Source: Methylomonas koyamae (GTDB lineage: Bacteria > Pseudomonadota > Gammaproteobacteria > Methylococcales > Methylomonadaceae). Taken from it: DNA of 64,000 nt. Of the stretch, positions 1 through 64,000 are shown in pieces. The position numbers and the translations under genes are program-made. The stretch is from NCBI RefSeq assembly GCF_006483455.1, contig NZ_PPPU01000018.1, forward strand, positions 124,001 through 188,000. The letters run 5' to 3'. How positions within the stretch are numbered: the first letter of the stretch is position 1; every line of letters starts with the position of its first letter. Below the pieces are notes generated by a model. It was not told where the DNA came from. It saw only the letters and a list, made by a program, of their open reading frames with translations, and did not search any database.

Positions 1-1
1 C

Positions 2-1387
2 TCAGGCCTGTTGGTTGGAAAGTTGAGTTTGGTATTGGGCTTTGATGCGGCGGCTTTGCTCGGCATGATTTACCCGCGGCGGCGGATAATCGCCGGCCAG
101 CGGCGCCTTTTCCCAGTTATGAATGGCTTTGGCCGAATAAGGTTGCAGTTCCGGCAGCCAGGTCTTGATGTAACGGCAGTCGGGATCGAACTTTTTCTGT
201 TGCAGCCAGGGATTGAAAATCCGGAAATAGGGTTGGGCGTCGCAGCCGGTCGACGCCGCCCACTGCCAGTTGCCGTTGTTCACGCAAGGGTCGTAATCCA
301 GCAAATGTTGGGCGAAGTAACGTTCGCCCCAGCGCCAGGACACATGCAGATCCTTGACCAGGAACGAGGCCACGACCATCCGTAGCCGGTTGTGCATCCA
401 GCCGGTCTGGTTCAGCTCCCGCATCGCGGCGTCGACGATGGGAAATCCGGTTTGGCCGTTGGCCCAGGCCCAGAAATCGTCTTGGGCGTTGCGCCAGCGC
501 AGGCCATCCAGGCGGAGGTCGAAGGCGTGGCCGAAGACGTGCGGAAAATGGTAGGCGATGTGGCTGAAAAAATCCCGCCAGTACAATTGGCGCAACAGCA
601 CATGGTCCGGTCCAAGGTGAACCTGGATGGCTTGATAGGCTTCGCGTACCGAGCAGCAGCCGAACTTCAGATACGGCGACAAATGGCTGGTGGCGTCGAG
701 TTCCGGAAAGTCGCGGGTCTCGCTGTAATCGCGCCGTGCAGTCAATGCCGATAACTGTTGCTGCGCCGCGCGCCGGCCGCCGGCAAAGGCATTCTGTTGC
801 GGCCGGCTCAAGGTTTGCAGCAGCTCGGATCTTTCCGTAGCGAGCGGCTCGCTGACCAGTCGGCCATTCGCCAGTCCGCTTGGTGCCGCCACCGGATTCT
901 GGATAGCCTTTTTATAAAAGGCGGTAAACACCTGATAGGGCAAGCCTTTGTCGGTCAGCACATATTCCGGCTCGTTCAGCAACAGATCCGCGTGGCTATG
1001 AAAGTCCAGCCCCAGTTTTTGGCAGCATTGCTGAATCTCCTGATCGCGCTCGCGGGCGAAAGGGGTGTAATCGCGGTTGACGAACACGGCTTCGATGCGC
1101 AACTGCTGTTGCAGTTGTTCGACGACCGCTTCCGGTCGATCGCCGAATAGATAGAGGCGGCCGCGGTTTGCCAGACAGTCCGCTTGCAAATCGCTTAACG
1201 ATTCCAGCATGAATTGCAGTGCCGGCCGGCTTTGGTAGGGATGGGCCTCGATCTGGCGCGGATCGAAAACGAAGCAGGTCAGCACCCGCTGCGAGCTTTT
1301 CAATGCCGCGTTCAAGGCGGTGTTGTCGGTCAGACGCAGGTCGCGGCGGAATATAAATAAGGAAGTTCGGTAACGCGGTGTGCTCAT
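2..1387 (-). CDS. phrB: Deoxyribodipyrimidine photolyase (class I CPD photolyase)
   Basis: Light-driven FAD enzyme that splits cyclobutane pyrimidine dimers in DNA. The 461-residue product has the N-terminal photolyase alpha/beta domain (FRRDLRLTDN near residue 14) and the C-terminal FAD/DNA-binding helical domain with YWRDFF, GWMHNRLRM and NNGNWQWAASTGCDAQP, as expected for class I CPD photolyases. Length is normal for the family. The open frame extends 46 codons upstream, but the ATG at 1387 is preferred because family homology begins there and the upstream stretch overlaps the preceding gene. It is the last gene of a nine-gene run that includes a LOV photoreceptor. A cryptochrome role is possible but less likely. 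Confidence 0.95.
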   Translation of the reverse strand: MSTPRYRTSLFIFRRDLRLTDNTALNAALKSSQRVLTCFVFDPRQIEAHPYQSRPALQFMLESLSDLQADCLANRGRLYLFGDRPEAVVEQLQQQLRIEAVFVNRDYTPFARERDQEIQQCCQKLGLDFHSHADLLLNEPEYVLTDKGLPYQVFTAFYKKAIQNPVAAPSGLANGRLVSEPLATERSELLQTLSRPQQNAFAGGRRAAQQQLSALTARRDYSETRDFPELDATSHLSPYLKFGCCSVREAYQAIQVHLGPDHVLLRQLYWRDFFSHIAYHFPHVFGHAFDLRLDGLRWRNAQDDFWAWANGQTGFPIVDAAMRELNQTGWMHNRLRMVVASFLVKDLHVSWRWGERYFAQHLLDYDPCVNNGNWQWAASTGCDAQPYFRIFNPWLQQKKFDPDCRYIKTWLPELQPYSAKAIHNWEKAPLAGDYPPPRVNHAEQSRRIKAQYQTQLSNQQA

Positions 1388-1392
1388 CGCGA

Positions 1393-1902
1393 TCAGCAGT
1401 CGCCCCAATGGTTGGTCATCTGCAGGCAATTGAAGAAAATGTTGGGGTAATACTGGTAAATCACCCAGCGCAGCATCAAATCCAGAACCGCCGCAACGGT
1501 CAGCAAGCGGGCCAGCACCGCCCAATGGCGGGCGCCGGTTTTATCGGAGCAGCGCCAGACCGCACCGATCCAGTAAATCAAGGGTAGGGCCATGATGATA
1601 TGCATCGTCACCCAGCTGGCGACGGTGAACTCGCCTTCCTGGATTCGATAATCGATCAGGAACAGCACGGCGTTGTACAAAACGAAAAACGGATAGAACG
1701 CGTCTTTCAAGCGCAGGTAACCCAACCAGCTCCATTGCAGGTAATAGTAAAGGCTGGGCGGTTCGCGCTCCTCCCATGCCTCTGCCGGTTCCGGCGTCAG
1801 GTAAAACACCAGCAGGCCGAGGCCGATCGCCACCAACAAGGCTTCGTACCATCTGATGAACGAGGTAAAGGCAAATAACGCGGACAGGCTGTCGATCAAC
1901 AT
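1393..1902 (-). CDS. Membrane protein of unknown function
   Basis: I do not recognise a named family. The 169-residue product has about four to five hydrophobic segments (roughly residues 18-37, 67-85, 94-114 and 126-147), a Pro/Glu-rich loop near residues 37-50 and aromatic-rich segments. It starts 21 bases after the SDR-like gene and ends 5 bases before the photolyase start, so it is surely cotranscribed with both. Context suggests a role in the light or oxidative stress response, but nothing in the sequence gives a reaction. Confidence 0.8.
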   Translation of the reverse strand: MLIDSLSALFAFTSFIRWYEALLVAIGLGLLVFYLTPEPAEAWEEREPPSLYYYLQWSWLGYLRLKDAFYPFFVLYNAVLFLIDYRIQEGEFTVASWVTMHIIMALPLIYWIGAVWRCSDKTGARHWAVLARLLTVAAVLDLMLRWVIYQYYPNIFFNCLQMTNHWGDC

Positions 1903-1923
1903 GGGATTACCGATCTTTTCGGG

Positions 1924-2832
1924 TCAGGAGTTATGCAAAATCGCGTCTAGCGCGGGCCGCAGCCGACTATACTGAAACTCGAAGCCTTGTGCCAACAGGC
2001 GTTCCGGTTTCACCCGCTGGCTGCCGAGCACCAAGGCAGCCATTTCGCCGAGCAACAATTTCAACAGTCCGGCCGGTAGCGGCAGTAACATCGGTCGGCC
2101 CAACACTTCTGCCAAGCTCAGGCTGAACTCGCGATTAGTGACCGGTTCCGGCGCCGTGGCGTTGTAGGCGCCGCTCATGGTCGGATCGGCGATCATCGCT
2201 TCGGCAGCGGCGAGCCAATCATCCAGGTGAATCCACGACATCCATTGCCGGCCGTCGCCCATGCTGCCGCCCAGGCCGAGTCGGAACGCCGGCAGCATGC
2301 GTTGTAACAAACCGCCGCCGCGGCCCAGCACCAGACCGGTACGGATCAGGCAGACCCTGCTGCCGTGATCCGCGGCGGCCAATGCCGCGGCCTCCCAGTC
2401 GGCACACAATTGTTGGGCGAAATCGGTTTTGGCCGGACTGGTCTCGCTGAGTACGCTATCGCCTTGGTCGCCGTAAATGCCGATCGCGGAGCCGTTGACC
2501 AACACCGGCGCTTTGCTGCCGGCGGCGATCCAGGCGACCAGCGCTCGAGTCAGTTCGATCCGGCTGTCGCGTAAAATCTGTTTGCGGGCTGCAGTCCAGT
2601 AACGGTCGAAAATACCGGCACCGGCCAGATTCACCACGGTGTCGAAGGCGCCGGCGTCGGGCAGATCGGCGAAGCGGGTGACCGCGCCGACAGTGCTGCC
2701 GAATTGTTGGCGAATCTTTGCCGCGTCGCGGCCAAATACGGTGACAGTGTATTGTTTGGCCAACAAGCGGCGGGTGAGGGCGCTGCCCAAGAAGCCGGTG
2801 CCACCGGTGATCAAAATCGAGGTCGAGGTCAT
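1924..2832 (-). CDS. TIGR01777-family NAD(P)-dependent epimerase/dehydratase (YfcH-like)
   Basis: 302-residue extended short-chain dehydrogenase-like protein. The nucleotide-binding GGTGFLG motif lies near residues 9-15 and the rest has the TIGR01777 layout (GSAIGIYGD, RTGLVLGRGGG, WIHLDDW, NATAPEPVTNREF), followed by the DUF1731-like C-terminus. The substrate of this family is not established. Such genes are frequently found beside photolyase and light-responsive MerR regulators in proteobacteria, which fits this context. It begins 38 bases after msrQ and is followed by a membrane protein and the photolyase. Confidence 0.9.
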   Translation of the reverse strand: MTSTSILITGGTGFLGSALTRRLLAKQYTVTVFGRDAAKIRQQFGSTVGAVTRFADLPDAGAFDTVVNLAGAGIFDRYWTAARKQILRDSRIELTRALVAWIAAGSKAPVLVNGSAIGIYGDQGDSVLSETSPAKTDFAQQLCADWEAAALAAADHGSRVCLIRTGLVLGRGGGLLQRMLPAFRLGLGGSMGDGRQWMSWIHLDDWLAAAEAMIADPTMSGAYNATAPEPVTNREFSLSLAEVLGRPMLLPLPAGLLKLLLGEMAALVLGSQRVKPERLLAQGFEFQYSRLRPALDAILHNS

Positions 2833-2870
2833 GGCGATTTCTCCAAACTTATCGGCAACAGGCTGCTGGC

Positions 2871-3512
2871 TTAGTCGGCCCGGTCCGGGTTAGCGGCTTG
2901 AGGCTTGGCAGCTGCGGTTTGCCCGAAACGGCGGTTTTTCAGCCAAACCAAGCCGCGGAAGCCCATCAACATAGCCAGCACCAATAAATAGAACAGCGGT
3001 TCCGCCAAATTGCCCTTCAATTGCCAGAAGTAATGGACGATGGCCGCGGCCGCGGCCAGGTAAATGTAACGGTGCAGTTTCTTCCAGGTTTTGCCGAGCC
3101 GCTTCTTGGCGACTTTGGGCGAGGTAACCGCCAACAGGAATAGAATCAGGTAGGCCAACACGCCGAACCACAGATAACTGCTTTGCAGGATATCGATGCC
3201 GATCAGCGGCCAAACCCAGGCCTGGTCGGCACTTAAATAACCGAGCAGGTGCAAGGTGGCATAGAAAAACGCGGTCAGGCCGAACAGTTGGCGGTAGTCG
3301 GTCATCCCGCGCCAATTGGTCATGGTTTGCAGTGGAGTGATAGCCAGTGTGATGCATAAAAAGCGCAACGACCAGTCGCCTAGGTAAATATGCATCGCCT
3401 GAATCGGGTTCGAGCCCAAACGGTTCCAGCCGATTTCCAGCAACAGCCACAGGAGCGGTGCCGCGCAGCTGACCAGAGTGATCGGCCAGAGCCGGTTGAT
3501 CAGGGCGTCCAT
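2871..3512 (-). CDS. msrQ: MsrQ, haem-binding membrane subunit of the MsrPQ methionine sulfoxide reductase
   Basis: Inner-membrane b-type haem protein that passes quinone-pool electrons to periplasmic MsrP. The 213-residue product has about six membrane segments and the ferric-reductase-like core (DWSLRFLCITLAITPLQ, RQLFGLTAFFYATLHLLGY, KLHRYIYLAAAAAIVHYFW) with the expected membrane-embedded histidines. Its ATG overlaps the msrP stop codon by one base, which signals translational coupling. Length is typical of YedZ/MsrQ. Placement in a photolyase operon suggests repair of methionines oxidised by light-generated oxidants. Confidence 0.95.
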   Translation of the reverse strand: MDALINRLWPITLVSCAAPLLWLLLEIGWNRLGSNPIQAMHIYLGDWSLRFLCITLAITPLQTMTNWRGMTDYRQLFGLTAFFYATLHLLGYLSADQAWVWPLIGIDILQSSYLWFGVLAYLILFLLAVTSPKVAKKRLGKTWKKLHRYIYLAAAAAIVHYFWQLKGNLAEPLFYLLVLAMLMGFRGLVWLKNRRFGQTAAAKPQAANPDRAD

Positions 3513-4462
3513 CAGAAGAAATGCCCCAGGTCCATATCACTGTACAAGCCTGCCACCTGTTCGCCGTAACCGTTGAACAATTCGGTCCGCCGCCGTGGCG
3601 TGAAAAAGTCGGAGCCCAGCGGCCGCTCGCTGGCCTGACTCCAGCGCGGATGCGGCACTGCCGGATTGACGTTGGCGTAGAAGCCGTATTCTTCGGGCGC
3701 AAACCGGTTCCAGCTGGTTAGAGGTGGCCTCCGGCACAGTTCGATTCTGACGATTGCTTTGGCACTCTTGAAGCCGTATTTCCAGGGCACCACCAAACGC
3801 AAGGGGGCGCCGTTCTGTTTGGGCAAGGTTTCGCCATAGGCGCCGACCGCCAGGATGGTGAGCGGATGAACCGCTTCGTCGATGCGCAAGCCTTCTTCAT
3901 AGGGCCAAGCCAACATGGCTTGTTGCCGCAGCCGCGGCATCGCTTCCGGCTGGCTGGCGCTGATGAATTTGACGAACTTGGCGGACGACAACGGTTGTGC
4001 CAGCTGTAACAAATCGCTTAGGGCAAAACCGACCCAAGGCACGACCATGGACCAGCCTTCCACGCAGCGGAAACGATACAGGTATTCGCGCAGTGGAAAG
4101 CGTTTCAGCAAATCCTCCACCCGGTAGCTGAGCGGATTTTCGACCTCGCCGCCGATCTCCACCGACCAAGGATCGATCCGCAATCGTTGAGCCAAACGGG
4201 TGCTGTCTTCTTTATTGAAGGCAAACTCGTAATAGTTGGTGTAATTCAGCATCAACTCGGCTGGGGTTGCTGTCAAACCGAGAGTTTGCGGACCGCCGGG
4301 CGGCAGAGCCGACCAGTTTCGCGGCCTTGCGTTGGCGGTGTCTGCGGCGGAAACGCCTACCGCAAGCGCGGCGATGGCCTTCATTAAGGTACGCCGTTGC
4401 CTGAATACTGCCGGATCGGTAATCTCGCTGCTCGGAATGGGTTGGCGGGTTTGAATCAACAT
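3512..4462 (-). CDS. msrP: MsrP, periplasmic molybdopterin methionine sulfoxide reductase
   Basis: Catalytic subunit of the MsrPQ system, which reduces methionine sulfoxide in envelope proteins. The 316-residue product starts with a twin-arginine signal (QRRTLMK near residue 23, then an Ala-rich hydrophobic stretch), followed by the sulfite-oxidase fold. The Mo-ligating cysteine is in RFRCVEGWSM, and downstream PWKYGFKSAKAIV is characteristic. It is immediately upstream of and coupled to msrQ. The Tat motif departs slightly from the SRRxFLK consensus but keeps the twin arginines and the downstream Lys. Confidence 0.95.
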   Translation of the reverse strand: MLIQTRQPIPSSEITDPAVFRQRRTLMKAIAALAVGVSAADTANARPRNWSALPPGGPQTLGLTATPAELMLNYTNYYEFAFNKEDSTRLAQRLRIDPWSVEIGGEVENPLSYRVEDLLKRFPLREYLYRFRCVEGWSMVVPWVGFALSDLLQLAQPLSSAKFVKFISASQPEAMPRLRQQAMLAWPYEEGLRIDEAVHPLTILAVGAYGETLPKQNGAPLRLVVPWKYGFKSAKAIVRIELCRRPPLTSWNRFAPEEYGFYANVNPAVPHPRWSQASERPLGSDFFTPRRRTELFNGYGEQVAGLYSDMDLGHFF

Positions 4463-4513
4463 AGTTGTGGCCGACAGTAGGAGGCGAGACTCGCGCTCAG
4501 ACGTTACCGGACC

Positions 4514-5335
4514 TTATTTCTTACCTTTCGGAATCCAGCCGAGCAGTTGGCGGATTTTCCGTTCGGTAATGAAGGCCAGCGAAAATAACTGGATGAAGTT
4601 TTCGGCTTCGATCAGATCCAGGCCGATATTGGCCGGGACCATTTCTTTGCGGGTGCCGAACATCCGGTCCCACAGCGCCAGCACGATGCCGTAATTGCTG
4701 TCGTGTTCGCTGCGTAGGGTGGAGTGGTGAGTGCGGTGTAACGCCGGGGTGATGATGAATTGCGATAGCGCATCTTCGTTCGGCACGCGGATATTGGCGT
4801 GGTGGAAAAAGATGAAAAACAACTCGACGATTTCGATCGACAGCACCAAGTAGGCATCGACGCCGATCACCACCACGAACAGGCACTTATAGCCGATTTC
4901 CAGCAGTAAATCGAACACGTGAAACCGGAAGCCGGTCGACACGTTAAACGACTTGTCGCTGTGGTGAATCTTATGAAACCGCCATAAATATTCCGATTTG
5001 TGGCTGGCATAGTGCCAGGCGTAAATCGCCAGATCGAAACAGGCGAAAGCCAGCAGCCATTTCAGCGGTCCGTTGGGCATCGCACTCAATAAGCCGTGCC
5101 CAGCGAATTGCTGAGCGACCAGAAACAAAGACGAGGCTCGCAGAATCGCCAGAATCAGGTTGTTTACCAGGAAGGCCATGGTGTTGGTGACAATCGATTC
5201 CTTATACACCTTGGGTGGGAAATAGCGGTAAGGCCGTTTCTTTTCCAGCGCCAGCAAGAACAAAAAAGCCAGTATCGCCAAGCCGAACAGGCCTTGGTTG
5301 AATAACATGCCGTTTTCACTGCCGATTGCGTTCAT
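4514..5335 (-). CDS. Sterol desaturase / fatty acid hydroxylase superfamily protein
   Basis: 273-residue integral membrane di-iron oxygenase-like protein. It carries the superfamily's histidine clusters: HYASH, FHKIHHSD, a later FFHHANI, and HRTHHS, between hydrophobic segments. Family members hydroxylate or desaturate sterols, fatty acids, carotenoids or hopanoid-type lipids; the substrate here cannot be told from sequence. It sits between the LOV gene (21 bases away) and msrP (51 bases away), so a lipid modification linked to light or oxidative stress is inferred. Length and cluster spacing are typical. Confidence 0.88.
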   Translation of the reverse strand: MNAIGSENGMLFNQGLFGLAILAFLFLLALEKKRPYRYFPPKVYKESIVTNTMAFLVNNLILAILRASSLFLVAQQFAGHGLLSAMPNGPLKWLLAFACFDLAIYAWHYASHKSEYLWRFHKIHHSDKSFNVSTGFRFHVFDLLLEIGYKCLFVVVIGVDAYLVLSIEIVELFFIFFHHANIRVPNEDALSQFIITPALHRTHHSTLRSEHDSNYGIVLALWDRMFGTRKEMVPANIGLDLIEAENFIQLFSLAFITERKIRQLLGWIPKGKK

Positions 5336-5356
5336 GGCGTCACCGGTTGCTTGGAG

Positions 5357-5812
5357 TTAAGGGCGCGAGCTAGCGTTCAGTAGGTCGGTCAGACTTTTGA
5401 TTTCGGTATCGGCATCGACCTGATGAGTAATGTCGTATTGCACGCCGAGGTAATAAATAACCCGTTGTTTACGGTCGAACAACGGCACGATTTTGAGCCG
5501 GTTATGAAACAAGCTGCCGTCCTTACGGTAATTGCGTAGCGTGACTTCGACCGCTTCGTGACGCTGCATCGCCTCCGCAATTTGGAAGCGCGCGTCTTGG
5601 TCGCGGTCCTTGCCTTGCAAAAACCGACAATTGTGGCCGATGATTTCGTCCTGGCTATACCCGGTCAAGCGTTCGAAGGCTTTGTTGGCATAAACGATCG
5701 GTGCGTCTTCTTGGTCTGGGTCGGCAAGCGTCACGCCATTCACGCATTCGTCAAGAATGGCCGACAACACTTGCGGAATCAGTCCGTTATCTTTTTCAAC
5801 GACAAAAGCCAT
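5357..5812 (-). CDS. Short LOV blue-light photoreceptor (PAS/LOV domain alone)
   Basis: 151-residue protein that is essentially one LOV domain. The flavin-adduct motif GHNCRFLQG places the reactive cysteine at residue 62. The FMN-contacting asparagines (NYRKDG and FHNRLKI) and the glutamine in YLGVQYDIT are all present, so photochemistry should be intact. There is no kinase, GGDEF or HTH output domain; only short N-terminal and C-terminal helices flank the core, as in the short LOV proteins known from Pseudomonas. It lies 12 bases after the SRPBCC gene and in the same run as a photolyase. It may signal by dimer rearrangement to an unknown partner. Confidence 0.93.
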   Translation of the reverse strand: MAFVVEKDNGLIPQVLSAILDECVNGVTLADPDQEDAPIVYANKAFERLTGYSQDEIIGHNCRFLQGKDRDQDARFQIAEAMQRHEAVEVTLRNYRKDGSLFHNRLKIVPLFDRKQRVIYYLGVQYDITHQVDADTEIKSLTDLLNASSRP

Positions 5813-5824
5813 AAATACACTCCA

Positions 5825-6322
5825 CTAAGCTTGGGCTGTTGGATTGGAATCGTACATAATCAGATTTTTGATCTGTTCTACGGTGTTTTCCGCGCCTTCT
5901 TCGATCGCGCAACGGATCAGTTTTTCGAAAGGCCGCATGAATATGTCCAGTTGCAGAAATTCGAACCGGAAGGTAAGGCGGGTCTGCGGCCGGTCGCCCT
6001 CCGGCTGTAGCAGGTAACTTTGTCGGTAAGGCTGGGTCAGGCCTTGCACGGCCAGCTTGGTCAGGGGTTGGTACTCGGCAATTTCGAATACCGATTCGAC
6101 TTCTTCGCCGCTGTCGTGGCGAATCTGCCGGGCTTTGGCGCCGACAAAGACTTGTTCGCCGTCCAATGGCTCGAAATCCACCAAGTCTGCCGCCCATTTT
6201 GGGTAATTTTCAAAAAAGTCGTGGCCGACGAACTCGAATACCTCACTTAATGGTTGTTCTATCTCGATACTGGCCTCGGCGGCCACCGGTTTGTTGGCGT
6301 CGAACGGTAGTTTGATTTGCAT
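5825..6322 (-). CDS. SRPBCC (START-like) family protein
   Basis: 165-residue product with a polyketide-cyclase/START-like pattern: an early ASIEIEQPLSEVFEFV strand-helix unit followed by alternating strands and a long C-terminal helix. The family binds hydrophobic ligands; no catalytic residues are evident. The open frame extends further upstream, but the ATG at 6322 is chosen because it has a strong purine-rich ribosome site (GGGGGA about 7 bases before) and the extra N-terminus is Arg/Ala-rich and not family-like. A GC-rich hairpin at 6368-6385 separates it from the preceding gene. Function unknown. Confidence 0.85.
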   Translation of the reverse strand: MQIKLPFDANKPVAAEASIEIEQPLSEVFEFVGHDFFENYPKWAADLVDFEPLDGEQVFVGAKARQIRHDSGEEVESVFEIAEYQPLTKLAVQGLTQPYRQSYLLQPEGDRPQTRLTFRFEFLQLDIFMRPFEKLIRCAIEEGAENTVEQIKNLIMYDSNPTAQA

Positions 6323-6390
6323 TGCTGCTTCCCCCTGGTTGGCGGCGCTGAGAAACGCCAGGTGAGGCCGGACTTTCCTGTCCGGTCTGC

Positions 6391-6816
6391 TTATGATCGC
6401 GGCCGCGGATCGCGCAGCGCGGCGCATGCTCCGTAGAGTAAGTGCGATAAACCGGAGTAAACCAAAAGCTGGCGGTAGTTGTCGTCTACTTCGATCTGGT
6501 TGATTGAACAATAGAACTCAAGCGAGGCAATCAACAACAGAAAAAATATGCCTAATGCCGCCAACGCTTCCGGCCGGTTGTCCAGTTTGTAGAAACTATA
6601 GACCGCAACTTGCATCAAGCACAGATAAAACATCATCAGCCGCATGTTATTGGCCAATGGCCCGTACAAATCGCTGTTATCGGTAAAAAACAGTGGATTG
6701 CCGAGTATGGCGGCGATGCCGCCGATCAGTAGCGTAATCACGGCGGCATTGAAATTGACCTGCAACACCAGCTGCAAAAAATTTAAGGTTCTAACGGATG
6801 CTGTTTGGTTTTGCAT
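6391..6816 (-). CDS. Small multi-pass membrane protein of unknown function
   Basis: 141 residues with about four hydrophobic segments (near residues 20-40, 58-76, 85-102 and 115-131). I do not recognise the family. It is the first gene after the ftsH terminator and has a good ribosome site (AGAGG). It is followed by the SRPBCC, LOV and downstream stress genes in the same direction, so it probably heads or joins that transcript. The N-terminus is short and cytoplasmic-looking; no signal peptide is evident. Confidence 0.75.
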   Translation of the reverse strand: MQNQTASVRTLNFLQLVLQVNFNAAVITLLIGGIAAILGNPLFFTDNSDLYGPLANNMRLMMFYLCLMQVAVYSFYKLDNRPEALAALGIFFLLLIASLEFYCSINQIEVDDNYRQLLVYSGLSHLLYGACAALRDPRPRS

Positions 6817-6830
6817 ATTGCTAACCTCTG

Positions 6831-6868
6831 AAAAAAATACCCTCCAGGAGTACAGCGTTTGGAGGGTA
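6831..6868 (-). terminator. Rho-independent terminator after ftsH
   Basis: On the minus strand a perfect 9-bp stem (TACCCTCCA at 6838-6846 pairing with TGGAGGGTA at 6860-6868, 13-base loop) is followed by seven T residues. It lies 15 bases after the ftsH stop and only about 15 bases before the ATG of the next minus-strand gene, leaving almost no room for a separate promoter. Confidence 0.85.
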
Positions 6869-6883
6869 CATAGAGGAGGACTG

Positions 6884-8797
6884 TTAAGAAGCGAGTGCGC
6901 TTCCTTGACTGATTTGGCCGTCGGCTTCGCTGGAGAGTTCCGGCTGGTCCGTCTCGGCTTCGAAAGTCATTTCAGGTTCAGGTTCCGGTTGCGGCGGTTC
7001 GATCATCCGGCCCTGCATCAGTTCGTCGATTTGGAATTTATCGATGGTTTCCCAATCCATCAGGGCTTGCGCCATGTTGTGCAGGATCTCGATGTTTTCC
7101 TTCAGGATGTTCTCAGCACGTTTGTAATTGCTGTCTATCACATGCCGGATTTCTTCGTCGATGGTTTGCGCCATTTTTTCCGACATCGGTTTGGCTTGCG
7201 GCCCCATGTACCCGCCCTCGCTATCGCCGTAGTCCATCGGACCCAACCGCTCGGACAAGCCCCATTTGGTCACCATATTGCGGGCTAGTTGGGTGGCGCG
7301 CATGATGTCGTTGGAGGCGCCGGTAGTCACTTTGTTTTTACCGTAGATCAGTTCTTCGGCAACCCGGCCGCCGAACAGACTGGCGATCTGGCTTTCCAGT
7401 TTGTCCTTGGAAGCGCTGTACTGATCGCGCTCCGGCAGGAACATGGTGATGCCCAGGGCGCCGCCGCGCGGCATGATGCTGACTTTGTAAACCGGGTCGT
7501 GCTCGGGTACATTGCGGCCGACGATCGCGTGGCCGGCTTCATGGTAAGCGGTCATCAACAAGTCTTCCTTGGACATGATCATCGTCCGTTTTTCGGCGCC
7601 CATGATCATTTTGTCGCGCGCTTTGTCCAGGTCGTTCATGGTCACGACTTTCTTATTATTGCGTGCCGCGAACAAGGCGCCTTCGTTGATCAGATTCGCC
7701 AGTTCAGCGCCGGAGAAACCCGGTGTGCCGCGCGCCAAATCGGTCAGATTCACGTCTTCGGATAGCGGTACCCGGTCGCCGTGGACTTTCAGAATTTGCT
7801 CGCGGCCTTTGATATCGGGCAAACCGACCTGGACCTGGCGGTCGAAGCGGCCCGGCCGTAACAGGGCTTTGTCGAGAATGTCCGAGCGGTTGGTCGCGGC
7901 GATGACGATGATGCCTTCGCTACCGCTGAAACCGTCCATTTCTACCAGCAACTGGTTCAAGGTTTGCTCGCGCTCCTCGTTACCGCCGCCCATGCCGGCG
8001 CCGCCGCGTTGGCGGCCAACCGCATCGATCTCGTCGATAAAGATGATGCAAGGGGCACGTTTTTTGGCTTCGGTGAACATGTCCCGCACCCGTGCCGCAC
8101 CGACGCCGACGAACATTTCGACGAAATCGGAACCGGAGATCGAGAAGAAGGGGACGCCCGCTTCGCCGGCTATGGCTTTGGCCAGCAGCGTTTTACCGGT
8201 ACCCGGAGGGCCAACCATCAACACGCCGCGCGGAATCTTGCCGCCCAGCGCTTCGTATTTGCCGGGATCGCGCAGGAAATCGACCATTTCTACCACGTCG
8301 TGCTTGGCTTCTTCGCAGCCGGCGACGTCTTTGAAGCGGATCTTGATCTGGTCCTCGGCCATCAATTTGGCCCGGCTTTTGCCGAACCCCATTTGGCCGT
8401 CGCGGCCGCCCATCGCTGCGGCCTGCTTGCGCATGAAGTAGACCAGCACGGCGATCAGCAACAGGGTCGGCGCCCAGGAAATAAAGATTTGCATCAGGGT
8501 GGACGGTTGTTGCGGTTTTTCCACCTTGATTTTCACCCCGTATTCCAGCAACTCGTCGATCATTCGCATGTCGTTCGGGTTGTAGGTGGAGAACCGGGTG
8601 CCGTTCGGACGGCGGCCGTCGACGTAATTGCCGTCGATCACCACTTCCTCTACCGCTTTGTTGCGGACGTCTTCGATAAAGTCGGAATACGAAATTTCGT
8701 AGTGCGGATCGTATTGCGGCATGCCGCGGTTGAAAATGGCCGAGATGATCAAACCGACCGCAGCGAAAATCGTCAGAATAATGAAATACTTTTTCAT
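6884..8797 (-). CDS. ftsH: FtsH ATP-dependent zinc metalloprotease
   Basis: Membrane-anchored AAA+ protease that extracts and degrades damaged membrane proteins and regulatory substrates. The 637-residue product has two N-terminal membrane segments (about 4-22 and 106-121) flanking a periplasmic domain, Walker A GPPGTGKT at 196-203, Walker B IIFIDEID, the SRH arginines and the zinc site HEAGH, plus a charged C-terminal tail. It follows hflC by 15 bases, whereas gammaproteobacterial ftsH is usually beside rrmJ/folP. The unusual context suggests an accessory copy tied to the upstream sigma factor and light regulator, but a second copy cannot be seen here. Confidence 0.96.
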
Positions 8798-8812
8798 GAT
8801 TTCGCTCCGGTG

Positions 8813-9676
8813 TTATTTCTCGCTGGAGAAATATTTGAAGAAATCCGAGTTCGGCTTCAGCACCAAGGTATCCTGCGTTTTCTCGAAGGAGGTTTGATAG
8901 GCCTGCAGACTGCGGTAGAACGCATAAAACTCCGGATTTTTGCCGAAACTCTTAGCGTAAATCTCGGCCGATTGAGCGTCGCCGCGACCGCGGATATTCT
9001 CGGCGTCGCGTTGGGCATTGGCGACGATCACTTGTTTCTGCTTATCGGCTTCGGCGCTGATCTGCTCGGCGCTTTCCGCACCCTGCGAGCGGAATTCGCG
9101 GGCGACCCGCTCCCGTTCGGCGCGCATGCGCTGGAATACCGAGCTACTCACTTCCTGCGGCAGATCAATCCGTTTGATGCGGATATCGATCAGCTCGATG
9201 CCGAATTTCTCGGCGGTCGGCGACAACTTGGCCAACAGCGTTTCGCGCAATTCGCTACGGTCTTCCGAGATCAATTGCTTGATGGTACGCACGCCGAATT
9301 CGCTGCGCATCGCGTCTTTCATGATTTGGTCGAGGCGGAGATTGGCTTGAAACTCGTCGCCGCCGACCGTGGTATAAAAGAGGCCCACATCACCTATCCG
9401 CCATTTGGCGAACGAGTCGACAATAACGTTCTTCTTTTCGGAGGTAAGAAAACGCTCGGACTTGGCGTCCAAGGTCAGCACGCGCGCATCAAACGTACTG
9501 ACATTATTGATGAGGGGGGCCTTAAAGTGGAGTCCGGGCTTGTAGTCGGATTCGACCATCTCGCCGAGACGAAATAGAATGGCTTTCTCGTGTTCCTTCA
9601 CGTAGAAAACCGACATGTAACCGAGTACCAACAGGGACAGACCGGCTGGAATCAAAATTTGGGTTCTGCTGCTCAT
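8813..9676 (-). CDS. hflC: HflC, SPFH-domain modulator of FtsH
   Basis: 287-residue membrane-anchored band-7/prohibitin-like protein that forms the HflKC assembly around FtsH. There is one N-terminal membrane segment (about residues 8-24), then the SPFH domain and a long Ala/Glu-rich coiled coil (EQISAEADKQKQVIVANAQ region) with a short tail. The ATG at 9676 overlaps the hflK stop as ATGA, so the two are translationally coupled. It is followed directly by ftsH. Length and architecture are typical. Confidence 0.95.
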   Translation of the reverse strand: MSSRTQILIPAGLSLLVLGYMSVFYVKEHEKAILFRLGEMVESDYKPGLHFKAPLINNVSTFDARVLTLDAKSERFLTSEKKNVIVDSFAKWRIGDVGLFYTTVGGDEFQANLRLDQIMKDAMRSEFGVRTIKQLISEDRSELRETLLAKLSPTAEKFGIELIDIRIKRIDLPQEVSSSVFQRMRAERERVAREFRSQGAESAEQISAEADKQKQVIVANAQRDAENIRGRGDAQSAEIYAKSFGKNPEFYAFYRSLQAYQTSFEKTQDTLVLKPNSDFFKYFSSEK

Positions 9677-10836
9677 TGTTTGCTCCTGCTTGGGCGTAAA
9701 TCGGTGCCGACGGTTTTGCGGACCGCGCCTTTATCGGCGTTGTGCGGTTCGGATACCGATTCGACTTCGTTATTGCCGGCTGCGCCGGTGCCGTGTTGTT
9801 GGAAGGTTTGCGGCATCGGCATGTACAGCGTTGGATTGGTATTGTCGGCTTCGAGCATCACTTTGTTAGTGTTGCTGTACAGTTTTTCTTTGGCTTCCAG
9901 GTACAGGCGCTTGCGGGTGATGGCCGGGCTTTTTTCGTATTCCACCAGCAGTTGGTCGAAGCGTTCGGTTTCGCCTTTGGCTTTGGCGACTTTTTCCGCT
10001 TCGTAGGCTTCGGCTTCCTGCACAATCCGTCCCGCCGCACCGCGGGCCTTCGGAATCACTTCGTTGGCGTAGGCTTCGGCTTCGTTGATCAGGCGTTGTT
10101 TATCCTCGCGGGCGCGGATGGCGTCTTCGAAGGCGCCTTGCACTTCCTCGGGCGGTTGCGCATCTTGTAGATTGACGCTGGCGATGCTGATACCGGTTTT
10201 GTATTCATCCATGCCGGCCTGAATCTGTTCCTTGATTTCGGCAACAATCTGGCTACGGCCTTCGGTCAGGACGAAGTCCATACTGTTGCGGCCGATCACG
10301 GCCCGCTCGACGCTCTCGGTCAGTTGTTTCAACGTGTTTTCGTTGTTCTTGACGTTGAACAGATAATCTCTGGCGTTATTAATTTGGTATTGAACCGCTA
10401 AGCGCACGGCGATGATGTTTTCGTCGGCGGTCAGCATTAACGACTCTTGCGGAATCAGCGACGATTTGCTGACACGGCTGCTGTCGGTATAGCCCACTTC
10501 AATGAAGCGTTGCTGTTCGACGTTGACGATAGCCTCGTTCTCGAACGGCACCGGAATGTGCCAGTTCGGGCCGGGCATCGTGGTTTCCGAGTAGGCGCCG
10601 AAGCGGGTTACCACGCCGCGGTTGCCTTGGTCGACGATGTAGAAGCCGCTGGCCAGCCAGACCACCGCCAAGGTGCCGCCGAACGCAGAAGCCACTTTCC
10701 CGGTGGAAAACATGCTTTTGTGGCCGTTGAAAAAATCGCCGGTCTTTTCCGACACCTGCTTCCAATACTTGTCTATCTCCAGCCTCCAATCCGGTTGTGG
10801 CGTCTGCTTACTGGTATTGTGTTTTTCTGATGACAT
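9673..10836 (-). CDS. hflK: HflK, SPFH-domain modulator of FtsH
   Basis: Partner of HflC in the membrane assembly that controls FtsH access to substrates. The 387-residue product has one membrane segment (about residues 51-70), an SPFH domain (GVVTRFGAYSETTMPGPNWHIP) and a coiled-coil half (NEAEAYANEVIPKARG), with a disordered tail. A GTG at 10842 is in frame, but the ATG at 10836 is favoured because GAGGAG lies 5 bases before it. The N-terminus lacks the Gly-rich stretch common in E. coli-type HflK. It begins about 50 bases after the sigma factor gene, so the order is sigma-hflK-hflC-ftsH. Confidence 0.94.
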   Translation of the reverse strand: MSSEKHNTSKQTPQPDWRLEIDKYWKQVSEKTGDFFNGHKSMFSTGKVASAFGGTLAVVWLASGFYIVDQGNRGVVTRFGAYSETTMPGPNWHIPVPFENEAIVNVEQQRFIEVGYTDSSRVSKSSLIPQESLMLTADENIIAVRLAVQYQINNARDYLFNVKNNENTLKQLTESVERAVIGRNSMDFVLTEGRSQIVAEIKEQIQAGMDEYKTGISIASVNLQDAQPPEEVQGAFEDAIRAREDKQRLINEAEAYANEVIPKARGAAGRIVQEAEAYEAEKVAKAKGETERFDQLLVEYEKSPAITRKRLYLEAKEKLYSNTNKVMLEADNTNPTLYMPMPQTFQQHGTGAAGNNEVESVSEPHNADKGAVRKTVGTDLRPSRSKQ

Positions 10837-10886
10837 AATCACTCCTCTTGTAGTGTTCGCCTGACCTGAGTCATTGATTGTTATTG

Positions 10887-12116
10887 TTAACCGTCCTTGG
10901 GTTCGAGAAATAGCATAAGGTCAAAGCCGAACTGTTGTTTCAATTTTTTTAACGCTTCGTTCTGGATTTGCCGGACTCGTTCTCGAGTAACATGCAGTTG
11001 GTCGGCAACGGCTTGCAAAGTCATTTCCGTGTGATCGCGCAAGCCGAAGCGCATCGTCAGAATCGCTGCCTGTTTTTCCGGTAACGACGCCACCGCTTTG
11101 TCGACGTATTGAGCTAGATCGTTGTCGATTAGTTCATCGAGCGGCAGACTGAACTGGTGCTGTTGCATCTTCGCCATCAGATCCAGCCCGTCGTCTTCGT
11201 CGCCGATTGTGGCGTCCAGGGAGTGTGTGGATTGGTAATAACTGCTGATGGTTTTGATCTCTTGTTCGGTCAGGTCGCAGCAGGCCTTGAGCTCGGCGAT
11301 GCTTGGCCAGCGTTCGGTCTTTAGGTAGCAGTTGCGCATGGCCTCGAACACTACCGAGGCTTTTTCCGCCAAGGCCACCGGCAAACGCACGATTTTTTCC
11401 TGTTTGACGATCAAGCGCGATATGGCTTGTTTGATCCAATAGATAGCGTAAGTCGAAAAGCAGATGCCGCGTTCCGCATCGAAACGGTCGACCGCTTTAA
11501 TCAAGCCGACCAAGCCTTCTTGCATCAGATCGTCGAAACTGAGGTTGTTGGTTTTGTATTTGTGGGCCACGAACGCCACCAATCCGGTGTTGGCCGATAT
11601 GGTTTGCTGGCGGATGGTTTTCAATTCGCGAATTGCCACTTTGAGTTCGGCTGAATAATCAGAGTCTAGGGCGGGATCAGTGGCCAGCGTTTTCAGGATG
11701 TCGCCGGCGCTATCGATCAGGAACACCGGCAACAAGTGCAAGCTGTACAACAACTGGTTTACTGTACGCCGGTGTGGGTCCAAAAGTTGTACAATGTTTT
11801 GCGGCTGTACAACTTCTTGCGCGGCTTTGAAGTTGGCTGCGGTATTTTGTACAAGTGACTCTTGCTTGTACAACAGTTCTATCAGGCGCTTGGCTTCGTC
11901 CGAATTTTTCGCAATCATCAATTCGGAGCAATCGATGCCTCGCTGCAGTTCGTTGAGTAAACGTTTGGCTATCAGCGGACTAACCTGCTGATTATCAAGC
12001 AATAACTGGTTGAGACGGTTCCGGGCTTGCTCCATGCGCACGCTTAAGGTGCCTGGCTCGGCATCCGCGATAGTGACTGTCTCGCTAGCAAAGGATAGTG
12101 CGACTGTATTAGACAT
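10887..12116 (-). CDS. Sigma-70-family RNA polymerase sigma factor (RpoD-like, group 2 type)
   Basis: 409-residue sigma factor. An N-terminal segment of about 180 residues has little recognisable homology. It is followed by region 2 (LVAFVAHKYKTNNLSFDDLMQEG and ERGICFSTYAIYWIKQAI), region 3 and region 4 with a helix-turn-helix ending in VTRERVRQIQNEALKKL. It is too long and complete to be an ECF factor and does not look like the housekeeping RpoD because region 1.1 is absent. It is divergent from a CarH-type light regulator with a 91-base gap and heads hflKC-ftsH. This pairing implies a light- or stress-responsive sigma factor. Its own coding DNA contains an unusual cluster of TGTACA sites. 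Confidence 0.88.
   Translation of the reverse strand: MSNTVALSFASETVTIADAEPGTLSVRMEQARNRLNQLLLDNQQVSPLIAKRLLNELQRGIDCSELMIAKNSDEAKRLIELLYKQESLVQNTAANFKAAQEVVQPQNIVQLLDPHRRTVNQLLYSLHLLPVFLIDSAGDILKTLATDPALDSDYSAELKVAIRELKTIRQQTISANTGLVAFVAHKYKTNNLSFDDLMQEGLVGLIKAVDRFDAERGICFSTYAIYWIKQAISRLIVKQEKIVRLPVALAEKASVVFEAMRNCYLKTERWPSIAELKACCDLTEQEIKTISSYYQSTHSLDATIGDEDDGLDLMAKMQQHQFSLPLDELIDNDLAQYVDKAVASLPEKQAAILTMRFGLRDHTEMTLQAVADQLHVTRERVRQIQNEALKKLKQQFGFDLMLFLEPKDG
11744..11872. promoter_or_regulatory. Cluster of TGTACA palindromes inside the sigma factor gene
   Basis: Five exact TGTACA sites start at 11744, 11788, 11806, 11848 and 11867, with a near match TGTACG at 11763. They fall in differing codon registers (Leu-Tyr as TTG-TAC, Val-Gln as GTA-CAA), so they are not one repeated peptide. 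The same core occurs at 12191 in the sigma/carH promoter region. An intragenic operator array is an inference. Confidence 0.4.
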
Positions 12117-12159
12117 AATCGTTTCGCTCGTTGAATTAAGTTGTTGGCAAATACGTTAC

Positions 12160-12207
12160 TAGATTGTAAAATGTTTGTCAAAATAAAATATGTACAAAAC
12201 GTGAACA
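12160..12207. promoter_or_regulatory. Divergent carH/sigma promoter with 11-bp-spaced operator-like repeats
   Basis: The 91-base gap holds TGTAAA (12165) and TGTCAA (12176) exactly 11 bases apart, and TGTACA (12191) and TGAACA (12202) also 11 bases apart. Known CarH operators contain tandem 11-bp direct repeats, so this is a plausible CarH binding region. On the minus strand TTGACA (12181-12176) is a perfect -35 hexamer for the sigma gene and coincides with the second repeat, so binding would block it; the -10 is poor. The last repeat abuts the carH ATG. Confidence 0.6.
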
Positions 12208-13110
12208 ATGTACTCAATTAAAGCCATTACATCGTTAACGGGTTTGACACCGGAAACGCTAAGAGCCTGGGAACGCCGCTATGCTTGTGTCACGCCGGCG
12301 CGCAACGACACCGGCAGGCGGTTCTATTCGCAGCAGGATCTGGACAAGTTGACGCTGCTGGTGAACTTGACCGGGCAAGGGCATTCCATCGGTAAACTCG
12401 CCGGTCTGAGCTGGCAACAGCTCAGCGATTTGCAAAACCAGTCTGAACTACAGCAGCGGCGCGAGCCGGTGCCGTTTCTGGAGCAAATTGCAGATGCCTT
12501 GCGCGAATACCGTATCGAACGTTGCGAGCAGTTATTGAAGAAAGCGTTGCTGGTCAGCGAGCCGTTGGACTACGCCCGCGACGTTTTGTTGCCGGCGATG
12601 CAAAAGGTCGGGGATTTGTGGCACCGGGGCAAAATCAACATCGCCCAGGAGCATATGTTCTCGTCCTGCGTGAAACGGATCGTGCTAAGTATGGTGAACA
12701 ATCTGCATCGCCATTCCCGCAACAATCCGGGGATTATGTTGGCCACGCCCAGCGGCGAGCCGCACGAATTCGGCATATTGGTCAGTTGCTTGATCGCCGC
12801 GGCGCAGAACTACAATTGCTATTACCTGGGTGCAGATTTACCGGCGGAAGACATCATCGAAGCAGCGCGGCACTTGGCGCCTGAGTTATTGGTGATCGGC
12901 ATGGTGAAAACCCCGCCGGAAGCGGTTACGGTCGAGCATTTGCACCGACTGCTGGATGCGGCCCGGCAGGACGATTTGAAAGTCTGGTTGGGCGGTGGCG
13001 GTGCGTTGTATTTGTTGGGCGCGGAAGATCCTGCGGTCGCCAACGTAGATGTCGTCTCCGATATCGACCAATTCAACGCCAAGATCCGGCAGCAGCGGAT
13101 TTCACATTAA
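12208..13110 (+). CDS. carH: CarH/LitR-type adenosylcobalamin photoreceptor transcriptional regulator
   Basis: 300-residue MerR-family repressor with a light-sensing vitamin B12 domain. The MerR helix-turn-helix occupies residues 1-70 (LRAWERRYACVTPAR). Next come the four-helix bundle with the CarH hallmark W138-x9-E148-H149, and a Rossmann-like B12 domain with E184-x-H186-x-x-G, whose histidine is the lower cobalt ligand. In known CarH proteins these residues bind adenosylcobalamin in the dark and light breaks the tetramer to release DNA. The start at 12208 matches the family N-terminus exactly; no Shine-Dalgarno is visible, so it may be leaderless. It is divergent from the sigma factor gene. 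Confidence 0.93.
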   Translation: MYSIKAITSLTGLTPETLRAWERRYACVTPARNDTGRRFYSQQDLDKLTLLVNLTGQGHSIGKLAGLSWQQLSDLQNQSELQQRREPVPFLEQIADALREYRIERCEQLLKKALLVSEPLDYARDVLLPAMQKVGDLWHRGKINIAQEHMFSSCVKRIVLSMVNNLHRHSRNNPGIMLATPSGEPHEFGILVSCLIAAAQNYNCYYLGADLPAEDIIEAARHLAPELLVIGMVKTPPEAVTVEHLHRLLDAARQDDLKVWLGGGGALYLLGAEDPAVANVDVVSDIDQFNAKIRQQRISH

Positions 13111-13111
13111 A

Positions 13112-13134
13112 CCGGCCGGTAGGCCGGCAGTATT
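13112..13134. terminator. GC-rich hairpin between convergent genes
   Basis: CCGGCC (13112-13117) and GGCCGG (13122-13127) form a six-bp stem with a four-base loop, followed by CAGTATTTAT. It sits between carH and the convergent hydrolase gene and may act as a weak terminator in both directions. The T-run is poor. Confidence 0.4.
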
Positions 13135-13147
13135 TATCGCAGCGTCG

Positions 13148-13792
13148 CTAAGAAGCGACGACTTGGCCGACGTAAGGGTTGCTGCGCATTTCGGCGCCGA
13201 AAGTCGACATCGGGCCGTGGCCGGGAATGAATTTGACGTCTTCGCCCAGCGGCCAAAGCTTGTTGACGATCGAATCGATCAAGGTCTGGTAATCGCCTTT
13301 CGGGAAATCGGTGCGGCCAATCGAACCTTTGAACAGCACGTCGCCCACCAACGCCAGTCGTTCCGTCTCGCTGAAAAACACCACATGGCCGGGGGTATGG
13401 CCAGGGCAGTGGAGGACCTGTAACACTTCGTTGCCGACCTTGACCGTGTCGCCGTCGTTGAGCCAGCGCTGCGGCGTGAAGCCGGCCGACTGCGGAAAGC
13501 CGAACATGCGGCATTGTTCCGGTAACAATTTGATCCAGAAATCGTCTTCCAGCTGCGGCCCGATGATCGGTAACGACAATTTTGCGGCCAATTCGGCAGT
13601 GCCGCCGACATGATCCAGATGGCCGTGGGTCAACAGTAAGGCCTCCAGTTCGACTTCTTGTTTTTTTACTTCGCTGAGCAACAAATCAATGTCGCCGCCC
13701 GGATCGACCAAAGCGGCTTTATGGGTTTGTTCGCAGACGAGTAGGGTGCAGTTTTGTTGGTAGGCTGTGACGGGGATGATGGTGTAGCGCAT
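13148..13792 (-). CDS. MBL-fold metallo-hydrolase (glyoxalase II-like)
   Basis: 214-residue metallo-beta-lactamase-fold hydrolase. The metal motif THGHLDH lies near residue 63, with later GHTPGH, the GD of ALVGDVLF, and PGHGP completing the dinuclear zinc/iron site. It resembles the YcbL-type short glyoxalase II group, which hydrolyses S-lactoylglutathione-like thioesters; the exact substrate is not certain. A 13-codon upstream extension exists but the ATG at 13792 matches the family start (MRYTIIPV). It stands alone between carH and the sucAB-linked gene. Confidence 0.9.
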   Translation of the reverse strand: MRYTIIPVTAYQQNCTLLVCEQTHKAALVDPGGDIDLLLSEVKKQEVELEALLLTHGHLDHVGGTAELAAKLSLPIIGPQLEDDFWIKLLPEQCRMFGFPQSAGFTPQRWLNDGDTVKVGNEVLQVLHCPGHTPGHVVFFSETERLALVGDVLFKGSIGRTDFPKGDYQTLIDSIVNKLWPLGEDVKFIPGHGPMSTFGAEMRSNPYVGQVVAS

Positions 13793-13809
13793 GGAAGTTG
13801 AATTGAGGG

Positions 13810-14349
13810 TTAGTCCCAGGCACCTTGACATTTCTGGTTTTGTTCAGTGAGGCGGCCGTTTTTTAGAGTGATATCAGCTGTTGATTTTCTAGTTGGAAAA
13901 TTCGGCGCATCATTCTCTGTATTTTCCAGAACATCAAGCGTGAAAACCTTATCACCATGGGTGTTTAAATAGGTTGTTTTTACATCAAGCTTCGGGATTG
14001 TCCGGCACCCCTTACCGCCTACAGGCATGAAGTCAACCAATGGGTAACTATCTGGTTTGCCATTCTCGCCTTCTCCAAATTCGAAAACAGCCAGATATTG
14101 AGTCCAGCCGTTGCCGCCGGTGTAACCTTCAAGAGTAAAAATTGCCAGAAAGTTAACCGCAATTGAATTTAGGCTGATGGCTTGTACTTCCCAAGATTTC
14201 GACGGAGAGGAGCCGTATGAGTCACTTAATAATTCAGTCAGCTTTTTTATTTGAATCTCTAGCTCAGCAGGGATACCGGATTTTGTGGTTTCGGCATGTC
14301 CTATTGAAATGAAGCAAGTTAATAAAACAACTAACCCAAAGAATCTCAT
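13810..14349 (-). CDS. Putative secreted protein of unknown function
   Basis: 179-residue product that I do not recognise. The first 21 residues form a signal peptide (MRFFGLVVLLTCFISIGHAE, cleavage after GHA), giving a predicted periplasmic protein with two cysteines (GKGCRTI and NQKCQGA) that could form a disulfide. A longer upstream frame exists but overlaps sucB in another frame and is rejected. It lies 17 bases after sucB in the same direction, where lpd is often found, yet it has no resemblance to a dehydrogenase. Base composition is a little lower in GC than its neighbours. Confidence 0.7.
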   Translation of the reverse strand: MRFFGLVVLLTCFISIGHAETTKSGIPAELEIQIKKLTELLSDSYGSSPSKSWEVQAISLNSIAVNFLAIFTLEGYTGGNGWTQYLAVFEFGEGENGKPDSYPLVDFMPVGGKGCRTIPKLDVKTTYLNTHGDKVFTLDVLENTENDAPNFPTRKSTADITLKNGRLTEQNQKCQGAWD

Positions 14350-14366
14350 ATAAATGCAATCGATTT

Positions 14367-15557
14367 TTAGATGTTCAACAGCAAATGCGCCGGAGCTTCC
14401 AAGCATTCCTTGATGATGCCGAGGAATTGCACCGCTTCCTTGCCGTCCACCAGACGGTGGTCGTAGGACAAGGCCAGGTACATGATCGGCCGGATCACGA
14501 TTTCGCCGTTCTCGACCACCGGCCGGTCCTTGATCGCATGCATGCCCAAAATCGCGCATTGCGGCGGGTTTAAGATCGGTGTGGACAGCATCGAGCCGAA
14601 GATGCCGCCGTTGGTGATGGTAAAGGTGCCGCCGCTGAGGTCTTCGACGCTGATCGAGCCGTTGCGGGCTTTGTTGCTGAAGTCGTGGATGCCTTTTTCG
14701 ATGCCGGCGAAATCGAGCTGGTCGGCGTCGCGCAAAATCGGCACGATCAAGCCGCGCTGAGTCGTGACGGCGATACCGATGTCGTAATAACCGTGGTAGA
14801 TGATGTCGTTACCGTCGATCGAGGCGTTGATGGCCGGGAAGCGTTTCAAGGCTTCGATGGACGCCTTGACGAAAAACGACATGAAGCCGAGTTTGATGTT
14901 GTGCTTGGCTTCGAACCGGTCTTTATATTGGTTGCGCAGTTCGATGACCGCTTTCAGGTTGACTTCGTTGAAGGTGGTTAACATTGCCGCGTTTTGTTGG
15001 GCCTGCAACAGCCGCTCGGCAACCTTGGCCCGCAACCGGGTCATTGGTACCCGTTGCTCAGGCCGCAATGCGGCAATAGCCGTCGCGGAAAGCGGAGAAT
15101 GGCTACTGTCGGCCGCTGAAGCAACCACGGCGGGCGCCGGTTCCGGCTGCACTTGCTGGTCTTGCAAATAGTCCAGCACGTCGCTTTTCAGAATCCGGCC
15201 GTGTTTGCCGGAGCCGTGGATTGAGCTTGGGTCCAGTTCCTTTTCGGCTACCAGTTTGCGGACCGACGGGCTGAGCGGGGCTTCTTCCGGCTTTGCCGCC
15301 GGCGCGGCCGTCTTGGCGCTCTGCACATCGAGCTTGGCCAGCAACTGGCCACCGACGACGGTTTCGCCGTCTTGAACGACGATGGCTTCCAGTGTGCCGG
15401 ATTTGGGGGCCGGTACTTCCAGAATCACTTTATCGGTTTCCAGGTCGGCCAGGTTTTCGCCTTCGTTGACCCATTCTCCGGCCTGTTTGTGCCAAGCGAC
15501 CAGCGTGGCGTCGGACACCGATTCGGGGAGGCTGGGTACCAAAATATCAAAGCTCAT
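14367..15557 (-). CDS. sucB: Dihydrolipoyllysine succinyltransferase, E2 of 2-oxoglutarate dehydrogenase
   Basis: Core subunit of the 2-oxoglutarate dehydrogenase complex of the TCA cycle; it transfers the succinyl group to CoA. The 396-residue product has an N-terminal lipoyl domain (lipoylated Lys in ETDKVILE near residue 43), an Ala/Pro-rich linker, a peripheral-subunit-binding domain ([13 protein letters not shown]), and the catalytic domain ending in [13 protein letters not shown]. The ATG at 15557 has AAGGAAA upstream and overlaps the sucA 3' end by 11 bases, so translation is coupled. No lpd follows in the window. Confidence 0.97.
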
Positions 15558-18384
15558 GTTTGTTTCCTTCGTTGTTTCCGTAAAGAGCGGCATGAACTAC
15601 CGCACGTTGTTCTTGCAAGTGGGTTTTGTAATTGCCCACCGCCGGCGCGGCGCAAGGCGGTCGGCCGGCATAGTGAATCGGGATGTTGTTGTCCACCAAA
15701 TCGAAGAAATGGTGTTTACTTTGGTACCAGGCGCCCTGGTTTTTCGGTTCTTCCTGGCACCAGTAGATTTGTTCCAGATTGGGGAATTTGTCAATCTCCT
15801 GTTTAAAGCGGTCGTTCGGGAACGGGTACAGTTGTTCGATGCGGACGATCGCCACGTGCTGCAGATTGTCCGCGCGCCGGGTTTCCAGCAAGTCGTAGTA
15901 AACCTTGCCGGAGCAGAGAATCAAGCGGGTGACGTGAAATGGATCGATATCGTCCTGTTCGCCGATCACGGTCTGGAATTCGCCGTTAACCAGTTCGTCC
16001 AGCTCCGACACCGCCAGTTTATGACGCAGCAGGCTTTTCGGGCTCATTACAATCAGCGGTTTGCGGTATTCGCGCACCACTTGCCGGCGCAGCAAATGGA
16101 AAATTTGGGCCGGGGTGGTCGGCACGCAGACCTGGATATTCTGGTCGGCGCATAATTGCAGATAGCGTTCCAGGCGGGCCGAGGAATGCTCCGGGCCCTG
16201 GCCTTCGAAACCGTGCGGCAACAGCATCACCAAGCCGCTGAGTTTGCCCCATTTGGTTTCGCCGGAACTGATGAATTGATCGATCACGACTTGAGCGCCG
16301 TTGGCGAAATCGCCGAATTGCGCCTCCCAGATGATTAGTTTGTTGGGTTCGGTCGAGCTGTAGCCGTATTCGAAGCCGAGTACGCCTGCCTCCGACAGTA
16401 GCGAGTTGAAAATTTGCGCCCGGCCCTGGTCTTCGGCCAGATGCTTCAGCGGTATGTAATTTTCGCCAGTGGCTTGATTCAGCAAAATAGCGTGGCGGTG
16501 GGAAAAGGTGCCGCGGCCGATGTCCTGGCCGGTCAGGCGTAAGTCGTAACCGTCCATTAGCACGGTGGCGTAGGCCATGTTCTCGGCAAAGCCCCAATCC
16601 ATCGGCATTTCGCCGGCCGCCATCTTGTTGCGGTCTTCCATGACTTTTGCGACGCGCGGATGCAATTCGAAACCCTCGGGCAAGGATTGCAGGCGCTGGT
16701 TGCAGAACCGAATTCGCTCCGGCGTGACGGAAGTATCTGCCGGAATGTCCCAGTGTTTATTCAGAAACCGTTCCCAGCGTGCCGAGTAAGAATAGGCCTT
16801 GTTTTCGATGATGGGCCGCGAAACCGGCAAGCCTTCGTTCAGTTGTTGCAGATAATGCTGTTCCAGTTGTTGCACCCCGGCCTCGTCGATGACACCGTCG
16901 GCGATCAGTTTCTGCGCGTAGATTTGCGGCGGCGTCAAATGGTCGCGGATGGCTTTGTACATCATGGGCTGGGTGGCAGCCGGCTCGTCGGCTTCGTTAT
17001 GGCCGTGGCGGCGGTAGCAGATCAAATCGATCACCACGTCCTTATGGAAGGTGTTACGGTAATCCAGCGCCAATTGGGTGATGAAAATGACCGCTTCCGG
17101 ATCGTCGCCGTTGACGTGGAACACGGGCGCCTGAATCATGTTGGCTACGTCGGTACAGTATAAGGTAGAGCGGGCGTCGAACGGATTGCTGGTCGTAAAA
17201 CCGATCTGGTTATTGATAACGATATGTACTGTGCCGCCGGTGGAAAATGCCCGAGTTTCCGACATGTTCAGGGTTTCCATGACGATGCCCTGGCCGGCAA
17301 ACGCCGCGTCACCGTGAATTAAAATCGGCACGATCGCATCGATGCCGCCGACGCCGTGCCGGTCCTGGCGGGCTTTGACCGAGCCTTCCACCACTGGATT
17401 GATGATTTCCAGATGCGAGGGGTTGAACGCCAGTGTCAGATGGATCGGGCCACCCGGTGTGGCGATGTTCGAAGAGAAACCCTGGTGGTATTTGACGTCG
17501 CCGGTCAGCACGCCGGGGGAAGAGGTGTGGGTGCCTTCGAATTCGCCGAATAACACGGCCGGGCTTTTGCCGAGTATATTAATAAGTACGTTGAGCCGGC
17601 CGCGGTGGGCCATGCCGATGACAATTTCCTTGAATTTGTGTTCGCCGGCGCGTTGAATCAATTCGTCGAGAATCGGGATCAGCGATTCGCCGCCTTCCAG
17701 CGAGAAGCGTTTTTGGCCGACGTATTTTCGGTGCAGGAATTTCTCCAGGCCTTCGGCGGCAATGAGTAGTTTTAGCAGCCAGATGCGTTTTTCCGGGTGG
17801 CTGGAGAAGTCGGGTTTTGCCCCTTCCAACTTGTTCTTGATCCAGCGTTTGGATTCGTCGTCGACGATGTGCATGTATTCGCTGCCGATGCTGCCGCAGT
17901 AGATTTCCTTCAAGGTCTGCAGGATGGCTTTCAGTGGCAGGCGGTCGATACCGCACAGGCCGCCGGTATCGAATAAGGTGCTCATATCCGCTTCGGTCAG
18001 GCCGTAATACAAGGGCTCCAGATCGGCCGGGACGGTCGGTGAGCCGCGTAACGGATTGTTGGCGGCGATTTGGTGGCCTTTGACCCGGTAGTGGTTGATC
18101 AAGCGAGCCACGGCGGATTGCTTCTTTACGCTTTGTTCGGTAAAGCCCTGCATCCGGGCCAGTTTGCCCGGTTCGGCGATAGCCAGTTTCTCGAACCGGT
18201 CGACAATCGCGCTGTGCGGCGTGTCTTCGGCCGAGCCGCTGCGGATGGCGTCAAAGCGGGCGCGCCAACTGGGACTTATGGTATCCGGCGCATTCAAGTA
18301 TTGTTCGTACAGGTATTCGACGTAGTGGGCATTGCCGCCGTACAGCGAGGAGGATTCTTCGAATTCTTTAAGCAAGCTACTCAT
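15547..18384 (-). CDS. sucA: 2-oxoglutarate dehydrogenase E1 component
   Basis: Thiamine-diphosphate enzyme that decarboxylates 2-oxoglutarate in the TCA cycle. The 945-residue product shows the E1 pattern ([10 protein letters not shown] near the N-terminus, [11 protein letters not shown], the ThDP motif [10 protein letters not shown] through NNQIGFTTS, and [19 protein letters not shown]). Length is normal. The start at 18384 is chosen over an upstream ATG because [15 protein letters not shown] is the conserved beginning. A complete sucAB in a methanotroph matters because type I methanotrophs were long thought to lack this step. Confidence 0.97.
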
Positions 18385-18514
18385 TGCAAACGTCCTGGTT
18401 ATCGGCAAGTTGAAGTCAATTATGTTAGAGCGAAAATGCTATATTACCAAGCGTGGGGTGATGATAGCGGTCGCGGTTTCGGCGCAAGTTCTGTTTTATT
18501 AACAAGGCAAAGGC

Positions 18515-19231
18515 ATGACGGATAATAGAGTCGTTATAAAAATAAACTACGATAAAACTAAAACGGCAAAGCAGATAAATCCGCCGCAGACTATTACTGT
18601 TTGGCATACCGGAAGAATCGCTATTGCCTTGGTTTTACTGCTGCTATTTTCGCTGTTTTTGTACTTTACGTTTAGCGGATCCGAGCAGCCGGGCAATACT
18701 CAGACCGATACGGCTGGAAAAGTTCAAGAGCCTGAGTCGAATCAGATTTCCAGCGCAAACAACTCGGAGCCGCCTGCGGCCGATGGCTTGGCTATCAATA
18801 AGGTGTATACCAAGGAGATTCCGCTTGCACAACAGTTGCAAGCGGAGAACACCAAAACCGAGCTGCTGGGCACGCGTCCGCTGGGCATTATTTTCGATCG
18901 CCGGGTGATTCGCGCTTCGCTGAATACCCGATTGAAAGATAACGAACCCGACCAGCCAATAGCAGGAGCGTTTGCCGTGGTAAAGGGAAAACCTATAGAG
19001 TTGTTTTATTTTACCGAGATAAAAAATCCGGGAAGGCTGGTGTTATTTCACGAGTGGTTGCGAAACAAACAAGTAGTGCAGCATAAACAATTAGATTTGA
19101 AAGAAACCCGCTCCAAGGTGTGGTCAAGCAAAACTTTGTCGTATAAAGACGTCGGCGAGTGGCAAGTAAGGTTGTCGGATAAGAAAGGTAAGGTATACTC
19201 TGAGGTGAAATTTTCATTATCCGCGGAATAA
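18515..19231 (+). CDS. DUF2914 domain membrane protein
   Basis: 238 residues: a basic cytoplasmic N-terminus, one membrane segment (about residues 35-52), a Gln/Ser/Pro-rich linker, then a C-terminal DUF2914 domain (residues 150-235; ELFYFTEIKNPGRLVLFHEWLRN and GEWQVRLSDKKGKVYSE). The domain has an immunoglobulin-like strand pattern and is predicted to be periplasmic. The function of the family is unknown. It is divergent from sucA and followed by an H-NS gene. Its A+T content is somewhat higher than that of its neighbours. Confidence 0.8.
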   Translation: MTDNRVVIKINYDKTKTAKQINPPQTITVWHTGRIAIALVLLLLFSLFLYFTFSGSEQPGNTQTDTAGKVQEPESNQISSANNSEPPAADGLAINKVYTKEIPLAQQLQAENTKTELLGTRPLGIIFDRRVIRASLNTRLKDNEPDQPIAGAFAVVKGKPIELFYFTEIKNPGRLVLFHEWLRNKQVVQHKQLDLKETRSKVWSSKTLSYKDVGEWQVRLSDKKGKVYSEVKFSLSAE

Positions 19232-19293
19232 TAGTTTTTTTCGCTAAAACTTAGTGATAGAATCCGCGCCGTCTTTTGATTAAAGAGGAAAAT

Positions 19294-19611
19294 ATGACTG
19301 ATTTTAATAAATTATCCGAAGCAGAGTTACAAGCCGTTATCGATAATGCCGAAAAAGCGTTGAAAGAAAGGCAATTCAGCAAACGTAAAGAAGTTATCGC
19401 CCAAATTAAAGAGTTGGCCACGTCGATTGGTGTGACCGTTGATATTCACGACGGCGATAAAAAGTCCGAAAGAAAAGTCTCTAAAGTTGCAGCGCGATAC
19501 CGCAACCCGAACAATTCGGCATTGACTTGGTCAGGCAGAGGTTTGGCGCCGAAATGGATGCAGGAACTGCTGGCGGCAGGTCGCGATAAATCCGAATTCG
19601 AAATCAAGTAA
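19294..19611 (+). CDS. H-NS family nucleoid-associated protein
   Basis: 105-residue DNA-binding protein. The N-terminal half is a charged coiled coil for oligomerisation, and the C-terminal 30 residues carry the H-NS AT-hook-like motif (YRNPNNSALTWSGRGLAPKW). Such proteins silence AT-rich, often horizontally acquired DNA. The ATG at 19294 has AGAGGA upstream; the earlier in-frame start is rejected. The 3' end overlaps the convergent hydrolase gene by 8 bases. Monocistronic. Confidence 0.92.
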   Translation: MTDFNKLSEAELQAVIDNAEKALKERQFSKRKEVIAQIKELATSIGVTVDIHDGDKKSERKVSKVAARYRNPNNSALTWSGRGLAPKWMQELLAAGRDKSEFEIK

Positions 19612-20383
19612 TTCCGGATAGTTGCTTCGTCCAATCCTGTAAGCGCTCAGCCACCCAAATGCCGTCGTCCAATATCAGGTCGTGTCCGGCCCAAGGGTGG
19701 CTTAGCCATGGAACATTCCATCGGCCATGGATGGCTTTCGAACATTCCTGAGCGACGATTCTGTCGCCTTTTCCGCTCAATAGCAGTACCGGAGTTTGGT
19801 TTGCGCAAGCAGTCGGCCGATAGCGCGACGCTGCGTACAGTTGACGTAGCGCATTTCTGACACTGACCGGTCTTTGCCGTTGAATATGGGCCCAGGTTTC
19901 GGCCAATTCATGGTCGGAGTCGCGACGGTTACTGGTCAGGCGGATAATCGCCAACTCTCTGCGGTAGACATCCTTTTCCAGCATAATTTGCAGCAAGCGT
20001 CGGTAGCTTTGCCAGCGCAGGCGATGAAAGAACGGGCTGAGCCCGGCAAAGCTGGTATTCAACAGCGCAACGCCGGCAATATCGCCCGGATATCGCTGCA
20101 ACCATTCCCAGGCCACCATGCCGCCCAGAGACAGCGCCAGAAGGTTGACCGGCCGCTGCAGCATACCGGCTTGATCCGCCCGCTGACGTACCCATTCGCT
20201 GATCTCTTCTATCCGCTTCGGGCTGGTCTCACGGTGGAACGTGCCGGCGCCCGGTAAATCGATGCAATGGACGGTAGAGGCTGGAAATGCCGATTGCAGC
20301 AAGCTGGGGAAATTTCCCCAATGGCCGGCCTCGCGGCATAGACCGCGCAGCAGTATCCAGTCTTCAGCGCGGTGGCTGGCCAT
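19604..20383 (-). CDS. Alpha/beta-hydrolase fold protein
   Basis: 259 residues with the alpha/beta-hydrolase catalytic triad: nucleophile Ser in LALSLGG (near residue 85), Asp in SGKGDRIV and His in WAGHDLILDD. It resembles the BioH/esterase-type group but lacks features that define a substrate. It overlaps the 3' end of the upstream M14 peptidase gene by about 20 bases, so the two are probably cotranscribed. Convergent with the H-NS gene. Confidence 0.85.
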   Translation of the reverse strand: MASHRAEDWILLRGLCREAGHWGNFPSLLQSAFPASTVHCIDLPGAGTFHRETSPKRIEEISEWVRQRADQAGMLQRPVNLLALSLGGMVAWEWLQRYPGDIAGVALLNTSFAGLSPFFHRLRWQSYRRLLQIMLEKDVYRRELAIIRLTSNRRDSDHELAETWAHIQRQRPVSVRNALRQLYAASRYRPTACANQTPVLLLSGKGDRIVAQECSKAIHGRWNVPWLSHPWAGHDLILDDGIWVAERLQDWTKQLSGIT

Positions 20384-21392
20384 ACCATAACTCCAGTGCC
20401 TGGCTTTGATTCAAATCCCGTTGCGACTCGTCGAGTTTCGCCCATCGATTTGGGTACAACAAGCATCGAAACAAAAAGTCGAATAAGGTTAAATGCCGGC
20501 GCAATATGCGTTGTTGCCGATGCGGTAACAGCGGGTGAAACAAGCCGTGGCGTTGAAATAAATGAGTCGGGCTTTTTCTTAGCCAGAGCCAGGAGCCCAT
20601 CTCGAGTGTCAGCGGCAAGAACAGCTTGCGTTGCCGATAGCGGTCGGTGAAGTCGTCGTACAGGTAATCCCATAAATCGCCGCTGATCACATATTCCTGA
20701 CTCATCGGTTCGATTTTATAAAAATGGTGCGGGTAGCAGCGGTCGAACAACTGTTTCAATGCGTAGGCGTCGGCCAGGTCGGGAAAGGGCGTTTGCCGAG
20801 AAGCGTACGGAAACCACAGGCGGTCGTGAATACCGAAGCCGGAATGCAGATCCACGGCAATCGCCAGCGGCGCGTCGAACAGATGCCGGTGCACCACCCG
20901 ACATAGCGCCTGGGCTTCTTTTTCCATCTTGGATTCGTCGCCGCGGTACCAGGGCAGTTTCGGGCTGAAGCGCTGGCCACTGTATAAGCGGGTATTGCCG
21001 TCGCTTTCGATCGGCGAATTGCGCATTAAATCCACACCGCGGCCGTTACAGCGGGTCCCGCGAAACACGCCGACCGGATTGACCAGGGGCATGAACACCA
21101 GGCGAGCTTTGCTTAGACGTTGGTTCAGTTCTTCGTCCCAATCCAGCAACTCGCATAGTGTATGCAGATAGGCCAAAATCACTTCGGAACCGATTTTTTC
21201 CAGGCCGTGTACCCCGCCGAAGTAGGCCAGCACCGGCACGTCCGGCGCGGTGGAGCCTATCGTCAGACAGTGGATCGGAAACCGGCGGCCGGCATGTTCG
21301 ACGGTTTCGACGACCTCGCACTGGGCGCGGCTGCCCAAGCGGGCGACAATTGTTTCCAATTGCTCCAGTTCAGGGAATGGACGCTGTTTCAT
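20364..21392 (-). CDS. M14-family zinc carboxypeptidase-like protein
   Basis: 342 residues. The zinc site HGLE near residue 64 with a later zinc His in VDLHSGFGIHDR and the catalytic Glu in TLEMGSW match the M14/DUF2817 metallopeptidases. Members cleave C-terminal residues or deacylate amino-acid conjugates; the substrate here is unknown. No signal peptide is seen, so it is probably cytoplasmic. The ATG at 21392 (MKQRPFPEL) is preferred over a 27-codon extension that overlaps the acyltransferase gene. It lies between that gene and an alpha/beta hydrolase in one likely operon. Confidence 0.85.
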   Translation of the reverse strand: MKQRPFPELEQLETIVARLGSRAQCEVVETVEHAGRRFPIHCLTIGSTAPDVPVLAYFGGVHGLEKIGSEVILAYLHTLCELLDWDEELNQRLSKARLVFMPLVNPVGVFRGTRCNGRGVDLMRNSPIESDGNTRLYSGQRFSPKLPWYRGDESKMEKEAQALCRVVHRHLFDAPLAIAVDLHSGFGIHDRLWFPYASRQTPFPDLADAYALKQLFDRCYPHHFYKIEPMSQEYVISGDLWDYLYDDFTDRYRQRKLFLPLTLEMGSWLWLRKSPTHLFQRHGLFHPLLPHRQQRILRRHLTLFDFLFRCLLYPNRWAKLDESQRDLNQSQALELWYGQPPR

Positions 21393-21414
21393 GAGTCGGT
21401 CGGTGCGCGGTGGA

Positions 21415-23136
21415 TTACCCGGCCAAGGATTTTTCGATATAACGCTGGCGTTTTTTCGGGGCGATTTTGTCAACTTCGACCATGATCAGGCTGTCGATGC
21501 AATTGTTGAAGTCCGGATCGATATTGAAATCGATGAAATGGCAACCCTTATCCACGCACAATTCCACGTATTGTTTGTATAAGGTGGGTACTTTGACGCC
21601 GAGTTTTTTCAATTCGCTGTTCAGTACTTTGAAGCTGGTCGAATAGTCGGCATTGAATTCGCTGGCGGCAAAGGCCTGACCGGCCTCGGAAATGATGAAC
21701 GGCTTGCGGGCTTTGGTTTGATGCGGTTCGGCACCGAATTGCTGCCGGTAAAAGCCGATGATCAGTTCTTTGGCGGCGTGCGGATAGGCGTTGCTGATGC
21801 TGACCGGACCGAACAGGTATTTGATGTCCGGCCGTTCCCGCAGATAAGCGCCGATGCCGTACCACAAATAATCCAGACTATGTTGGCCCCAATAACGCGG
21901 TTGGACAAAGCTGCGGCCCAGTTCGATGCTGTTGGGCAAGTAGCCGACGAACTCGCCGCGCAAATCGAACAGGGTTTGTGTGTAAAAACCGTCGATGCCG
22001 TGGCTGGACATGATGGCCGGGCCGTCGCCGATGCGATAGGCGCCGACGATTTCCAGATCGTTGTCGTCCCACAATACAATGTGGCTGTAATAGATATCGA
22101 ACTTATCCAAGTCCAGGGCCAGGCCGGTGCCTTCTTCCACAGTGCGGAAGGTCAACTCCCGCAGCCGGGCAATTTCCTGCATCACCGGGCAGTCGTCCTG
22201 AAATTGGTATAAAAAAATCTTTTTGCCGTCGCGGGTCTCGCCCAGCAGGCGTGACTGGTACAAGGCCTTTTTGACCGCCTTGGTATCGGACGGATGCACC
22301 ACGGTGGCAACGGTATCGAATAGCGGCGCCTTGTTTTTCTTGCCCAGGTTTTGCACATGCTTGCGAAAGCGCTGGCTGAGTTGTTTGTTGGTTTCCGGGC
22401 TGTCGGCGAGCGCTTGGAACGGCACCGGTGCGCCGACCAGGAATTTGATTTCCTGGCCTTTTTTGTTGAACATCTCCTTGACCAGCAACATCGTGCCCAG
22501 CGGTTTGTAAAGCGTCGAGGCGCTGTAAAACAAGGCCGAGTTCTTGGCTTTGATATAAATCGGCAGCACCGGCGACTGGGTTTTACGCGCCAGTTTGACG
22601 AATCCGCTCTGCCAGGCGCCGTCGCGGATGCCTTTGGGGGTAATGCGCGAGACTTCGCCGGCCGGGAAAAAAATCACGGCTTCTTCGTTTTCCAGTGCAT
22701 CGATCATGGTCTTATACACTTCCTTGAACTTCTTTTTTTCGGACAGCACGTCGACCGGCAGGAAGATCGATTGCAACGGTTCCATGTGCGATAGCACGCG
22801 GTTGGCGACGATGCGCACGTCGGGCCGGACCGAGCGAATCAGTTTGACTAAGGCCAGCCCGTCGAGGGTGCCGATCGGGTGGTTGGCGACGATGATCAGT
22901 CGGCCTTCGGCAGGGATGTTGTTGTAGGAGTCGTTACCGATCTGGTAACTGAAGTTGAAGTATTTCAGCAGTTTGTCTAAAAACGCAAAGCCGCGTAAGT
23001 GCTGGTTTTTGCGGATCACGTCGTTGAAGTCGTCTTCGTGGATCAGCTTTTTCAAAGCTTTGACCACCAATGTGTTGTCCTTGCCTAATTTGAAGTCGGG
23101 GTAGGTTTCATGCAGTATGCGTTCGGCGTCGATCAT
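21415..23136 (-). CDS. Two-domain acyltransferase, PlsC-like plus GNAT/hemolysin-like (OlsF-like)
   Basis: 573 residues. The N-terminal half is a 1-acylglycerol-phosphate-type acyltransferase with the catalytic NHPIGTLDG near residue 84 and FFPAGEVSRI further on. The C-terminal half resembles the OlsB/hemolysin-like N-acyltransferase domain (EEGTGLALDLDKFD, YFGPVSISN-type core). This order is that of OlsF, the bifunctional enzyme that makes ornithine lipids in two acylation steps. An ornithine-lipid or related aminolipid product is therefore likely but unproven. It heads a probable three-gene operon with a peptidase and a hydrolase. Confidence 0.82.
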   Translation of the reverse strand: MIDAERILHETYPDFKLGKDNTLVVKALKKLIHEDDFNDVIRKNQHLRGFAFLDKLLKYFNFSYQIGNDSYNNIPAEGRLIIVANHPIGTLDGLALVKLIRSVRPDVRIVANRVLSHMEPLQSIFLPVDVLSEKKKFKEVYKTMIDALENEEAVIFFPAGEVSRITPKGIRDGAWQSGFVKLARKTQSPVLPIYIKAKNSALFYSASTLYKPLGTMLLVKEMFNKKGQEIKFLVGAPVPFQALADSPETNKQLSQRFRKHVQNLGKKNKAPLFDTVATVVHPSDTKAVKKALYQSRLLGETRDGKKIFLYQFQDDCPVMQEIARLRELTFRTVEEGTGLALDLDKFDIYYSHIVLWDDNDLEIVGAYRIGDGPAIMSSHGIDGFYTQTLFDLRGEFVGYLPNSIELGRSFVQPRYWGQHSLDYLWYGIGAYLRERPDIKYLFGPVSISNAYPHAAKELIIGFYRQQFGAEPHQTKARKPFIISEAGQAFAASEFNADYSTSFKVLNSELKKLGVKVPTLYKQYVELCVDKGCHFIDFNIDPDFNNCIDSLIMVEVDKIAPKKRQRYIEKSLAG

Positions 23137-23223
23137 CGAAGAGAGTCCAGAAATAACGGTATGCCGCGAATTCTAGACAGCGAATATGTCAGAAATATGT
23201 CAAAGCTGGCGATAGGGGCGGGG

Positions 23224-23278
23224 GCCGGAAAACCGGCTTGAACTCTAATGCCGGCCCGCCTTGGCGTAGACGGGCCGG
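23224..23278 (-). terminator. Two GC-rich hairpins downstream of pntB
   Basis: CCGGCCCG (23251-23258) pairs with CGGGCCGG (23271-23278), and GCCGG/CCGGC forms a second small hairpin at 23224-23237. They lie in the 210-base gap between pntB and the next gene, which otherwise shows nothing recognisable. No T-run follows, so it may be a Rho-dependent or REP-like end. Confidence 0.45.
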
Positions 23279-23346
23279 TTGCGATGTTGTCGGCGAGAAC
23301 TTTATAGGCTTGCCGAAAACTGATCTCGTGGAGCTTGGCCGGTAAA

Positions 23347-24735
23347 TCAGCCTTGCAGTGCCTTTAATAAAGCCTGCAATTTATCGTTGGCGTCGCCGAA
23401 CAGCATCCGGGTGTTGTCGTGAACGAACAGCGGGTTGCCGACCCCGGCATAGCCCGACGCCATCGAGCGCTTCATGACGATGGTGGTGCCGCCTTTCCAG
23501 CATTCCAGTACTGGCATGCCGGCAATCGGACTGTTGGGATCGTCGAGGGCCGACGGGTTGACGATGTCATTGGCGCCGATGACGATCGAGACGTCGACGT
23601 GGGGGAAGTCCTCGTTGATTTCGTCCATTTCGAATACGATGTCGTAAGGCACTTTCGCTTCCGCTAACAACACGTTCATATGACCAGGCATCCGCCCGGC
23701 GACCGGATGGATCGCGAAGCGCACCTTCTTGCCGTGGCTGGTCAGGTATTTGGTAATTTCATTGACCGTGTGTTGAGCTTGGGCAACCGCCATGCCGTAG
23801 CCGGGGATGATGACGATGTCCTTGGAATCGCGCAGCAGTTGTGCGGTTTCCTCGACCTCTATCGGCTGCACTTCGCCGACCACTTCCGCCGCTTCGCCGC
23901 CGGCACTGCCGAAACCGCCGGCGATTACGCTCAAGAAATGGCGGTTCATCGCCCGGCACATGATGTAACTCAAAATCGCACCGCTGGAACCGACCAAAGC
24001 ACCGGTGACGATCAGCAAGTCGTTGCTGAGCATGAAGCCGGTGGCTGCCGCCGCCCAACCCGAGTAGCTGTTCAGCATCGACACCACCACCGGCATGTCG
24101 GCACCGCCGATCGCCATCACCATATGCACGCCGAACACCAGAGCGATCGCGGTCATGATTAACAGCGGGGTCATGCCGCCGCCGGTTTCGGTGCCTTGCA
24201 GGAAGCTGCCGCCGAGGACAAAGGTGGCGACGAACAGGCCGAGGTTCAACCAGTGGCGGGCTGGCAGTAACACCGGCTTGCCGTTGATTTTGCCGCAGAG
24301 TTTGCCGAAAGCGATCACCGAGCCGGAGAAAGTGACGGCACCGATGAAGATGCCGATGTAAATCTCCAGTTCGTGAATCGTGCGCTCGACTCCGGTGAGG
24401 GTGTTGGAGTGGTCGAGAAAGCTGGCATAACCGACCAGTACCGCGGCCATACCGACCAAGCTGTGCATCAGCGCCACCAGTTCCGGCATTTGCGTCATTT
24501 CCACCTTGGCGGCGGCACGGGCACCGATGGCGCCACCAATCAACAAGGCTACACTCAACCAGCCGTAGGCAGTGACATCTTCGCTGAGTACCGTGGCAAT
24601 GATCGCAATCGCCATGCCCAGCATACCGAAGTAATTGCCGCGCCGCGAGGTGTCTTGCCGACTCAGGCCGCTCAAGCTGAGGATGAATAAAATAGAGGCC
24701 GCAATATAGGCCATGGTTACCATTCCGTTCGACAT
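23347..24735 (-). CDS. pntB: NAD(P) transhydrogenase beta subunit
   Basis: Membrane and NADP-binding subunit of the proton-translocating transhydrogenase that makes NADPH from NADH. The 462-residue product has about nine hydrophobic helices followed by the NADP-binding domain ([54 protein letters not shown]). The ATG at 24735 has AGGGGAAA upstream and lies 10 bases after the pntA stop. In methylotrophs this enzyme is a major NADPH source for biosynthesis. Confidence 0.97.
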
Positions 24736-24745
24736 TGCGTTTCCC

Positions 24746-26302
24746 CTATTTTCTAAACATGGCGAGCATGCGTCGGGTGACCAGGAAGCCACCGGCGATG
24801 TTGATCGAAGCGATCAGGATCGCCAGGGCCGATAGGCCGGCGACGATTTCGGTGGCTGAAGACACTTGCACCAAAGCGCCGATGACGATGATGCCGCTGA
24901 TGGCATTGGTTACGCTCATCAATGGCGTGTGCAACGATGGCGTTACGTTCCAGATCACCATGTAGCCGACGAAGCAGGCCAGCACGAATACGGTGAAGTG
25001 AGCCAAAAACGAGGCTGGCGCCACCGCGCCGACGCCGAACAGGGCCAGGCCGGCCAATGCCATCGGCAAAAATTGCCGTACCGGCTCCGGTAGCAGCGGT
25101 TTTTTCGGTTCGATGGCGGTTTCCGCTACGGCCGCAGCCGCTTTGGGGGCGGCCGACAATTGCGGCGGTGGCGGCGGCCAAGTGATTTTGCCTTCTTTGA
25201 TGACGGTGGCGCCGCGAATTACTTCGTCGTCGAAGTTGACGTTGAGCGTACCGTCCTTGGTCGGACACAGGTCGGTCAGCAAATGCCGTAAATTGGTGGC
25301 ATACAGTTGGCTGGACTGGTTGGCCAGTCGGCTCGGCAAGTTGGTGTAACCGATGATGGTGACGTCGTGTTTGACCACGACCTGGTTCTTCTCGGTCAAT
25401 GCGCAGTTGCCGCCTTGCTCGGCCGCCAGATCGACGATGACGCTGCCCGGCTTCATCGAGGCCACCATCTCGGCGGTGATCAGCTCCGGCGCCGGTTTGC
25501 CCGGAATCAACGCGGTCGTGATGATGATGTCGACTTCCTTAGCTTGCTGGGCGAACAAGGCCATTTCGGCGGCGATGAATTCTGCGGACATCACCTTGGC
25601 ATAGCCGCCGCTACCGGAGCCGTCTTCCTGGAAATCCAGCATCAGGAATTCGGCGTCCATACTCTCGATTTGTTCTTTGACTTCCGGCCGGGTGTCAAAG
25701 GCGCGGACAATGGCGCCCATGCCCTTGGCGGCACCGATCGCGGCCAGACCAGCGACGCCGGCACCAATCACCAGTACTTTGGCCGGCGGGATCTTGCCGG
25801 CGGCGGTGATCTGGCCGGTAAAGAAGCGGCCGAAATGTTGGGCGGCTTCGACGATGGCGCGGTAGCCGGCGATGTTGGCCATCGAGCTTAACGCGTCCAT
25901 TTTCTGCGCCCTGGACATGCGCGGTACGCTGTCCATCGCCAGTACCGTGGCGTTTTTGGCGGCTAATTTCTGCATCAGCGCTTCGTTCTGCGCCGGCCAG
26001 ATGAAACTGATTAGATGTTGCCCGTCGCGCAGTAAGTCGGCTTCGTCGATGCCGAGTTGCGGATGGTGCTGCGGGGCGCGGACTTTCATGACGATGTCGC
26101 TTTGCTGCCACAGTTCCTGAGCCGTACCGACAATCTGCACGCCGGCGGCGCGATAAGCGTCGTCGGAGATGTTGGCGTCTGCTCCGGCGCCGCTTTCCAG
26201 CAGCATTTCGAACCCCAGTTTTATTATTTTTTCCGCGGCTTCCGGCGTTGTGGCAACGCGTTTTTCGCCGTCGTAGATTTCTTTGGGAACACCGATTTTC
26301 AT
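24746..26302 (-). CDS. pntA: NAD(P) transhydrogenase alpha subunit
   Basis: 518-residue single-chain alpha subunit. The N-terminal domain is alanine-dehydrogenase-like ([24 protein letters not shown]-binding [18 protein letters not shown]), joined by a Pro/Ala-rich linker (residues ~385-415) to three or four membrane helices at the C-terminus. This is the E. coli-type fused form rather than the split PntAA/PntAB of alphaproteobacteria. The ATG at 26302 follows AGGAGAAA. Divergent from the diguanylate cyclase gene with a gap of about 157 bases. Confidence 0.97.
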
Positions 26303-26459
26303 AATTTCTCCTGTTGTGTGGAGGGATATAACGGATCGCAAAGGCCGAAAAACCCGCGGGCGAGAATAGGTGATTGATTGGCTTTAATCAATTGTTTTCT
26401 GCGGCCTGCCGGATTTGAGCTATCATCGCGACCCTGCCCATGCCGTTGATAATCTGACG

Positions 26460-27386
26460 ATGAAAATTTTGGTAGTAGACGATAGCAAAACCATTCGCCA
26501 ACTGGCAGCCGAGTGTTTGCGGGAAATGGGGCACGAAGTGGCTTTCGCGGAAAACGGTGCCGAGTCGTTGCAATATGTCGCCGATCACGATGTGGATCTG
26601 ATTCTGATGGATGTGGAAATGCCGAATTTGAGCGGATTCGAAGCCACCAAAGCGATCCGCGAGCTAAAAAAAGCCGATTGGTTTCCGGTGGTTTTTTTGA
26701 CCACGCACGATGACGACGAATCGTTTGTTCATGGCGTACTGTCCGGCGGCGACGCTTACTTGTCCAAGCCGCTGAATCCGGTGCGCCTGCGTTTCACGGT
26801 CATGGCGATGGAGCGGATTTACGTGATGCGGGTGAAGTTACAGCAAGCTCAGCAGGAATTGCAGCGGGTCAATCGCGAATTGGAACATTTGACCTTGCTG
26901 GATCAACTGACGGGATTAGGCAACCGCCGCCAATTCGATAGCAATTTTTCCGTGCAATTTGCATTGGCAAGGCGAACCAAATCGCCGCTGACCTTACTGC
27001 TTTGCGACATCGACTACTTCAAGCAGTACAACGATAGCCGCGGCCATCCGCAAGGCGATGCTTGCTTGATCGAGGTGGCGCAAAGCATCCGCGCCCAACT
27101 CGAGCGCGACAGCGATCTGATTTGCCGTTACGGCGGTGAAGAGTTTGCGGCCATATTGCCGGACACGCCCCTGTCCGAAGCCAGGCGTCTGGCGGAGCTG
27201 ATTCGCGAGGATGTCTGGAACAAGCAGCTGCAACACGACGCGGCGCCGGGAGGCTATGTCAGCCTGAGTTTGGGCGTAGCGACGTTCGTCGGCCAATACA
27301 AATCTCCGCATAGCATGCTGGAGGCGGCCGACGCGGCTTTATATAAAGCCAAACAGCACGGCCGCAACCGAGTCGAGATCGACTAA
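26460..27386 (+). CDS. Response regulator with GGDEF diguanylate cyclase domain
   Basis: 308 residues. A CheY-like receiver (phospho-acceptor D51 in LILMDVEMP, Lys in YLSKPLNP) is joined by a coiled-coil linker (residues 120-145) to a GGDEF domain with an intact GGEEF at 225-229. The inhibitory I-site RxxD is present five residues upstream (R216 to D219), so product feedback is expected. It should make cyclic di-GMP on phosphorylation; no partner kinase is adjacent. The gene runs into the nucleotidyltransferase gene with a 3-base gap. Confidence 0.93.
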   Translation: MKILVVDDSKTIRQLAAECLREMGHEVAFAENGAESLQYVADHDVDLILMDVEMPNLSGFEATKAIRELKKADWFPVVFLTTHDDDESFVHGVLSGGDAYLSKPLNPVRLRFTVMAMERIYVMRVKLQQAQQELQRVNRELEHLTLLDQLTGLGNRRQFDSNFSVQFALARRTKSPLTLLLCDIDYFKQYNDSRGHPQGDACLIEVAQSIRAQLERDSDLICRYGGEEFAAILPDTPLSEARRLAELIREDVWNKQLQHDAAPGGYVSLSLGVATFVGQYKSPHSMLEAADAALYKAKQHGRNRVEID

Positions 27387-27389
27387 GCC

Positions 27390-28313
27390 GTGTATTTCGC
27401 CAAGGATTTCGTCGAGACTGCCGAAGGCTTGATCTTCGCTGCCGTCAGCAGCGGATTGGAGCAGGGCAAGGTTCTATGTTTTCTGCGCTATTTGCGCGTC
27501 GATGGCCGCTGGCGCAAAGTCGGCACGGATTTTGCAAACGATTTTCTGCGCCAGTCTTATCCGCACTATTTGCATTATTCGGCGGTGATCGACGCCGACG
27601 TCCACGCCGTACCGGCGTCCGCGATCGTCCGGCACCACCAGCCCCGCAAGCAATTGCAAGCACTGTTGCGGCAGCAGCCGGCCGATGCGGTGTTGGCTGA
27701 CTTGCAGCACTTGTGCCGGCTGTTCGCCGAAAATGGTTTGGCGCTGGAATTGTTCGGCGTCACCGGTTCGTTGCTGGTGGGGGTGCAAAACCGCGATTCC
27801 GATATCGATCTGGTGTGTTACGACCGCGACGAGTTTCATCGTGCCCGCTATACCGTGCAGGCGCTGATCGCCCAGGATCGACTGCAGGCCTTGAACGATG
27901 GCGATTGGCTGGAGGCCTACCGGCGCCGCGCCTGCGATTTTGCGCTGGACGACTACATCTGGCACGAGCAACGCAAATATAACAAGGGCATGATCAATCA
28001 ACGCAAATTCGATTTGTCGCTACTGAGCGAAGCCGACTCGACGACAGCAAATTACCGCAAGTTGGATTTTGCCCGGATAGAAGCCGAAGTGGCCGACGAC
28101 CGTTTCAGTTTCGATTATCCGGCTTGTTTTGCGCTGAAACATGCCGAGATCGACAGCGTGGTCAGTTTTACCGCGACCTTTAACGGCCAGGCCCAACAAG
28201 GCGAATGGATTCAGGCCGCCGGCTGGGTCGAAGTCGATGAACATGGCCGCAAGCGGCTGGTAGTCGGTTCTACCCGGGAAGCCATCGGCGAATATATCAA
28301 GGTGTTGCGTTGA
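27390..28313 (+). CDS. Nucleotidyltransferase-domain protein, possibly linked to tetrahydromethanopterin synthesis
   Basis: 307 residues with a GTG start. The middle carries a polymerase-beta-like nucleotidyltransferase core: GS at 126-127 followed by DSDIDLV at 136-142, which provides the metal-binding aspartates. The rest does not match a family I can name. It starts 3 bases after the diguanylate cyclase gene, overlaps the HAD gene and is close to beta-RFAP synthase, so a part in C1-cofactor synthesis is an inference from position. Function otherwise unknown. Confidence 0.78.
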   Translation: MYFAKDFVETAEGLIFAAVSSGLEQGKVLCFLRYLRVDGRWRKVGTDFANDFLRQSYPHYLHYSAVIDADVHAVPASAIVRHHQPRKQLQALLRQQPADAVLADLQHLCRLFAENGLALELFGVTGSLLVGVQNRDSDIDLVCYDRDEFHRARYTVQALIAQDRLQALNDGDWLEAYRRRACDFALDDYIWHEQRKYNKGMINQRKFDLSLLSEADSTTANYRKLDFARIEAEVADDRFSFDYPACFALKHAEIDSVVSFTATFNGQAQQGEWIQAAGWVEVDEHGRKRLVVGSTREAIGEYIKVLR

Positions 28314-28987
28314 CGTCTTGGCGATTGGCGGGACTGATATTCGACCTGGACGGGCTGGTCTTGGATACCGAGACCACTTATTTCGCGGCGTGGCGGCGGG
28401 CGGCGGCGGATATGGGTTGCGAATTGTCGGACCAGTTTTGCACCAGCTTGTCCGGTTGTTCGGGTGATGTGGTTCGGCAACGCTTGCAGGACTATGGCGG
28501 CAGCGGATTCGATATCGGCGCATTTCAAAGCTTGAGCAGCCGCTATTGGGTGGAGCACGTTGAGCGCCACGGTATCGCCGTCAAGCCCGGTTTTTGGGCG
28601 GTTTTGGCCGCCGCCAACCGCTGCGGTTTGAGTTATGCGCTGGCGACCAACAGCCGCCGCGCCAACGCCGAACGCTGCCTGCAAGCGGCCGGATTGCAAC
28701 AGGTGTTTACCGTTATGGTCACCGCCGATACCGTGATGCAGGCCAAGCCGGCGCCGGATCTGTTTTTGCGTGCGGCCGACGCCTTGGCTTGTCCGATTAC
28801 CGATTGCCTGGTACTGGAGGATTCGCCGGTCGGCGTCCGGGCGGCAAAAGCCGCCGGCGCACGCTGCATCATGGTGCCATCGACCGCGGCGGCGGAGCCG
28901 GAGGCTGTCGGCTTGGCCGATAAGGTGATGGCCGATTTGTACCAAGTCGCTGATTTACTCTCGGCTCAGGGCTCGCTTCCGCTATAA
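28310..28987 (+). CDS. HAD-superfamily hydrolase (beta-phosphoglucomutase-like)
   Basis: 225 residues, with a TTG start that overlaps the preceding stop codon. The HAD motifs are present: FDLDGLVLDTE near residue 11, motif II Thr/Ser in YALATNS, the Lys in AKPAPD and the acidic motif in VLEDSPVG. It is a member of the PGM/phosphatase subgroup with a helical cap. Substrate unknown. Location just before beta-RFAP synthase suggests a phosphatase step in an associated pathway, but this is not proven. Confidence 0.85.
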   Translation: MTSWRLAGLIFDLDGLVLDTETTYFAAWRRAAADMGCELSDQFCTSLSGCSGDVVRQRLQDYGGSGFDIGAFQSLSSRYWVEHVERHGIAVKPGFWAVLAAANRCGLSYALATNSRRANAERCLQAAGLQQVFTVMVTADTVMQAKPAPDLFLRAADALACPITDCLVLEDSPVGVRAAKAAGARCIMVPSTAAAEPEAVGLADKVMADLYQVADLLSAQGSLPL

Positions 28988-29017
28988 TGCCGCCTCATTT
29001 TTGCTAAGGGAATCCTG

Positions 29018-29980
29018 GTGGTGAAAGCGCAATTCCAATCAGTCACAGTGATCGCTCCGGCCCGACTGCACATGGGGTTTATCGATCTGAGCGGCGGCTT
29101 GGGACGGCATTTCGGCAGCATCGGCGTAGCCTTGAACGAAATCAACACTCGGCTCAGCGTCAGCCTTGCCGACGAGTTGACGGTTAGCGGGCCGGGTGCC
29201 GAACGCGCCCGCCGCTGCGTTGGCCAGTTTTGCGAATATGCCGGAGTGCCTGACCGGTTGCGGATCGATATCGCCGCAGCGATTCCGGAACATATCGGTC
29301 TGGGTTCGGGGACGCAAATGGCGTTAGCGGTCGGGGCCGCATTGAACCGATTTTACGGACTGGGCCTGTCGGTTCGGGAGATTGCCCAGTTGTCCGATCG
29401 CGGTGCGCGTTCCGGGATCGGAATCGGGATTTTCGAAAAAGGCGGGGTGATCGTCGACGGCGGCCGTGGCCCCAATACCGTGACGCCGCCCGTGATCGCA
29501 CAAATGGCGGTTCCGGATGCCTGGCGTTTCGTTTTGGTTTTCGACCAACGCGGTCAGGGATTGCACGGCGAGCAGGAGGTCAGCGCTTTCAGCGAATTGC
29601 CGCCGTTTCCGGAGGCCCAAGCCGAACGCTTGTGCTATCTGCTGTTGATGCGCGGTTTACCGGCTTTGGCCGAACACGATCTGCAGCAATTCGGCGATGT
29701 TATCACTTTATTGCAGCAAGCCGTCGGCGAGCATTTCGCGCCGGTGCAGGGCGGCGTGTTCACCAGCCCCGAAGTCGCGGCGGCAATGGCTTACCTGGCG
29801 GAGCAGGGCGCGGTCGCCATCGGCCAAACCTCGTGGGGGCCGACCGGTTTTTGCGCCGTGGCCAGCCCGGAAATAGCCGATGGCTTGCTAGCGGACTTGC
29901 GGCGGAAATTCGCGGATTCGCCGTTGAGTTTTACGCTTGCCAGCGCCAGAAATCTGCCGGCGGAATTGAGCGACGCTTAG
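29018..29980 (+). CDS. Beta-ribofuranosylaminobenzene 5'-phosphate synthase
   Basis: Condenses p-aminobenzoate (or hydroxybenzoate) with PRPP in the first committed step of tetrahydromethanopterin synthesis, the C1 carrier used for formaldehyde oxidation in methylotrophs. The 320-residue product has the GHMP-like fold with GLGSGTQMALA at 94-104 and SGIGIGIFEKGGVIVDGG near residue 132, both hallmarks of the family. Tandem GTG codons at 29018 and 29021 follow AAGGGA. It is the strongest marker in the window for a methylotrophic host. Confidence 0.93.
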   Translation: MVKAQFQSVTVIAPARLHMGFIDLSGGLGRHFGSIGVALNEINTRLSVSLADELTVSGPGAERARRCVGQFCEYAGVPDRLRIDIAAAIPEHIGLGSGTQMALAVGAALNRFYGLGLSVREIAQLSDRGARSGIGIGIFEKGGVIVDGGRGPNTVTPPVIAQMAVPDAWRFVLVFDQRGQGLHGEQEVSAFSELPPFPEAQAERLCYLLLMRGLPALAEHDLQQFGDVITLLQQAVGEHFAPVQGGVFTSPEVAAAMAYLAEQGAVAIGQTSWGPTGFCAVASPEIADGLLADLRRKFADSPLSFTLASARNLPAELSDA

Positions 29981-30294
29981 CGGTTAACGCCGATTCGATG
30001 TTCGGCGCTGTCGCTTGAACCGAGGTTATCGCGCCAGTCAACGCGAAGCACGTCGCCGTCGGCAGCTTGCTTCAACCGAAAACTGAAGAAGGGATTCTTC
30101 GACACGCTGCCCGCCATATTTACCGTCAGTAGCGGTTGCGCATTCAATGTCAGCGTCAACTGTTCGATGAAATGGGCCGGAATCAAGTTGCCTGCGGCGT
30201 CGCGGTTGCGGCCGTTTTCCATCGGATGTTCGATCAGCACCTTCACCTCGATCAATTCCCCTTCCCGCCGGCTGCGCACCTTGATGCTGTTCAT
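29977..30294 (-). CDS. soxZ: Sulfur-carrier subunit SoxZ
   Basis: 105-residue partner of SoxY; the SoxYZ heterodimer carries sulfur intermediates in thiosulfate oxidation. The two strand-rich segments (KVLIEHPMENGR, FFSFRLKQA) and the length match SoxZ. The ATG overlaps the soxY stop by one base, showing coupled translation. No signal peptide is expected, since SoxZ is exported with SoxY. The 3' end overlaps the convergent RFAP synthase gene by four bases. No soxAXB or soxCD is nearby. Confidence 0.9.
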   Translation of the reverse strand: MNSIKVRSRREGELIEVKVLIEHPMENGRNRDAAGNLIPAHFIEQLTLTLNAQPLLTVNMAGSVSKNPFFSFRLKQAADGDVLRVDWRDNLGSSDSAEHRIGVNR

Positions 30295-30755
30295 TAACCG
30301 CTCCCGCAGCCGCCGCGCATCACATTGACCCAACGGCTACAACGCAACAGGCCGCCGTCGCGGCGGGCGATCAGGGTTACTCGGCAGGATTCCGCCAGTT
30401 TGATCCGCGCGGTGAGATATACCGCCACCACCTGCGCCAATTCGAATTCGGCAACCAGCGGCGTCGGATTTTTATCGGCCAACAGATAAAGCCGATCGAT
30501 GCCGTCCAATTCGCTGCGGATCGTCACCGGCACCACGGCACCGTCTTCGGCGATTTCCGGCAGAATCAATTCAATTGATTCGCTGTCGACGACGGCTTGG
30601 TCACCGAACAGTTTGGCATAACGATCGGTGAAGTCGCTGACGGCAAAATCTTCAGCCACCCGCGCGGCAATGCCGTCTGCCGTGTCGGCAAGCAGTAGCC
30701 CGCCGGCCGCCAATATGCCGCTGTGTTTCAGAAACTTCCGCCGAGAATGCGCCAT
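30294..30755 (-). CDS. soxY: Sulfur-carrier subunit SoxY
   Basis: 153-residue periplasmic carrier. A Tat signal (SRRKFLKHSG with a hydrophobic stretch after it) precedes the SoxY domain, and the C-terminal swinging-arm motif GGCGSG carries the sulfur-binding cysteine. The start at 30755 sits just before the Tat motif; an upstream extension of 79 codons is rejected. Only soxYZ is present here, so the pair may feed another sulfur or quinoprotein pathway. Divergent from a small membrane protein gene. Confidence 0.92.
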   Translation of the reverse strand: MAHSRRKFLKHSGILAAGGLLLADTADGIAARVAEDFAVSDFTDRYAKLFGDQAVVDSESIELILPEIAEDGAVVPVTIRSELDGIDRLYLLADKNPTPLVAEFELAQVVAVYLTARIKLAESCRVTLIARRDGGLLRCSRWVNVMRGGCGSG

Positions 30756-30880
30756 CGGGTTGTAATAACCATAGAAAGATTGACGTATATCAAAATTCCG
30801 TCCGGTTCCTTTGTTATCTTGTGCCGCGTTGAAAACATTTTCAGCACCACCACTAAAAAACCAGAAAAGGAAGGTATCAA

Positions 30881-31075
30881 ATGAACGAAGTACAAGAAAA
30901 AGACAATTTTTGGACATACATAGCTGTTGCCGTCGTATTGGTCGCCGGCGCGGTGCTGATGGTAAAAAATGCCGAACACGACAAATATGCAACAGCAGCC
31001 AAAAATATCGCCGAAGACTCCAGTAATTCGGCTTACCGTTCCGACGTACTGCATAAAGGCGGTCTAACCAAATAA
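30881..31075 (+). CDS. Small single-pass membrane protein
   Basis: 64 residues with an excellent ribosome site (AAGGAAGG about 8 bases upstream). There is one membrane helix at about residues 13-27, followed by a polar tail (KNAEHDKYATAAKN). I do not recognise the family. It is divergent from soxY across a 125-base gap, which probably carries both promoters. Its role is unknown; co-regulation with soxYZ is possible. Confidence 0.65.
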   Translation: MNEVQEKDNFWTYIAVAVVLVAGAVLMVKNAEHDKYATAAKNIAEDSSNSAYRSDVLHKGGLTK

Positions 31076-31222
31076 GCTTCCGCCGTCGAGCCGGTGCGAT
31101 CTTCTCCGCAAAGGGCCGGCTCGACCAGACGGATACTTATAGGAACCGAGGGTGTCGGTTCCGATCTTTCACGGGGGTTGGCGCAATTGTCCGGGTCGCG
31201 CCAGCTCCCGTTTTTGGTTGAA

Positions 31223-31966
31223 TCATGTCGGCGACGACAGCACTGTTGCCTTTAGCAGCTTAATTGCATTGCTCATACCGGTCAGCAGATTCTTCTCGAT
31301 TTCGGCCATCGTGATTTCGCCGTCGACGATGCCGGCCGCCCAGTTGGCAACCACCGAAATGTTGGCGTATGGAATTTCCAGTTCCCGGGCCAGCGCCGCT
31401 TCCGGCATCCCGGTCATACCGACCAAATCGCAACCGTCGTTGGCCATACGTTTGATTTCCGCGATCGTCTCCAGTCTCGGCCCCTGGGTGCAGCCGTAAA
31501 CGCCCCCATCGTATACCTCGATGCCGGCTGTGTTGGCGGCCCGCAGGATACGCTGCCTCAAACTCGGAGTATACGGTTCGGTAAAATCGATATGGGTCAC
31601 GTGTTCCAGCTCGTCGGCAAAAAACGTGTGTTCGCGGCCGTAACTGTAATCGATCAATTGTGTCGGAATCGCAATCTTGGCCGGTCCCATCGCTGCGCCG
31701 ATGCCGCCGACCGCGGCGACGCCGATGATCTCAGTGGCGCCCAGTTGGTGCAAACCCCAGATATTGGCGCGGTAATTGATTTTATGGGGCGGAATCCGGT
31801 GCGGATTGCCGTGTCTGGCCAGGAATATCAGGGAGTGTCCATTCAATTCGCCGAATACGTATGGCGCAGATGGTGAGCCGAACGGCGTTTCCAGGGTTTG
31901 TTCGCCGGTAATGCTCAGTTCTGCGATTTGGGTCAGGCCGGTGCCGCCGATAATTGCCAATGTCAT
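31223..31966 (-). CDS. S-methyl-5'-thioinosine/5'-thioadenosine phosphorylase
   Basis: Purine nucleoside phosphorylase-type enzyme that cleaves methylthioinosine or methylthioadenosine arising from polyamine synthesis. The 247-residue product has AIIGGTGL at the start, RHGNPHRIPPHKINYRAN, and the MTGMPEAALARELEIPYA block of the MTAP/MTIP family. The MTIP form is favoured because it lies directly after a hypoxanthine phosphoribosyltransferase gene, its natural next enzyme. The ATG at 31966 overlaps that gene's stop. Confidence 0.9.
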   Translation of the reverse strand: MTLAIIGGTGLTQIAELSITGEQTLETPFGSPSAPYVFGELNGHSLIFLARHGNPHRIPPHKINYRANIWGLHQLGATEIIGVAAVGGIGAAMGPAKIAIPTQLIDYSYGREHTFFADELEHVTHIDFTEPYTPSLRQRILRAANTAGIEVYDGGVYGCTQGPRLETIAEIKRMANDGCDLVGMTGMPEAALARELEIPYANISVVANWAAGIVDGEITMAEIEKNLLTGMSNAIKLLKATVLSSPT

Positions 31967-32517
31967 AACACTTCCTTGCAGGCGAAGACGCCCGGTGCGT
32001 TTCTCAAATAACCCTTGTAATCCATACCGTAACCGAACAAGTAGTGGTTGGCTACGGTCAAGCCGACGAAGTCCGGTGTAACCGGCTTTTCCTGATCCAG
32101 TTGTTTGTCGAACAACACGGCGGTGAAGACTTGTTCCGCACCTTGCTCCAGACAATAGTCGATGATGCCTTGCAGCGTGTGGCCTTCATCGAGTATGTCG
32201 TCGACGATCAATACCGAACGTCCCGAGAGCGGGGTCGTCGGTTTGTACAGCCAGTGCAGATCGCTGCCGGACGTGGCATTGCGGTAGCGGCTGGCGTGGA
32301 TGCTGTCCAAGGTCAAAGGGAAGTCCAGCCGCGGCAGTAATTTGCCGGCGGCGATGATGCCGCCGTTGATGACGCATAACAGCAACAGATTAGTGTCGGC
32401 CAAGGTCCGATTGATGTTGGCCGCCATTTGGTCCAGCGCCGCCTCGACCTCGGCCTCGCTGTGCAACAACAGCGCCTGTTGTTTGACCAACTCGATTTCT
32501 TCAAGCAAAGGATTCAT
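31963..32517 (-). CDS. Hypoxanthine-guanine phosphoribosyltransferase
   Basis: Salvages hypoxanthine or guanine with PRPP. The 184-residue product has the PRPP-binding motif VLIVDDILDEGHT near residue 103 and the HPRT-like DSIHASRYRN and hydrophobic core. It overlaps nagZ by 17 bases and the phosphorylase by 4, so the three genes form a tight operon. Substrate preference (hypoxanthine over xanthine or guanine) is inferred from the MTIP neighbour. Confidence 0.9.
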   Translation of the reverse strand: MNPLLEEIELVKQQALLLHSEAEVEAALDQMAANINRTLADTNLLLLCVINGGIIAAGKLLPRLDFPLTLDSIHASRYRNATSGSDLHWLYKPTTPLSGRSVLIVDDILDEGHTLQGIIDYCLEQGAEQVFTAVLFDKQLDQEKPVTPDFVGLTVANHYLFGYGMDYKGYLRNAPGVFACKEVL

Positions 32518-33526
32518 AAAATTCGGTGATTAGTTGGGAAAATTGGCGCCATTGCGGGTGTTCGGCCAAATTGTCCAGACTGAAGTTGCTGCGACCGCGC
32601 ATGGCTTGCAGGCGTCGCAGGCGTCGTTCGCGCTTTTCGTCGCGGTTGGTCGGTAAAGTGTCCAATACCTGTTCGGCGGCCGTCGGGTTATTGCACACCA
32701 GCAGCATGTCGCAACCGGCTTGTTGAGCCAGTCCCGCGCGCTCGTTGAAGTCGCCGATACTGGCGGCGCCGGCCATACTCAGGTCGTCGCTGAAAATGGC
32801 GCCGTCGAAACCCAATTCCCGGCGCAGTACCTGTTGCAACCAAATCTCGGAGAAACCGGCCGGATAGCGGTCGACCTGCGGGTAAAGCACATGCGCAGGC
32901 ATTACTGCTTCCAAGCCTTCCGCGATCAGGCGCCGGAACGGGACCAAATCCTGGCGGCGAATGACTTCCAGGTCGCGCTCGTCAATGGGTAAGTCCAGAT
33001 GCGAATCCAGTGCCACCGCGCCATGGCCGGGGAAGTGCTTGCCGGTGGCGGCCATGCCGGCGGCGCGCATGCCGGCGCGGAATTTGCCGGCCAGTTCGGC
33101 GGCTTGTTCCGGGACTTGAGAAAACGAGCGGTCGCCGATGATCGTGCTGATGCCGCAGTCCACATCCAGCACCGGGGCAAAGCTGAAGTCGGCGCCGACG
33201 GCCAAAATCTCGCTGGCCATCAGCCAACCGGCGGCTTCCGCCAATTCCGGTCGCTCGGCGTAACGCGCCGCCGCCGGCAAGCGGGTAAAGCCGGTTTGGA
33301 AGCGTTGCACCCGGCCGCCTTCCTGGTCGACGGCGATTAGAATATCGCCGTTGCGGGCCTGACGAATGTTGCGGATCAATTCGGCAACCTGTTGCGGATT
33401 TTCGTAATTGCGGGAAAACAGGATTAAGGCGCCGGTATTGGGATGAGCGATTTTTTCTAGGTCCAGCGCAGTCAGGCTGTGGCCTGCGATGTCGATCATC
33501 ACCGGGCCGATAGCGAGTGGTTTCAT
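32501..33526 (-). CDS. nagZ: Beta-N-acetylhexosaminidase NagZ
   Basis: GH3 enzyme that removes N-acetylglucosamine from anhydro-muropeptides during peptidoglycan recycling in the cytoplasm. The 341-residue product shows VDQEGGRVQRF, the KHFPGHG loop with the catalytic histidine, and the nucleophile Asp in FSDDLSM. No signal peptide. First gene of the nagZ-hpt-phosphorylase operon. Length typical. Confidence 0.96.
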   Translation of the reverse strand: MKPLAIGPVMIDIAGHSLTALDLEKIAHPNTGALILFSRNYENPQQVAELIRNIRQARNGDILIAVDQEGGRVQRFQTGFTRLPAAARYAERPELAEAAGWLMASEILAVGADFSFAPVLDVDCGISTIIGDRSFSQVPEQAAELAGKFRAGMRAAGMAATGKHFPGHGAVALDSHLDLPIDERDLEVIRRQDLVPFRRLIAEGLEAVMPAHVLYPQVDRYPAGFSEIWLQQVLRRELGFDGAIFSDDLSMAGAASIGDFNERAGLAQQAGCDMLLVCNNPTAAEQVLDTLPTNRDEKRERRLRRLQAMRGRSNFSLDNLAEHPQWRQFSQLITEFYESFA

Positions 33527-33589
33527 CGTGATAAATGCAGAAAATGGAATATACTTTTTGGCGTTACCACCACATTATATGAGGAATCC

Positions 33590-33997
33590 GTGCGAACATT
33601 TATTTTGTTGCTCTGTTTAGTAATGGCGCCGCTTATGGCGCAGGCCAATTCGGGCGAGAAAAAGGCCGACGAAAGCGCCGGGCCGGTGATCGAATACATC
33701 GAAATGAAGCCGAAATTTACGGTGAATCTGGCCGAACCGAAACGGTATCTGATGATTAACGTGCAGTTGCTGGTAGAAGGCGCCGAGCATGTCGAGAAAG
33801 TCAAAAAACATATGCCGCTGTTGCGTCACGAAATGATCATGATGTTGAGCGGCATGCATGTCGCGGATGTACAGTCCATGGAACAACGCGAGGCCTTGCG
33901 CCTGAAAACCAAACAACTGATTACCGACTTGCTGGTTAAAATTCAAAATAGCGACGGTTTCAGAGATGTCTTCTTTTCCGAGTTTTTAATCCAATAA
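33590..33997 (+). CDS. FliL-family protein
   Basis: 135 residues with a GTG start at 33590 preceded by GAGGAA. A signal peptide or anchor (RTFILLLCLVMAPLMAQA) is followed by a FliL-like domain (KFTVNLAEPKRYLMINVQLLVEG, ending in DVFFSEFLIQ). FliL associates with the flagellar motor, but no flagellar gene is close, and short FliL-like proteins also occur in other settings. An upstream extension is rejected because it overlaps nagZ's start region. Confidence 0.82.
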   Translation: MRTFILLLCLVMAPLMAQANSGEKKADESAGPVIEYIEMKPKFTVNLAEPKRYLMINVQLLVEGAEHVEKVKKHMPLLRHEMIMMLSGMHVADVQSMEQREALRLKTKQLITDLLVKIQNSDGFRDVFFSEFLIQ

Positions 33998-34408
33998 CCA
34001 TTCTCCCAGCGTTTCGCGTAGTTGCGCGAGGCGCTGCTCCGGTTGTTCGCCATTGTAGGGCAGGGCTGGAAACTTTCCCCAAACCGGCGCCGGCCAGGCT
34101 TTGTCGCTTTGGTAACGCGCTACGTGATGCAGGTGTAGTTGCGGTACCAGATTGCCGATTGCGGCGATGTTCAGTTTGTCAGGCCGGTACAACCGGTCTA
34201 ACGCCTCTGCCAACAGGCATGACTCTTCCAGCAGCGTATGCCGGTCCGCGGGGTTTAACTGGTATATTTCTGTGATATCGGCTCGACGCGGCACCAGGAT
34301 GAACCAGGGATATTGGCTGTCGTTCATCATCAGCAGTTCCGACAGTGCCAGACTGCCAACGCTAAAACAATCCCGTCGCAATTGCGGGTGAAGTTGAAAA
34401 TCGGTCAT
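33986..34408 (-). CDS. HIT-domain protein
   Basis: 140-residue histidine-triad nucleotide hydrolase-like protein. The catalytic triad is HLHHV near residue 92 (pattern HxHH-aromatic), slightly shorter than the canonical HxHxHxx. It also has PWFILVPRRADITEIYQL at the start, which is typical of the bacterial HIT subgroup. Function in the cell is not known. It overlaps the FliL-like gene's 3' end by about 12 bases. Confidence 0.87.
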   Translation of the reverse strand: MTDFQLHPQLRRDCFSVGSLALSELLMMNDSQYPWFILVPRRADITEIYQLNPADRHTLLEESCLLAEALDRLYRPDKLNIAAIGNLVPQLHLHHVARYQSDKAWPAPVWGKFPALPYNGEQPEQRLAQLRETLGEWLLD

Positions 34409-34499
34409 TGCTACCTCTTATAAATGTCGGCCGATTCCGCCGCAGGCCGAATTGGTGTTGCCGTCGCCGGCAGTATTCGGGGGTTTTTCCAAAGCAAAG

Positions 34500-35843
34500 T
34501 TAACCGTCGGCAATATCGGTGATGCGACTGACGATTCGGCCGTCGGCCAAGCGGGTATCGAGCAGATCGCCGGAGTTTAGCTGGCTTACCGACTTGATCA
34601 CCTGTGCCGAGCCGTGGCGCCGAACGATAGCATAGCCGCGCTCCAGTGTGGCCAGTGGGCTGACGGCCTGCAGGGTTTGCGCTGCGGCAGCGTGACGGCT
34701 TTTTAACCCTGCAATTTTGCCGTTTACCGCAGCCTGAAGCCGTTGCCGGAAAAATTGCAATTGCCGTTGCTGAGCATTGATTGCCGCCAGCGGTTGGTTG
34801 CGGTACAAGCGCTGTTCGCGGATCGCCGCTTGCTGGCGGGCATGAGCCAGCCGGTTTTGCATCGCATGTTGCAGGCGCAATTCCAATTCGTCCAGGCGTT
34901 GAGCATTGCGTTGCAGCTTCTGGCCGGGATGCTGGCTGCGCAAGGCTTTTTCCAGCCACTCCAGCTGCTGGCGCTGACGCAGTAGTTTTTGCTGTATCAG
35001 TCGCTGCAGTTGGCGCTCGAAGCTGGCAAATGCGCCGAGCAAGCTATTCGCATCCGGTACCACGCATTCGGCGGCCGCCGACGGCGTCGGCGCGCGCATG
35101 TCGGCGACGAAATCGGCGATGCTGAAGTCCACTTCGTGACCGACGGCGGAGATCACCGGAATCTTGCTGGCGGCAATGGCACGGGCGACGATTTCCTCGT
35201 TGAATGCCCATAAGTCTTCCAGCGAGCCGCCACCGCGGGCCAAAATCAGAACGTCGGCTTGCGGATCGCGATTTGCTGTGGCCAATGCCGCGCTGATTTC
35301 GAATTTAGCGCTCTCGCCCTGTACCGCAACCGGATAAATCAGGACCGGTATCGCCGGAAAACGCCGTCTCAATACGCTGAGGATATCGTGAATCGCGGCG
35401 CCGCTGGCCGAAGTAATCACGCCGATGCAGTCCGGCAGGGTAGGTAGCGGTTTTTTGCGTTCCTGGTCGAACAAACCCTCGGCCAGCAGTTTCTGTTTCA
35501 GGCGTTCGAACGCAAGCCGCAAGGCGCCGTCCCCGGCTTCGGCCAGATGTTCCACCACCAGCTGGTAATCGCCGCGCGGCTCGTACAAACTGACCTGGGC
35601 GGTGGCGATAACCGAATCGCCATTGGCCGGTTTGAAACGTAATCGTTGCTGCTGACCCTTGAACATGGCGCAACGAATCTGGGCCTGGGCATCTTTCAAC
35701 GTGAAGTAATAGTGGCCGGACGAAGGCAGGCTCAGGTTGGATATTTCGCCCTGTACCTGCACGGTTCGAAAGTGGTTGGCCAACAGGCGCTTGGTTTCGC
35801 GGTTGAGTTCGGAAACGCTGTAGATAGCTTCGGAATCGGTCAT
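34500..35843 (-). CDS. xseA: Exodeoxyribonuclease VII large subunit
   Basis: Catalytic subunit of the single-strand-specific exonuclease VII. The 447-residue product has the N-terminal OB-fold (VQGEISNLSLPSSGHYYFTLKD), the catalytic domain (GVITSASGAAIHDI, ARGGGSLEDLWAFNEE, SAVGHEVDFSIADFVADMRAPTPS-type block) and a long coiled coil. Length typical. xseB is not adjacent. Standing alone. Confidence 0.96.
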   Translation of the reverse strand: MTDSEAIYSVSELNRETKRLLANHFRTVQVQGEISNLSLPSSGHYYFTLKDAQAQIRCAMFKGQQQRLRFKPANGDSVIATAQVSLYEPRGDYQLVVEHLAEAGDGALRLAFERLKQKLLAEGLFDQERKKPLPTLPDCIGVITSASGAAIHDILSVLRRRFPAIPVLIYPVAVQGESAKFEISAALATANRDPQADVLILARGGGSLEDLWAFNEEIVARAIAASKIPVISAVGHEVDFSIADFVADMRAPTPSAAAECVVPDANSLLGAFASFERQLQRLIQQKLLRQRQQLEWLEKALRSQHPGQKLQRNAQRLDELELRLQHAMQNRLAHARQQAAIREQRLYRNQPLAAINAQQRQLQFFRQRLQAAVNGKIAGLKSRHAAAAQTLQAVSPLATLERGYAIVRRHGSAQVIKSVSQLNSGDLLDTRLADGRIVSRITDIADG

Positions 35844-35994
35844 TGAACGGGGTAGGGTGGCTGCTTAGCTTAATGGCTCTATTCTAAGCCGATTCTGCGG
35901 TTTCCGGTCGGCTTCTCCTCAGCGGCGGTTTTTGCCGGAGAGCTGGGTTAGAATGGCGCAGTTAAGGTTTTGGTGGACGACAAGGATTCGACTC

Positions 35995-37035
<1,041 letters not shown>

Positions 37036-37677
37036 TGACGTCGCCGCCGATGAATTCGATCGCGCAGTCGTAGTGCTCGGCCAGCCACGTTAAAGTGGGT
37101 CGCGAGAAAAAAGCGATGTGGGTCGGGTCGTTCTTGTAATGCCAGCGGCTGAAGGCGTCCGCATCGATTACCAATTTAGTCATGATACCCAGCCAACCTC
37201 CGGGGCGAATCAAACCGAACAGACGGCCGAATTCCCGCCCAGGCTCGCGAAAGTGCTCGATGACTTCGGTGCAGGTGATAAAGTCGTATTGCTGCTGCAA
37301 ATGTGCGGGATGATTGGCGTAAATCGGGTCGTAGAGTTTGACGCGATGTCCGTATTCCTCAAGCATGCAGGCCATTGCCGGACCGGGGCCGCAGCCGTAA
37401 TCCAGCCCTTCCGAGCCGGGCGGTAACAGGCCGGTCAGCGGTAACGCCAGCCGCGACAGAAAGTTAAGGTAGCCGGCATCGTTCAAGTGGTTTTGATGCA
37501 GATCGTAAATCGCTTTTTCGGCGTCCGGGCTTAAATGTTGGCTGCTATCCACAAACACCAGCCAACATTTTGCGCAGCGGCGGTAATCGCGTTGCCGGTC
37601 GCGATGAAAATGGTTTGTTTCGTTGCTGGTGCAAAGCGGGCAGGTCGAGTTGTCCATGGTCGATACCGATTTTTTAC

Positions 37678-37705
37678 TTGACCGTATTTTATCAGCTCGT
37701 ATAAT
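37678..37705 (+). promoter_or_regulatory. Promoter of tRNA-Asp
   Basis: TTGACC at 37678-37683 and TATAAT at 37700-37705, 16 bases apart, lie 17 bases before the tRNA-Asp gene. Confidence 0.75.
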
Positions 37706-37722
37706 GAGCGGCTCACCAACGC

Positions 37723-37799
37723 GGAGCGGTAGTTCAGTTGGTTAGAATACCGGCCTGTCACGCCGGGGGTCGCGGGTTCGAGCCCCGTCCGCTCCGCCA
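37723..37799 (+). tRNA. tRNA-Asp (GTC)
   Basis: 77 bases closely matching E. coli tRNA-Asp: acceptor GGAGCGG paired with CCGCTCC, D-arm, anticodon loop reading GTC, T-arm with GGTTCGAGCC, and an encoded CCA end. Confidence 0.97.
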
Positions 37800-37923
37800 A
37801 TCGTTTTGCCATCCCCTCCTTTCGCTCTCGAGCCGCAACAATTTCCTGGGATTTTCCTCGGTTGCAATGCCGGCCCAATTTTGTATCATCGTATTTCCCG
37901 CAGAAACTATAAGGAGAAATGCT

Positions 37924-38352
37924 ATGAGCAGCTTGAGTCCATTTGTCGGCGGTAATCTGTTTGACGAGTTGTTTCGGGATATCAGTCCGGGCTATTGGGT
38001 CCGCCCTTTACACGGCGATCCGTTGCCGGCGCAGATTAAAGTCGATATTAAAGAAAATCCGAACGAATACGTCGTTCACGCCGAATTGCCCGGTGCCGGC
38101 AAAGAAAACATCCATGTCCAGATCGAAGGCAACGTAGTCAGTATCCGCGCCGAAATCAGCCAGATCGACACCCAGAACAAGGACGACAAACCTTTGCGCA
38201 GCGAGCGTTATTTCGGGCAGGTATCGCGTAGTTTTCAGTTGCCGGTCGAGATCGATCAAGGCGCCAGCAAAGCTCGTTACGACAACGGGATCCTGACTTT
38301 GAATCTGGTCAAAGCCCAAAGCAAAGGCGGCCAGCGTTTGAGCATTGATTAA
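37924..38352 (+). CDS. Small heat shock protein, Hsp20/alpha-crystallin family
   Basis: 142-residue ATP-independent chaperone. The alpha-crystallin domain covers residues ~38-130 (KVDIKENPNEYVVHAELPG, ending in the conserved YDNGILTLNL). AAGGAG lies 7 bases before the ATG at 37924. The 3' end overlaps the convergent Nudix gene by four bases. A typical heat- or stress-induced gene. Confidence 0.95.
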   Translation: MSSLSPFVGGNLFDELFRDISPGYWVRPLHGDPLPAQIKVDIKENPNEYVVHAELPGAGKENIHVQIEGNVVSIRAEISQIDTQNKDDKPLRSERYFGQVSRSFQLPVEIDQGASKARYDNGILTLNLVKAQSKGGQRLSID

Positions 38353-38864
38353 CCGCCTGCCGGCGGCACAATCTGGCGGTAACGCCGCCAAATTATCTTG
38401 AAGGTTTCGGTCATGGTCGGGTCGTCTTTGGCGACCCGATCGTCTATGGCAGTGGGCGGGAACCAGCCGCCTTCGTCTATTTCGTCCGCTGCCAATTGGA
38501 ACGGCCCGTTATGTCGGGCTTGGTAGACCTGAATAAACTCCATGCCCACTTCAGGGCAAGCCTCCAGTTTGAATAAAGCTTTCAAATCGGCGGCGGCCAC
38601 TCCCAACTCTTCTTCCAGCTCGCGCGGCGCGCAATCGTCGTAGGTCTCGCCGGCGTCGACATGGCCGGCGGCAGACGTGTCCCACAGACCTTTGTTCAGA
38701 TCTTTCAGCATCGAGCGTTTTTGCAAAAACAACTGGTCGCGGTCGTTAAACACCAATATATGCACAGCGCGGTGACGGCGGCCGGAGGCATGGATTTCCT
38801 GGCGCGGGCGCTGTTCCAGAATGCAGTCGAGTTCGTCGACCACGTCGAGCAGTTCGTTTGACAT
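38349..38864 (-). CDS. Nudix hydrolase (YfcD-like)
   Basis: 171 residues with a complete Nudix box (GHVDAGETYDDCAPRELEEELG, residues ~67-88) that binds the metal for pyrophosphate hydrolysis. The HRAVHILVFNDRDQLFLQKRS start resembles the YfcD/isopentenyl-diphosphate isomerase-like subgroup. Substrate unknown. Divergent from the TetR regulator. Confidence 0.9.
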   Translation of the reverse strand: MSNELLDVVDELDCILEQRPRQEIHASGRRHRAVHILVFNDRDQLFLQKRSMLKDLNKGLWDTSAAGHVDAGETYDDCAPRELEEELGVAAADLKALFKLEACPEVGMEFIQVYQARHNGPFQLAADEIDEGGWFPPTAIDDRVAKDDPTMTETFKIIWRRYRQIVPPAGG

Positions 38865-38930
38865 GTCAGCTATCGATTCCTATGGCAAGGTCGTGTATCG
38901 TAACCGTTTTTGATGGATTATCGAGCGAAC

Positions 38931-39554
38931 ATGGCAAGAAGAAGCGAGCATAGTCAGGAGCAGATCCGGGAAATGGTGCTGAAGGCGGCGGAGACCATTG
39001 TTATCGAGGATGGTTTTAATGCTTTGACGGTCAGGAAGATTGCGCTGGAGATCGGCTATACGGTCGGCAGCATTTACATGGTGTTCGCCAATATGAACGA
39101 TCTGGCAACCCACGTTAAGGCGCGGACTTTGGAGCAACTTGCCGAACACCTGCAACACAGCGTAACCGACGGCGGCGCCGAGCAGCAATTGATGGCGCTG
39201 GCGGATACTTACTTGCAATTCGCAGCCCGCCATTTCAACCGCTGGCGGATGATTTTCGATGCCCAGAGCGATGCGCCGGTACCGGATTGGTACCAAGCCA
39301 AGGTCGAACAAATGTTCGCGATTGCCGAAGCCTTGTTCGGCCAGCTAGCGCAGGATGTCTCCGCCGAGCGGAGCCGGCTGGCATCGCGTGCGTTGTGGAG
39401 CGGCATCCACGGCATCTGCATCCTCTCCTTGACCGGCGAGCAGCAAGCCGGCGAAGTCGAAGCCGCGAAAAAGGCGGTGGAGTTGTTGGTTTGGACTTTT
39501 ATTCAGGGCTGGAAGATTGCGCCGAATCCGGCAAATGCCATGCCACCAGAATAG
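38931..39554 (+). CDS. TetR family transcriptional regulator
   Basis: 207 residues. The N-terminal helix-turn-helix (IVIEDGFNALTVRKIALEIGYTVGSIY, residues ~19-45) is typical, followed by an unconserved ligand-binding domain. An earlier ATG at 38913 is in frame; 38931 (MARRSEHSQ) is preferred by family pattern. Its 3' end overlaps lplT by 56 bases, so it may regulate the convergent lysophospholipid genes or an unlinked target. The ligand is unknown. Confidence 0.87.
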   Translation: MARRSEHSQEQIREMVLKAAETIVIEDGFNALTVRKIALEIGYTVGSIYMVFANMNDLATHVKARTLEQLAEHLQHSVTDGGAEQQLMALADTYLQFAARHFNRWRMIFDAQSDAPVPDWYQAKVEQMFAIAEALFGQLAQDVSAERSRLASRALWSGIHGICILSLTGEQQAGEVEAAKKAVELLVWTFIQGWKIAPNPANAMPPE

Positions 39555-40671
39555 TCGCTACCAGCAATAGCAGCCCCAATCCGACCATAGCCGCGATTGG
39601 AGTCACCTGTTCCGCTGCGGCCAGGGTATAGCAACCGACCGCCAGCAACATTGCCGCGTTTTGAAAAAAGTTTTGCATCGCCACTGCGCCGCCGCTGCCG
39701 ATGCTTTGTTGGCCGATTTCCTGCAAGGCGGCGTTGATCGGCACGATAAACAATCCGCCGGCGGTCCCCATCAAAAACAGCACGCCGCGCGCCGGCCAGA
39801 TCGCGTCGGTAAAGCTCAATGCCACAATCAGCGCACTCATTGCATAGGCAGGAAGCCTTGCCCGGCGCAGATGTTCCAGCGGAATCAAGTGGGGTGCCAG
39901 CGCTGAGCCGGCGATGATGCCCAACGCCAGAAATAGCGTCAGGTTGGCGATGTCGCTGGCATTGTGCAGCATCAACACCAACGGCGCCCAGGCGATGATG
40001 ATGACCCGGACGCTGGCCGCCGCCGCCCAAAACAGCGAAGCACCCAACACCGCAAACCGCGAGCGCGGTACCGACAGAAAATCTTTGACCTCGCGGTAAA
40101 ACAGCAGGATTTTCGACCCGCCGCCTATTGTTTTGCGCAATCCTGTCGGCAAAAACAGCGTCGTCGCAGCCGATACCGAGTACAGACCGATCGTGGCCAG
40201 CAAAGCCCAGGTGACGGAATGGTCGGCCAGCTTGGCGCCGACCAGCATACCGGTGAGTATCGCTAAAATGGTCGAGCCCTCGACCCAGCTATTGGCTTTG
40301 ACCAAGGCATTGTGTCCGGCCAACTCCGGCAATATGCCATATTTGGCCGGGCTGTAGAGCGTGGCGCCGACGCCGACCAGGCAATAAGCCAGCAAAGGTT
40401 CGACCTTGACCAGCAATAACCCGGCGCCGCCGGCTTTGATCAGATTGGCGATGATCAGTACCCGCGATTTAGGCTGGCTGTCGGCAAAGCCGCCCGCCCA
40501 GGGTGCCAACGCGACGAAAGCCACCAAAAATGCGCTCTGCAATGCCGGCACGTACCAACTGGCCAGTTCCGCTTGTTGCATCACCATTGCAATGACCGTG
40601 AACAAAATGGCGTTATCGGCAAAGGCCGAGAGAAATTGCGCAACCAGCAACGGATAAATGGATTTGTTCAT
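39499..40671 (-). CDS. lplT: Lysophospholipid transporter LplT
   Basis: Major-facilitator protein that flips lysophospholipids to the inner leaflet of the inner membrane. The 390-residue product has about 12 hydrophobic segments and the LplT-type start (LLVAQFLSAFADNAILF). It lies 37 bases after aas in the same direction, the usual LplT-Aas pairing for phospholipid recycling. Length typical. Confidence 0.93.
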   Translation of the reverse strand: MNKSIYPLLVAQFLSAFADNAILFTVIAMVMQQAELASWYVPALQSAFLVAFVALAPWAGGFADSQPKSRVLIIANLIKAGGAGLLLVKVEPLLAYCLVGVGATLYSPAKYGILPELAGHNALVKANSWVEGSTILAILTGMLVGAKLADHSVTWALLATIGLYSVSAATTLFLPTGLRKTIGGGSKILLFYREVKDFLSVPRSRFAVLGASLFWAAAASVRVIIIAWAPLVLMLHNASDIANLTLFLALGIIAGSALAPHLIPLEHLRRARLPAYAMSALIVALSFTDAIWPARGVLFLMGTAGGLFIVPINAALQEIGQQSIGSGGAVAMQNFFQNAAMLLAVGCYTLAAAEQVTPIAAMVGLGLLLLVATILVAWHLPDSAQSSSPE

Positions 40672-40708
40672 GGCAGGGGCATCGGTCTGAATCGATTACT
40701 GGTGGGCG

Positions 40709-42880
40709 TTATTGGTCGTCGTCGGCACTATCGGTTTGGGTCAGCTTTTCCGCCAACGCCGTCGAACCCGGATAGTCGGTTTTACCGGTGGCCAGCACCG
40801 GCAGTTTTTCCAGCACGAACAATTTTTTCGGCAGATTGATGGCCGCCACGCCTGGCGAGGCTTCGGCCAATTGCTTCAACGTTGCGTTGCGTTGGGTGGT
40901 CAGCAGGATGATTTGTTCGCCCTTGCGCGGGTCGGGCAGGCTGACCGCAACGTGTTGTGTATCCGGCCAGGCCTGGATCGCCAATTGTTCGACCGCCGTC
41001 AACGACACCATTTCACCGCCGACTTTGGCAAAGCGCTTGCTGCGGCCGCGAATGTGAATAAAGCCCTCGTCGTCGACGTGGACGATGTCGCCGGTATCGT
41101 ACCAACCTTCGCCGTACTGCGGCGAAATCGGGGGCGTCAATACGCCGGGATTATCCGGCAATAAGTAGCCTTTCATGATATTCGGTCCGGCCACGTGCAG
41201 CCGGCCGGCGCCTTCGATGCCCGGTACCGGCTCCAGGTGGTGCAGCATGTCGGGCATGAAGCGGCCGACGCTGCCGGCTTTGTAGTCCATCGGCGTATTG
41301 ACCGACGTGACCGGAGCCGTTTCGGTCGCGCCGTAACCCTCCAGAATCCGGATCCCGAATTTGTTCAGCCACAGGGTGCGGGTGGTTTCCTGCAATTTTT
41401 CGGCGCCGGCCACGACATAACGCATCTTGTAAAAATCGTAGGGGTGGGCTTTTTTTGCGTAGGCCGCCAGGAAGGTGTTGGTACCGAACATGATGGTGGC
41501 GCCGACTTCGTAGGCCATTTCCGGAATCACCGCATAATGCAGCGGGGACGGGTAGAAAAAGCTGACCATGCCGTTTAACACCGACATCATCGTGCCGACG
41601 GTGAAACCGAAGGAATGGAACATCGGCAGGAAATTCAACACCACGTCGCCCGGTCCGAAATCGATGCGGGCGCGAATCTGTTTATGGTTGGCCAGAATGT
41701 TGGCATGCGACAGCACCACACCTTTCGGCAAGCCCTCCGAGCCGGAAGTGAACAGTACCACGGCCGCGTCGTCGGCATCGTATTCCCGGCTTTTGTACCA
41801 GAGTCGGGCGGTTTTGCCCTGCAGCCACGCCGCCGCCTTGTCGAAGCCGGTCAGCGCCGCCGCCAGATCCTCCAGATAGACCAAGTTCACTTGCTCAGCC
41901 AGTGTATCCGCTTCGGTTTGCAAATGCGCGGCTTCGATGAATTTGCGCGAGGTCAGCACGGTTTTGACCCGACCGGTGCGGCAGGCGGCAGCCATCCCGG
42001 CTGCGCCCAGCGAGTAATTCAGCATCGCCGGCGTGCGGCGGTAAAGTTGCAGTCCCAGTATTACGTTCAAGGTCTTGCAACTGTTCGGCAGCAACACGCC
42101 GACGTTTTCGCCGGACTCGGTAATGGATTTCACCAATTTGCCGACCGCGATGCTGCGCGTAATCAACGTGTCGTAACTGACCGGTTTGCGCTCCAGGTCC
42201 TCGGCAATGGCATAGTTGCCGCCGAAAATGGTGCGGGCTTCCAGTAGCGCGGCAAAAATGGTTTGCCGGTAATGGCTGGTGGCAAACATCATTTCGCTCA
42301 TGATGTCCGACAAAATATGGCCGCTATGTTTGCGGCGGGCTTTGCCGGTGACGTCGCCGTGGGTTTCGATGCGGGTCGGGGGCAGGATGTGGAGGGTGAT
42401 GCGCGGAAACCAGCGTTGTCTGACCTTATCGCCCAATTTGGAGAAGCGGCTGAATTCGGCGCCGTCGATCCGCACCGGCAGCAGCGTGGCGCCGGATTTA
42501 TCGGCGACCATGCCGGTACCGTCGTATATTTTCATCAACGTACCGGTGGTGGTGATTCGACCTTCCGGGAAAATCACGGTTTTGGTGTCCTGTTGCATGT
42601 GGTGGATCAGGGCTTTCAGCGACAGCGGATGGGTCGGGTCCATCGGGAACACTTTGGATAGCCTCAAGAACGGTCGCAACCACCAGCGTTCGGAGATGTG
42701 GGTATTGATGGCGAACGTGATGTCGTCCGGTAAAAACACGCCCAATAACAGGGGATCGAGAAACGAGGTGTGGTTGGCGACGATCAGCACCCGGTTGCCG
42801 GCTGCGGCGTAATTCTCCAGACCGTTGACCTTGACCCGATAAAGTAGGGTTAACAACCAGCGCAATACGATTTTCAACAT
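40709..42880 (-). CDS. aas: Bifunctional acyl-ACP synthetase / 2-acylglycerophosphoethanolamine acyltransferase
   Basis: 723-residue enzyme that re-acylates lysophospholipids. The N-terminal acyltransferase domain has NHTSFLDP (residues ~36-43) and FPEGRITTTG; the C-terminal AMP-forming domain has LFTSGSEGLPKGV, GYGATETAP, and the YDTGD and RGRSKR motifs. It is followed by lplT, forming the recycling operon. Domain order and length match Aas. Confidence 0.95.
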   Translation of the reverse strand: MLKIVLRWLLTLLYRVKVNGLENYAAAGNRVLIVANHTSFLDPLLLGVFLPDDITFAINTHISERWWLRPFLRLSKVFPMDPTHPLSLKALIHHMQQDTKTVIFPEGRITTTGTLMKIYDGTGMVADKSGATLLPVRIDGAEFSRFSKLGDKVRQRWFPRITLHILPPTRIETHGDVTGKARRKHSGHILSDIMSEMMFATSHYRQTIFAALLEARTIFGGNYAIAEDLERKPVSYDTLITRSIAVGKLVKSITESGENVGVLLPNSCKTLNVILGLQLYRRTPAMLNYSLGAAGMAAACRTGRVKTVLTSRKFIEAAHLQTEADTLAEQVNLVYLEDLAAALTGFDKAAAWLQGKTARLWYKSREYDADDAAVVLFTSGSEGLPKGVVLSHANILANHKQIRARIDFGPGDVVLNFLPMFHSFGFTVGTMMSVLNGMVSFFYPSPLHYAVIPEMAYEVGATIMFGTNTFLAAYAKKAHPYDFYKMRYVVAGAEKLQETTRTLWLNKFGIRILEGYGATETAPVTSVNTPMDYKAGSVGRFMPDMLHHLEPVPGIEGAGRLHVAGPNIMKGYLLPDNPGVLTPPISPQYGEGWYDTGDIVHVDDEGFIHIRGRSKRFAKVGGEMVSLTAVEQLAIQAWPDTQHVAVSLPDPRKGEQIILLTTQRNATLKQLAEASPGVAAINLPKKLFVLEKLPVLATGKTDYPGSTALAEKLTQTDSADDDQ

Positions 42881-43166
42881 AAATTTCCTCCCCGGCGCAG
42901 TTTAGCAGACAGTAAAGATAAAGACCGGAGCTACTATAAAATCAAATTAAACAATGTTCAATTGAATTTTACAGTCTCCGATTTTGCATTGCCAAATCCG
43001 ACCGTCGTTAGCGGAAACCGGCCGGCACCAAGCATTTCGCATTTTTCCGGCGGATTTAATTATCATGTCGCTGTGTCGAGCTGCGGGGCACGAGGAGCGA
43101 ACAAGCCTAAAGCACGCTGCCAAAACCGCCGCCGAACTCCCGTTCAACGATCATGCGAGATCCATC

Positions 43167-44531
43167 ATGACCCAGTTTTCCAGTCCCGAGCCGACCCAGG
43201 CCATCTCAGTTTGGCTGACCAGCGCCGACCGCAGTCGCTTGTTCGAAAAGGCGCAGGATGTGCTGTTTTTTCAAGCGGGCGTCGGCGTCGGCCCGGCGAT
43301 TACGTTGGACCCGGAACAAACCCGGCAAACGATCGAGGGATTCGGTTTTTCGGTGACCGGCGGCAGTGCCATGCTGATCAGCCGCTTGCCGACAGACGTC
43401 AAACAGAAGTTATTGAATGAATTGTTTTCGGCCGACGCCGATGGCATCGGTGTCAGTTTTTTACGGTTGAGTATCGGCGCGTCGGATTTGAGCGAGCGCA
43501 GTTATTCCTACGACGATCTGCCGGCAGGGCAAACCGACTTCGAGTTGGCCTACTTTGACCTGGATGCCGGCGACTGCGAGGTGGTGCCGCTGTTGCGGGA
43601 AATCCTGGCATTGAATCCTGAGATCAAAATCATCGCCACGCCCTGGTCGGCGCCGCGCTGGATGAAAACCAACCAAGCTGCCGTCGGCGGCAAGTTAAGA
43701 CCGGAGTGTTACGCCGTTTACGCTCAATATTTCGTCAAATACCTGTTGGCGATGCGCGAACGCGGTATCGCGATTCACGCCATCACGCCGCAAAACGAAC
43801 CGAAAAACTTCAAAAACGACCCGAGTATGGTGATGGAGGCGGCCGAGCAAGCCGAGTTCGTCAAAACCTACTTAGGTCCGGCGCTGGCTGAGGCCGGTTT
43901 GGCCGAAGTCGAAATCTTGTGTTGGGACCACAATTGCGACGTCAAGGAATATTCGTTGGCGGTGTTCGCCGACGCTGGCGCCCGCCATTATTTGCGCGGC
44001 TCGGCTTGGCATCTCTATGGCGGCGATATTTCGGTGCTGTCGGAAATCCACGCGGCCTATCCGGACATGAAGTTGTATTTCACCGAACAATGGGTCGGCT
44101 CTGACGGCGAATTCGGTGGCGATTTGATGTGGCACATCCGCCATGTGCTGATCGGTGCCTGCCGCAATTGGAGTAACGCGGTACTGGAGTGGAATCTGGC
44201 GGCCGACCCGTTCTGCTGCCCCCACACGCCGGGCGGCGAGGCGCGCTGCGTCGGCGCTTTGACCATCGACGGCGAGCGGGTCGAGCGTAACGTGGCTTAC
44301 TACATCATCGGCCATGCCGCAAAAACGGTAAGGCCGGGCTCGATGAGAATCGATTCCAGCGACGATTTGTTGCCGAACGTGGCGTTCGTTACCCCGGAAG
44401 GTAATCTGGTGCTGATTGTGTTGAACGACGGCGACGCCGGTGTTGGCTTCGATATCCGTTATCGAGCGCTTACTGCCCGCGTCGAAATCCCGGCCAAGAG
44501 CGTCGCCACTTATCTTTGGCCGGCAAATTAA
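43167..44531 (+). CDS. Glycoside hydrolase family 30 protein (glucosylceramidase-like)
   Basis: 454 residues. The GH30 pattern includes the acid/base Glu in TPQNEP (near residue 206) and the nucleophile Glu in YFTEQW (near residue 300), plus TIEGFGFSVTGG near the start and a C-terminal beta-domain. Substrates in the family include beta-glucosides, glucosylceramide and xylan. No signal peptide is visible from the ATG at 43167, so it is predicted cytoplasmic, which is unusual for the family. It stands between aas and proA; no partner gene suggests the substrate. Confidence 0.87.
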   Translation: MTQFSSPEPTQAISVWLTSADRSRLFEKAQDVLFFQAGVGVGPAITLDPEQTRQTIEGFGFSVTGGSAMLISRLPTDVKQKLLNELFSADADGIGVSFLRLSIGASDLSERSYSYDDLPAGQTDFELAYFDLDAGDCEVVPLLREILALNPEIKIIATPWSAPRWMKTNQAAVGGKLRPECYAVYAQYFVKYLLAMRERGIAIHAITPQNEPKNFKNDPSMVMEAAEQAEFVKTYLGPALAEAGLAEVEILCWDHNCDVKEYSLAVFADAGARHYLRGSAWHLYGGDISVLSEIHAAYPDMKLYFTEQWVGSDGEFGGDLMWHIRHVLIGACRNWSNAVLEWNLAADPFCCPHTPGGEARCVGALTIDGERVERNVAYYIIGHAAKTVRPGSMRIDSSDDLLPNVAFVTPEGNLVLIVLNDGDAGVGFDIRYRALTARVEIPAKSVATYLWPAN

Positions 44532-44585
44532 TCCGCGCCGGCTGATTTCTCAGACATCCTTTAACCGAAAACCATTCTGCAACTC

Positions 44586-45839
44586 ATGAACTCATCTTCC
44601 ATAACCGAGATCGCCCGGCAAAGCCGCTTGGCTGCGCGCCAACTGGCGCCGGCTTCCGACGCGCAACGTAATTTGGCTCTGGCAAAAATGGCCGAAGCGT
44701 TGCAGGCCGTTAGAGCGCAGGTACTGGCAACCAACGCCGAAGAAGTCGCTAAAGCCCGCGCGGTCGGCCAGACCGAGGCAATGGTCAAGCGGCTGACCAT
44801 CGACGACAAGATGTTCGATTACATGCTGTCGCGCTTGAAAAAAGTCGCGCAACTGCCGGATCCGCTGAACCGTATCCTGACCGGCCATACCAATCCGGCC
44901 GGGTTGCGGGTGTATAAGAAGTCGGTACCGCTCGGCGTGATCGGCATGATTTACGAGTCGCGGCCCAACGTCACCACCGACGCCGCCGGCGTCTGCATAA
45001 AAAGCGGCAACGCTGTGATACTGCGCGGCGGCTCGGAGGCCTTGCAAACCAACGCGGTATTGACCGATGCGATGGTGGCCGGCGCGGCGGCCGCCGGCTT
45101 GCCGCAACACGCCATCCAGATCGTCCGCACGCCGGGCCACGAAGCGGTCGGCGAATTATTGCAACAAGACCAGTACATCGACGTACTGATCCCGCGCGGC
45201 GGCAAAAGCCTGATCAAACGTATCGCCGAAGGCACCCGGATTCCGGTGATCAAACATTACGACGGCATTTGCCATTTGTATCTGGCGGCCGACGCCGAAC
45301 CGGCCAAAGCCGTGGCGCTGGCAGTCAATTCCAAATGCCAGAGCGTGCAGGTCTGCAACGCGTTGGAGACCTTGCTGGTCGATGCCGAATGTGCCGAACG
45401 GTTGTTGCCGTTATTGGATGAAGCCTTTACTGAAAATGGCATCGAACTGCGCGGCTGTGAGGAAACCCTGAAAATATTGCCCGGCATTGCCGCCGCCACC
45501 GAACAGGACTGGTCCAGCGAATACCTGGCGCCGATTCTGTCGGTGAAAATCGTCGCCGGCATCCAGCAAGCCATCGATCATATCAACCACTACGGTTCCG
45601 GCCACACCGACGGCATCGTTACCCAAAGCCTGAGGCTGGCAAGGCAATTCGAAGAACAAGTCGATTCGGCCTCGGTGATGGTCAATGCCTCGACCCGGCT
45701 ATCCGGCGGCGGCGATTATGGACTGGGCTCGGTAGTCGGTATCAGCACCGACAAACTCCACGTCCGCGGTCCGGTCGGGCCGGACGGGTTGACTACCTAT
45801 AAATGGATAGCGGTGGGGGACGGCCACTTGCGGGAATGA
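44586..45839 (+). CDS. proA: Gamma-glutamyl phosphate reductase
   Basis: Reduces gamma-glutamyl phosphate to the semialdehyde in proline synthesis. The 417-residue product has the aldehyde-dehydrogenase fold with the cofactor region PLGVIGMIYESRPNVT, the catalytic cysteine in NSKCQSVQVCNALETLL and GSGHTDGIVT. Length typical. No proB is adjacent. Confidence 0.96.
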   Translation: MNSSSITEIARQSRLAARQLAPASDAQRNLALAKMAEALQAVRAQVLATNAEEVAKARAVGQTEAMVKRLTIDDKMFDYMLSRLKKVAQLPDPLNRILTGHTNPAGLRVYKKSVPLGVIGMIYESRPNVTTDAAGVCIKSGNAVILRGGSEALQTNAVLTDAMVAGAAAAGLPQHAIQIVRTPGHEAVGELLQQDQYIDVLIPRGGKSLIKRIAEGTRIPVIKHYDGICHLYLAADAEPAKAVALAVNSKCQSVQVCNALETLLVDAECAERLLPLLDEAFTENGIELRGCEETLKILPGIAAATEQDWSSEYLAPILSVKIVAGIQQAIDHINHYGSGHTDGIVTQSLRLARQFEEQVDSASVMVNASTRLSGGGDYGLGSVVGISTDKLHVRGPVGPDGLTTYKWIAVGDGHLRE

Positions 45840-45985
45840 GCACGGAGTCTCGCTGAGTATCTTGAGAGCGGGCGCGTGTTAATGTTATGAGCAGAGTAGG
45901 GGATTAAGCCGGCAGTGGAAGGGAGTTGATTAACCAACCCGGCTTGCCTGCTTCGGGCGTCAATGCTCAATGGCCGAAGCGGGCT

Positions 45986-46201
45986 TCAGGGGGCTAACAC
46001 CACTTCGCACGAATCGAAATAACGTTCCAGCCTATCCAGTTCGCCGGTGGCCAACTCGATGGCCGCATCGAAGGTCTTGCCGTTTTCGCTGTGTTGGGCA
46101 ATGTCCAACATCAAATCGCACATGTTTTGGGTTTTAGTCAGTGCGTCATGTTGTTTTTCGATGTTTTCGAGTTGTTGGTCCGTAATCAAATAGATCTTCA
46201 T
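45986..46201 (-). CDS. Small protein of unknown function
   Basis: 71 residues with an AGAGGA ribosome site before the ATG at 46201. The product is polar and predicted mostly helical with a KIYLITDQQLENIEK start and two cysteines. I do not recognise it, and an 11-codon extension is less likely. It stands alone between proA and the propeller gene, on the opposite strand to both. Confidence 0.55.
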   Translation of the reverse strand: MKIYLITDQQLENIEKQHDALTKTQNMCDLMLDIAQHSENGKTFDAAIELATGELDRLERYFDSCEVVLAP

Positions 46202-46569
46202 GAGTCGAGTCCTCTTGGTACGCATTGCATTCAAGTTTCCGTAACGGATTAGAATGCTCTTAAACGGATCTGTCTGGCGTGTTTTTGGGTGCTGCCGGTA
46301 TCGGCATGGTTGATATCCTCTCTCTCCGGGCTTAGCAAGGCTATTGTTCCAAGGTGCAGCAGGTTTATTGTCAGTAGAATTTTCCGGGAGAAACCCACCG
46401 GTAGATTTCCGAATCGTCGATTTGGAAAATTTCCCTTTTTGTAAAGGGATGAAATCCTGGTTGGCTTCGGGTTAAACTTGCCGCCCGCCGATCGTCTAGC
46501 ATGCGGTCTGGCTCGATCAAGAACGAGGAGATGGCTCAAGTGATTTATGGCAACTCAAGGATAAGCATT
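46202..46569. other. Intergenic stretch without recognised genes
   Basis: Between the small protein and the propeller gene. A perfect 7-bp hairpin (TCCCTTT 46432-46438, AAAGGGA 46443-46449) is visible. Weak Shine-Dalgarno-like AAGGATA lies before the propeller ATG. No clear promoter, RNA or conserved ORF was seen. Confidence 0.5.
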
Positions 46570-47535
46570 ATGCGTCGGATAAAGCTGGCCGGAATGGCTG
46601 CCGCCGTTTGTGTCGCCGGTGCGGCAAGTGCGGAAACTGTTTTTGTGACTTTGGAAAAAGACAATGCAATTGCTGTGGTCGATCCCGCCGAAGGCAAGTT
46701 GGTCAAGACCGTCAAGGTTGGCCAGAGGCCGCGCGGTATTGCGATCAGTCACGATGGCAAGACACTGTTCGTCGCCACCAGCGATGACGACACGATCCGC
46801 ATGCTGGATAGCTCAAGCTTGAAGGAAATCGGTAAATTGCCTTCCGGCGAAGACCCGGAGACTTTCGCGCTGAGCCCCGACGACAAGCTGATGTACGTGT
46901 CCAACGAGGACGACGCCGAAGTCACGGTCATTGATATCGCCAGCAAGAAGGCGGTGGCTAAGGTCAAGGTGGGCGTCGAGCCGGAAGGTATCGCGGTCAG
47001 CCCTGACAACCAATGGACGGTCAGCGCCTCGGAGACCACCAATATGCTGCATTGGATAGGCACTGCCGATCGGCAGATCAAGGAAAATACCTTGGTCGAT
47101 CCTCGGCCGCGCGCGGTGGCGTTTAGCGACGATAGTCAGCAACTCTGGGCAACTTCGGAAATGGCCGGTACGTTGACCATCATCGACACCGCAACCAAGC
47201 AAGTCGTCCAGAATATTAAACTGGATGTACCCGGTTTGAGCAGCGATTTGGTGCAGCCGGTCGGCATCGCTATCGATAAACAACGCCGCTACGGCTATGT
47301 AGCGATGGGGCCGGCCAATCGGGTCGCGGTGATCGACGCGCAGAATTACAAGGTGGAGAAATTTTTACTGGTCGGTCAACGAGTTTGGAATCTGGCTTTT
47401 TCACCGGACCAAAAGCGCCTGTATACCACCAACGGCGTCAGCAACGATATTTCGATCATCGACCTGGAAAGTCACAAGGTAACCAAGTCGGTGGCGGTGG
47501 GGCGTTATCCTTGGGGCGTAGCGGTCAAACCATGA
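46570..47535 (+). CDS. YVTN beta-propeller protein associated with PQQ-dependent catabolism
   Basis: 321 residues with a signal peptide (cleavage after AASA near residue 22) followed by seven YVTN-type blades (GQRPRGIAISHDGKTLFVA, VEPEGIAVSPDNQ, RVWNLAFSPDQKRLYTTNG and similar). This is the periplasmic propeller that occurs with PQQ-dependent alcohol dehydrogenase systems. It is cotranscribed with the following ABC ATPase (ATGA overlap). The dehydrogenase itself is not in the window. Exact role unknown. Confidence 0.88.
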   Translation: MRRIKLAGMAAAVCVAGAASAETVFVTLEKDNAIAVVDPAEGKLVKTVKVGQRPRGIAISHDGKTLFVATSDDDTIRMLDSSSLKEIGKLPSGEDPETFALSPDDKLMYVSNEDDAEVTVIDIASKKAVAKVKVGVEPEGIAVSPDNQWTVSASETTNMLHWIGTADRQIKENTLVDPRPRAVAFSDDSQQLWATSEMAGTLTIIDTATKQVVQNIKLDVPGLSSDLVQPVGIAIDKQRRYGYVAMGPANRVAVIDAQNYKVEKFLLVGQRVWNLAFSPDQKRLYTTNGVSNDISIIDLESHKVTKSVAVGRYPWGVAVKP

Positions 47536-48275
47536 CGTCGGCGCTACAAATCGATGGTCTGAGTTTTGCCTACGGTGCCAAGAAGGCGCTGGATAATGTC
47601 GCGTTTCAGGTCGAGCCCGGCGAATGCACGATTTTACTGGGGCCGAACGGTGCCGGCAAAAGTACCTTGTTCGCCCTGATTACCCGGCTTTACGACGCCA
47701 GGGAAGGGCGCATCGCGCTGTGTGGTTACGACGTCAAGAAGCAAAGTCTGCAAGCCCTGGCCAAGTTAGGGGTAGTGTTTCAACAGACTACGCTGGACCC
47801 CGACTTGTCGGTGACTCAAAACCTGCGCTACCACGCCGCGTTGCATGGCATCAGCAAAAAACAGGCAGACCGCCGGATACAGGAAGAACTGGAGCGGCTG
47901 AACATGTATGAGCGGCGCGGCGAGAAAGTCCGGCAACTGAACGGCGGCCACAAGCGTCGGGTCGAGATTGCTCGCGCTTTGTTACACAAACCCAGTCTGC
48001 TGCTTTTGGACGAACCGACCGTCGGCTTGGATGTGCCTAGTCGGCAGGCCATCGTCAAGCACGTCCACGAATTGGTGAAGCAGCAAAGTCTCGCGGTATT
48101 GTGGGCGACGCATTTGATTGACGAGATTGCCGCCGACGACAGTCTGATAGTGTTTCACAAAGGCCAAATCAAGGCCAATGGCAAACTCACTGAAATATTG
48201 CAAAGCACTGGTTGGGCCGATCCCGGCCAGGTGTTCCAAAAGCTCACTCAATCCGACAAAGGCGGGCCGGCATGA
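47532..48275 (+). CDS. ABC transporter ATP-binding protein (PQQ/alcohol-oxidation associated)
   Basis: 247-residue ATPase with Walker A GPNGAGKST, Q-loop, Walker B LLLLDEPTVGLD, and H-loop WATHLIDE. The signature is atypical: VRQLNGGHKRRVEIARA replaces the usual LSGGQ. It overlaps both neighbours by ATGA, giving a compact propeller-ATPase-permease operon. The export cargo is unknown; the family is tied to PQQ-dependent ethanol or methanol oxidation in other bacteria. Confidence 0.9.
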   Translation: MTSALQIDGLSFAYGAKKALDNVAFQVEPGECTILLGPNGAGKSTLFALITRLYDAREGRIALCGYDVKKQSLQALAKLGVVFQQTTLDPDLSVTQNLRYHAALHGISKKQADRRIQEELERLNMYERRGEKVRQLNGGHKRRVEIARALLHKPSLLLLDEPTVGLDVPSRQAIVKHVHELVKQQSLAVLWATHLIDEIAADDSLIVFHKGQIKANGKLTEILQSTGWADPGQVFQKLTQSDKGGPA

Positions 48276-49081
48276 GAATTTTGCATTATTGGCGGGCGCT
48301 GGTCGGCATCGTTGGTCGTGAATTACTGCGTTTTCTGCACCAGCGCGAGCGCTTCGTCTCGGCGCTGGTAAGACCCCTGGTCTGGTTGTTCGTGTTCGCG
48401 GCCGGCTTCCGCGCTGCGCTGGGTATTGCGATCAGCCCGCCTTACGAAACCTATATCTTGTACGAGGTCTACATCACTCCCGGGCTGCTGGGTATGATTT
48501 TGCTGTTCAACGGAATGCAAAGCTCGCTGTCGATGGTGTACGACCGCGAAATGGGCAGTATGCGTATGTTGATGGTGTGCCCGCTGCCGCGCTGGTTCTT
48601 GCTTTGCAGCAAATTGATCGCCGGTACCGCGGTCGGCGTGCTGCAGTGCTACGCTTTCCTGGGCATCGCTTGGTTGTACGACATCCAGGCACCGCTGCCC
48701 GGCTATCTATGGATACTGCCGGCGCTGGTGTTGGGCGGGATGATGCTGGGCGCGCTGGGCTTGCTGTTGTCCTCGTTCATCAAACAACTGGAGAACTTTG
48801 CCGGGGTGATGAACTTCGTGATATTTCCGCTGTTTTTCATGTCCACTGCGTTATATCCGCTCTGGAAAATCAAGGAGTCTAGTCCGCTACTGGCGACATT
48901 GGCTGAATATAATCCGTTCTCCCAGGCTGTAGAGCTGATCCGCTTCGCGCTTTATCAGCATTTCAATCAATCGGCTCTGATCTTCACTGCTATTTCTTTT
49001 CTAGGGTTTATCGGTGCGGCGATAGTCGGCTACAACCCCTCGAAAGGCATGATGGTGCGTAAGGGCGGCGGTGGCGATTGA
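48272..49081 (+). CDS. ABC transporter permease (ABC-2 type)
   Basis: 269 residues with about six membrane helices and the ABC-2 pattern (GLLGMILLFNGMQSSLSMVYDREMGSMRMLMVCPLP). It completes the propeller/ATPase/permease trio. Overlaps the ATPase by ATGA. Cargo unknown. Confidence 0.9.
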   Translation: MRILHYWRALVGIVGRELLRFLHQRERFVSALVRPLVWLFVFAAGFRAALGIAISPPYETYILYEVYITPGLLGMILLFNGMQSSLSMVYDREMGSMRMLMVCPLPRWFLLCSKLIAGTAVGVLQCYAFLGIAWLYDIQAPLPGYLWILPALVLGGMMLGALGLLLSSFIKQLENFAGVMNFVIFPLFFMSTALYPLWKIKESSPLLATLAEYNPFSQAVELIRFALYQHFNQSALIFTAISFLGFIGAAIVGYNPSKGMMVRKGGGGD

Positions 49082-49250
49082 GAGTTTTCGGTCAAGTCCG
49101 AAATCAATTTTTTTGCGTTTGTTTGCTAAAGTTCACAGAAATCTCGTCGCTAATTAGAGGGTCAGGTTGGTTTCGGTGGCGGCGGAGGTTATTTCTCCCA
49201 TCCGCCAAAACTGGATTGGCTTTCTAGTTTGTTCGTTGGCGGGGGTGTTC

Positions 49251-50174
49251 ATGGCTACAATCAATTCAATTTCAGCATCGCTGTATATTTCCCAGACCAC
49301 TATCACTGTTTCTGCTGCAAGCGCTGCTGAGAAGCCGGAAGCGACGAAGCCCGAAATAGTTACGGACTCCCCCGGCGCGGATGGCCATCGCTACCATGGC
49401 GGCGGTTATTTTATGCGGAGCGTCGTTCACGCATTCCAGGGTTTGGGGTTGAGTTTTCCTCACGACAATGCTGACAACCATCATGAGTCGGATCGATCAA
49501 ACCAGCGGGACGAAGGAAACGCTGCCGATATAGGACAACTGGTAAAGACATTTCTACAGGATTTGCGGCAAGTATTGACGCAATCTCGCTCGGGACAGGA
49601 TGTTGGATTGAAGGCTGATGCAGCGTCCGGCGACCATGCAAGTGGGGTTGATACGGTTCCGCAATTGTCGAATAACGCGGCGACGGCGAATGCGTCGACC
49701 ACGACCAGTACTGAGTCTGCGGACCAAGTTTTGACCGATTCGGCTTCCAGCTCGGCGCCGGTCACAACGGATGATGCTTCGACTCAGTATGCTCGCGGCG
49801 ATGTGTTTAAGGCACTACACGGCTTTTTACACGAGTTGCGGCGAGCGCTCGTGCAAGTTGCAGATGCTGCAAATACCGGAGCTGGCGGCAAAGGTGATGA
49901 CTATGGATCTCGCTCGGTCGGCTGGCACGGTTATCGAAATTTTTCCGCGAACTTGGACAACTTGATTGTGGCTTTAAGTGACGGGAGTCAGGCAAGTTCC
50001 GATCAATTTAAGTCTCTAAGGGAGGATTTCGATCGTCTGGTAAATCTTTTGGATAGTGGCAGTGGTGGCGCGAAACCTTCATTGTTGGAGTTTTTGAACA
50101 AACTTAAGGGTGACACCGAGCATCAGAATTCGGCACCGGCCGGCTCAGGTACTATCGTCTCTGCTACGGTGTAA
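49251..50174 (+). CDS. Unrecognised Ser/Ala/Asp-rich protein with repeated amphipathic helices
   Basis: 307 residues of no family I know. After a polar, Ser/Thr-rich start, a His/Gly-rich segment (GHRYHGGGYFM) leads to short related helices (VKTFLQDLRQVL, LHGFLHELRRAL, VVHAFQGLGL) separated by low-complexity linkers. It could be a structural or surface protein. A GTG-type upstream start is possible; the ATG at 49251 has GGCGGGGGTG before it. No signal peptide is certain. It sits alone before tRNA-Val. Confidence 0.55.
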   Translation: MATINSISASLYISQTTITVSAASAAEKPEATKPEIVTDSPGADGHRYHGGGYFMRSVVHAFQGLGLSFPHDNADNHHESDRSNQRDEGNAADIGQLVKTFLQDLRQVLTQSRSGQDVGLKADAASGDHASGVDTVPQLSNNAATANASTTTSTESADQVLTDSASSSAPVTTDDASTQYARGDVFKALHGFLHELRRALVQVADAANTGAGGKGDDYGSRSVGWHGYRNFSANLDNLIVALSDGSQASSDQFKSLREDFDRLVNLLDSGSGGAKPSLLEFLNKLKGDTEHQNSAPAGSGTIVSATV

Positions 50175-50205
50175 GTCGGGATTAAAGCGGATTGGCAGAA
50201 AACGC

Positions 50206-50233
50206 TTGCACAAAAATTTAACGTCGTTATAAT
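50206..50233 (+). promoter_or_regulatory. Promoter of tRNA-Val
   Basis: TTGCAC at 50206-50211 and TATAAT at 50228-50233, 16 bases apart, lie 24 bases before the tRNA. Confidence 0.75.
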
Positions 50234-50257
50234 GCACGGCTCGAACGACAAGACTTT

Positions 50258-50334
50258 AGGCGCGTAGCTCAGTTGGTTAGAGCACCACCTTGACATGGTG
50301 GGGGTCGGTGGTTCGAGTCCACTCGCGCCTACCA
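50258..50334 (+). tRNA. tRNA-Val (GAC)
   Basis: 77 bases with acceptor AGGCGCG paired to CGCGCCT, D-arm, anticodon loop reading GAC, T-arm GGTTCGAGTCC, and encoded CCA. The body matches E. coli tRNA-Val(GAC). Confidence 0.97.
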
Positions 50335-50341
50335 AAATACT

Positions 50342-50368
50342 AAGCACCGCACGACGGTGCTTTTTTTA
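50342..50368 (+). terminator. Rho-independent terminator after tRNA-Val
   Basis: AAGCACCG (50342-50349) pairs with CGGTGCTT (50355-50362) around a five-base loop, followed by a run of T. It ends just before thrS, separating the tRNA from the translation operon. Confidence 0.8.
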
Positions 50369-50383
50369 TTGTGGAATCCAAAA

Positions 50384-52291
50384 ATGCCAGTGATAACTCT
50401 GCCTGATGGCTCTCAGCGTCAATTCGACCATGCAGTTTCTGTGATGGATGTGGCTCTGTCTATCGGTACCGGGCTGGCTAAGGCGACCTTGGCTGGCAAG
50501 GTCGACGGTAAGCTGGTTGATGCTAGCTATCTGATTCAGGGCGATGCGACCCTGCAAATTGTGACCGCGAGGGATGAGGAAGGCGTAGACGTTATTCGTC
50601 ACTCCACTGCTCATTTGTTAGCGCAAGCCGTTAAGCAGTTGTTTCCCAGCGCTCAGGTTACTATTGGTCCTGTCGTAGAAAACGGCTTTTATTACGATTT
50701 TTCTTACGAGAGATCGTTTACGCCCGACGATTTGGTTGCGATAGAGAAAAAAATGCAGGAATTGTCTGCAGCCGATATGCCGGTGCAGCGTTCTTTGATG
50801 GCTCGCGACGAAGCGGTGCAATTCTTTAGTGCGTTGGGTGAAAAATACAAGGCCGAGATTATCGCTTCGATTCCGGCAAAAGAGGAATTGTCGCTTTACC
50901 GGCAAGGCGAATTTACCGACCTGTGCCGCGGCCCCCATGTGCCGAGCACCGGTAAGCTAAAAGCATTCAAGTTGATGAAAATTGCCGGCGCCTATTGGCG
51001 GGGTGATTCGAAAAACGAAATGTTGCAGCGGATTTACGGTACCGCGTGGGGTGATGGTAAAGAATTGGCTGCTTATCTACACCGTCTTGAAGAGGCGGAA
51101 AAGCGCGATCATCGCAAAATCGGCAAGGCTTTGGATTTGTTTCATACTCAGGAGGAAGCGCCGGGTATGGTGTTCTGGCACGACAAGGGCTGGACGATTT
51201 ACAAAGAAGTGGAGCAGTACATTCGCGAGAAGTTGCGGGTGAACGGCTATGGCGAAGTTAGGACGCCGCAAATTGTCGACCGTACTTTGTGGGAGAAATC
51301 CGGGCATTGGGATAAATTCAGTGCGATGATGTTCACCACGCATTCCGAAAATCGGGATTATGCGGTGAAACCGATGAACTGCCCGTGTCATATCCAGATT
51401 TACAATCAAGGCATCAAAAGTTACCGTGACCTGCCGGTGCGCCTGGCTGAATTCGGTTCTTGCCATCGTAACGAGCCTTCGGGTACTTTGCACGGTCTGA
51501 TGCGGGTTAGGAACTTTGTGCAGGACGATGCGCATATTTTCTGCACTGAAGATCAGATTCAATCTGAGGTATCGACTTTTATCGATTTGCTGTTCGAAGT
51601 TTATAAGGACTTCGGTTTCGACGAAGTGATCATTAAGTTATCGACTCGCCCTGAAAATCGGGTCGGCGCCGATGCGGTATGGGATAAAGCGGAGAGTGCT
51701 TTGGAGTTGGCGCTTAACAATAGAGGCCTTGAATGGCAGTTGCAGCCTGGAGAAGGTGCCTTTTACGGTCCGAAGATTGAGTTCTCGCTGAAAGATTGCA
51801 TCGGTCGGGTTTGGCAGTGCGGTACCATCCAGGTCGATTTTTCGATGCCGGAGCGGTTGGATGCCTGTTACATTGGTGAAGACAGTGCGCGCCATACCCC
51901 TGTGATGCTGCATCGGGCTATTTTGGGTTCGTTAGAGCGCTTTATCGGTATTTTGATCGAGCAATACGCCGGAAACTTTCCGTTGTGGTTGAGTCCGGTG
52001 CAAATCATGGTCATGAATATCACCGATCGTCATGCCGAATATGCCGAGCAGGTTCGCCTAGAACTTGAAAAACAAGGTCTTAGGGCCAAAATTGACTTGA
52101 GAAACGAGAAGATAGGCTTTAAAATCCGCGAGCATTCCATGCAGCGTGTCCCGTATTTGTTGATTATCGGCGACAAGGAATTGGAAACTCGAACTGCGAG
52201 TGTGCGTACCCAGCAGGGCGAGGATCTGGGAAGTCTGTCAATTGGCGAACTTGGCGAACGTTTGAGAAAGCAGATTGCGGATCGAAAATAA
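50384..52291 (+). CDS. thrS: Threonyl-tRNA synthetase
   Basis: Charges tRNA-Thr. The 635-residue product has the N-terminal TGS domain, editing domain ([10 protein letters not shown]), class II catalytic motifs with zinc ligands ([11 protein letters not shown]), and the anticodon-binding end ([13 protein letters not shown]). ATG at 50384 chosen; the upstream part of the frame lies in the terminator region. It is the first gene of the thrS-infC-rpmI-rplT-pheST-ihfA cluster. Confidence 0.97.
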
Positions 52292-52312
52292 TAACAACTT
52301 GGAGGATAGGGT

Positions 52313-52837
52313 ATCAGCTCTAAAAAAGATGCAACGCGCTTAAATACCGAGATTACCGCCAGACGGGTAAGGGTGATAGGCGCTGAAGGTGAACAAGTTG
52401 GGGTTGTATCAATAAACGAAGCTTTGCAGCTTGCCTATGATGCGAACCTGGATCTGGTCGAAATTTCACCCAACGCCGATCCTCCTGTTTGCAAAATCAT
52501 GGATTTTGGCAAATACCAGTTTGAGCAAAATAAAAAGCTCCAGGCCGCCAAGAAAAAACAAAAACAAATCCAGATCAAGGAAATCAAATTTCGACCGGGT
52601 ACCGAAGAGGGCGACTATCAGGTCAAATTGCGTAGCTTGATCAAATTTCTCAACGAAGGCGATAAAACCAAAATCACCGTACGGTTTAAAGGGCGCGAAC
52701 TAACTCATCGCGAACTGGGTATGGATCTGTTGAAACGTATCGAAACCGATTTGGAAGAGTTGGCCGCGGTCGAGCAATTCCCCAAGCTGGAGGGCCGGCA
52801 AATGGTCATGGTGATGGGGCCGAAAAAGAAAAAATAA
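52313..52837 (+). CDS. infC: Translation initiation factor IF-3 with AUC start codon
   Basis: 174-residue factor that keeps the 30S subunit free and proofs the start codon. No ATG, GTG or TTG begins the conserved N-terminus; the in-frame ATC at 52313, with GGAGG seven bases before it, gives the expected N-terminal sequence ([20 protein letters not shown]). Rare non-canonical starts (AUU in E. coli) underlie IF-3 autoregulation, and AUC should do the same. A GTG 60 bases downstream would lose the first part of the N-domain. The rest matches IF-3 ([29 protein letters not shown]). Confidence 0.93.
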
Positions 52838-52977
52838 TTTTGCCGTTTTTTAAACGGTACAGCGTTGCCGGATTGCAGCGCCGATCGGGTTTTACCCGAA
52901 AAAATTCGGTTGGGCCGAGCATTTTGCCTGATTGAGTTTTTGCTCAGGGACTTTATTTTTAACATTGGAGAAAACAA
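52838..52977 (+). promoter_or_regulatory. Leader between infC and rpmI with hairpins
   Basis: Contains CCGTTT/AAACGG (52843-52857), CGGG-TTTTA-CCCG and smaller stems. In E. coli this region is where L20 represses rpmI-rplT; a similar control is inferred only from position. Confidence 0.4.
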
Positions 52978-53175
52978 ATGCCAAAATTGAAAAGCCATAG
53001 TGGCGCCGGTAAGCGCTTTAAGAAAACCGGGACCGGTGGTTTCAAGTGCAAACAATCGCACAAACGCCACATCTTGACCAAAAAAACCACGAAACGGAAA
53101 AGACAACTGCGTAAAACAGCCATCCTGCATCCGTCAGATACGCCATTGGTAGCGCGCATGCTGCCATACAGTTGA
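52978..53175 (+). CDS. rpmI: 50S ribosomal protein L35
   Basis: 65-residue basic protein starting [17 protein letters not shown], exactly the L35 pattern. Follows infC and precedes rplT in the canonical gammaproteobacterial order. Ribosome site GGAG before the ATG. Confidence 0.97.
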
Positions 53176-53208
53176 TCGACTAAATTACATTGCAGAGAGA
53201 ATTGAAAA

Positions 53209-53571
53209 ATGGCTAGAGTAAAACGCGGTGTTACCGCTAGAGCAAGACACAAAAAGATTTTAAAGCTGGCTAAAGGTTACTACGGTGCCCGTAGCCGGGT
53301 TTATCGGGTTGCTAAACAAGCGGTCATCAAAGCCGGTCAATATGCGTACCGCGACCGCAAGCAGAAAAAACGCCAATTCCGCGCTTTGTGGATCGTGCGG
53401 ATTAACGCTGCGGCCCGCCAATTTGGCATTTCCTACAGCCGCTTAATCAATGGCTTGACTAAAGCCAATGTCGCTATCGACCGCAAGGTACTGGCCGACT
53501 TGGCCGTACGCGACATTCAAGCCTTCGGCGAGATTGCAAAGGTAGCAATCGCCAACCAGAGCAAGCCGTAA
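53209..53571 (+). CDS. rplT: 50S ribosomal protein L20
   Basis: 120-residue ribosomal protein starting [19 protein letters not shown], typical of L20, which also acts as repressor of its operon. Length normal; position after rpmI conserved. Confidence 0.97.
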
Positions 53572-53585
53572 GCTGCTTTCAAATT

Positions 53586-53604
53586 CGGTTTTAGAAACCG
53601 TTTT
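53586..53604 (+). terminator. Possible terminator after rplT
   Basis: CGGTTT (53586-53591) and AAACCG (53595-53600) form a stem with a three-base loop, followed by TTTT. It would end the infC-rpmI-rplT transcript before pheS. Confidence 0.6.
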
Positions 53605-53612
53605 GACGCATC

Positions 53613-53651
53613 CTCCCCGCTATGCGGGGAGTTCCGCCTTTCGACGGCGGA
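53613..53651. repeat. Adjacent GC-rich palindromes, REP-like
   Basis: CTCCCCGC-TAT-GCGGGGAG (53613-53631) and TCCGCC...GGCGGA (53633-53651) form two strong hairpins between rplT and pheS. They look like a mobile palindromic element remnant rather than a phenylalanine attenuator, since no leader peptide with Phe codons is seen. Confidence 0.55.
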
Positions 53652-53699
53652 TATCCATCGCTTGGGAAATCCCATCAATTACAGACAAAAGTGAGCTGA

Positions 53700-54722
<1,023 letters not shown>

Positions 54723-54737
54723 CGGTGGATTGGAATC

Positions 54738-57113
54738 ATGCAAGTAAGTGAAGCCTGGTTAAGGGAGCTGGTCAATCCACCTATCGCCACTGCCGAATTG
54801 GTTGCGCAATTGACCATGGCCGGCCTCGAAGTCGATGCGGTCACTCCGGTTGCTGCCGATTTTAGCGGTGTGGTAGTGGCTGAAGTACTGGAAACCGTCC
54901 AACATCCGAATGCCGATAAACTGAAGGTTTGCCAAGTCAATGTCGGCCAAGAGCAAGCGCTGCAGATTGTTTGCGGAGCCAGCAACGTTCGGCCGGGTTT
55001 AAAGGTGCCGGCCGCCCTAATTGGTGCGGTACTGCCGGGCGATTTCAAAATCAAGGAATCCAAACTGCGCGGTGAGTTGTCGTTTGGCATGTTGTGTTCC
55101 GAAAAGGAACTGGGTTTAGCTACCACTTCCGAAGGTTTGATGGAGCTGCCGACCGATGCGCCGATAGGTCAAGACATACGCGAATATCTACTACTGAACG
55201 ATAACGTGATTGAGCTCGGCTTGACACCGAATCGCGCCGATTGCTTGAGCGTCGTGGGTGTGGCGCGCGAGGTCGCAGTATTGAATGGTTTGACGTTACC
55301 GTCCGACGATTCCGTCGTCATCGAACCGCAACATCAGCAGACCTTGGACGTTCAAGTCCACTCTGCGGAAGCTTGCCCGGCGTATTTGGGGCGTTTGATC
55401 AAGGGTATCGATTCAGCCGCACAGACGCCGCTTTGGATGCAGGAGCGCTTGCGCCGTAGCGGGATCCGCAGTCTCAGCCCGGTGGTCGATGTCACCAACT
55501 ATGTGCTGATTGAACTTGGTCAGCCTTTGCATGCATTTGATGCCGATAAATTGACGGCGCCCGTTGTCGTCAGACGCAGTCGAGCCGGTGAGTCATTGGC
55601 GTTGTTAAACGATCAGACCATAGAACTTGATGGCGAGGCCTTAGTCATCGCTGATCAACATCGGGCGTTGGCTCTGGCTGGCGTTATGGGCGGCAAAGAG
55701 AGCGCGGTGTTTGCCGAGACTCGCGATATTTTCCTGGAGTGCGCTTTTTTCAATCCAATCAGCGTCGCAGGCAAGGCTAGACAGTTCGGGTTGCATACCG
55801 ATTCTTCCCACCGTTTCGAACGCGGTGTCGATTTTAATTTGCAACGTCGAGCCATCGAGCGCGCGACGCAATTGATATTGGAAATTGCCGGCGGCAGACC
55901 GGGGCCAGTGACGGAAGTTATTAACACTGAAGCCTTGCCGGCCCGCTTGGCAGTCAAATTAAGTAGTTCTCAGATCGAAAAGGTCTTGGGTATCCAATAT
56001 AGCGACACGCAAGTTCGTGATCTATTCTGCGGTTTGGGTATGCGGGTCGAGCCTTGCGCAGACGGGTGGGAAATTACACCGCCTGCATTTCGTTTCGATA
56101 TCGCAATCGAGGAAGATCTGCTCGAGGAAATTGGCCGGGTATATGGCTATAACAACTTGCCCAGCAGTCATCTATTGATGCGTACTGAATTGGGTAAAGC
56201 ACCGGAGTCGGTGCTAGGGTTGGATCGATTGCAGGATGGTCTGGTTGATCGTGGTTATCAGGAAGCCATCACCTACAGCTTTGTGGATGAAGCGATGCAA
56301 AAAGCGGTGGCGCCGGATGATGAATTTATTCGGATCCAGAACCCGATTTCATCCGAGTTAGCGGTGATGCGTACCACCCTGTGGTGCGGATTGTTGAACG
56401 CTGCGCTATACAACATTAATCGGCAGCAGAGTCGGGTGAGGCTGTTCGAGACTGGCCTGCGGTTTGGCTATGAAAACGGCGCGATTCGGCAACAAAAGAT
56501 GCTTGCAGGCATAGCACTTGGCGACCTGAATGCCGAGCAATGGGGCGAGAAGTCTCGGAAAGTCGATTTTTTTGATGTGAAAGCCGATGTGGAAGCCTTG
56601 CTCGGCCTTACCGGCAGCGTTGCGGTGTTCAAGGCAGCGGAGCATCCGGCATTGCATCCTGGGCAGACAGCTTGCATCTTCAACCAGGATGGAGAAACGA
56701 TTGGTCTATTGGGAATGTTGCATCCGACATTGCAAAAACAACTGGGCTTCGATAGCTCGGTGTTTTTGTTCGAACTGAACCAGGATGCAATTTTGCAGCG
56801 CAAGGTGCCCAAATTCAGTCCCTTGTCTAAATTTCCGTCGGTACGCCGAGACATGGCCTTGTTGGTGGCGGAAGCTGTATCCGCTGATGCGATTATTGCT
56901 TGTATCGCTGAATCTGGCGAACAATCCATTCGTGATGTGTCGATTTTTGATGTCTATCGCGGGCAGGGTGTGGCCGAGGGTAGCAAAAGCGTGGCGTTGA
57001 GTTTGGTACTGCAAGATTTTTCGCAAACTCTTACCGATGCCGAAATTGATGCTATATTTCGCAGGGTGTTGGAGACTTTGACGGCTAAACTGAATGCAAA
57101 ATTGAGGGAGTGA
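54738..57113 (+). CDS. pheT: Phenylalanyl-tRNA synthetase beta subunit
   Basis: 791 residues: the [13 protein letters not shown] start, tRNA-binding domain ([22 protein letters not shown]), B3/B4 editing region, B5 domain, and ferredoxin-like anticodon domain at the end ([12 protein letters not shown]). Length is usual. The 3' end overlaps by four bases an upstream in-frame GTG of ihfA; the preferred ihfA start is 2 bases after the pheT stop. Confidence 0.96.
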
Positions 57114-57115
57114 TT

Positions 57116-57412
57116 GTGGCATTAACGAAAGCAGATATTGCAGAAAAGTTGTTTGAAGATCTCGGCTTGAATAAACGAGAAGCTAAAGAAATAGTAGAGC
57201 TGTTTTTCGACGAAATCAAAAGAAGTCTGGAAAGCGGTGAACAAGTCAAAATATCGGGTTTTGGCAAATTTGAATTACGGGATAAAAATGGCCGTCCCGG
57301 CCGCAATCCGAAGACCGGCGAGGAAATACCGATCACGCCGCGTCGGGTTGTTACCTTTAGAACAGGGCAAAAATTGAAAGCTCGAGTGGAAGCTTATGCT
57401 GGAACCCAGTAA
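57116..57412 (+). CDS. ihfA: Integration host factor alpha subunit
   Basis: 98-residue DNA-bending protein of the HU/IHF family. The GTG at 57116 gives the family start ([16 protein letters not shown]); an earlier in-frame GTG at 57110 is less likely. Conserved tail [18 protein letters not shown]. Its position after pheT is conserved in gammaproteobacteria. Confidence 0.96.
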
Positions 57413-57749
57413 TAATAACGAATTACCGGTCATTCCGGCCAAGCGCTATTTCACGATTGGCGAAGTCAGTGATTTATGCGGTGTGAAACCTCATGTTTTG
57501 CGCTATTGGGAGCAAGAATTTACCGAGCTGAGTCCGGTCAAGCGACGCGGGAATCGGCGTTATTACCAGCGTCACGATGTGCTGTTGATCCGCCAAATTC
57601 GTGCCTTACTCTACGAACAAGGCTATACCATCGGTGGTGCCAGAGCCCATCTGGCGAGCGGTAGCGCTAAGGAAGATAGCCTGCGCACGAAGCAATTAAT
57701 CCATCAAATGATAGGCGAGCTGGAAGATATTTTGGAGCTATTGAAATAG
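57396..57749 (+). CDS. MerR-family transcriptional regulator
   Basis: 117 residues with the MerR helix-turn-helix at residues 18-60 ([24 protein letters not shown]) and a short dimerisation helix. No effector domain remains. It overlaps ihfA by 17 bases and ends the operon; this neighbour is common after ihfA and its target is unknown. It differs from the CarH regulator in lacking the B12 domain. Confidence 0.92.
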
Positions 57750-57795
57750 CGCGCTCGTAAATCATGGTAAAATGATTTTCACTATTTATTCAAAA

Positions 57796-57873
<78 letters not shown>

Positions 57874-58085
57874 ATCACAATGGTTTATAAAATATGCCAT
57901 TGCTGTATTTATCAAAAATGCCATTTCGGTACAACATCCGGTACAACAAATTTTTTTCCTTGCCGTTTGGTCGGTTTGGGAAAATTGAATGATCTGATTG
58001 CCAAATTATCAAGCAATCTCGGAATTGGGCGATTCTAACGTTATACTATTCTGCTAACTAATTCGTTAGACAGGATTCCTAATTC
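57874..58085. other. Intergenic junction between tRNA-Pro and hsdR, possible att region
   Basis: AT-rich, with no convincing gene. It holds a tandem GGTACAACA repeat near 57938 and the palindromes TAACGTTA (58036-58043) and CTAAC/GTTAG (58054-58069) just before hsdR, which might be an operator. No integrase remains. It could be one end of an acquired island. Confidence 0.45.
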
Positions 58086-60434
58086 ATGGAAAGTAAAGAT
58101 AAAAAGGCCCTTAGCGAAACCGACATTTGCGACCTTTTCATCACCCCGGCTATACGCGATGCAGGCTGGGACGCCATAAAACAAATCCGCCGCGAAGTCA
58201 CCCTGACCCCCGGTCCGATAGTCGTTCGCGGCAATATCTCTTCGCGCAACAAGAAAAAGAAGAAATTCGCCGATTACGTTTTGTACTGGGAACCCGGCGT
58301 CCCGGTGGCCGTCGTCGAAGCCAAAGACAACAACCACACCGTCAGTCACGGCCTGCAACAAGCCCTGGGCTACGCGGAGATTCTGCAAGTCCCTAGCGCC
58401 TTTAGTTCCAACGGCGACGCTTTCGCCGGCCACAATAAAACGCCAAAGCCAACCGAAGACATCGAAACCGAATTCGCGCTCGATGCATTCTTGCCGCCCG
58501 AGCAGCTTTGGCAGCGCTACAAGCAATTTCGCGGCATAACCGACCAAAACGAAAAACTGGTCATCCAACCCTACTACGAAGACAGCAACAGCAAAGAACC
58601 GCGCTATTACCAAGTCGAGGCCATCAATCGCACGATTGAAGCCGTCGCTAACCATCAAAAGCGTGTGCTGTTAGTCATGGCCACCGGCACCGGCAAAACC
58701 TACACTACATTCCAGATCATCTGGCGTTTGTGGAAGGCCAAGCAGGTTAAGCGCATCCTGTTTCTGGCCGACCGTAACATTCTGGTCGATCAAACCCTGG
58801 TCAACGACTTCAAACCGTTCGGCTCGGTGATGACCAAAATCAAAAACCGCAAACTCGATCCTGCTTACGAAATTTATCTCGGCCTCTATCAAGCCATCAC
58901 CGGCCCGGCGGAAGAAGACAAAATTTTCAAAAACGTCTCGCGTGATTTTTTCGACATGATCGTCATCGACGAATGCCATCGTGGCAGCGCCGCCGACGAT
59001 TCGGCCTGGCGGGAAATCCTCGATTATTTCAAAGACGCCATTCAGCTCGGTTTGACCGCCACACCCAAAGAAACCAAATACGTCTCCAGCACCGATTACT
59101 TCGGCAAACCGGTTTACACCTACAGCCTCAAACAAGGCATCGAAGACGGTTTTCTTGCCCCCTACAAAGTAGTGCGCATCGACATCGACAAAGACATCCA
59201 GGGTTGGACGCCGCCGCCCGGCATGACCGACGACCTTGGCAAGGCCATCGAAAACCGCACCTACAACCGCGCGGACATGGACCGGATTTTGGTGCTCAAC
59301 CAACGCACCAAACTGGTTGCCAAGCGCGTGATGCAATATTTGCTCGCAACCGACCCTTACGCCAAAACCATAATCTTCTGCGAAGACATCGACCACGCCG
59401 AACGCATGCGCGTCGCCATCGTCAATGCGGCCGGGCAACTCGCACTCGACAATCCCAAATACGTCATGCGCATTACTGGCGACAGCCTGGAAGGCAAAGC
59501 CGAGCTGGACAACTTCATCGACCCGGAAAGCAAATTCCCGGTCATTGCCACCACCTCGGAACTGCTCACCACCGGTGTCGACGCCAAAACCTGCAAGCTG
59601 ATCGTGCTGGATAAAACCATCAGCTCGATGACCACCTTCAAGCAGATTATCGGTCGCGGCACCCGCATTGATGAAGAATTCGGCAAGTTTTTCTTCACCA
59701 TCATGGACTTCAAAAAAGCCACCGAGCTGTTCCGCGATCCTGATTTCGACGGTGAACCGGTAGTCATCTACGAACCAGACGATGACGACGATCCCGTGCC
59801 GCCCGATCCGGCACCTGAAGACGAAGAAGACGGCGACGAAGTCAACGAAGAAACCGGCGTTTACAAAGTCCGCGTCAGTGGCGTGCCGGTCAGAATCATC
59901 GCCGAGCGCGTCGAATACCTCGGCCCGGATGGCACCCTGATTACCGAATCCTACCGCGACTTCACCCGCAAACAGATTCAGTCCGAATTCGCCTCGTTGG
60001 ACGAGTTTCTGCAACGCTGGCACGGCGCCAAGAAAAAACAAGCCATCATCGACCTGCTGGAAGATTACGGCATCGTGCTGGATAACCTGGCCGCCGAAGT
60101 CGGCAAGGATTACGGCGATTTCGACCTGATCGCCCACATCGCTTACGACCAGCCGCCGTTGACGCGGAAGGAACGCGCCAACAACGTCAAAAAGCGCAAT
60201 TACTTCACCAAATACGGCGAGCAAGCCCGCGCCGTGCTGAATGCCTTGTTGGAAAAATACGCCGATGAAGGCATCAGTACCATCGAGAGCGCCAAAGTCC
60301 TCAAGCTCAAACCGTTTAGCGACATTGGCACGCCAGTCGAAATCATCAATAAAGTCTTTGGCGGCAAAGACCAATACGAAACCGCCATTCAAGAATTAGA
60401 ACAAGAATTGTACAAACAGGACCAAACTGCATGA
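58086..60434 (+). CDS. hsdR: Type I restriction enzyme R subunit (EcoEI-like)
   Basis: 782-residue motor and nuclease subunit that translocates and cuts unmethylated DNA. The N-terminal nuclease domain has the PD-(D/E)xK-type motif (FADYVLYW and VAVVEAK). The helicase core has Walker A MATGTGKT, motif [15 protein letters not shown] and the arginine-rich motif VI ([10 protein letters not shown]). A Glu/Asp-rich stretch follows near residue 560. The ATG at 58086 fits; its stop overlaps hsdM's ATG. Codons and GC are close to those of the host. Confidence 0.96.
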
Positions 60435-61900
60435 GCAACGTTTCCGGCATCATCAAATCCATCCAAGACATCATGCGCAAGGATGTCGGCGTCGATGGCG
60501 ACGCCCAGCGCATCAGTCAATTGGTGTGGCTATTCTTTTTAAAGATTTTCGATGACCGCGAACAAGAACTGGAACTGATCGAAGACGACTACCTATCGCC
60601 ACTGCCCAAGCACCTGCGTTGGCGCAATTGGGCGCAAGACCCGGAAGGCATGACCGGTGATGACTTGGCAAACTTCGTCAACAACGAATTATTCCCCACC
60701 CTTAAGGAAAATCTTCCCGTGCATGGCCCCGCCGGCCAACGCGCCCAAGTCGTGCGCGACGTGTTCGAAGACGCCTACAACTACATGAAATCCGGCACCC
60801 TGCTGCGCCAGGTCATTAACAAAATCGGCGAAATCGACTTCAACAACAGCGGCGACCGCCATACCTTTGGCAGCATTTACGAACAAATCCTCAAAGACCT
60901 GCAAAGCGCGGGTAACGCCGGCGAGTTTTACACCCCGCGCGCGGTCACCCAATTCATTGTCAACCGCATCGACCCGCAATTGCACGAAACCGTACTCGAC
61001 CCGGCCTGCGGCACCGGTGGCTTTTTAAGCTGTAGTATCGACCACAAACGCGAACGATACGTCAAAACCGAACAGGATGAACAAACCCTGCAAGCCTCGA
61101 TTCGCGGCGTCGAAAAAAAAGCCCTGCCGCACATGCTCTGCGTCACCAACATGATTCTGCACGGCATCGACACGCCCACCAACATCCGCCACGACAACAC
61201 CCTCAGCCGCCCGTATAAAGACTACGGCAACGCCGACCGCGTCGATACCATCATCACCAACCCACCGTTTGGCGGCATGGAAGAAGACGGCATCGAAAAC
61301 AACTTTCCAGCTCAGTTCCGTACCCGCGAAACCGCCGACTTGTTCATGGCCTTGATCATCAAACTGCTCAAAGACAAGGGCCGGGCCGCCGTGGTGTTGC
61401 CGGACGGCTTTTTGTTCGGCGAAGGCATGAAAACCCGCCTCAAGGAAAGCCTGCTGAGCGAATGCAACCTGCACACCATCGTCCGCCTGCCCAACGGCGT
61501 GTTCAACCCCTACACCGGTATCAAAACCAACATCCTGTTTTTCGACAAAGGCACGCCGACGCAAACCGTCTGGTATTACGAACACCCTTACCCGGACGGC
61601 GTGAAAAGCTACAACAAAACCAAGCCGATGCGTTTTGAAGAATTCCAAACCGAAATCGACTGGTGGGGCAACGCCGCCGACGGCTACGCCAGCCGCAAAG
61701 CCAGTGAACAAGCTTGGCCGGTGTCCATTGAAGAGATCAAAGCCCGCAACTACAACCTGGACATCAAAAACCCGCACGTCGGTGAACAAATCAGCCACGA
61801 CCCGGACGAACTGCTGCAACGCTATGCCCAGCAACAACAGGAAATCGGCCAGCTGCGCGACCAGCTTAAAGCCGTGCTGCAGCAAGCCTTGCAACGTTAA
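60431..61900 (+). CDS. hsdM: Type I DNA methyltransferase M subunit
   Basis: 489-residue N6-adenine methyltransferase. The SAM motif [10 protein letters not shown] and the catalytic NPPF ([13 protein letters not shown]) are intact, with the N-terminal HsdM helical domain. It overlaps hsdR by ATGA and is followed by hsdS after a repeat-bearing gap. Length usual. Confidence 0.97.
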
Positions 61901-61908
61901 CAATAAAT

Positions 61909-61944
61909 CCCCTCTCCCACTGGGAGAGGGCTAGGGTGAGGGTG
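61909..61944 (+). repeat. REP-like palindromic repeat, copy 1
   Basis: CCCTCTCCCA-C-TGGGAGAGGG palindrome (61910-61930) followed by GGGTGAGGGTG-type tail. Same family as the other copies around hsdS. Confidence 0.85.
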
Positions 61945-61995
61945 TGTTAAATCAATGCGAAGCCGCAATGATTGAAGCCACATTATTTTAAATTT

Positions 61996-62030
61996 CCCCT
62001 CACCCCAACCCTCTCCCGCTGGAGAGGGGG
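61996..62030 (-). repeat. REP-like palindromic repeat, copy 2 (inverted)
   Basis: Reverse-oriented copy (CCCCTCACCCCAACCCTCTC start). With copy 1 it makes an inverted pair about 50 bases apart in the hsdM-hsdS gap. Confidence 0.85.
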
Positions 62031-62055
62031 CAGGCTATACCAAACAGATCACTTA

Positions 62056-63903
62056 ATGGAATTCCGAACAGTCACAAACCCAATGACCGATTTAATCAGC
62101 CAACATTTAGACCTTTGGACTTCCGCCATCGCCAGCAAAAGCAGCGCAGGCCGGGGCAATACAACGCCCTCTCCAACGCACCCTATAGGGCATAAAGGAG
62201 AGAGCCGGGGTGAGGGGAACCCAACCAATACCCGCAACGCCAAGTACACCGCTTACGGCATTAAAAAACTACGCGAATTGATTTTGGAGTTGGCGGTGCG
62301 GGGGAAGTTGGTGCCGCAAGACTTGAATGATGAGCCAGCGAATGATTTGCTAAACCAAATTAATGACTTAAAAAATAAGTTAGTCCTTGCTGGGGAAATT
62401 AAAACCCAAAAGCCACTGGATGAAATTAGCTTTGATGAAATGACATTTGACTTGCCTCATGGTTGGATATGGTGTCGACTTGGAGAAATATGCGAGTTTG
62501 TAAATGGTTATGCTTTTAAAAGCAGTGATTTTTCCGATCAAGGAATTGGTATCGTTAAAATTGGAGATATTCAAAATGGGGAAATCACCACTGAATCGAT
62601 GTCGAGAGTAAATAAGAGTGTTGTTGATGGATTAGGTGATGCTTTTGTCGTAAAAAATGGCGAAATGGTAATTGCCATGTCTGGTGCTACTACAGGTAAA
62701 TTAGGCTTTAACTATACAGATGAAGCTTTTTATTTAAACCAAAGGGTAGGAAAGATTTCGCCTTTTATATGTTACAGCAGGTTTTTGTACTACCCATTAA
62801 CAACAAAAATCCAAGAAAACTTAGCAAAGTCAATGGGTAGTGCGATTCCAAATCTAAGTACCGCTCAAATCAAAGACATAGTTTTGGCATTACCGCCGCT
62901 CGCCGAACAACACCGCATCGTCGCCAAAGTCGATGAATTGATGGCGCTGTGCGATCAATTGGAGCGGCAGCAAACCGATAACATCGCCGCCCATCAAACC
63001 CTGGTGCAAACCCTGCTCGATACATTGACGCAAGCCGCCGATGCCGCCGAATTTGAGCAAGCCTGGAGCCGCATCGCCGACCACTTCGACACCCTATTCA
63101 CCACCGAAGCCAGCATCGACCAACTCAAACAAACCCTCCTGCAACTTGCTGTCATGGGCAAACTGGTGCCGCAAGACTCGAATGATGAACCAGTTACACA
63201 GCTAATCAGGAGAATAAAAGATGATGAGGCCGATCGTGTAAAGCGCAAAGAAATTCAACGTTCTAAAAATATCGAAACTGAATCAGTGCCGAGCATAAGG
63301 ATTCCAGACTCATGGATGTTTAAGTTATTAAACGACTTGTCATTTGTCACGAAATTGGCAGGGTTTGAGTATACAAACCACATCAATCTTCAAGATCATG
63401 GAGATGTTCCTGTTGTTCGCGCCCAAAACGTAAGACCATTCAATTTGGATAAACGAAATTTAAAATACATTGACCTAGATACGTCATCTAATCTGCCTAG
63501 AAGCGCATTAGATAAAGCGGCTTTGCTGATTACGTTTATTGGAGCTGGAATTGGTGACGTTTGTGTTTTTAACGAGAAAAACAGATGGCACTTAGCTCCA
63601 AATGTTGCAAAAGCTGAACCCTTTGCAGACCTAAGTCCAGATTTTCTTAATGTATTTTTAAATAGCCCGGAAGGGCGCAAGGAAATATTTAAGTCTATTA
63701 AGTCCACTGCCCAGCCAAATTTATCAATGGCAACAATTAGGGAAATATGGTTACCAGTACCTCCTGTAGCTGAACAACACCGCATAGTCGCCAAGGTCGA
63801 CGAACTGATGGCCCTCTGCGACGCCCTCAAAGCCCGCATCGCCGCCGCGCAAACCACGCAACTCCAGCTCGCCGATGCGATTGTCGAGCAAGCCGTCGCC
63901 TGA
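62056..63903 (+). CDS. hsdS: Type I specificity subunit HsdS with repeat insertion near the N-terminus
   Basis: 615 residues from the ATG at 62056; an ATG at 62083 is also plausible, and neither has a strong ribosome site. Two target-recognition domains (about residues 110-270 and 400-560) are each followed by a conserved helical spacer (AEQHRIVAKVDELMALCD, twice). The conserved LAVRGKLVPQD and LAVMGKLVPQD blocks precede them. Near residues 37-54 the coding DNA is a REP-like repeat (SPTHPIGHKGESRGEG) that remains in frame. The recognition domains are AT-rich compared with their conserved flanks, as expected of shuffled specificity domains. Confidence 0.93.
   Translation: MEFRTVTNPMTDLISQHLDLWTSAIASKSSAGRGNTTPSPTHPIGHKGESRGEGNPTNTRNAKYTAYGIKKLRELILELAVRGKLVPQDLNDEPANDLLNQINDLKNKLVLAGEIKTQKPLDEISFDEMTFDLPHGWIWCRLGEICEFVNGYAFKSSDFSDQGIGIVKIGDIQNGEITTESMSRVNKSVVDGLGDAFVVKNGEMVIAMSGATTGKLGFNYTDEAFYLNQRVGKISPFICYSRFLYYPLTTKIQENLAKSMGSAIPNLSTAQIKDIVLALPPLAEQHRIVAKVDELMALCDQLERQQTDNIAAHQTLVQTLLDTLTQAADAAEFEQAWSRIADHFDTLFTTEASIDQLKQTLLQLAVMGKLVPQDSNDEPVTQLIRRIKDDEADRVKRKEIQRSKNIETESVPSIRIPDSWMFKLLNDLSFVTKLAGFEYTNHINLQDHGDVPVVRAQNVRPFNLDKRNLKYIDLDTSSNLPRSALDKAALLITFIGAGIGDVCVFNEKNRWHLAPNVAKAEPFADLSPDFLNVFLNSPEGRKEIFKSIKSTAQPNLSMATIREIWLPVPPVAEQHRIVAKVDELMALCDALKARIAAAQTTQLQLADAIVEQAVA
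62167..62218 (+). repeat. REP-like repeat, copy 3, inside hsdS coding sequence
   Basis: Starts CCCTCTCC and ends GCCGGGGTGAGGGG like the intergenic copies, with a small inner palindrome (CCCTATAGGG) between the arms. It lies in the open frame of hsdS without a stop. Confidence 0.8.
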
Positions 63904-63915
63904 GCGGGTATTTCT

Positions 63916-63950
63916 CCCTCTCCCATTGGGAGAGGGCCGGGGTGAGGGTG
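63916..63950 (+). repeat. REP-like palindromic repeat, copy 4
   Basis: Palindrome CCCTCTCCCATTGGGAGAGGG-like core followed by CCGGGGTGAGGG, 12 bases after the hsdS stop. Confidence 0.85.
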
Positions 63951-63965
63951 ATCATCCAATTTATT

Positions 63966-64000
63966 CCCCTCACCCTAACCCTCTCCCAGAGGGAGAGGGA
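63966..64000 (-). repeat. REP-like palindromic repeat, copy 5 (inverted, at window edge)
   Basis: Inverted copy (CCCCTCACCCTAACCCTCTC) that pairs with copy 4, reaching the end of the window. Confidence 0.8.

Follow-up and report, generated by a model that had tools for sequence, protein, structure and literature searches.

Organization of the locus

Near the start of the window (the whole 64,000-nucleotide stretch of Methylomonas koyamae DNA analysed), a carH gene lies back to back with 13 genes on the minus strand (Table 1). Read from the carH side, these encode a sigma factor, HflK, HflC, FtsH, a membrane protein, an SRPBCC protein, a short LOV protein and an FA_hydroxylase-family oxygenase, followed by MsrP, MsrQ, a TIGR01777 protein, a further membrane protein and a photolyase. 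Intergenic gaps within the run are at most 68 nt, and it extends past the window edge with a lipocalin gene and then a DUF523-DUF1722 gene (about G000:C9:122520-123997). Domain and family profile matches bore out the genes, order and strands named in an earlier note on this DNA, as well as its count of nine genes behind ftsH. The photolyase and SRPBCC frames are given from chosen ATG starts, with longer TTG frames set aside.

Table 1. Genes and predicted regulatory elements of the carH locus (positions in the window; bits are given as score/cut-off)
Feature	Position	Strand	Basis
Photolyase-family gene	2..1387	-	Pfam photolyase and FAD-binding domains over cut-off
169-aa protein, membrane-like by reading	1393..1902	-	No family match in Pfam and NCBIfam profile search
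TIGR01777 oxidoreductase	1924..2832	-	335/207 bits
msrQ	2871..3512	-	NF003831, 158/130 bits
msrP	3512..4462	-	NF003767, 425/207 bits
FA_hydroxylase-family oxygenase	4514..5335	-	PF04116
Short LOV protein, NCRFLQ motif	5357..5812	-	Pfam, motif, PDB matches
SRPBCC (Polyketide_cyc2) protein	5825..6322	-	Pfam; ATG start chosen
Membrane protein, 141 aa, four long helices predicted	6391..6816	-	In 16/20 sigma-ftsH loci
ftsH	6884..8797	-	TIGR01241, 826/600 bits
hflC	8813..9676	-	TIGR01932, 296/134 bits
hflK	9673..10842	-	TIGR01933, 313/159 bits
Sigma-70-family sigma factor	10887..12116	-	Pfam regions 2, 3, 4 over cut-off
Predicted carH promoter, TTGGCA-17-TAAAAT	12144..12172	+	Promoter scan, 10/12
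Predicted CarH operator, tandem pair, 9/10 positions	12164..12185	-	Pattern match to PMC8156234 consensus
Predicted CarH operator, tandem pair of 11-bp repeats, 10/10 positions	12187..12208	+	Pattern match to PMC8156234 consensus
carH, predicted light sensor (repressor of MerR type, B12-binding_2 and B12-binding domains)	12208..13110	+	Pfam, PDB matches, kept residues

About 165 residues at the N-terminus of the sigma factor have no Pfam match. Among the matches listed (25 of 53 families) it passes only the sigma-70 superfamily model, missing the NCBIfam cut-offs for RpoS (196.5 of 378.7 bits), the RpoD C-terminus (191.4 of 354) and RpoH (119.7 of 323.1). FtsH contains AAA, M41 and FtsH_ext domains with the Walker A sequence GPPGTGKT and the HEAGH motif, and its partners HflK and HflC are encoded alongside. 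The genome has four FtsH genes in all, this one being supernumerary, and in a tree it falls within a clade of 30 apart from the copy taken as housekeeping; the two-way split is identical in the FtsH and sigma trees. Behind ftsH, the 141-aa membrane protein gave a confident structure model (pLDDT 84.8) with no fold match in the PDB (best E 0.72) and weak Pfam matches, the best of which (E 0.0081) is a TRP-channel model. The short LOV protein (151 aa) consists of a LOV domain without an effector domain, has its photoactive Cys in the NCRFLQ motif (PpSB type) and is nearest to the solved structures 5luv and 3sw1. MsrP and MsrQ both pass their NCBIfam cut-offs and are encoded by adjacent genes. 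The TIGR01777 protein falls below the cut-off of the ThyD model (266 of 400 bits), as does the photolyase for two NCBIfam photolyase models (361 of 884.6 and 345 of 506 bits).

The CarH protein

CarH has MerR, B12-binding_2 and B12-binding domains in Pfam, the last (PF02310) exactly at its cut-off of 32.1 bits, and its best structure matches are 3whp and 5c8d. The positions of the Wx9EH motif and the second His of Thermus CarH, which we take to line the B12 site with the His as cobalt ligand from below, are present in the Methylomonas protein. All 29 close homologues, several of them near-identical, keep W138, E148, H149 and H186, the last scored by alignment column. The protein appears intact from its sequence, with both B12 domains and the B12-site residues in place, as the earlier note had it. 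We do not claim the narrow NCBIfam CarH equivalog name, because the protein scores 122.3 of the 400 bits required.

The shared promoter region

The published CarH operator repeat is an 11-bp nAnnTnnACAn element arranged in tandem, and in Myxococcus xanthus the CarA/CarH operator at PB overlaps the -35 (both from the accessible part of PMC8156234). Tandem repeats of this kind are found at the promoter of the presumed target, in the non-coding gap between carH and the sigma gene, where they form two pairs on opposite strands and are conserved across loci. The minus-strand pair contains TTGACA (12181-12176), a likely -35 of the sigma gene, together with the predicted -10 of carH. The accompanying sigma -10, read by eye as TAACGT, is poor, and a sigma promoter is absent from the promoter scan listing of this region, in which promoter-like matches are no more numerous than in shuffles (7 against 7.4 expected).

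Jointly the two pairs agree with the consensus at 19 of 20 positions, which was matched by none of 2000 shuffles; the two-pair layout was defined post hoc on these sequences, and this and the following shuffle counts serve as a guide and not as independent trials. We tried the comparison on 24 loci, 4 of which gave no carH start by the pattern used. In 17 of 19 further loci, many of them close kin (L018 and L057 are nearly identical here), at most 1 of 400 shuffles did as well; the two exceptions, L033 and L035, have weak repeats (8 and 27 of 400 shuffles, respectively). A search of the same genome for more CarH operators with the minus-strand pair pattern returned the carH-sigma site alone at up to one mismatch, and 26 sites against 24 with a control pattern at up to three. 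The perfect tandem pattern gave 5 sites against 3 for the control, with the carH-sigma site the sole one shown at a promoter. The others are on contigs C3, C5, C11 and C31; the one on C11 falls within an ORF in a stretch of RHS-like repeats. We propose no further direct target of CarH.

Conservation in relatives

Across 121 family genomes, the sigma gene is divergent to 25 of the 26 close (clade-A) CarH homologues, with 91-450 bp between the matches. All 20 of the sigma loci read have ftsH after the sigma gene, truncated in one (G110); 5 of them have no intact hflKC. The sole clade-A carH lacking the sigma gene, in G098, is divergent to hflK itself across a gap that holds a 9/10 repeat pair; a 144-aa ORF in place of the sigma gene there has no likeness to a sigma factor. 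Among 19 loci with clade-B carH, partly selected for such neighbours, ftsH lies beside carH in 6 and the related sigma2 in 1 more, with neither sigma nor ftsH nearby in the other 12. The three genes carH, sigma and ftsH stay linked in loci whose sigma factors share 40-60% identity, with a varying cargo behind them. The association therefore reaches beyond this locus, and its conservation in other genera excludes chance for the core. Retention of the gene order in relatives, on which the earlier note had made its reading depend, thus holds for the carH-sigma-ftsH core.

Discussion

CarH control of sigma-HflKC-FtsH is well supported at the level of sequence by the conserved carH-sigma-ftsH order, the separate FtsH clade and the operator repeats. 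We consider it likely that CarH binds the shared promoter in the dark and that light frees the sigma-hflK-hflC-ftsH operon together with the repair genes behind it. Methylomonas CarH would bind adenosylcobalamin and occupy the predicted operator in the dark; light would break its B12 ligand and release the operon. The run from sigma to photolyase may form one transcript, which would rise in the light. The dedicated FtsH-HflKC would then remove photo-oxidised membrane proteins, with MsrPQ mending periplasmic methionines and the photolyase repairing DNA, and the sigma factor may carry the response to further promoters.

The run could instead be a general membrane-stress operon under its own sigma factor, with CarH reporting B12 supply or limiting its own gene and light playing a minor part. 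FtsH and HflKC have general roles in quality control, and the related sigma2-ftsH pair is widespread in the group without an adjoining carH, so the pairing of sigma and FtsH is not specific to light. However, a divergent carH and its operator are conserved along with the sigma gene, 7 of the 20 sigma-ftsH loci contain a photolyase gene, and the run at L030 includes a BLUF gene; we rate this explanation as improbable.

A second possibility, more improbable still, is that light acts mainly through the short LOV protein, which when lit would bind CarH and lift repression. In the accessible part of PMC9758184, the short LOV protein PmSB-LOV of Pseudomonas mendocina does this to PmlR2, a class II LitR. 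The Methylomonas LOV protein is of the same kind by its structure matches, lies in the same run as carH and belongs to a family commoner in genomes with a CarH match (46 of 67, against 14 of 54 without one; counts that ignore kinship). Against this, the Methylomonas CarH has both B12 domains, unlike class II LitR, which is described there as lacking one (PMC9758184, in part), and the LOV gene is present in just 5 of the 20 sigma-ftsH loci. SRPBCC, LOV and FA_hydroxylase genes, usually plus msrP, form a distinct cassette whose LOV gene is found in 60 of the 121 genomes, 14 of them with no CarH match. The CarH operator was rejected as a general feature of this cassette: among 19 stretches upstream of it (from 20 loci), one held a pair of at least 9/10 (L174, 10/10). 

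Judged by its distribution, the LOV cassette forms a module of its own that is joined to the carH-sigma operon in Methylomonas. The earlier note's proposal of joint control by two light sensors is not supported for the run as a whole, and what it called a superlocus has the gene content described but is a composite of a carH-sigma-FtsH core and a separable LOV cassette.

That the genes adjoin by descent alone, under no common control, is very unlikely: the clade-A loci do share descent within a single family, but the core stays together at such sigma divergence despite changing cargo, clade-B carH meets ftsH in a different arrangement, and the predicted operator is conserved in a non-coding gap.

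Under CarH control of the sigma-FtsH operon, two known roles of FtsH offer parallels. FtsH repairs photosystem II in cyanobacteria and plants, which is similar, by analogy only, in that a membrane protease would serve protein turnover under light. In Escherichia coli, FtsH-HflKC controls sigma-32; the Methylomonas locus shares FtsH, HflK and HflC and a sigma factor that is a possible FtsH substrate, and differs in having the sigma, hflKC and ftsH genes together in a single run next to carH and in that this FtsH is supernumerary. A more speculative reading, which we rate as less likely than not, is a light-driven cycle of membrane-protein repair in a non-phototrophic bacterium. The dedicated sigma-FtsH-HflKC set freed by CarH would clear photo-oxidised proteins from the methane-oxidising membranes, in a way similar to photosystem II renewal by FtsH, and FtsH would degrade the sigma factor encoded with it, ending the pulse.

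The class I CarH/LitR proteins of Thermus thermophilus, Bacillus megaterium and M. xanthus are alike in domain order and B12-site residues, and an 11-bp repeat operator overlapping a -35 is predicted in Methylomonas too. Their known targets, in the accessible text of PMC9758184 and PMC8156234, are mainly carotenoid genes, whereas the first target here would be a sigma gene, followed by hflKC-ftsH; their operators form one tandem row, in contrast to one tandem pair per strand. The Pseudomonas LitR-LOV systems (PmlR/PplR with a short LOV protein) have in common a MerR-type LitR relative, a short LOV protein and a photolyase, phrB being among the PplR-dependent light genes of P. putida; the genes named in the accessible part of that paper (PMC9758184) include no FtsH, HflKC or sigma factor. 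Methylomonas differs from them in keeping both B12 domains in CarH and in carrying the LOV gene in a separable cassette.

We found no report of a link between CarH/LitR and FtsH in the open-licence literature, in agreement with the earlier note, which knew of no description of FtsH-HflKC tied to a light regulator. B12-based light sensing has so far been tied mainly to carotenoid and photolyase-type genes. If our reading is true, such sensing would extend to regulated membrane proteolysis by way of a sigma factor, and would do so in organisms that curb the release of methane. How light affects methane oxidation in lakes is under discussion, and the carH-sigma-ftsH locus would provide a genetic handle on it.

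Results

In the stretch of ~13 kb, carH lies on the plus strand; facing away from it on the minus strand is a tightly spaced run that reads sigma, hflK, hflC, ftsH, a 141-aa membrane protein and an SRPBCC gene, followed by a short LOV protein, an FA_hydroxylase-family oxygenase, msrP, msrQ, a TIGR01777 oxidoreductase, a 169-aa protein and a photolyase-family gene. All of the content and order claimed in an earlier note, with carH divergent from sigma-hflK-hflC-ftsH and a nine-gene run, was found in the window. The window corresponds to G000:C9:124001-188000 in a genome of 4.54 Mb; its sigma shares 90% identity with one annotated as Methylomonas koyamae, and the source is taken to be a Methylomonas. 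Intergenic gaps in the run are at most 68 nt (stop to chosen start), and terminator-like hits were not clearly above chance (23 versus a shuffle mean of 18.7, sd 5.5). Beyond the window edge the run continues with two further genes, one for a lipocalin and one for a DUF523-DUF1722 protein, after which comes a gene that by reading resembles GspE/PilB. The 141-aa protein, with four predicted helices, lies behind ftsH in 16 of 20 sigma-ftsH loci, and family and fold searches with it gave no match. About 9 kb past the window end, a B12-binding-domain match containing an in-frame TGA is possibly a decayed gene.

Features with coordinates (window positions unless a contig or locus is named)
Feature	Position	Strand	Remark
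141-aa membrane protein	6391-6816	-	behind ftsH
sigma	10887-12116	-	sigma-70 family
Predicted CarH operator, 9/10 repeat pair	12164-12185	-	match to nAnnTnnACAn
Predicted CarH operator, perfect repeat pair	12187-12208	+	match to nAnnTnnACAn
carH	12208-13110	+	predicted B12 light sensor
B12-binding-domain match	G000:C9:196763-197008 (L003)		window's own genome
BLUF-PsiE fusion	L030:8130-9014		in G084
sigma2-ftsH locus	L044:7004-16836		in G042
sigma-FtsH pair	L126:9866-12847		cyanobacterial MAG

The core of this arrangement is conserved. When 121 family genomes, sampled evenly from a larger group, were queried with sigma and CarH, 67 had a CarH match at E 1e-25 or better; these comprise a close clade A (at least 46%; 26 genomes) and a distant clade B (29-34%; 42 hits), with G043 carrying one of each. 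Sigma, present in 25 genomes as 26 copies, is divergent from carH in every clade-A genome but G098 (25 of 26), with 91-450 bp between the matches. We read 20 loci from 19 of the 25 sigma genomes, excluding the window and with 5 genomes outside the set; some contigs stop within the locus. ftsH is present in 20/20 (truncated in G110), carH in 19/20, hflK and hflC in 15/20, TIGR01777 in 12/20, photolyase in 7/20 (on the carH side in G043), LOV in 5/20, and msrP and msrQ in 4/20. The gene-order comparison across relatives that had been proposed thus finds the core synteny kept. The eight closest sigma matches among named genomes (L057-L064) all have a divergent carH, and six have ftsH, the contig stopping before it in the other two. 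The locus lacking carH is a second sigma-hflK-hflC-ftsH copy in G107 (L020), with a transposase gene ~0.9 kb behind ftsH.

Thermus CarH binds an 11-bp repeat, nAnnTnnACAn, present there three times in tandem and four times in B. megaterium, and the operator at one target has been described as overlapping a TTGACA -35 (PMC8156234). The two repeat pairs in the carH-sigma intergenic region score jointly 19/20, which 0 of 2000 dinucleotide shuffles reached. Repeat pairs were matched by at most 1 of 400 shuffles in 17 of 19 further loci and were weak in L033 (8/400) and L035 (27/400); in 14 of 20 loci the best plus-strand pair occupies -21..0, and in 15 of 20 the best minus-strand pair occupies -44..-23. 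Because the minus-strand pair contains both TTGACA, a likely sigma -35 identified by eye (the promoter scan gave no such promoter), and TAAAAT, the -10 of the carH promoter predicted by that scan, a single predicted operator would serve both predicted promoters, and the operon and carH itself would be repressed in the dark.

CarH residues W138, E148, H149 and H186 align with the Wx9EH motif and second His of Thermus CarH. All four are kept in 29/29 clade-A proteins read; the 19 clade-B proteins all retain E and both His, and 16 of them retain W. The short LOV protein has 151 residues and an NCRFLQ motif, and its nearest structures are 5luv and 3sw1, those of PpSB2-LOV and PpSB1-LOV. In P. mendocina, lit PmSB-LOV keeps the class II LitR PmlR2 from binding DNA (PMC9758184); the window pairs a similar LOV with a CarH having both B12 domains.

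LOV (E 1e-45) occurs in 60 of the 121 genomes, 46 of 67 with CarH versus 14 of 54 without any CarH match (Fisher p 3.7e-6, kinship ignored). In 20 short LOV loci (at most 1.5 kb per side, two cut by contig ends), SRPBCC precedes LOV in 19, FA_hydroxylase follows it in 19, and msrP is present in 16, missing within the stretch read in the three loci of group g29. A dyad, GTTGAG..CTCAAC, lies just upstream of SRPBCC in several genera (L150, L160, L164, L165, L168, L170, L172, L174, L176), with apparently matched changes (GCTGAG..CTCAGC); it is not clear in the window and may form a hairpin in the RNA or serve as an operator.

A search of G000 at E 1e-60 gave four copies of FtsH; relative to the sigma-linked copy, the other three are 78% (an orphan), 66% and 45% alike. 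In a tree of 61 sequences, all 20 copies flanked by sigma and clade-A carH fall in a 30-row clade (100/100), together with 8 copies without adjoining carH, mostly orphans, and L073 and L145, two long rows. Another 27 rows form a second clade (100/99), made up mostly of FtsH encoded behind sigma2, a second sigma, and including the six copies linked to clade-B carH. Outside both clades stands the 66% copy, taken as the putative housekeeping one, and the window ftsH appears from these placements to be a dedicated FtsH distinct from it. The sigma tree (short search; long rows present) splits in the same two ways.

Sigma2 (~33-45% alike) followed by ftsH occurs in many Methylococcales (L037-L041, L043-L045, L056, L065-L074, L076, L079, L085, L098, L117), with varying upstream genes and no carH in the stretch; L044 adds DUF523-DUF1722, photolyase and TIGR01777 within ~7 kb. 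In L126 an FtsH gene (45% alike) lies directly behind a sigma gene.

Of the 42 clade-B hits, 19 were read; G027, G028, G053 and G007 were chosen since their coordinates already hinted at linkage and three more as members of G053's genus, and the linkage of 7/19 is therefore a biased rate. ftsH adjoins carH in six, accompanied by sigma2 in G027 and G028 and by no recognised sigma in G029, G053, G074 and G090; in G007 sigma2 lies downstream of carH, and the other 12 have neither nearby. In L150 (G014), SRPBCC-LOV-FA_hydroxylase-MsrPQ and a BLUF-PsiE gene adjoin carH, and photolyase and DUF523-DUF1722 genes are in the neighbourhood. The sigma-ftsH run of L030 also contains a BLUF-PsiE fusion, which combines a blue-light domain with PsiE and stands where Methylomonas has other cargo; similar genes occur in L139, L141, L142 and L150, near clade-B carH in other genera.

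Discussion

The stretch had been described as a single light-sensing and photodamage-repair superlocus. The genes do lie together in the window, but since the SRPBCC-LOV-FA_hydroxylase cassette also occurs in genomes without a CarH match, the superlocus comprises two modules or more, accompanied by photolyase genes. The modules are joined in 6 of 8 sampled genomes of the window's genus, LOV being missing in G038 and G117, and also in L062. The FtsH and sigma trees share a two-way split; the sigma-FtsH pairing is widespread in the group, and carH is tied to one line of it.

A link between FtsH-HflKC and a light regulator had been thought undescribed, and titles and abstract openings in the open-licence literature searched gave no account of a CarH/LitR-FtsH connection. 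E. coli FtsH degrades sigma-32, and we speculate that FtsH may likewise degrade its co-encoded sigma. The sequences themselves show only the gene order, its retention in relatives and a CarH-type operator sequence. In the mechanism we propose, CarH with adenosylcobalamin would repress the operon in the dark and light would free it, whereupon sigma-HflKC-FtsH would handle damaged membrane proteins, and MsrPQ, photolyase and the remaining genes would handle other damage.
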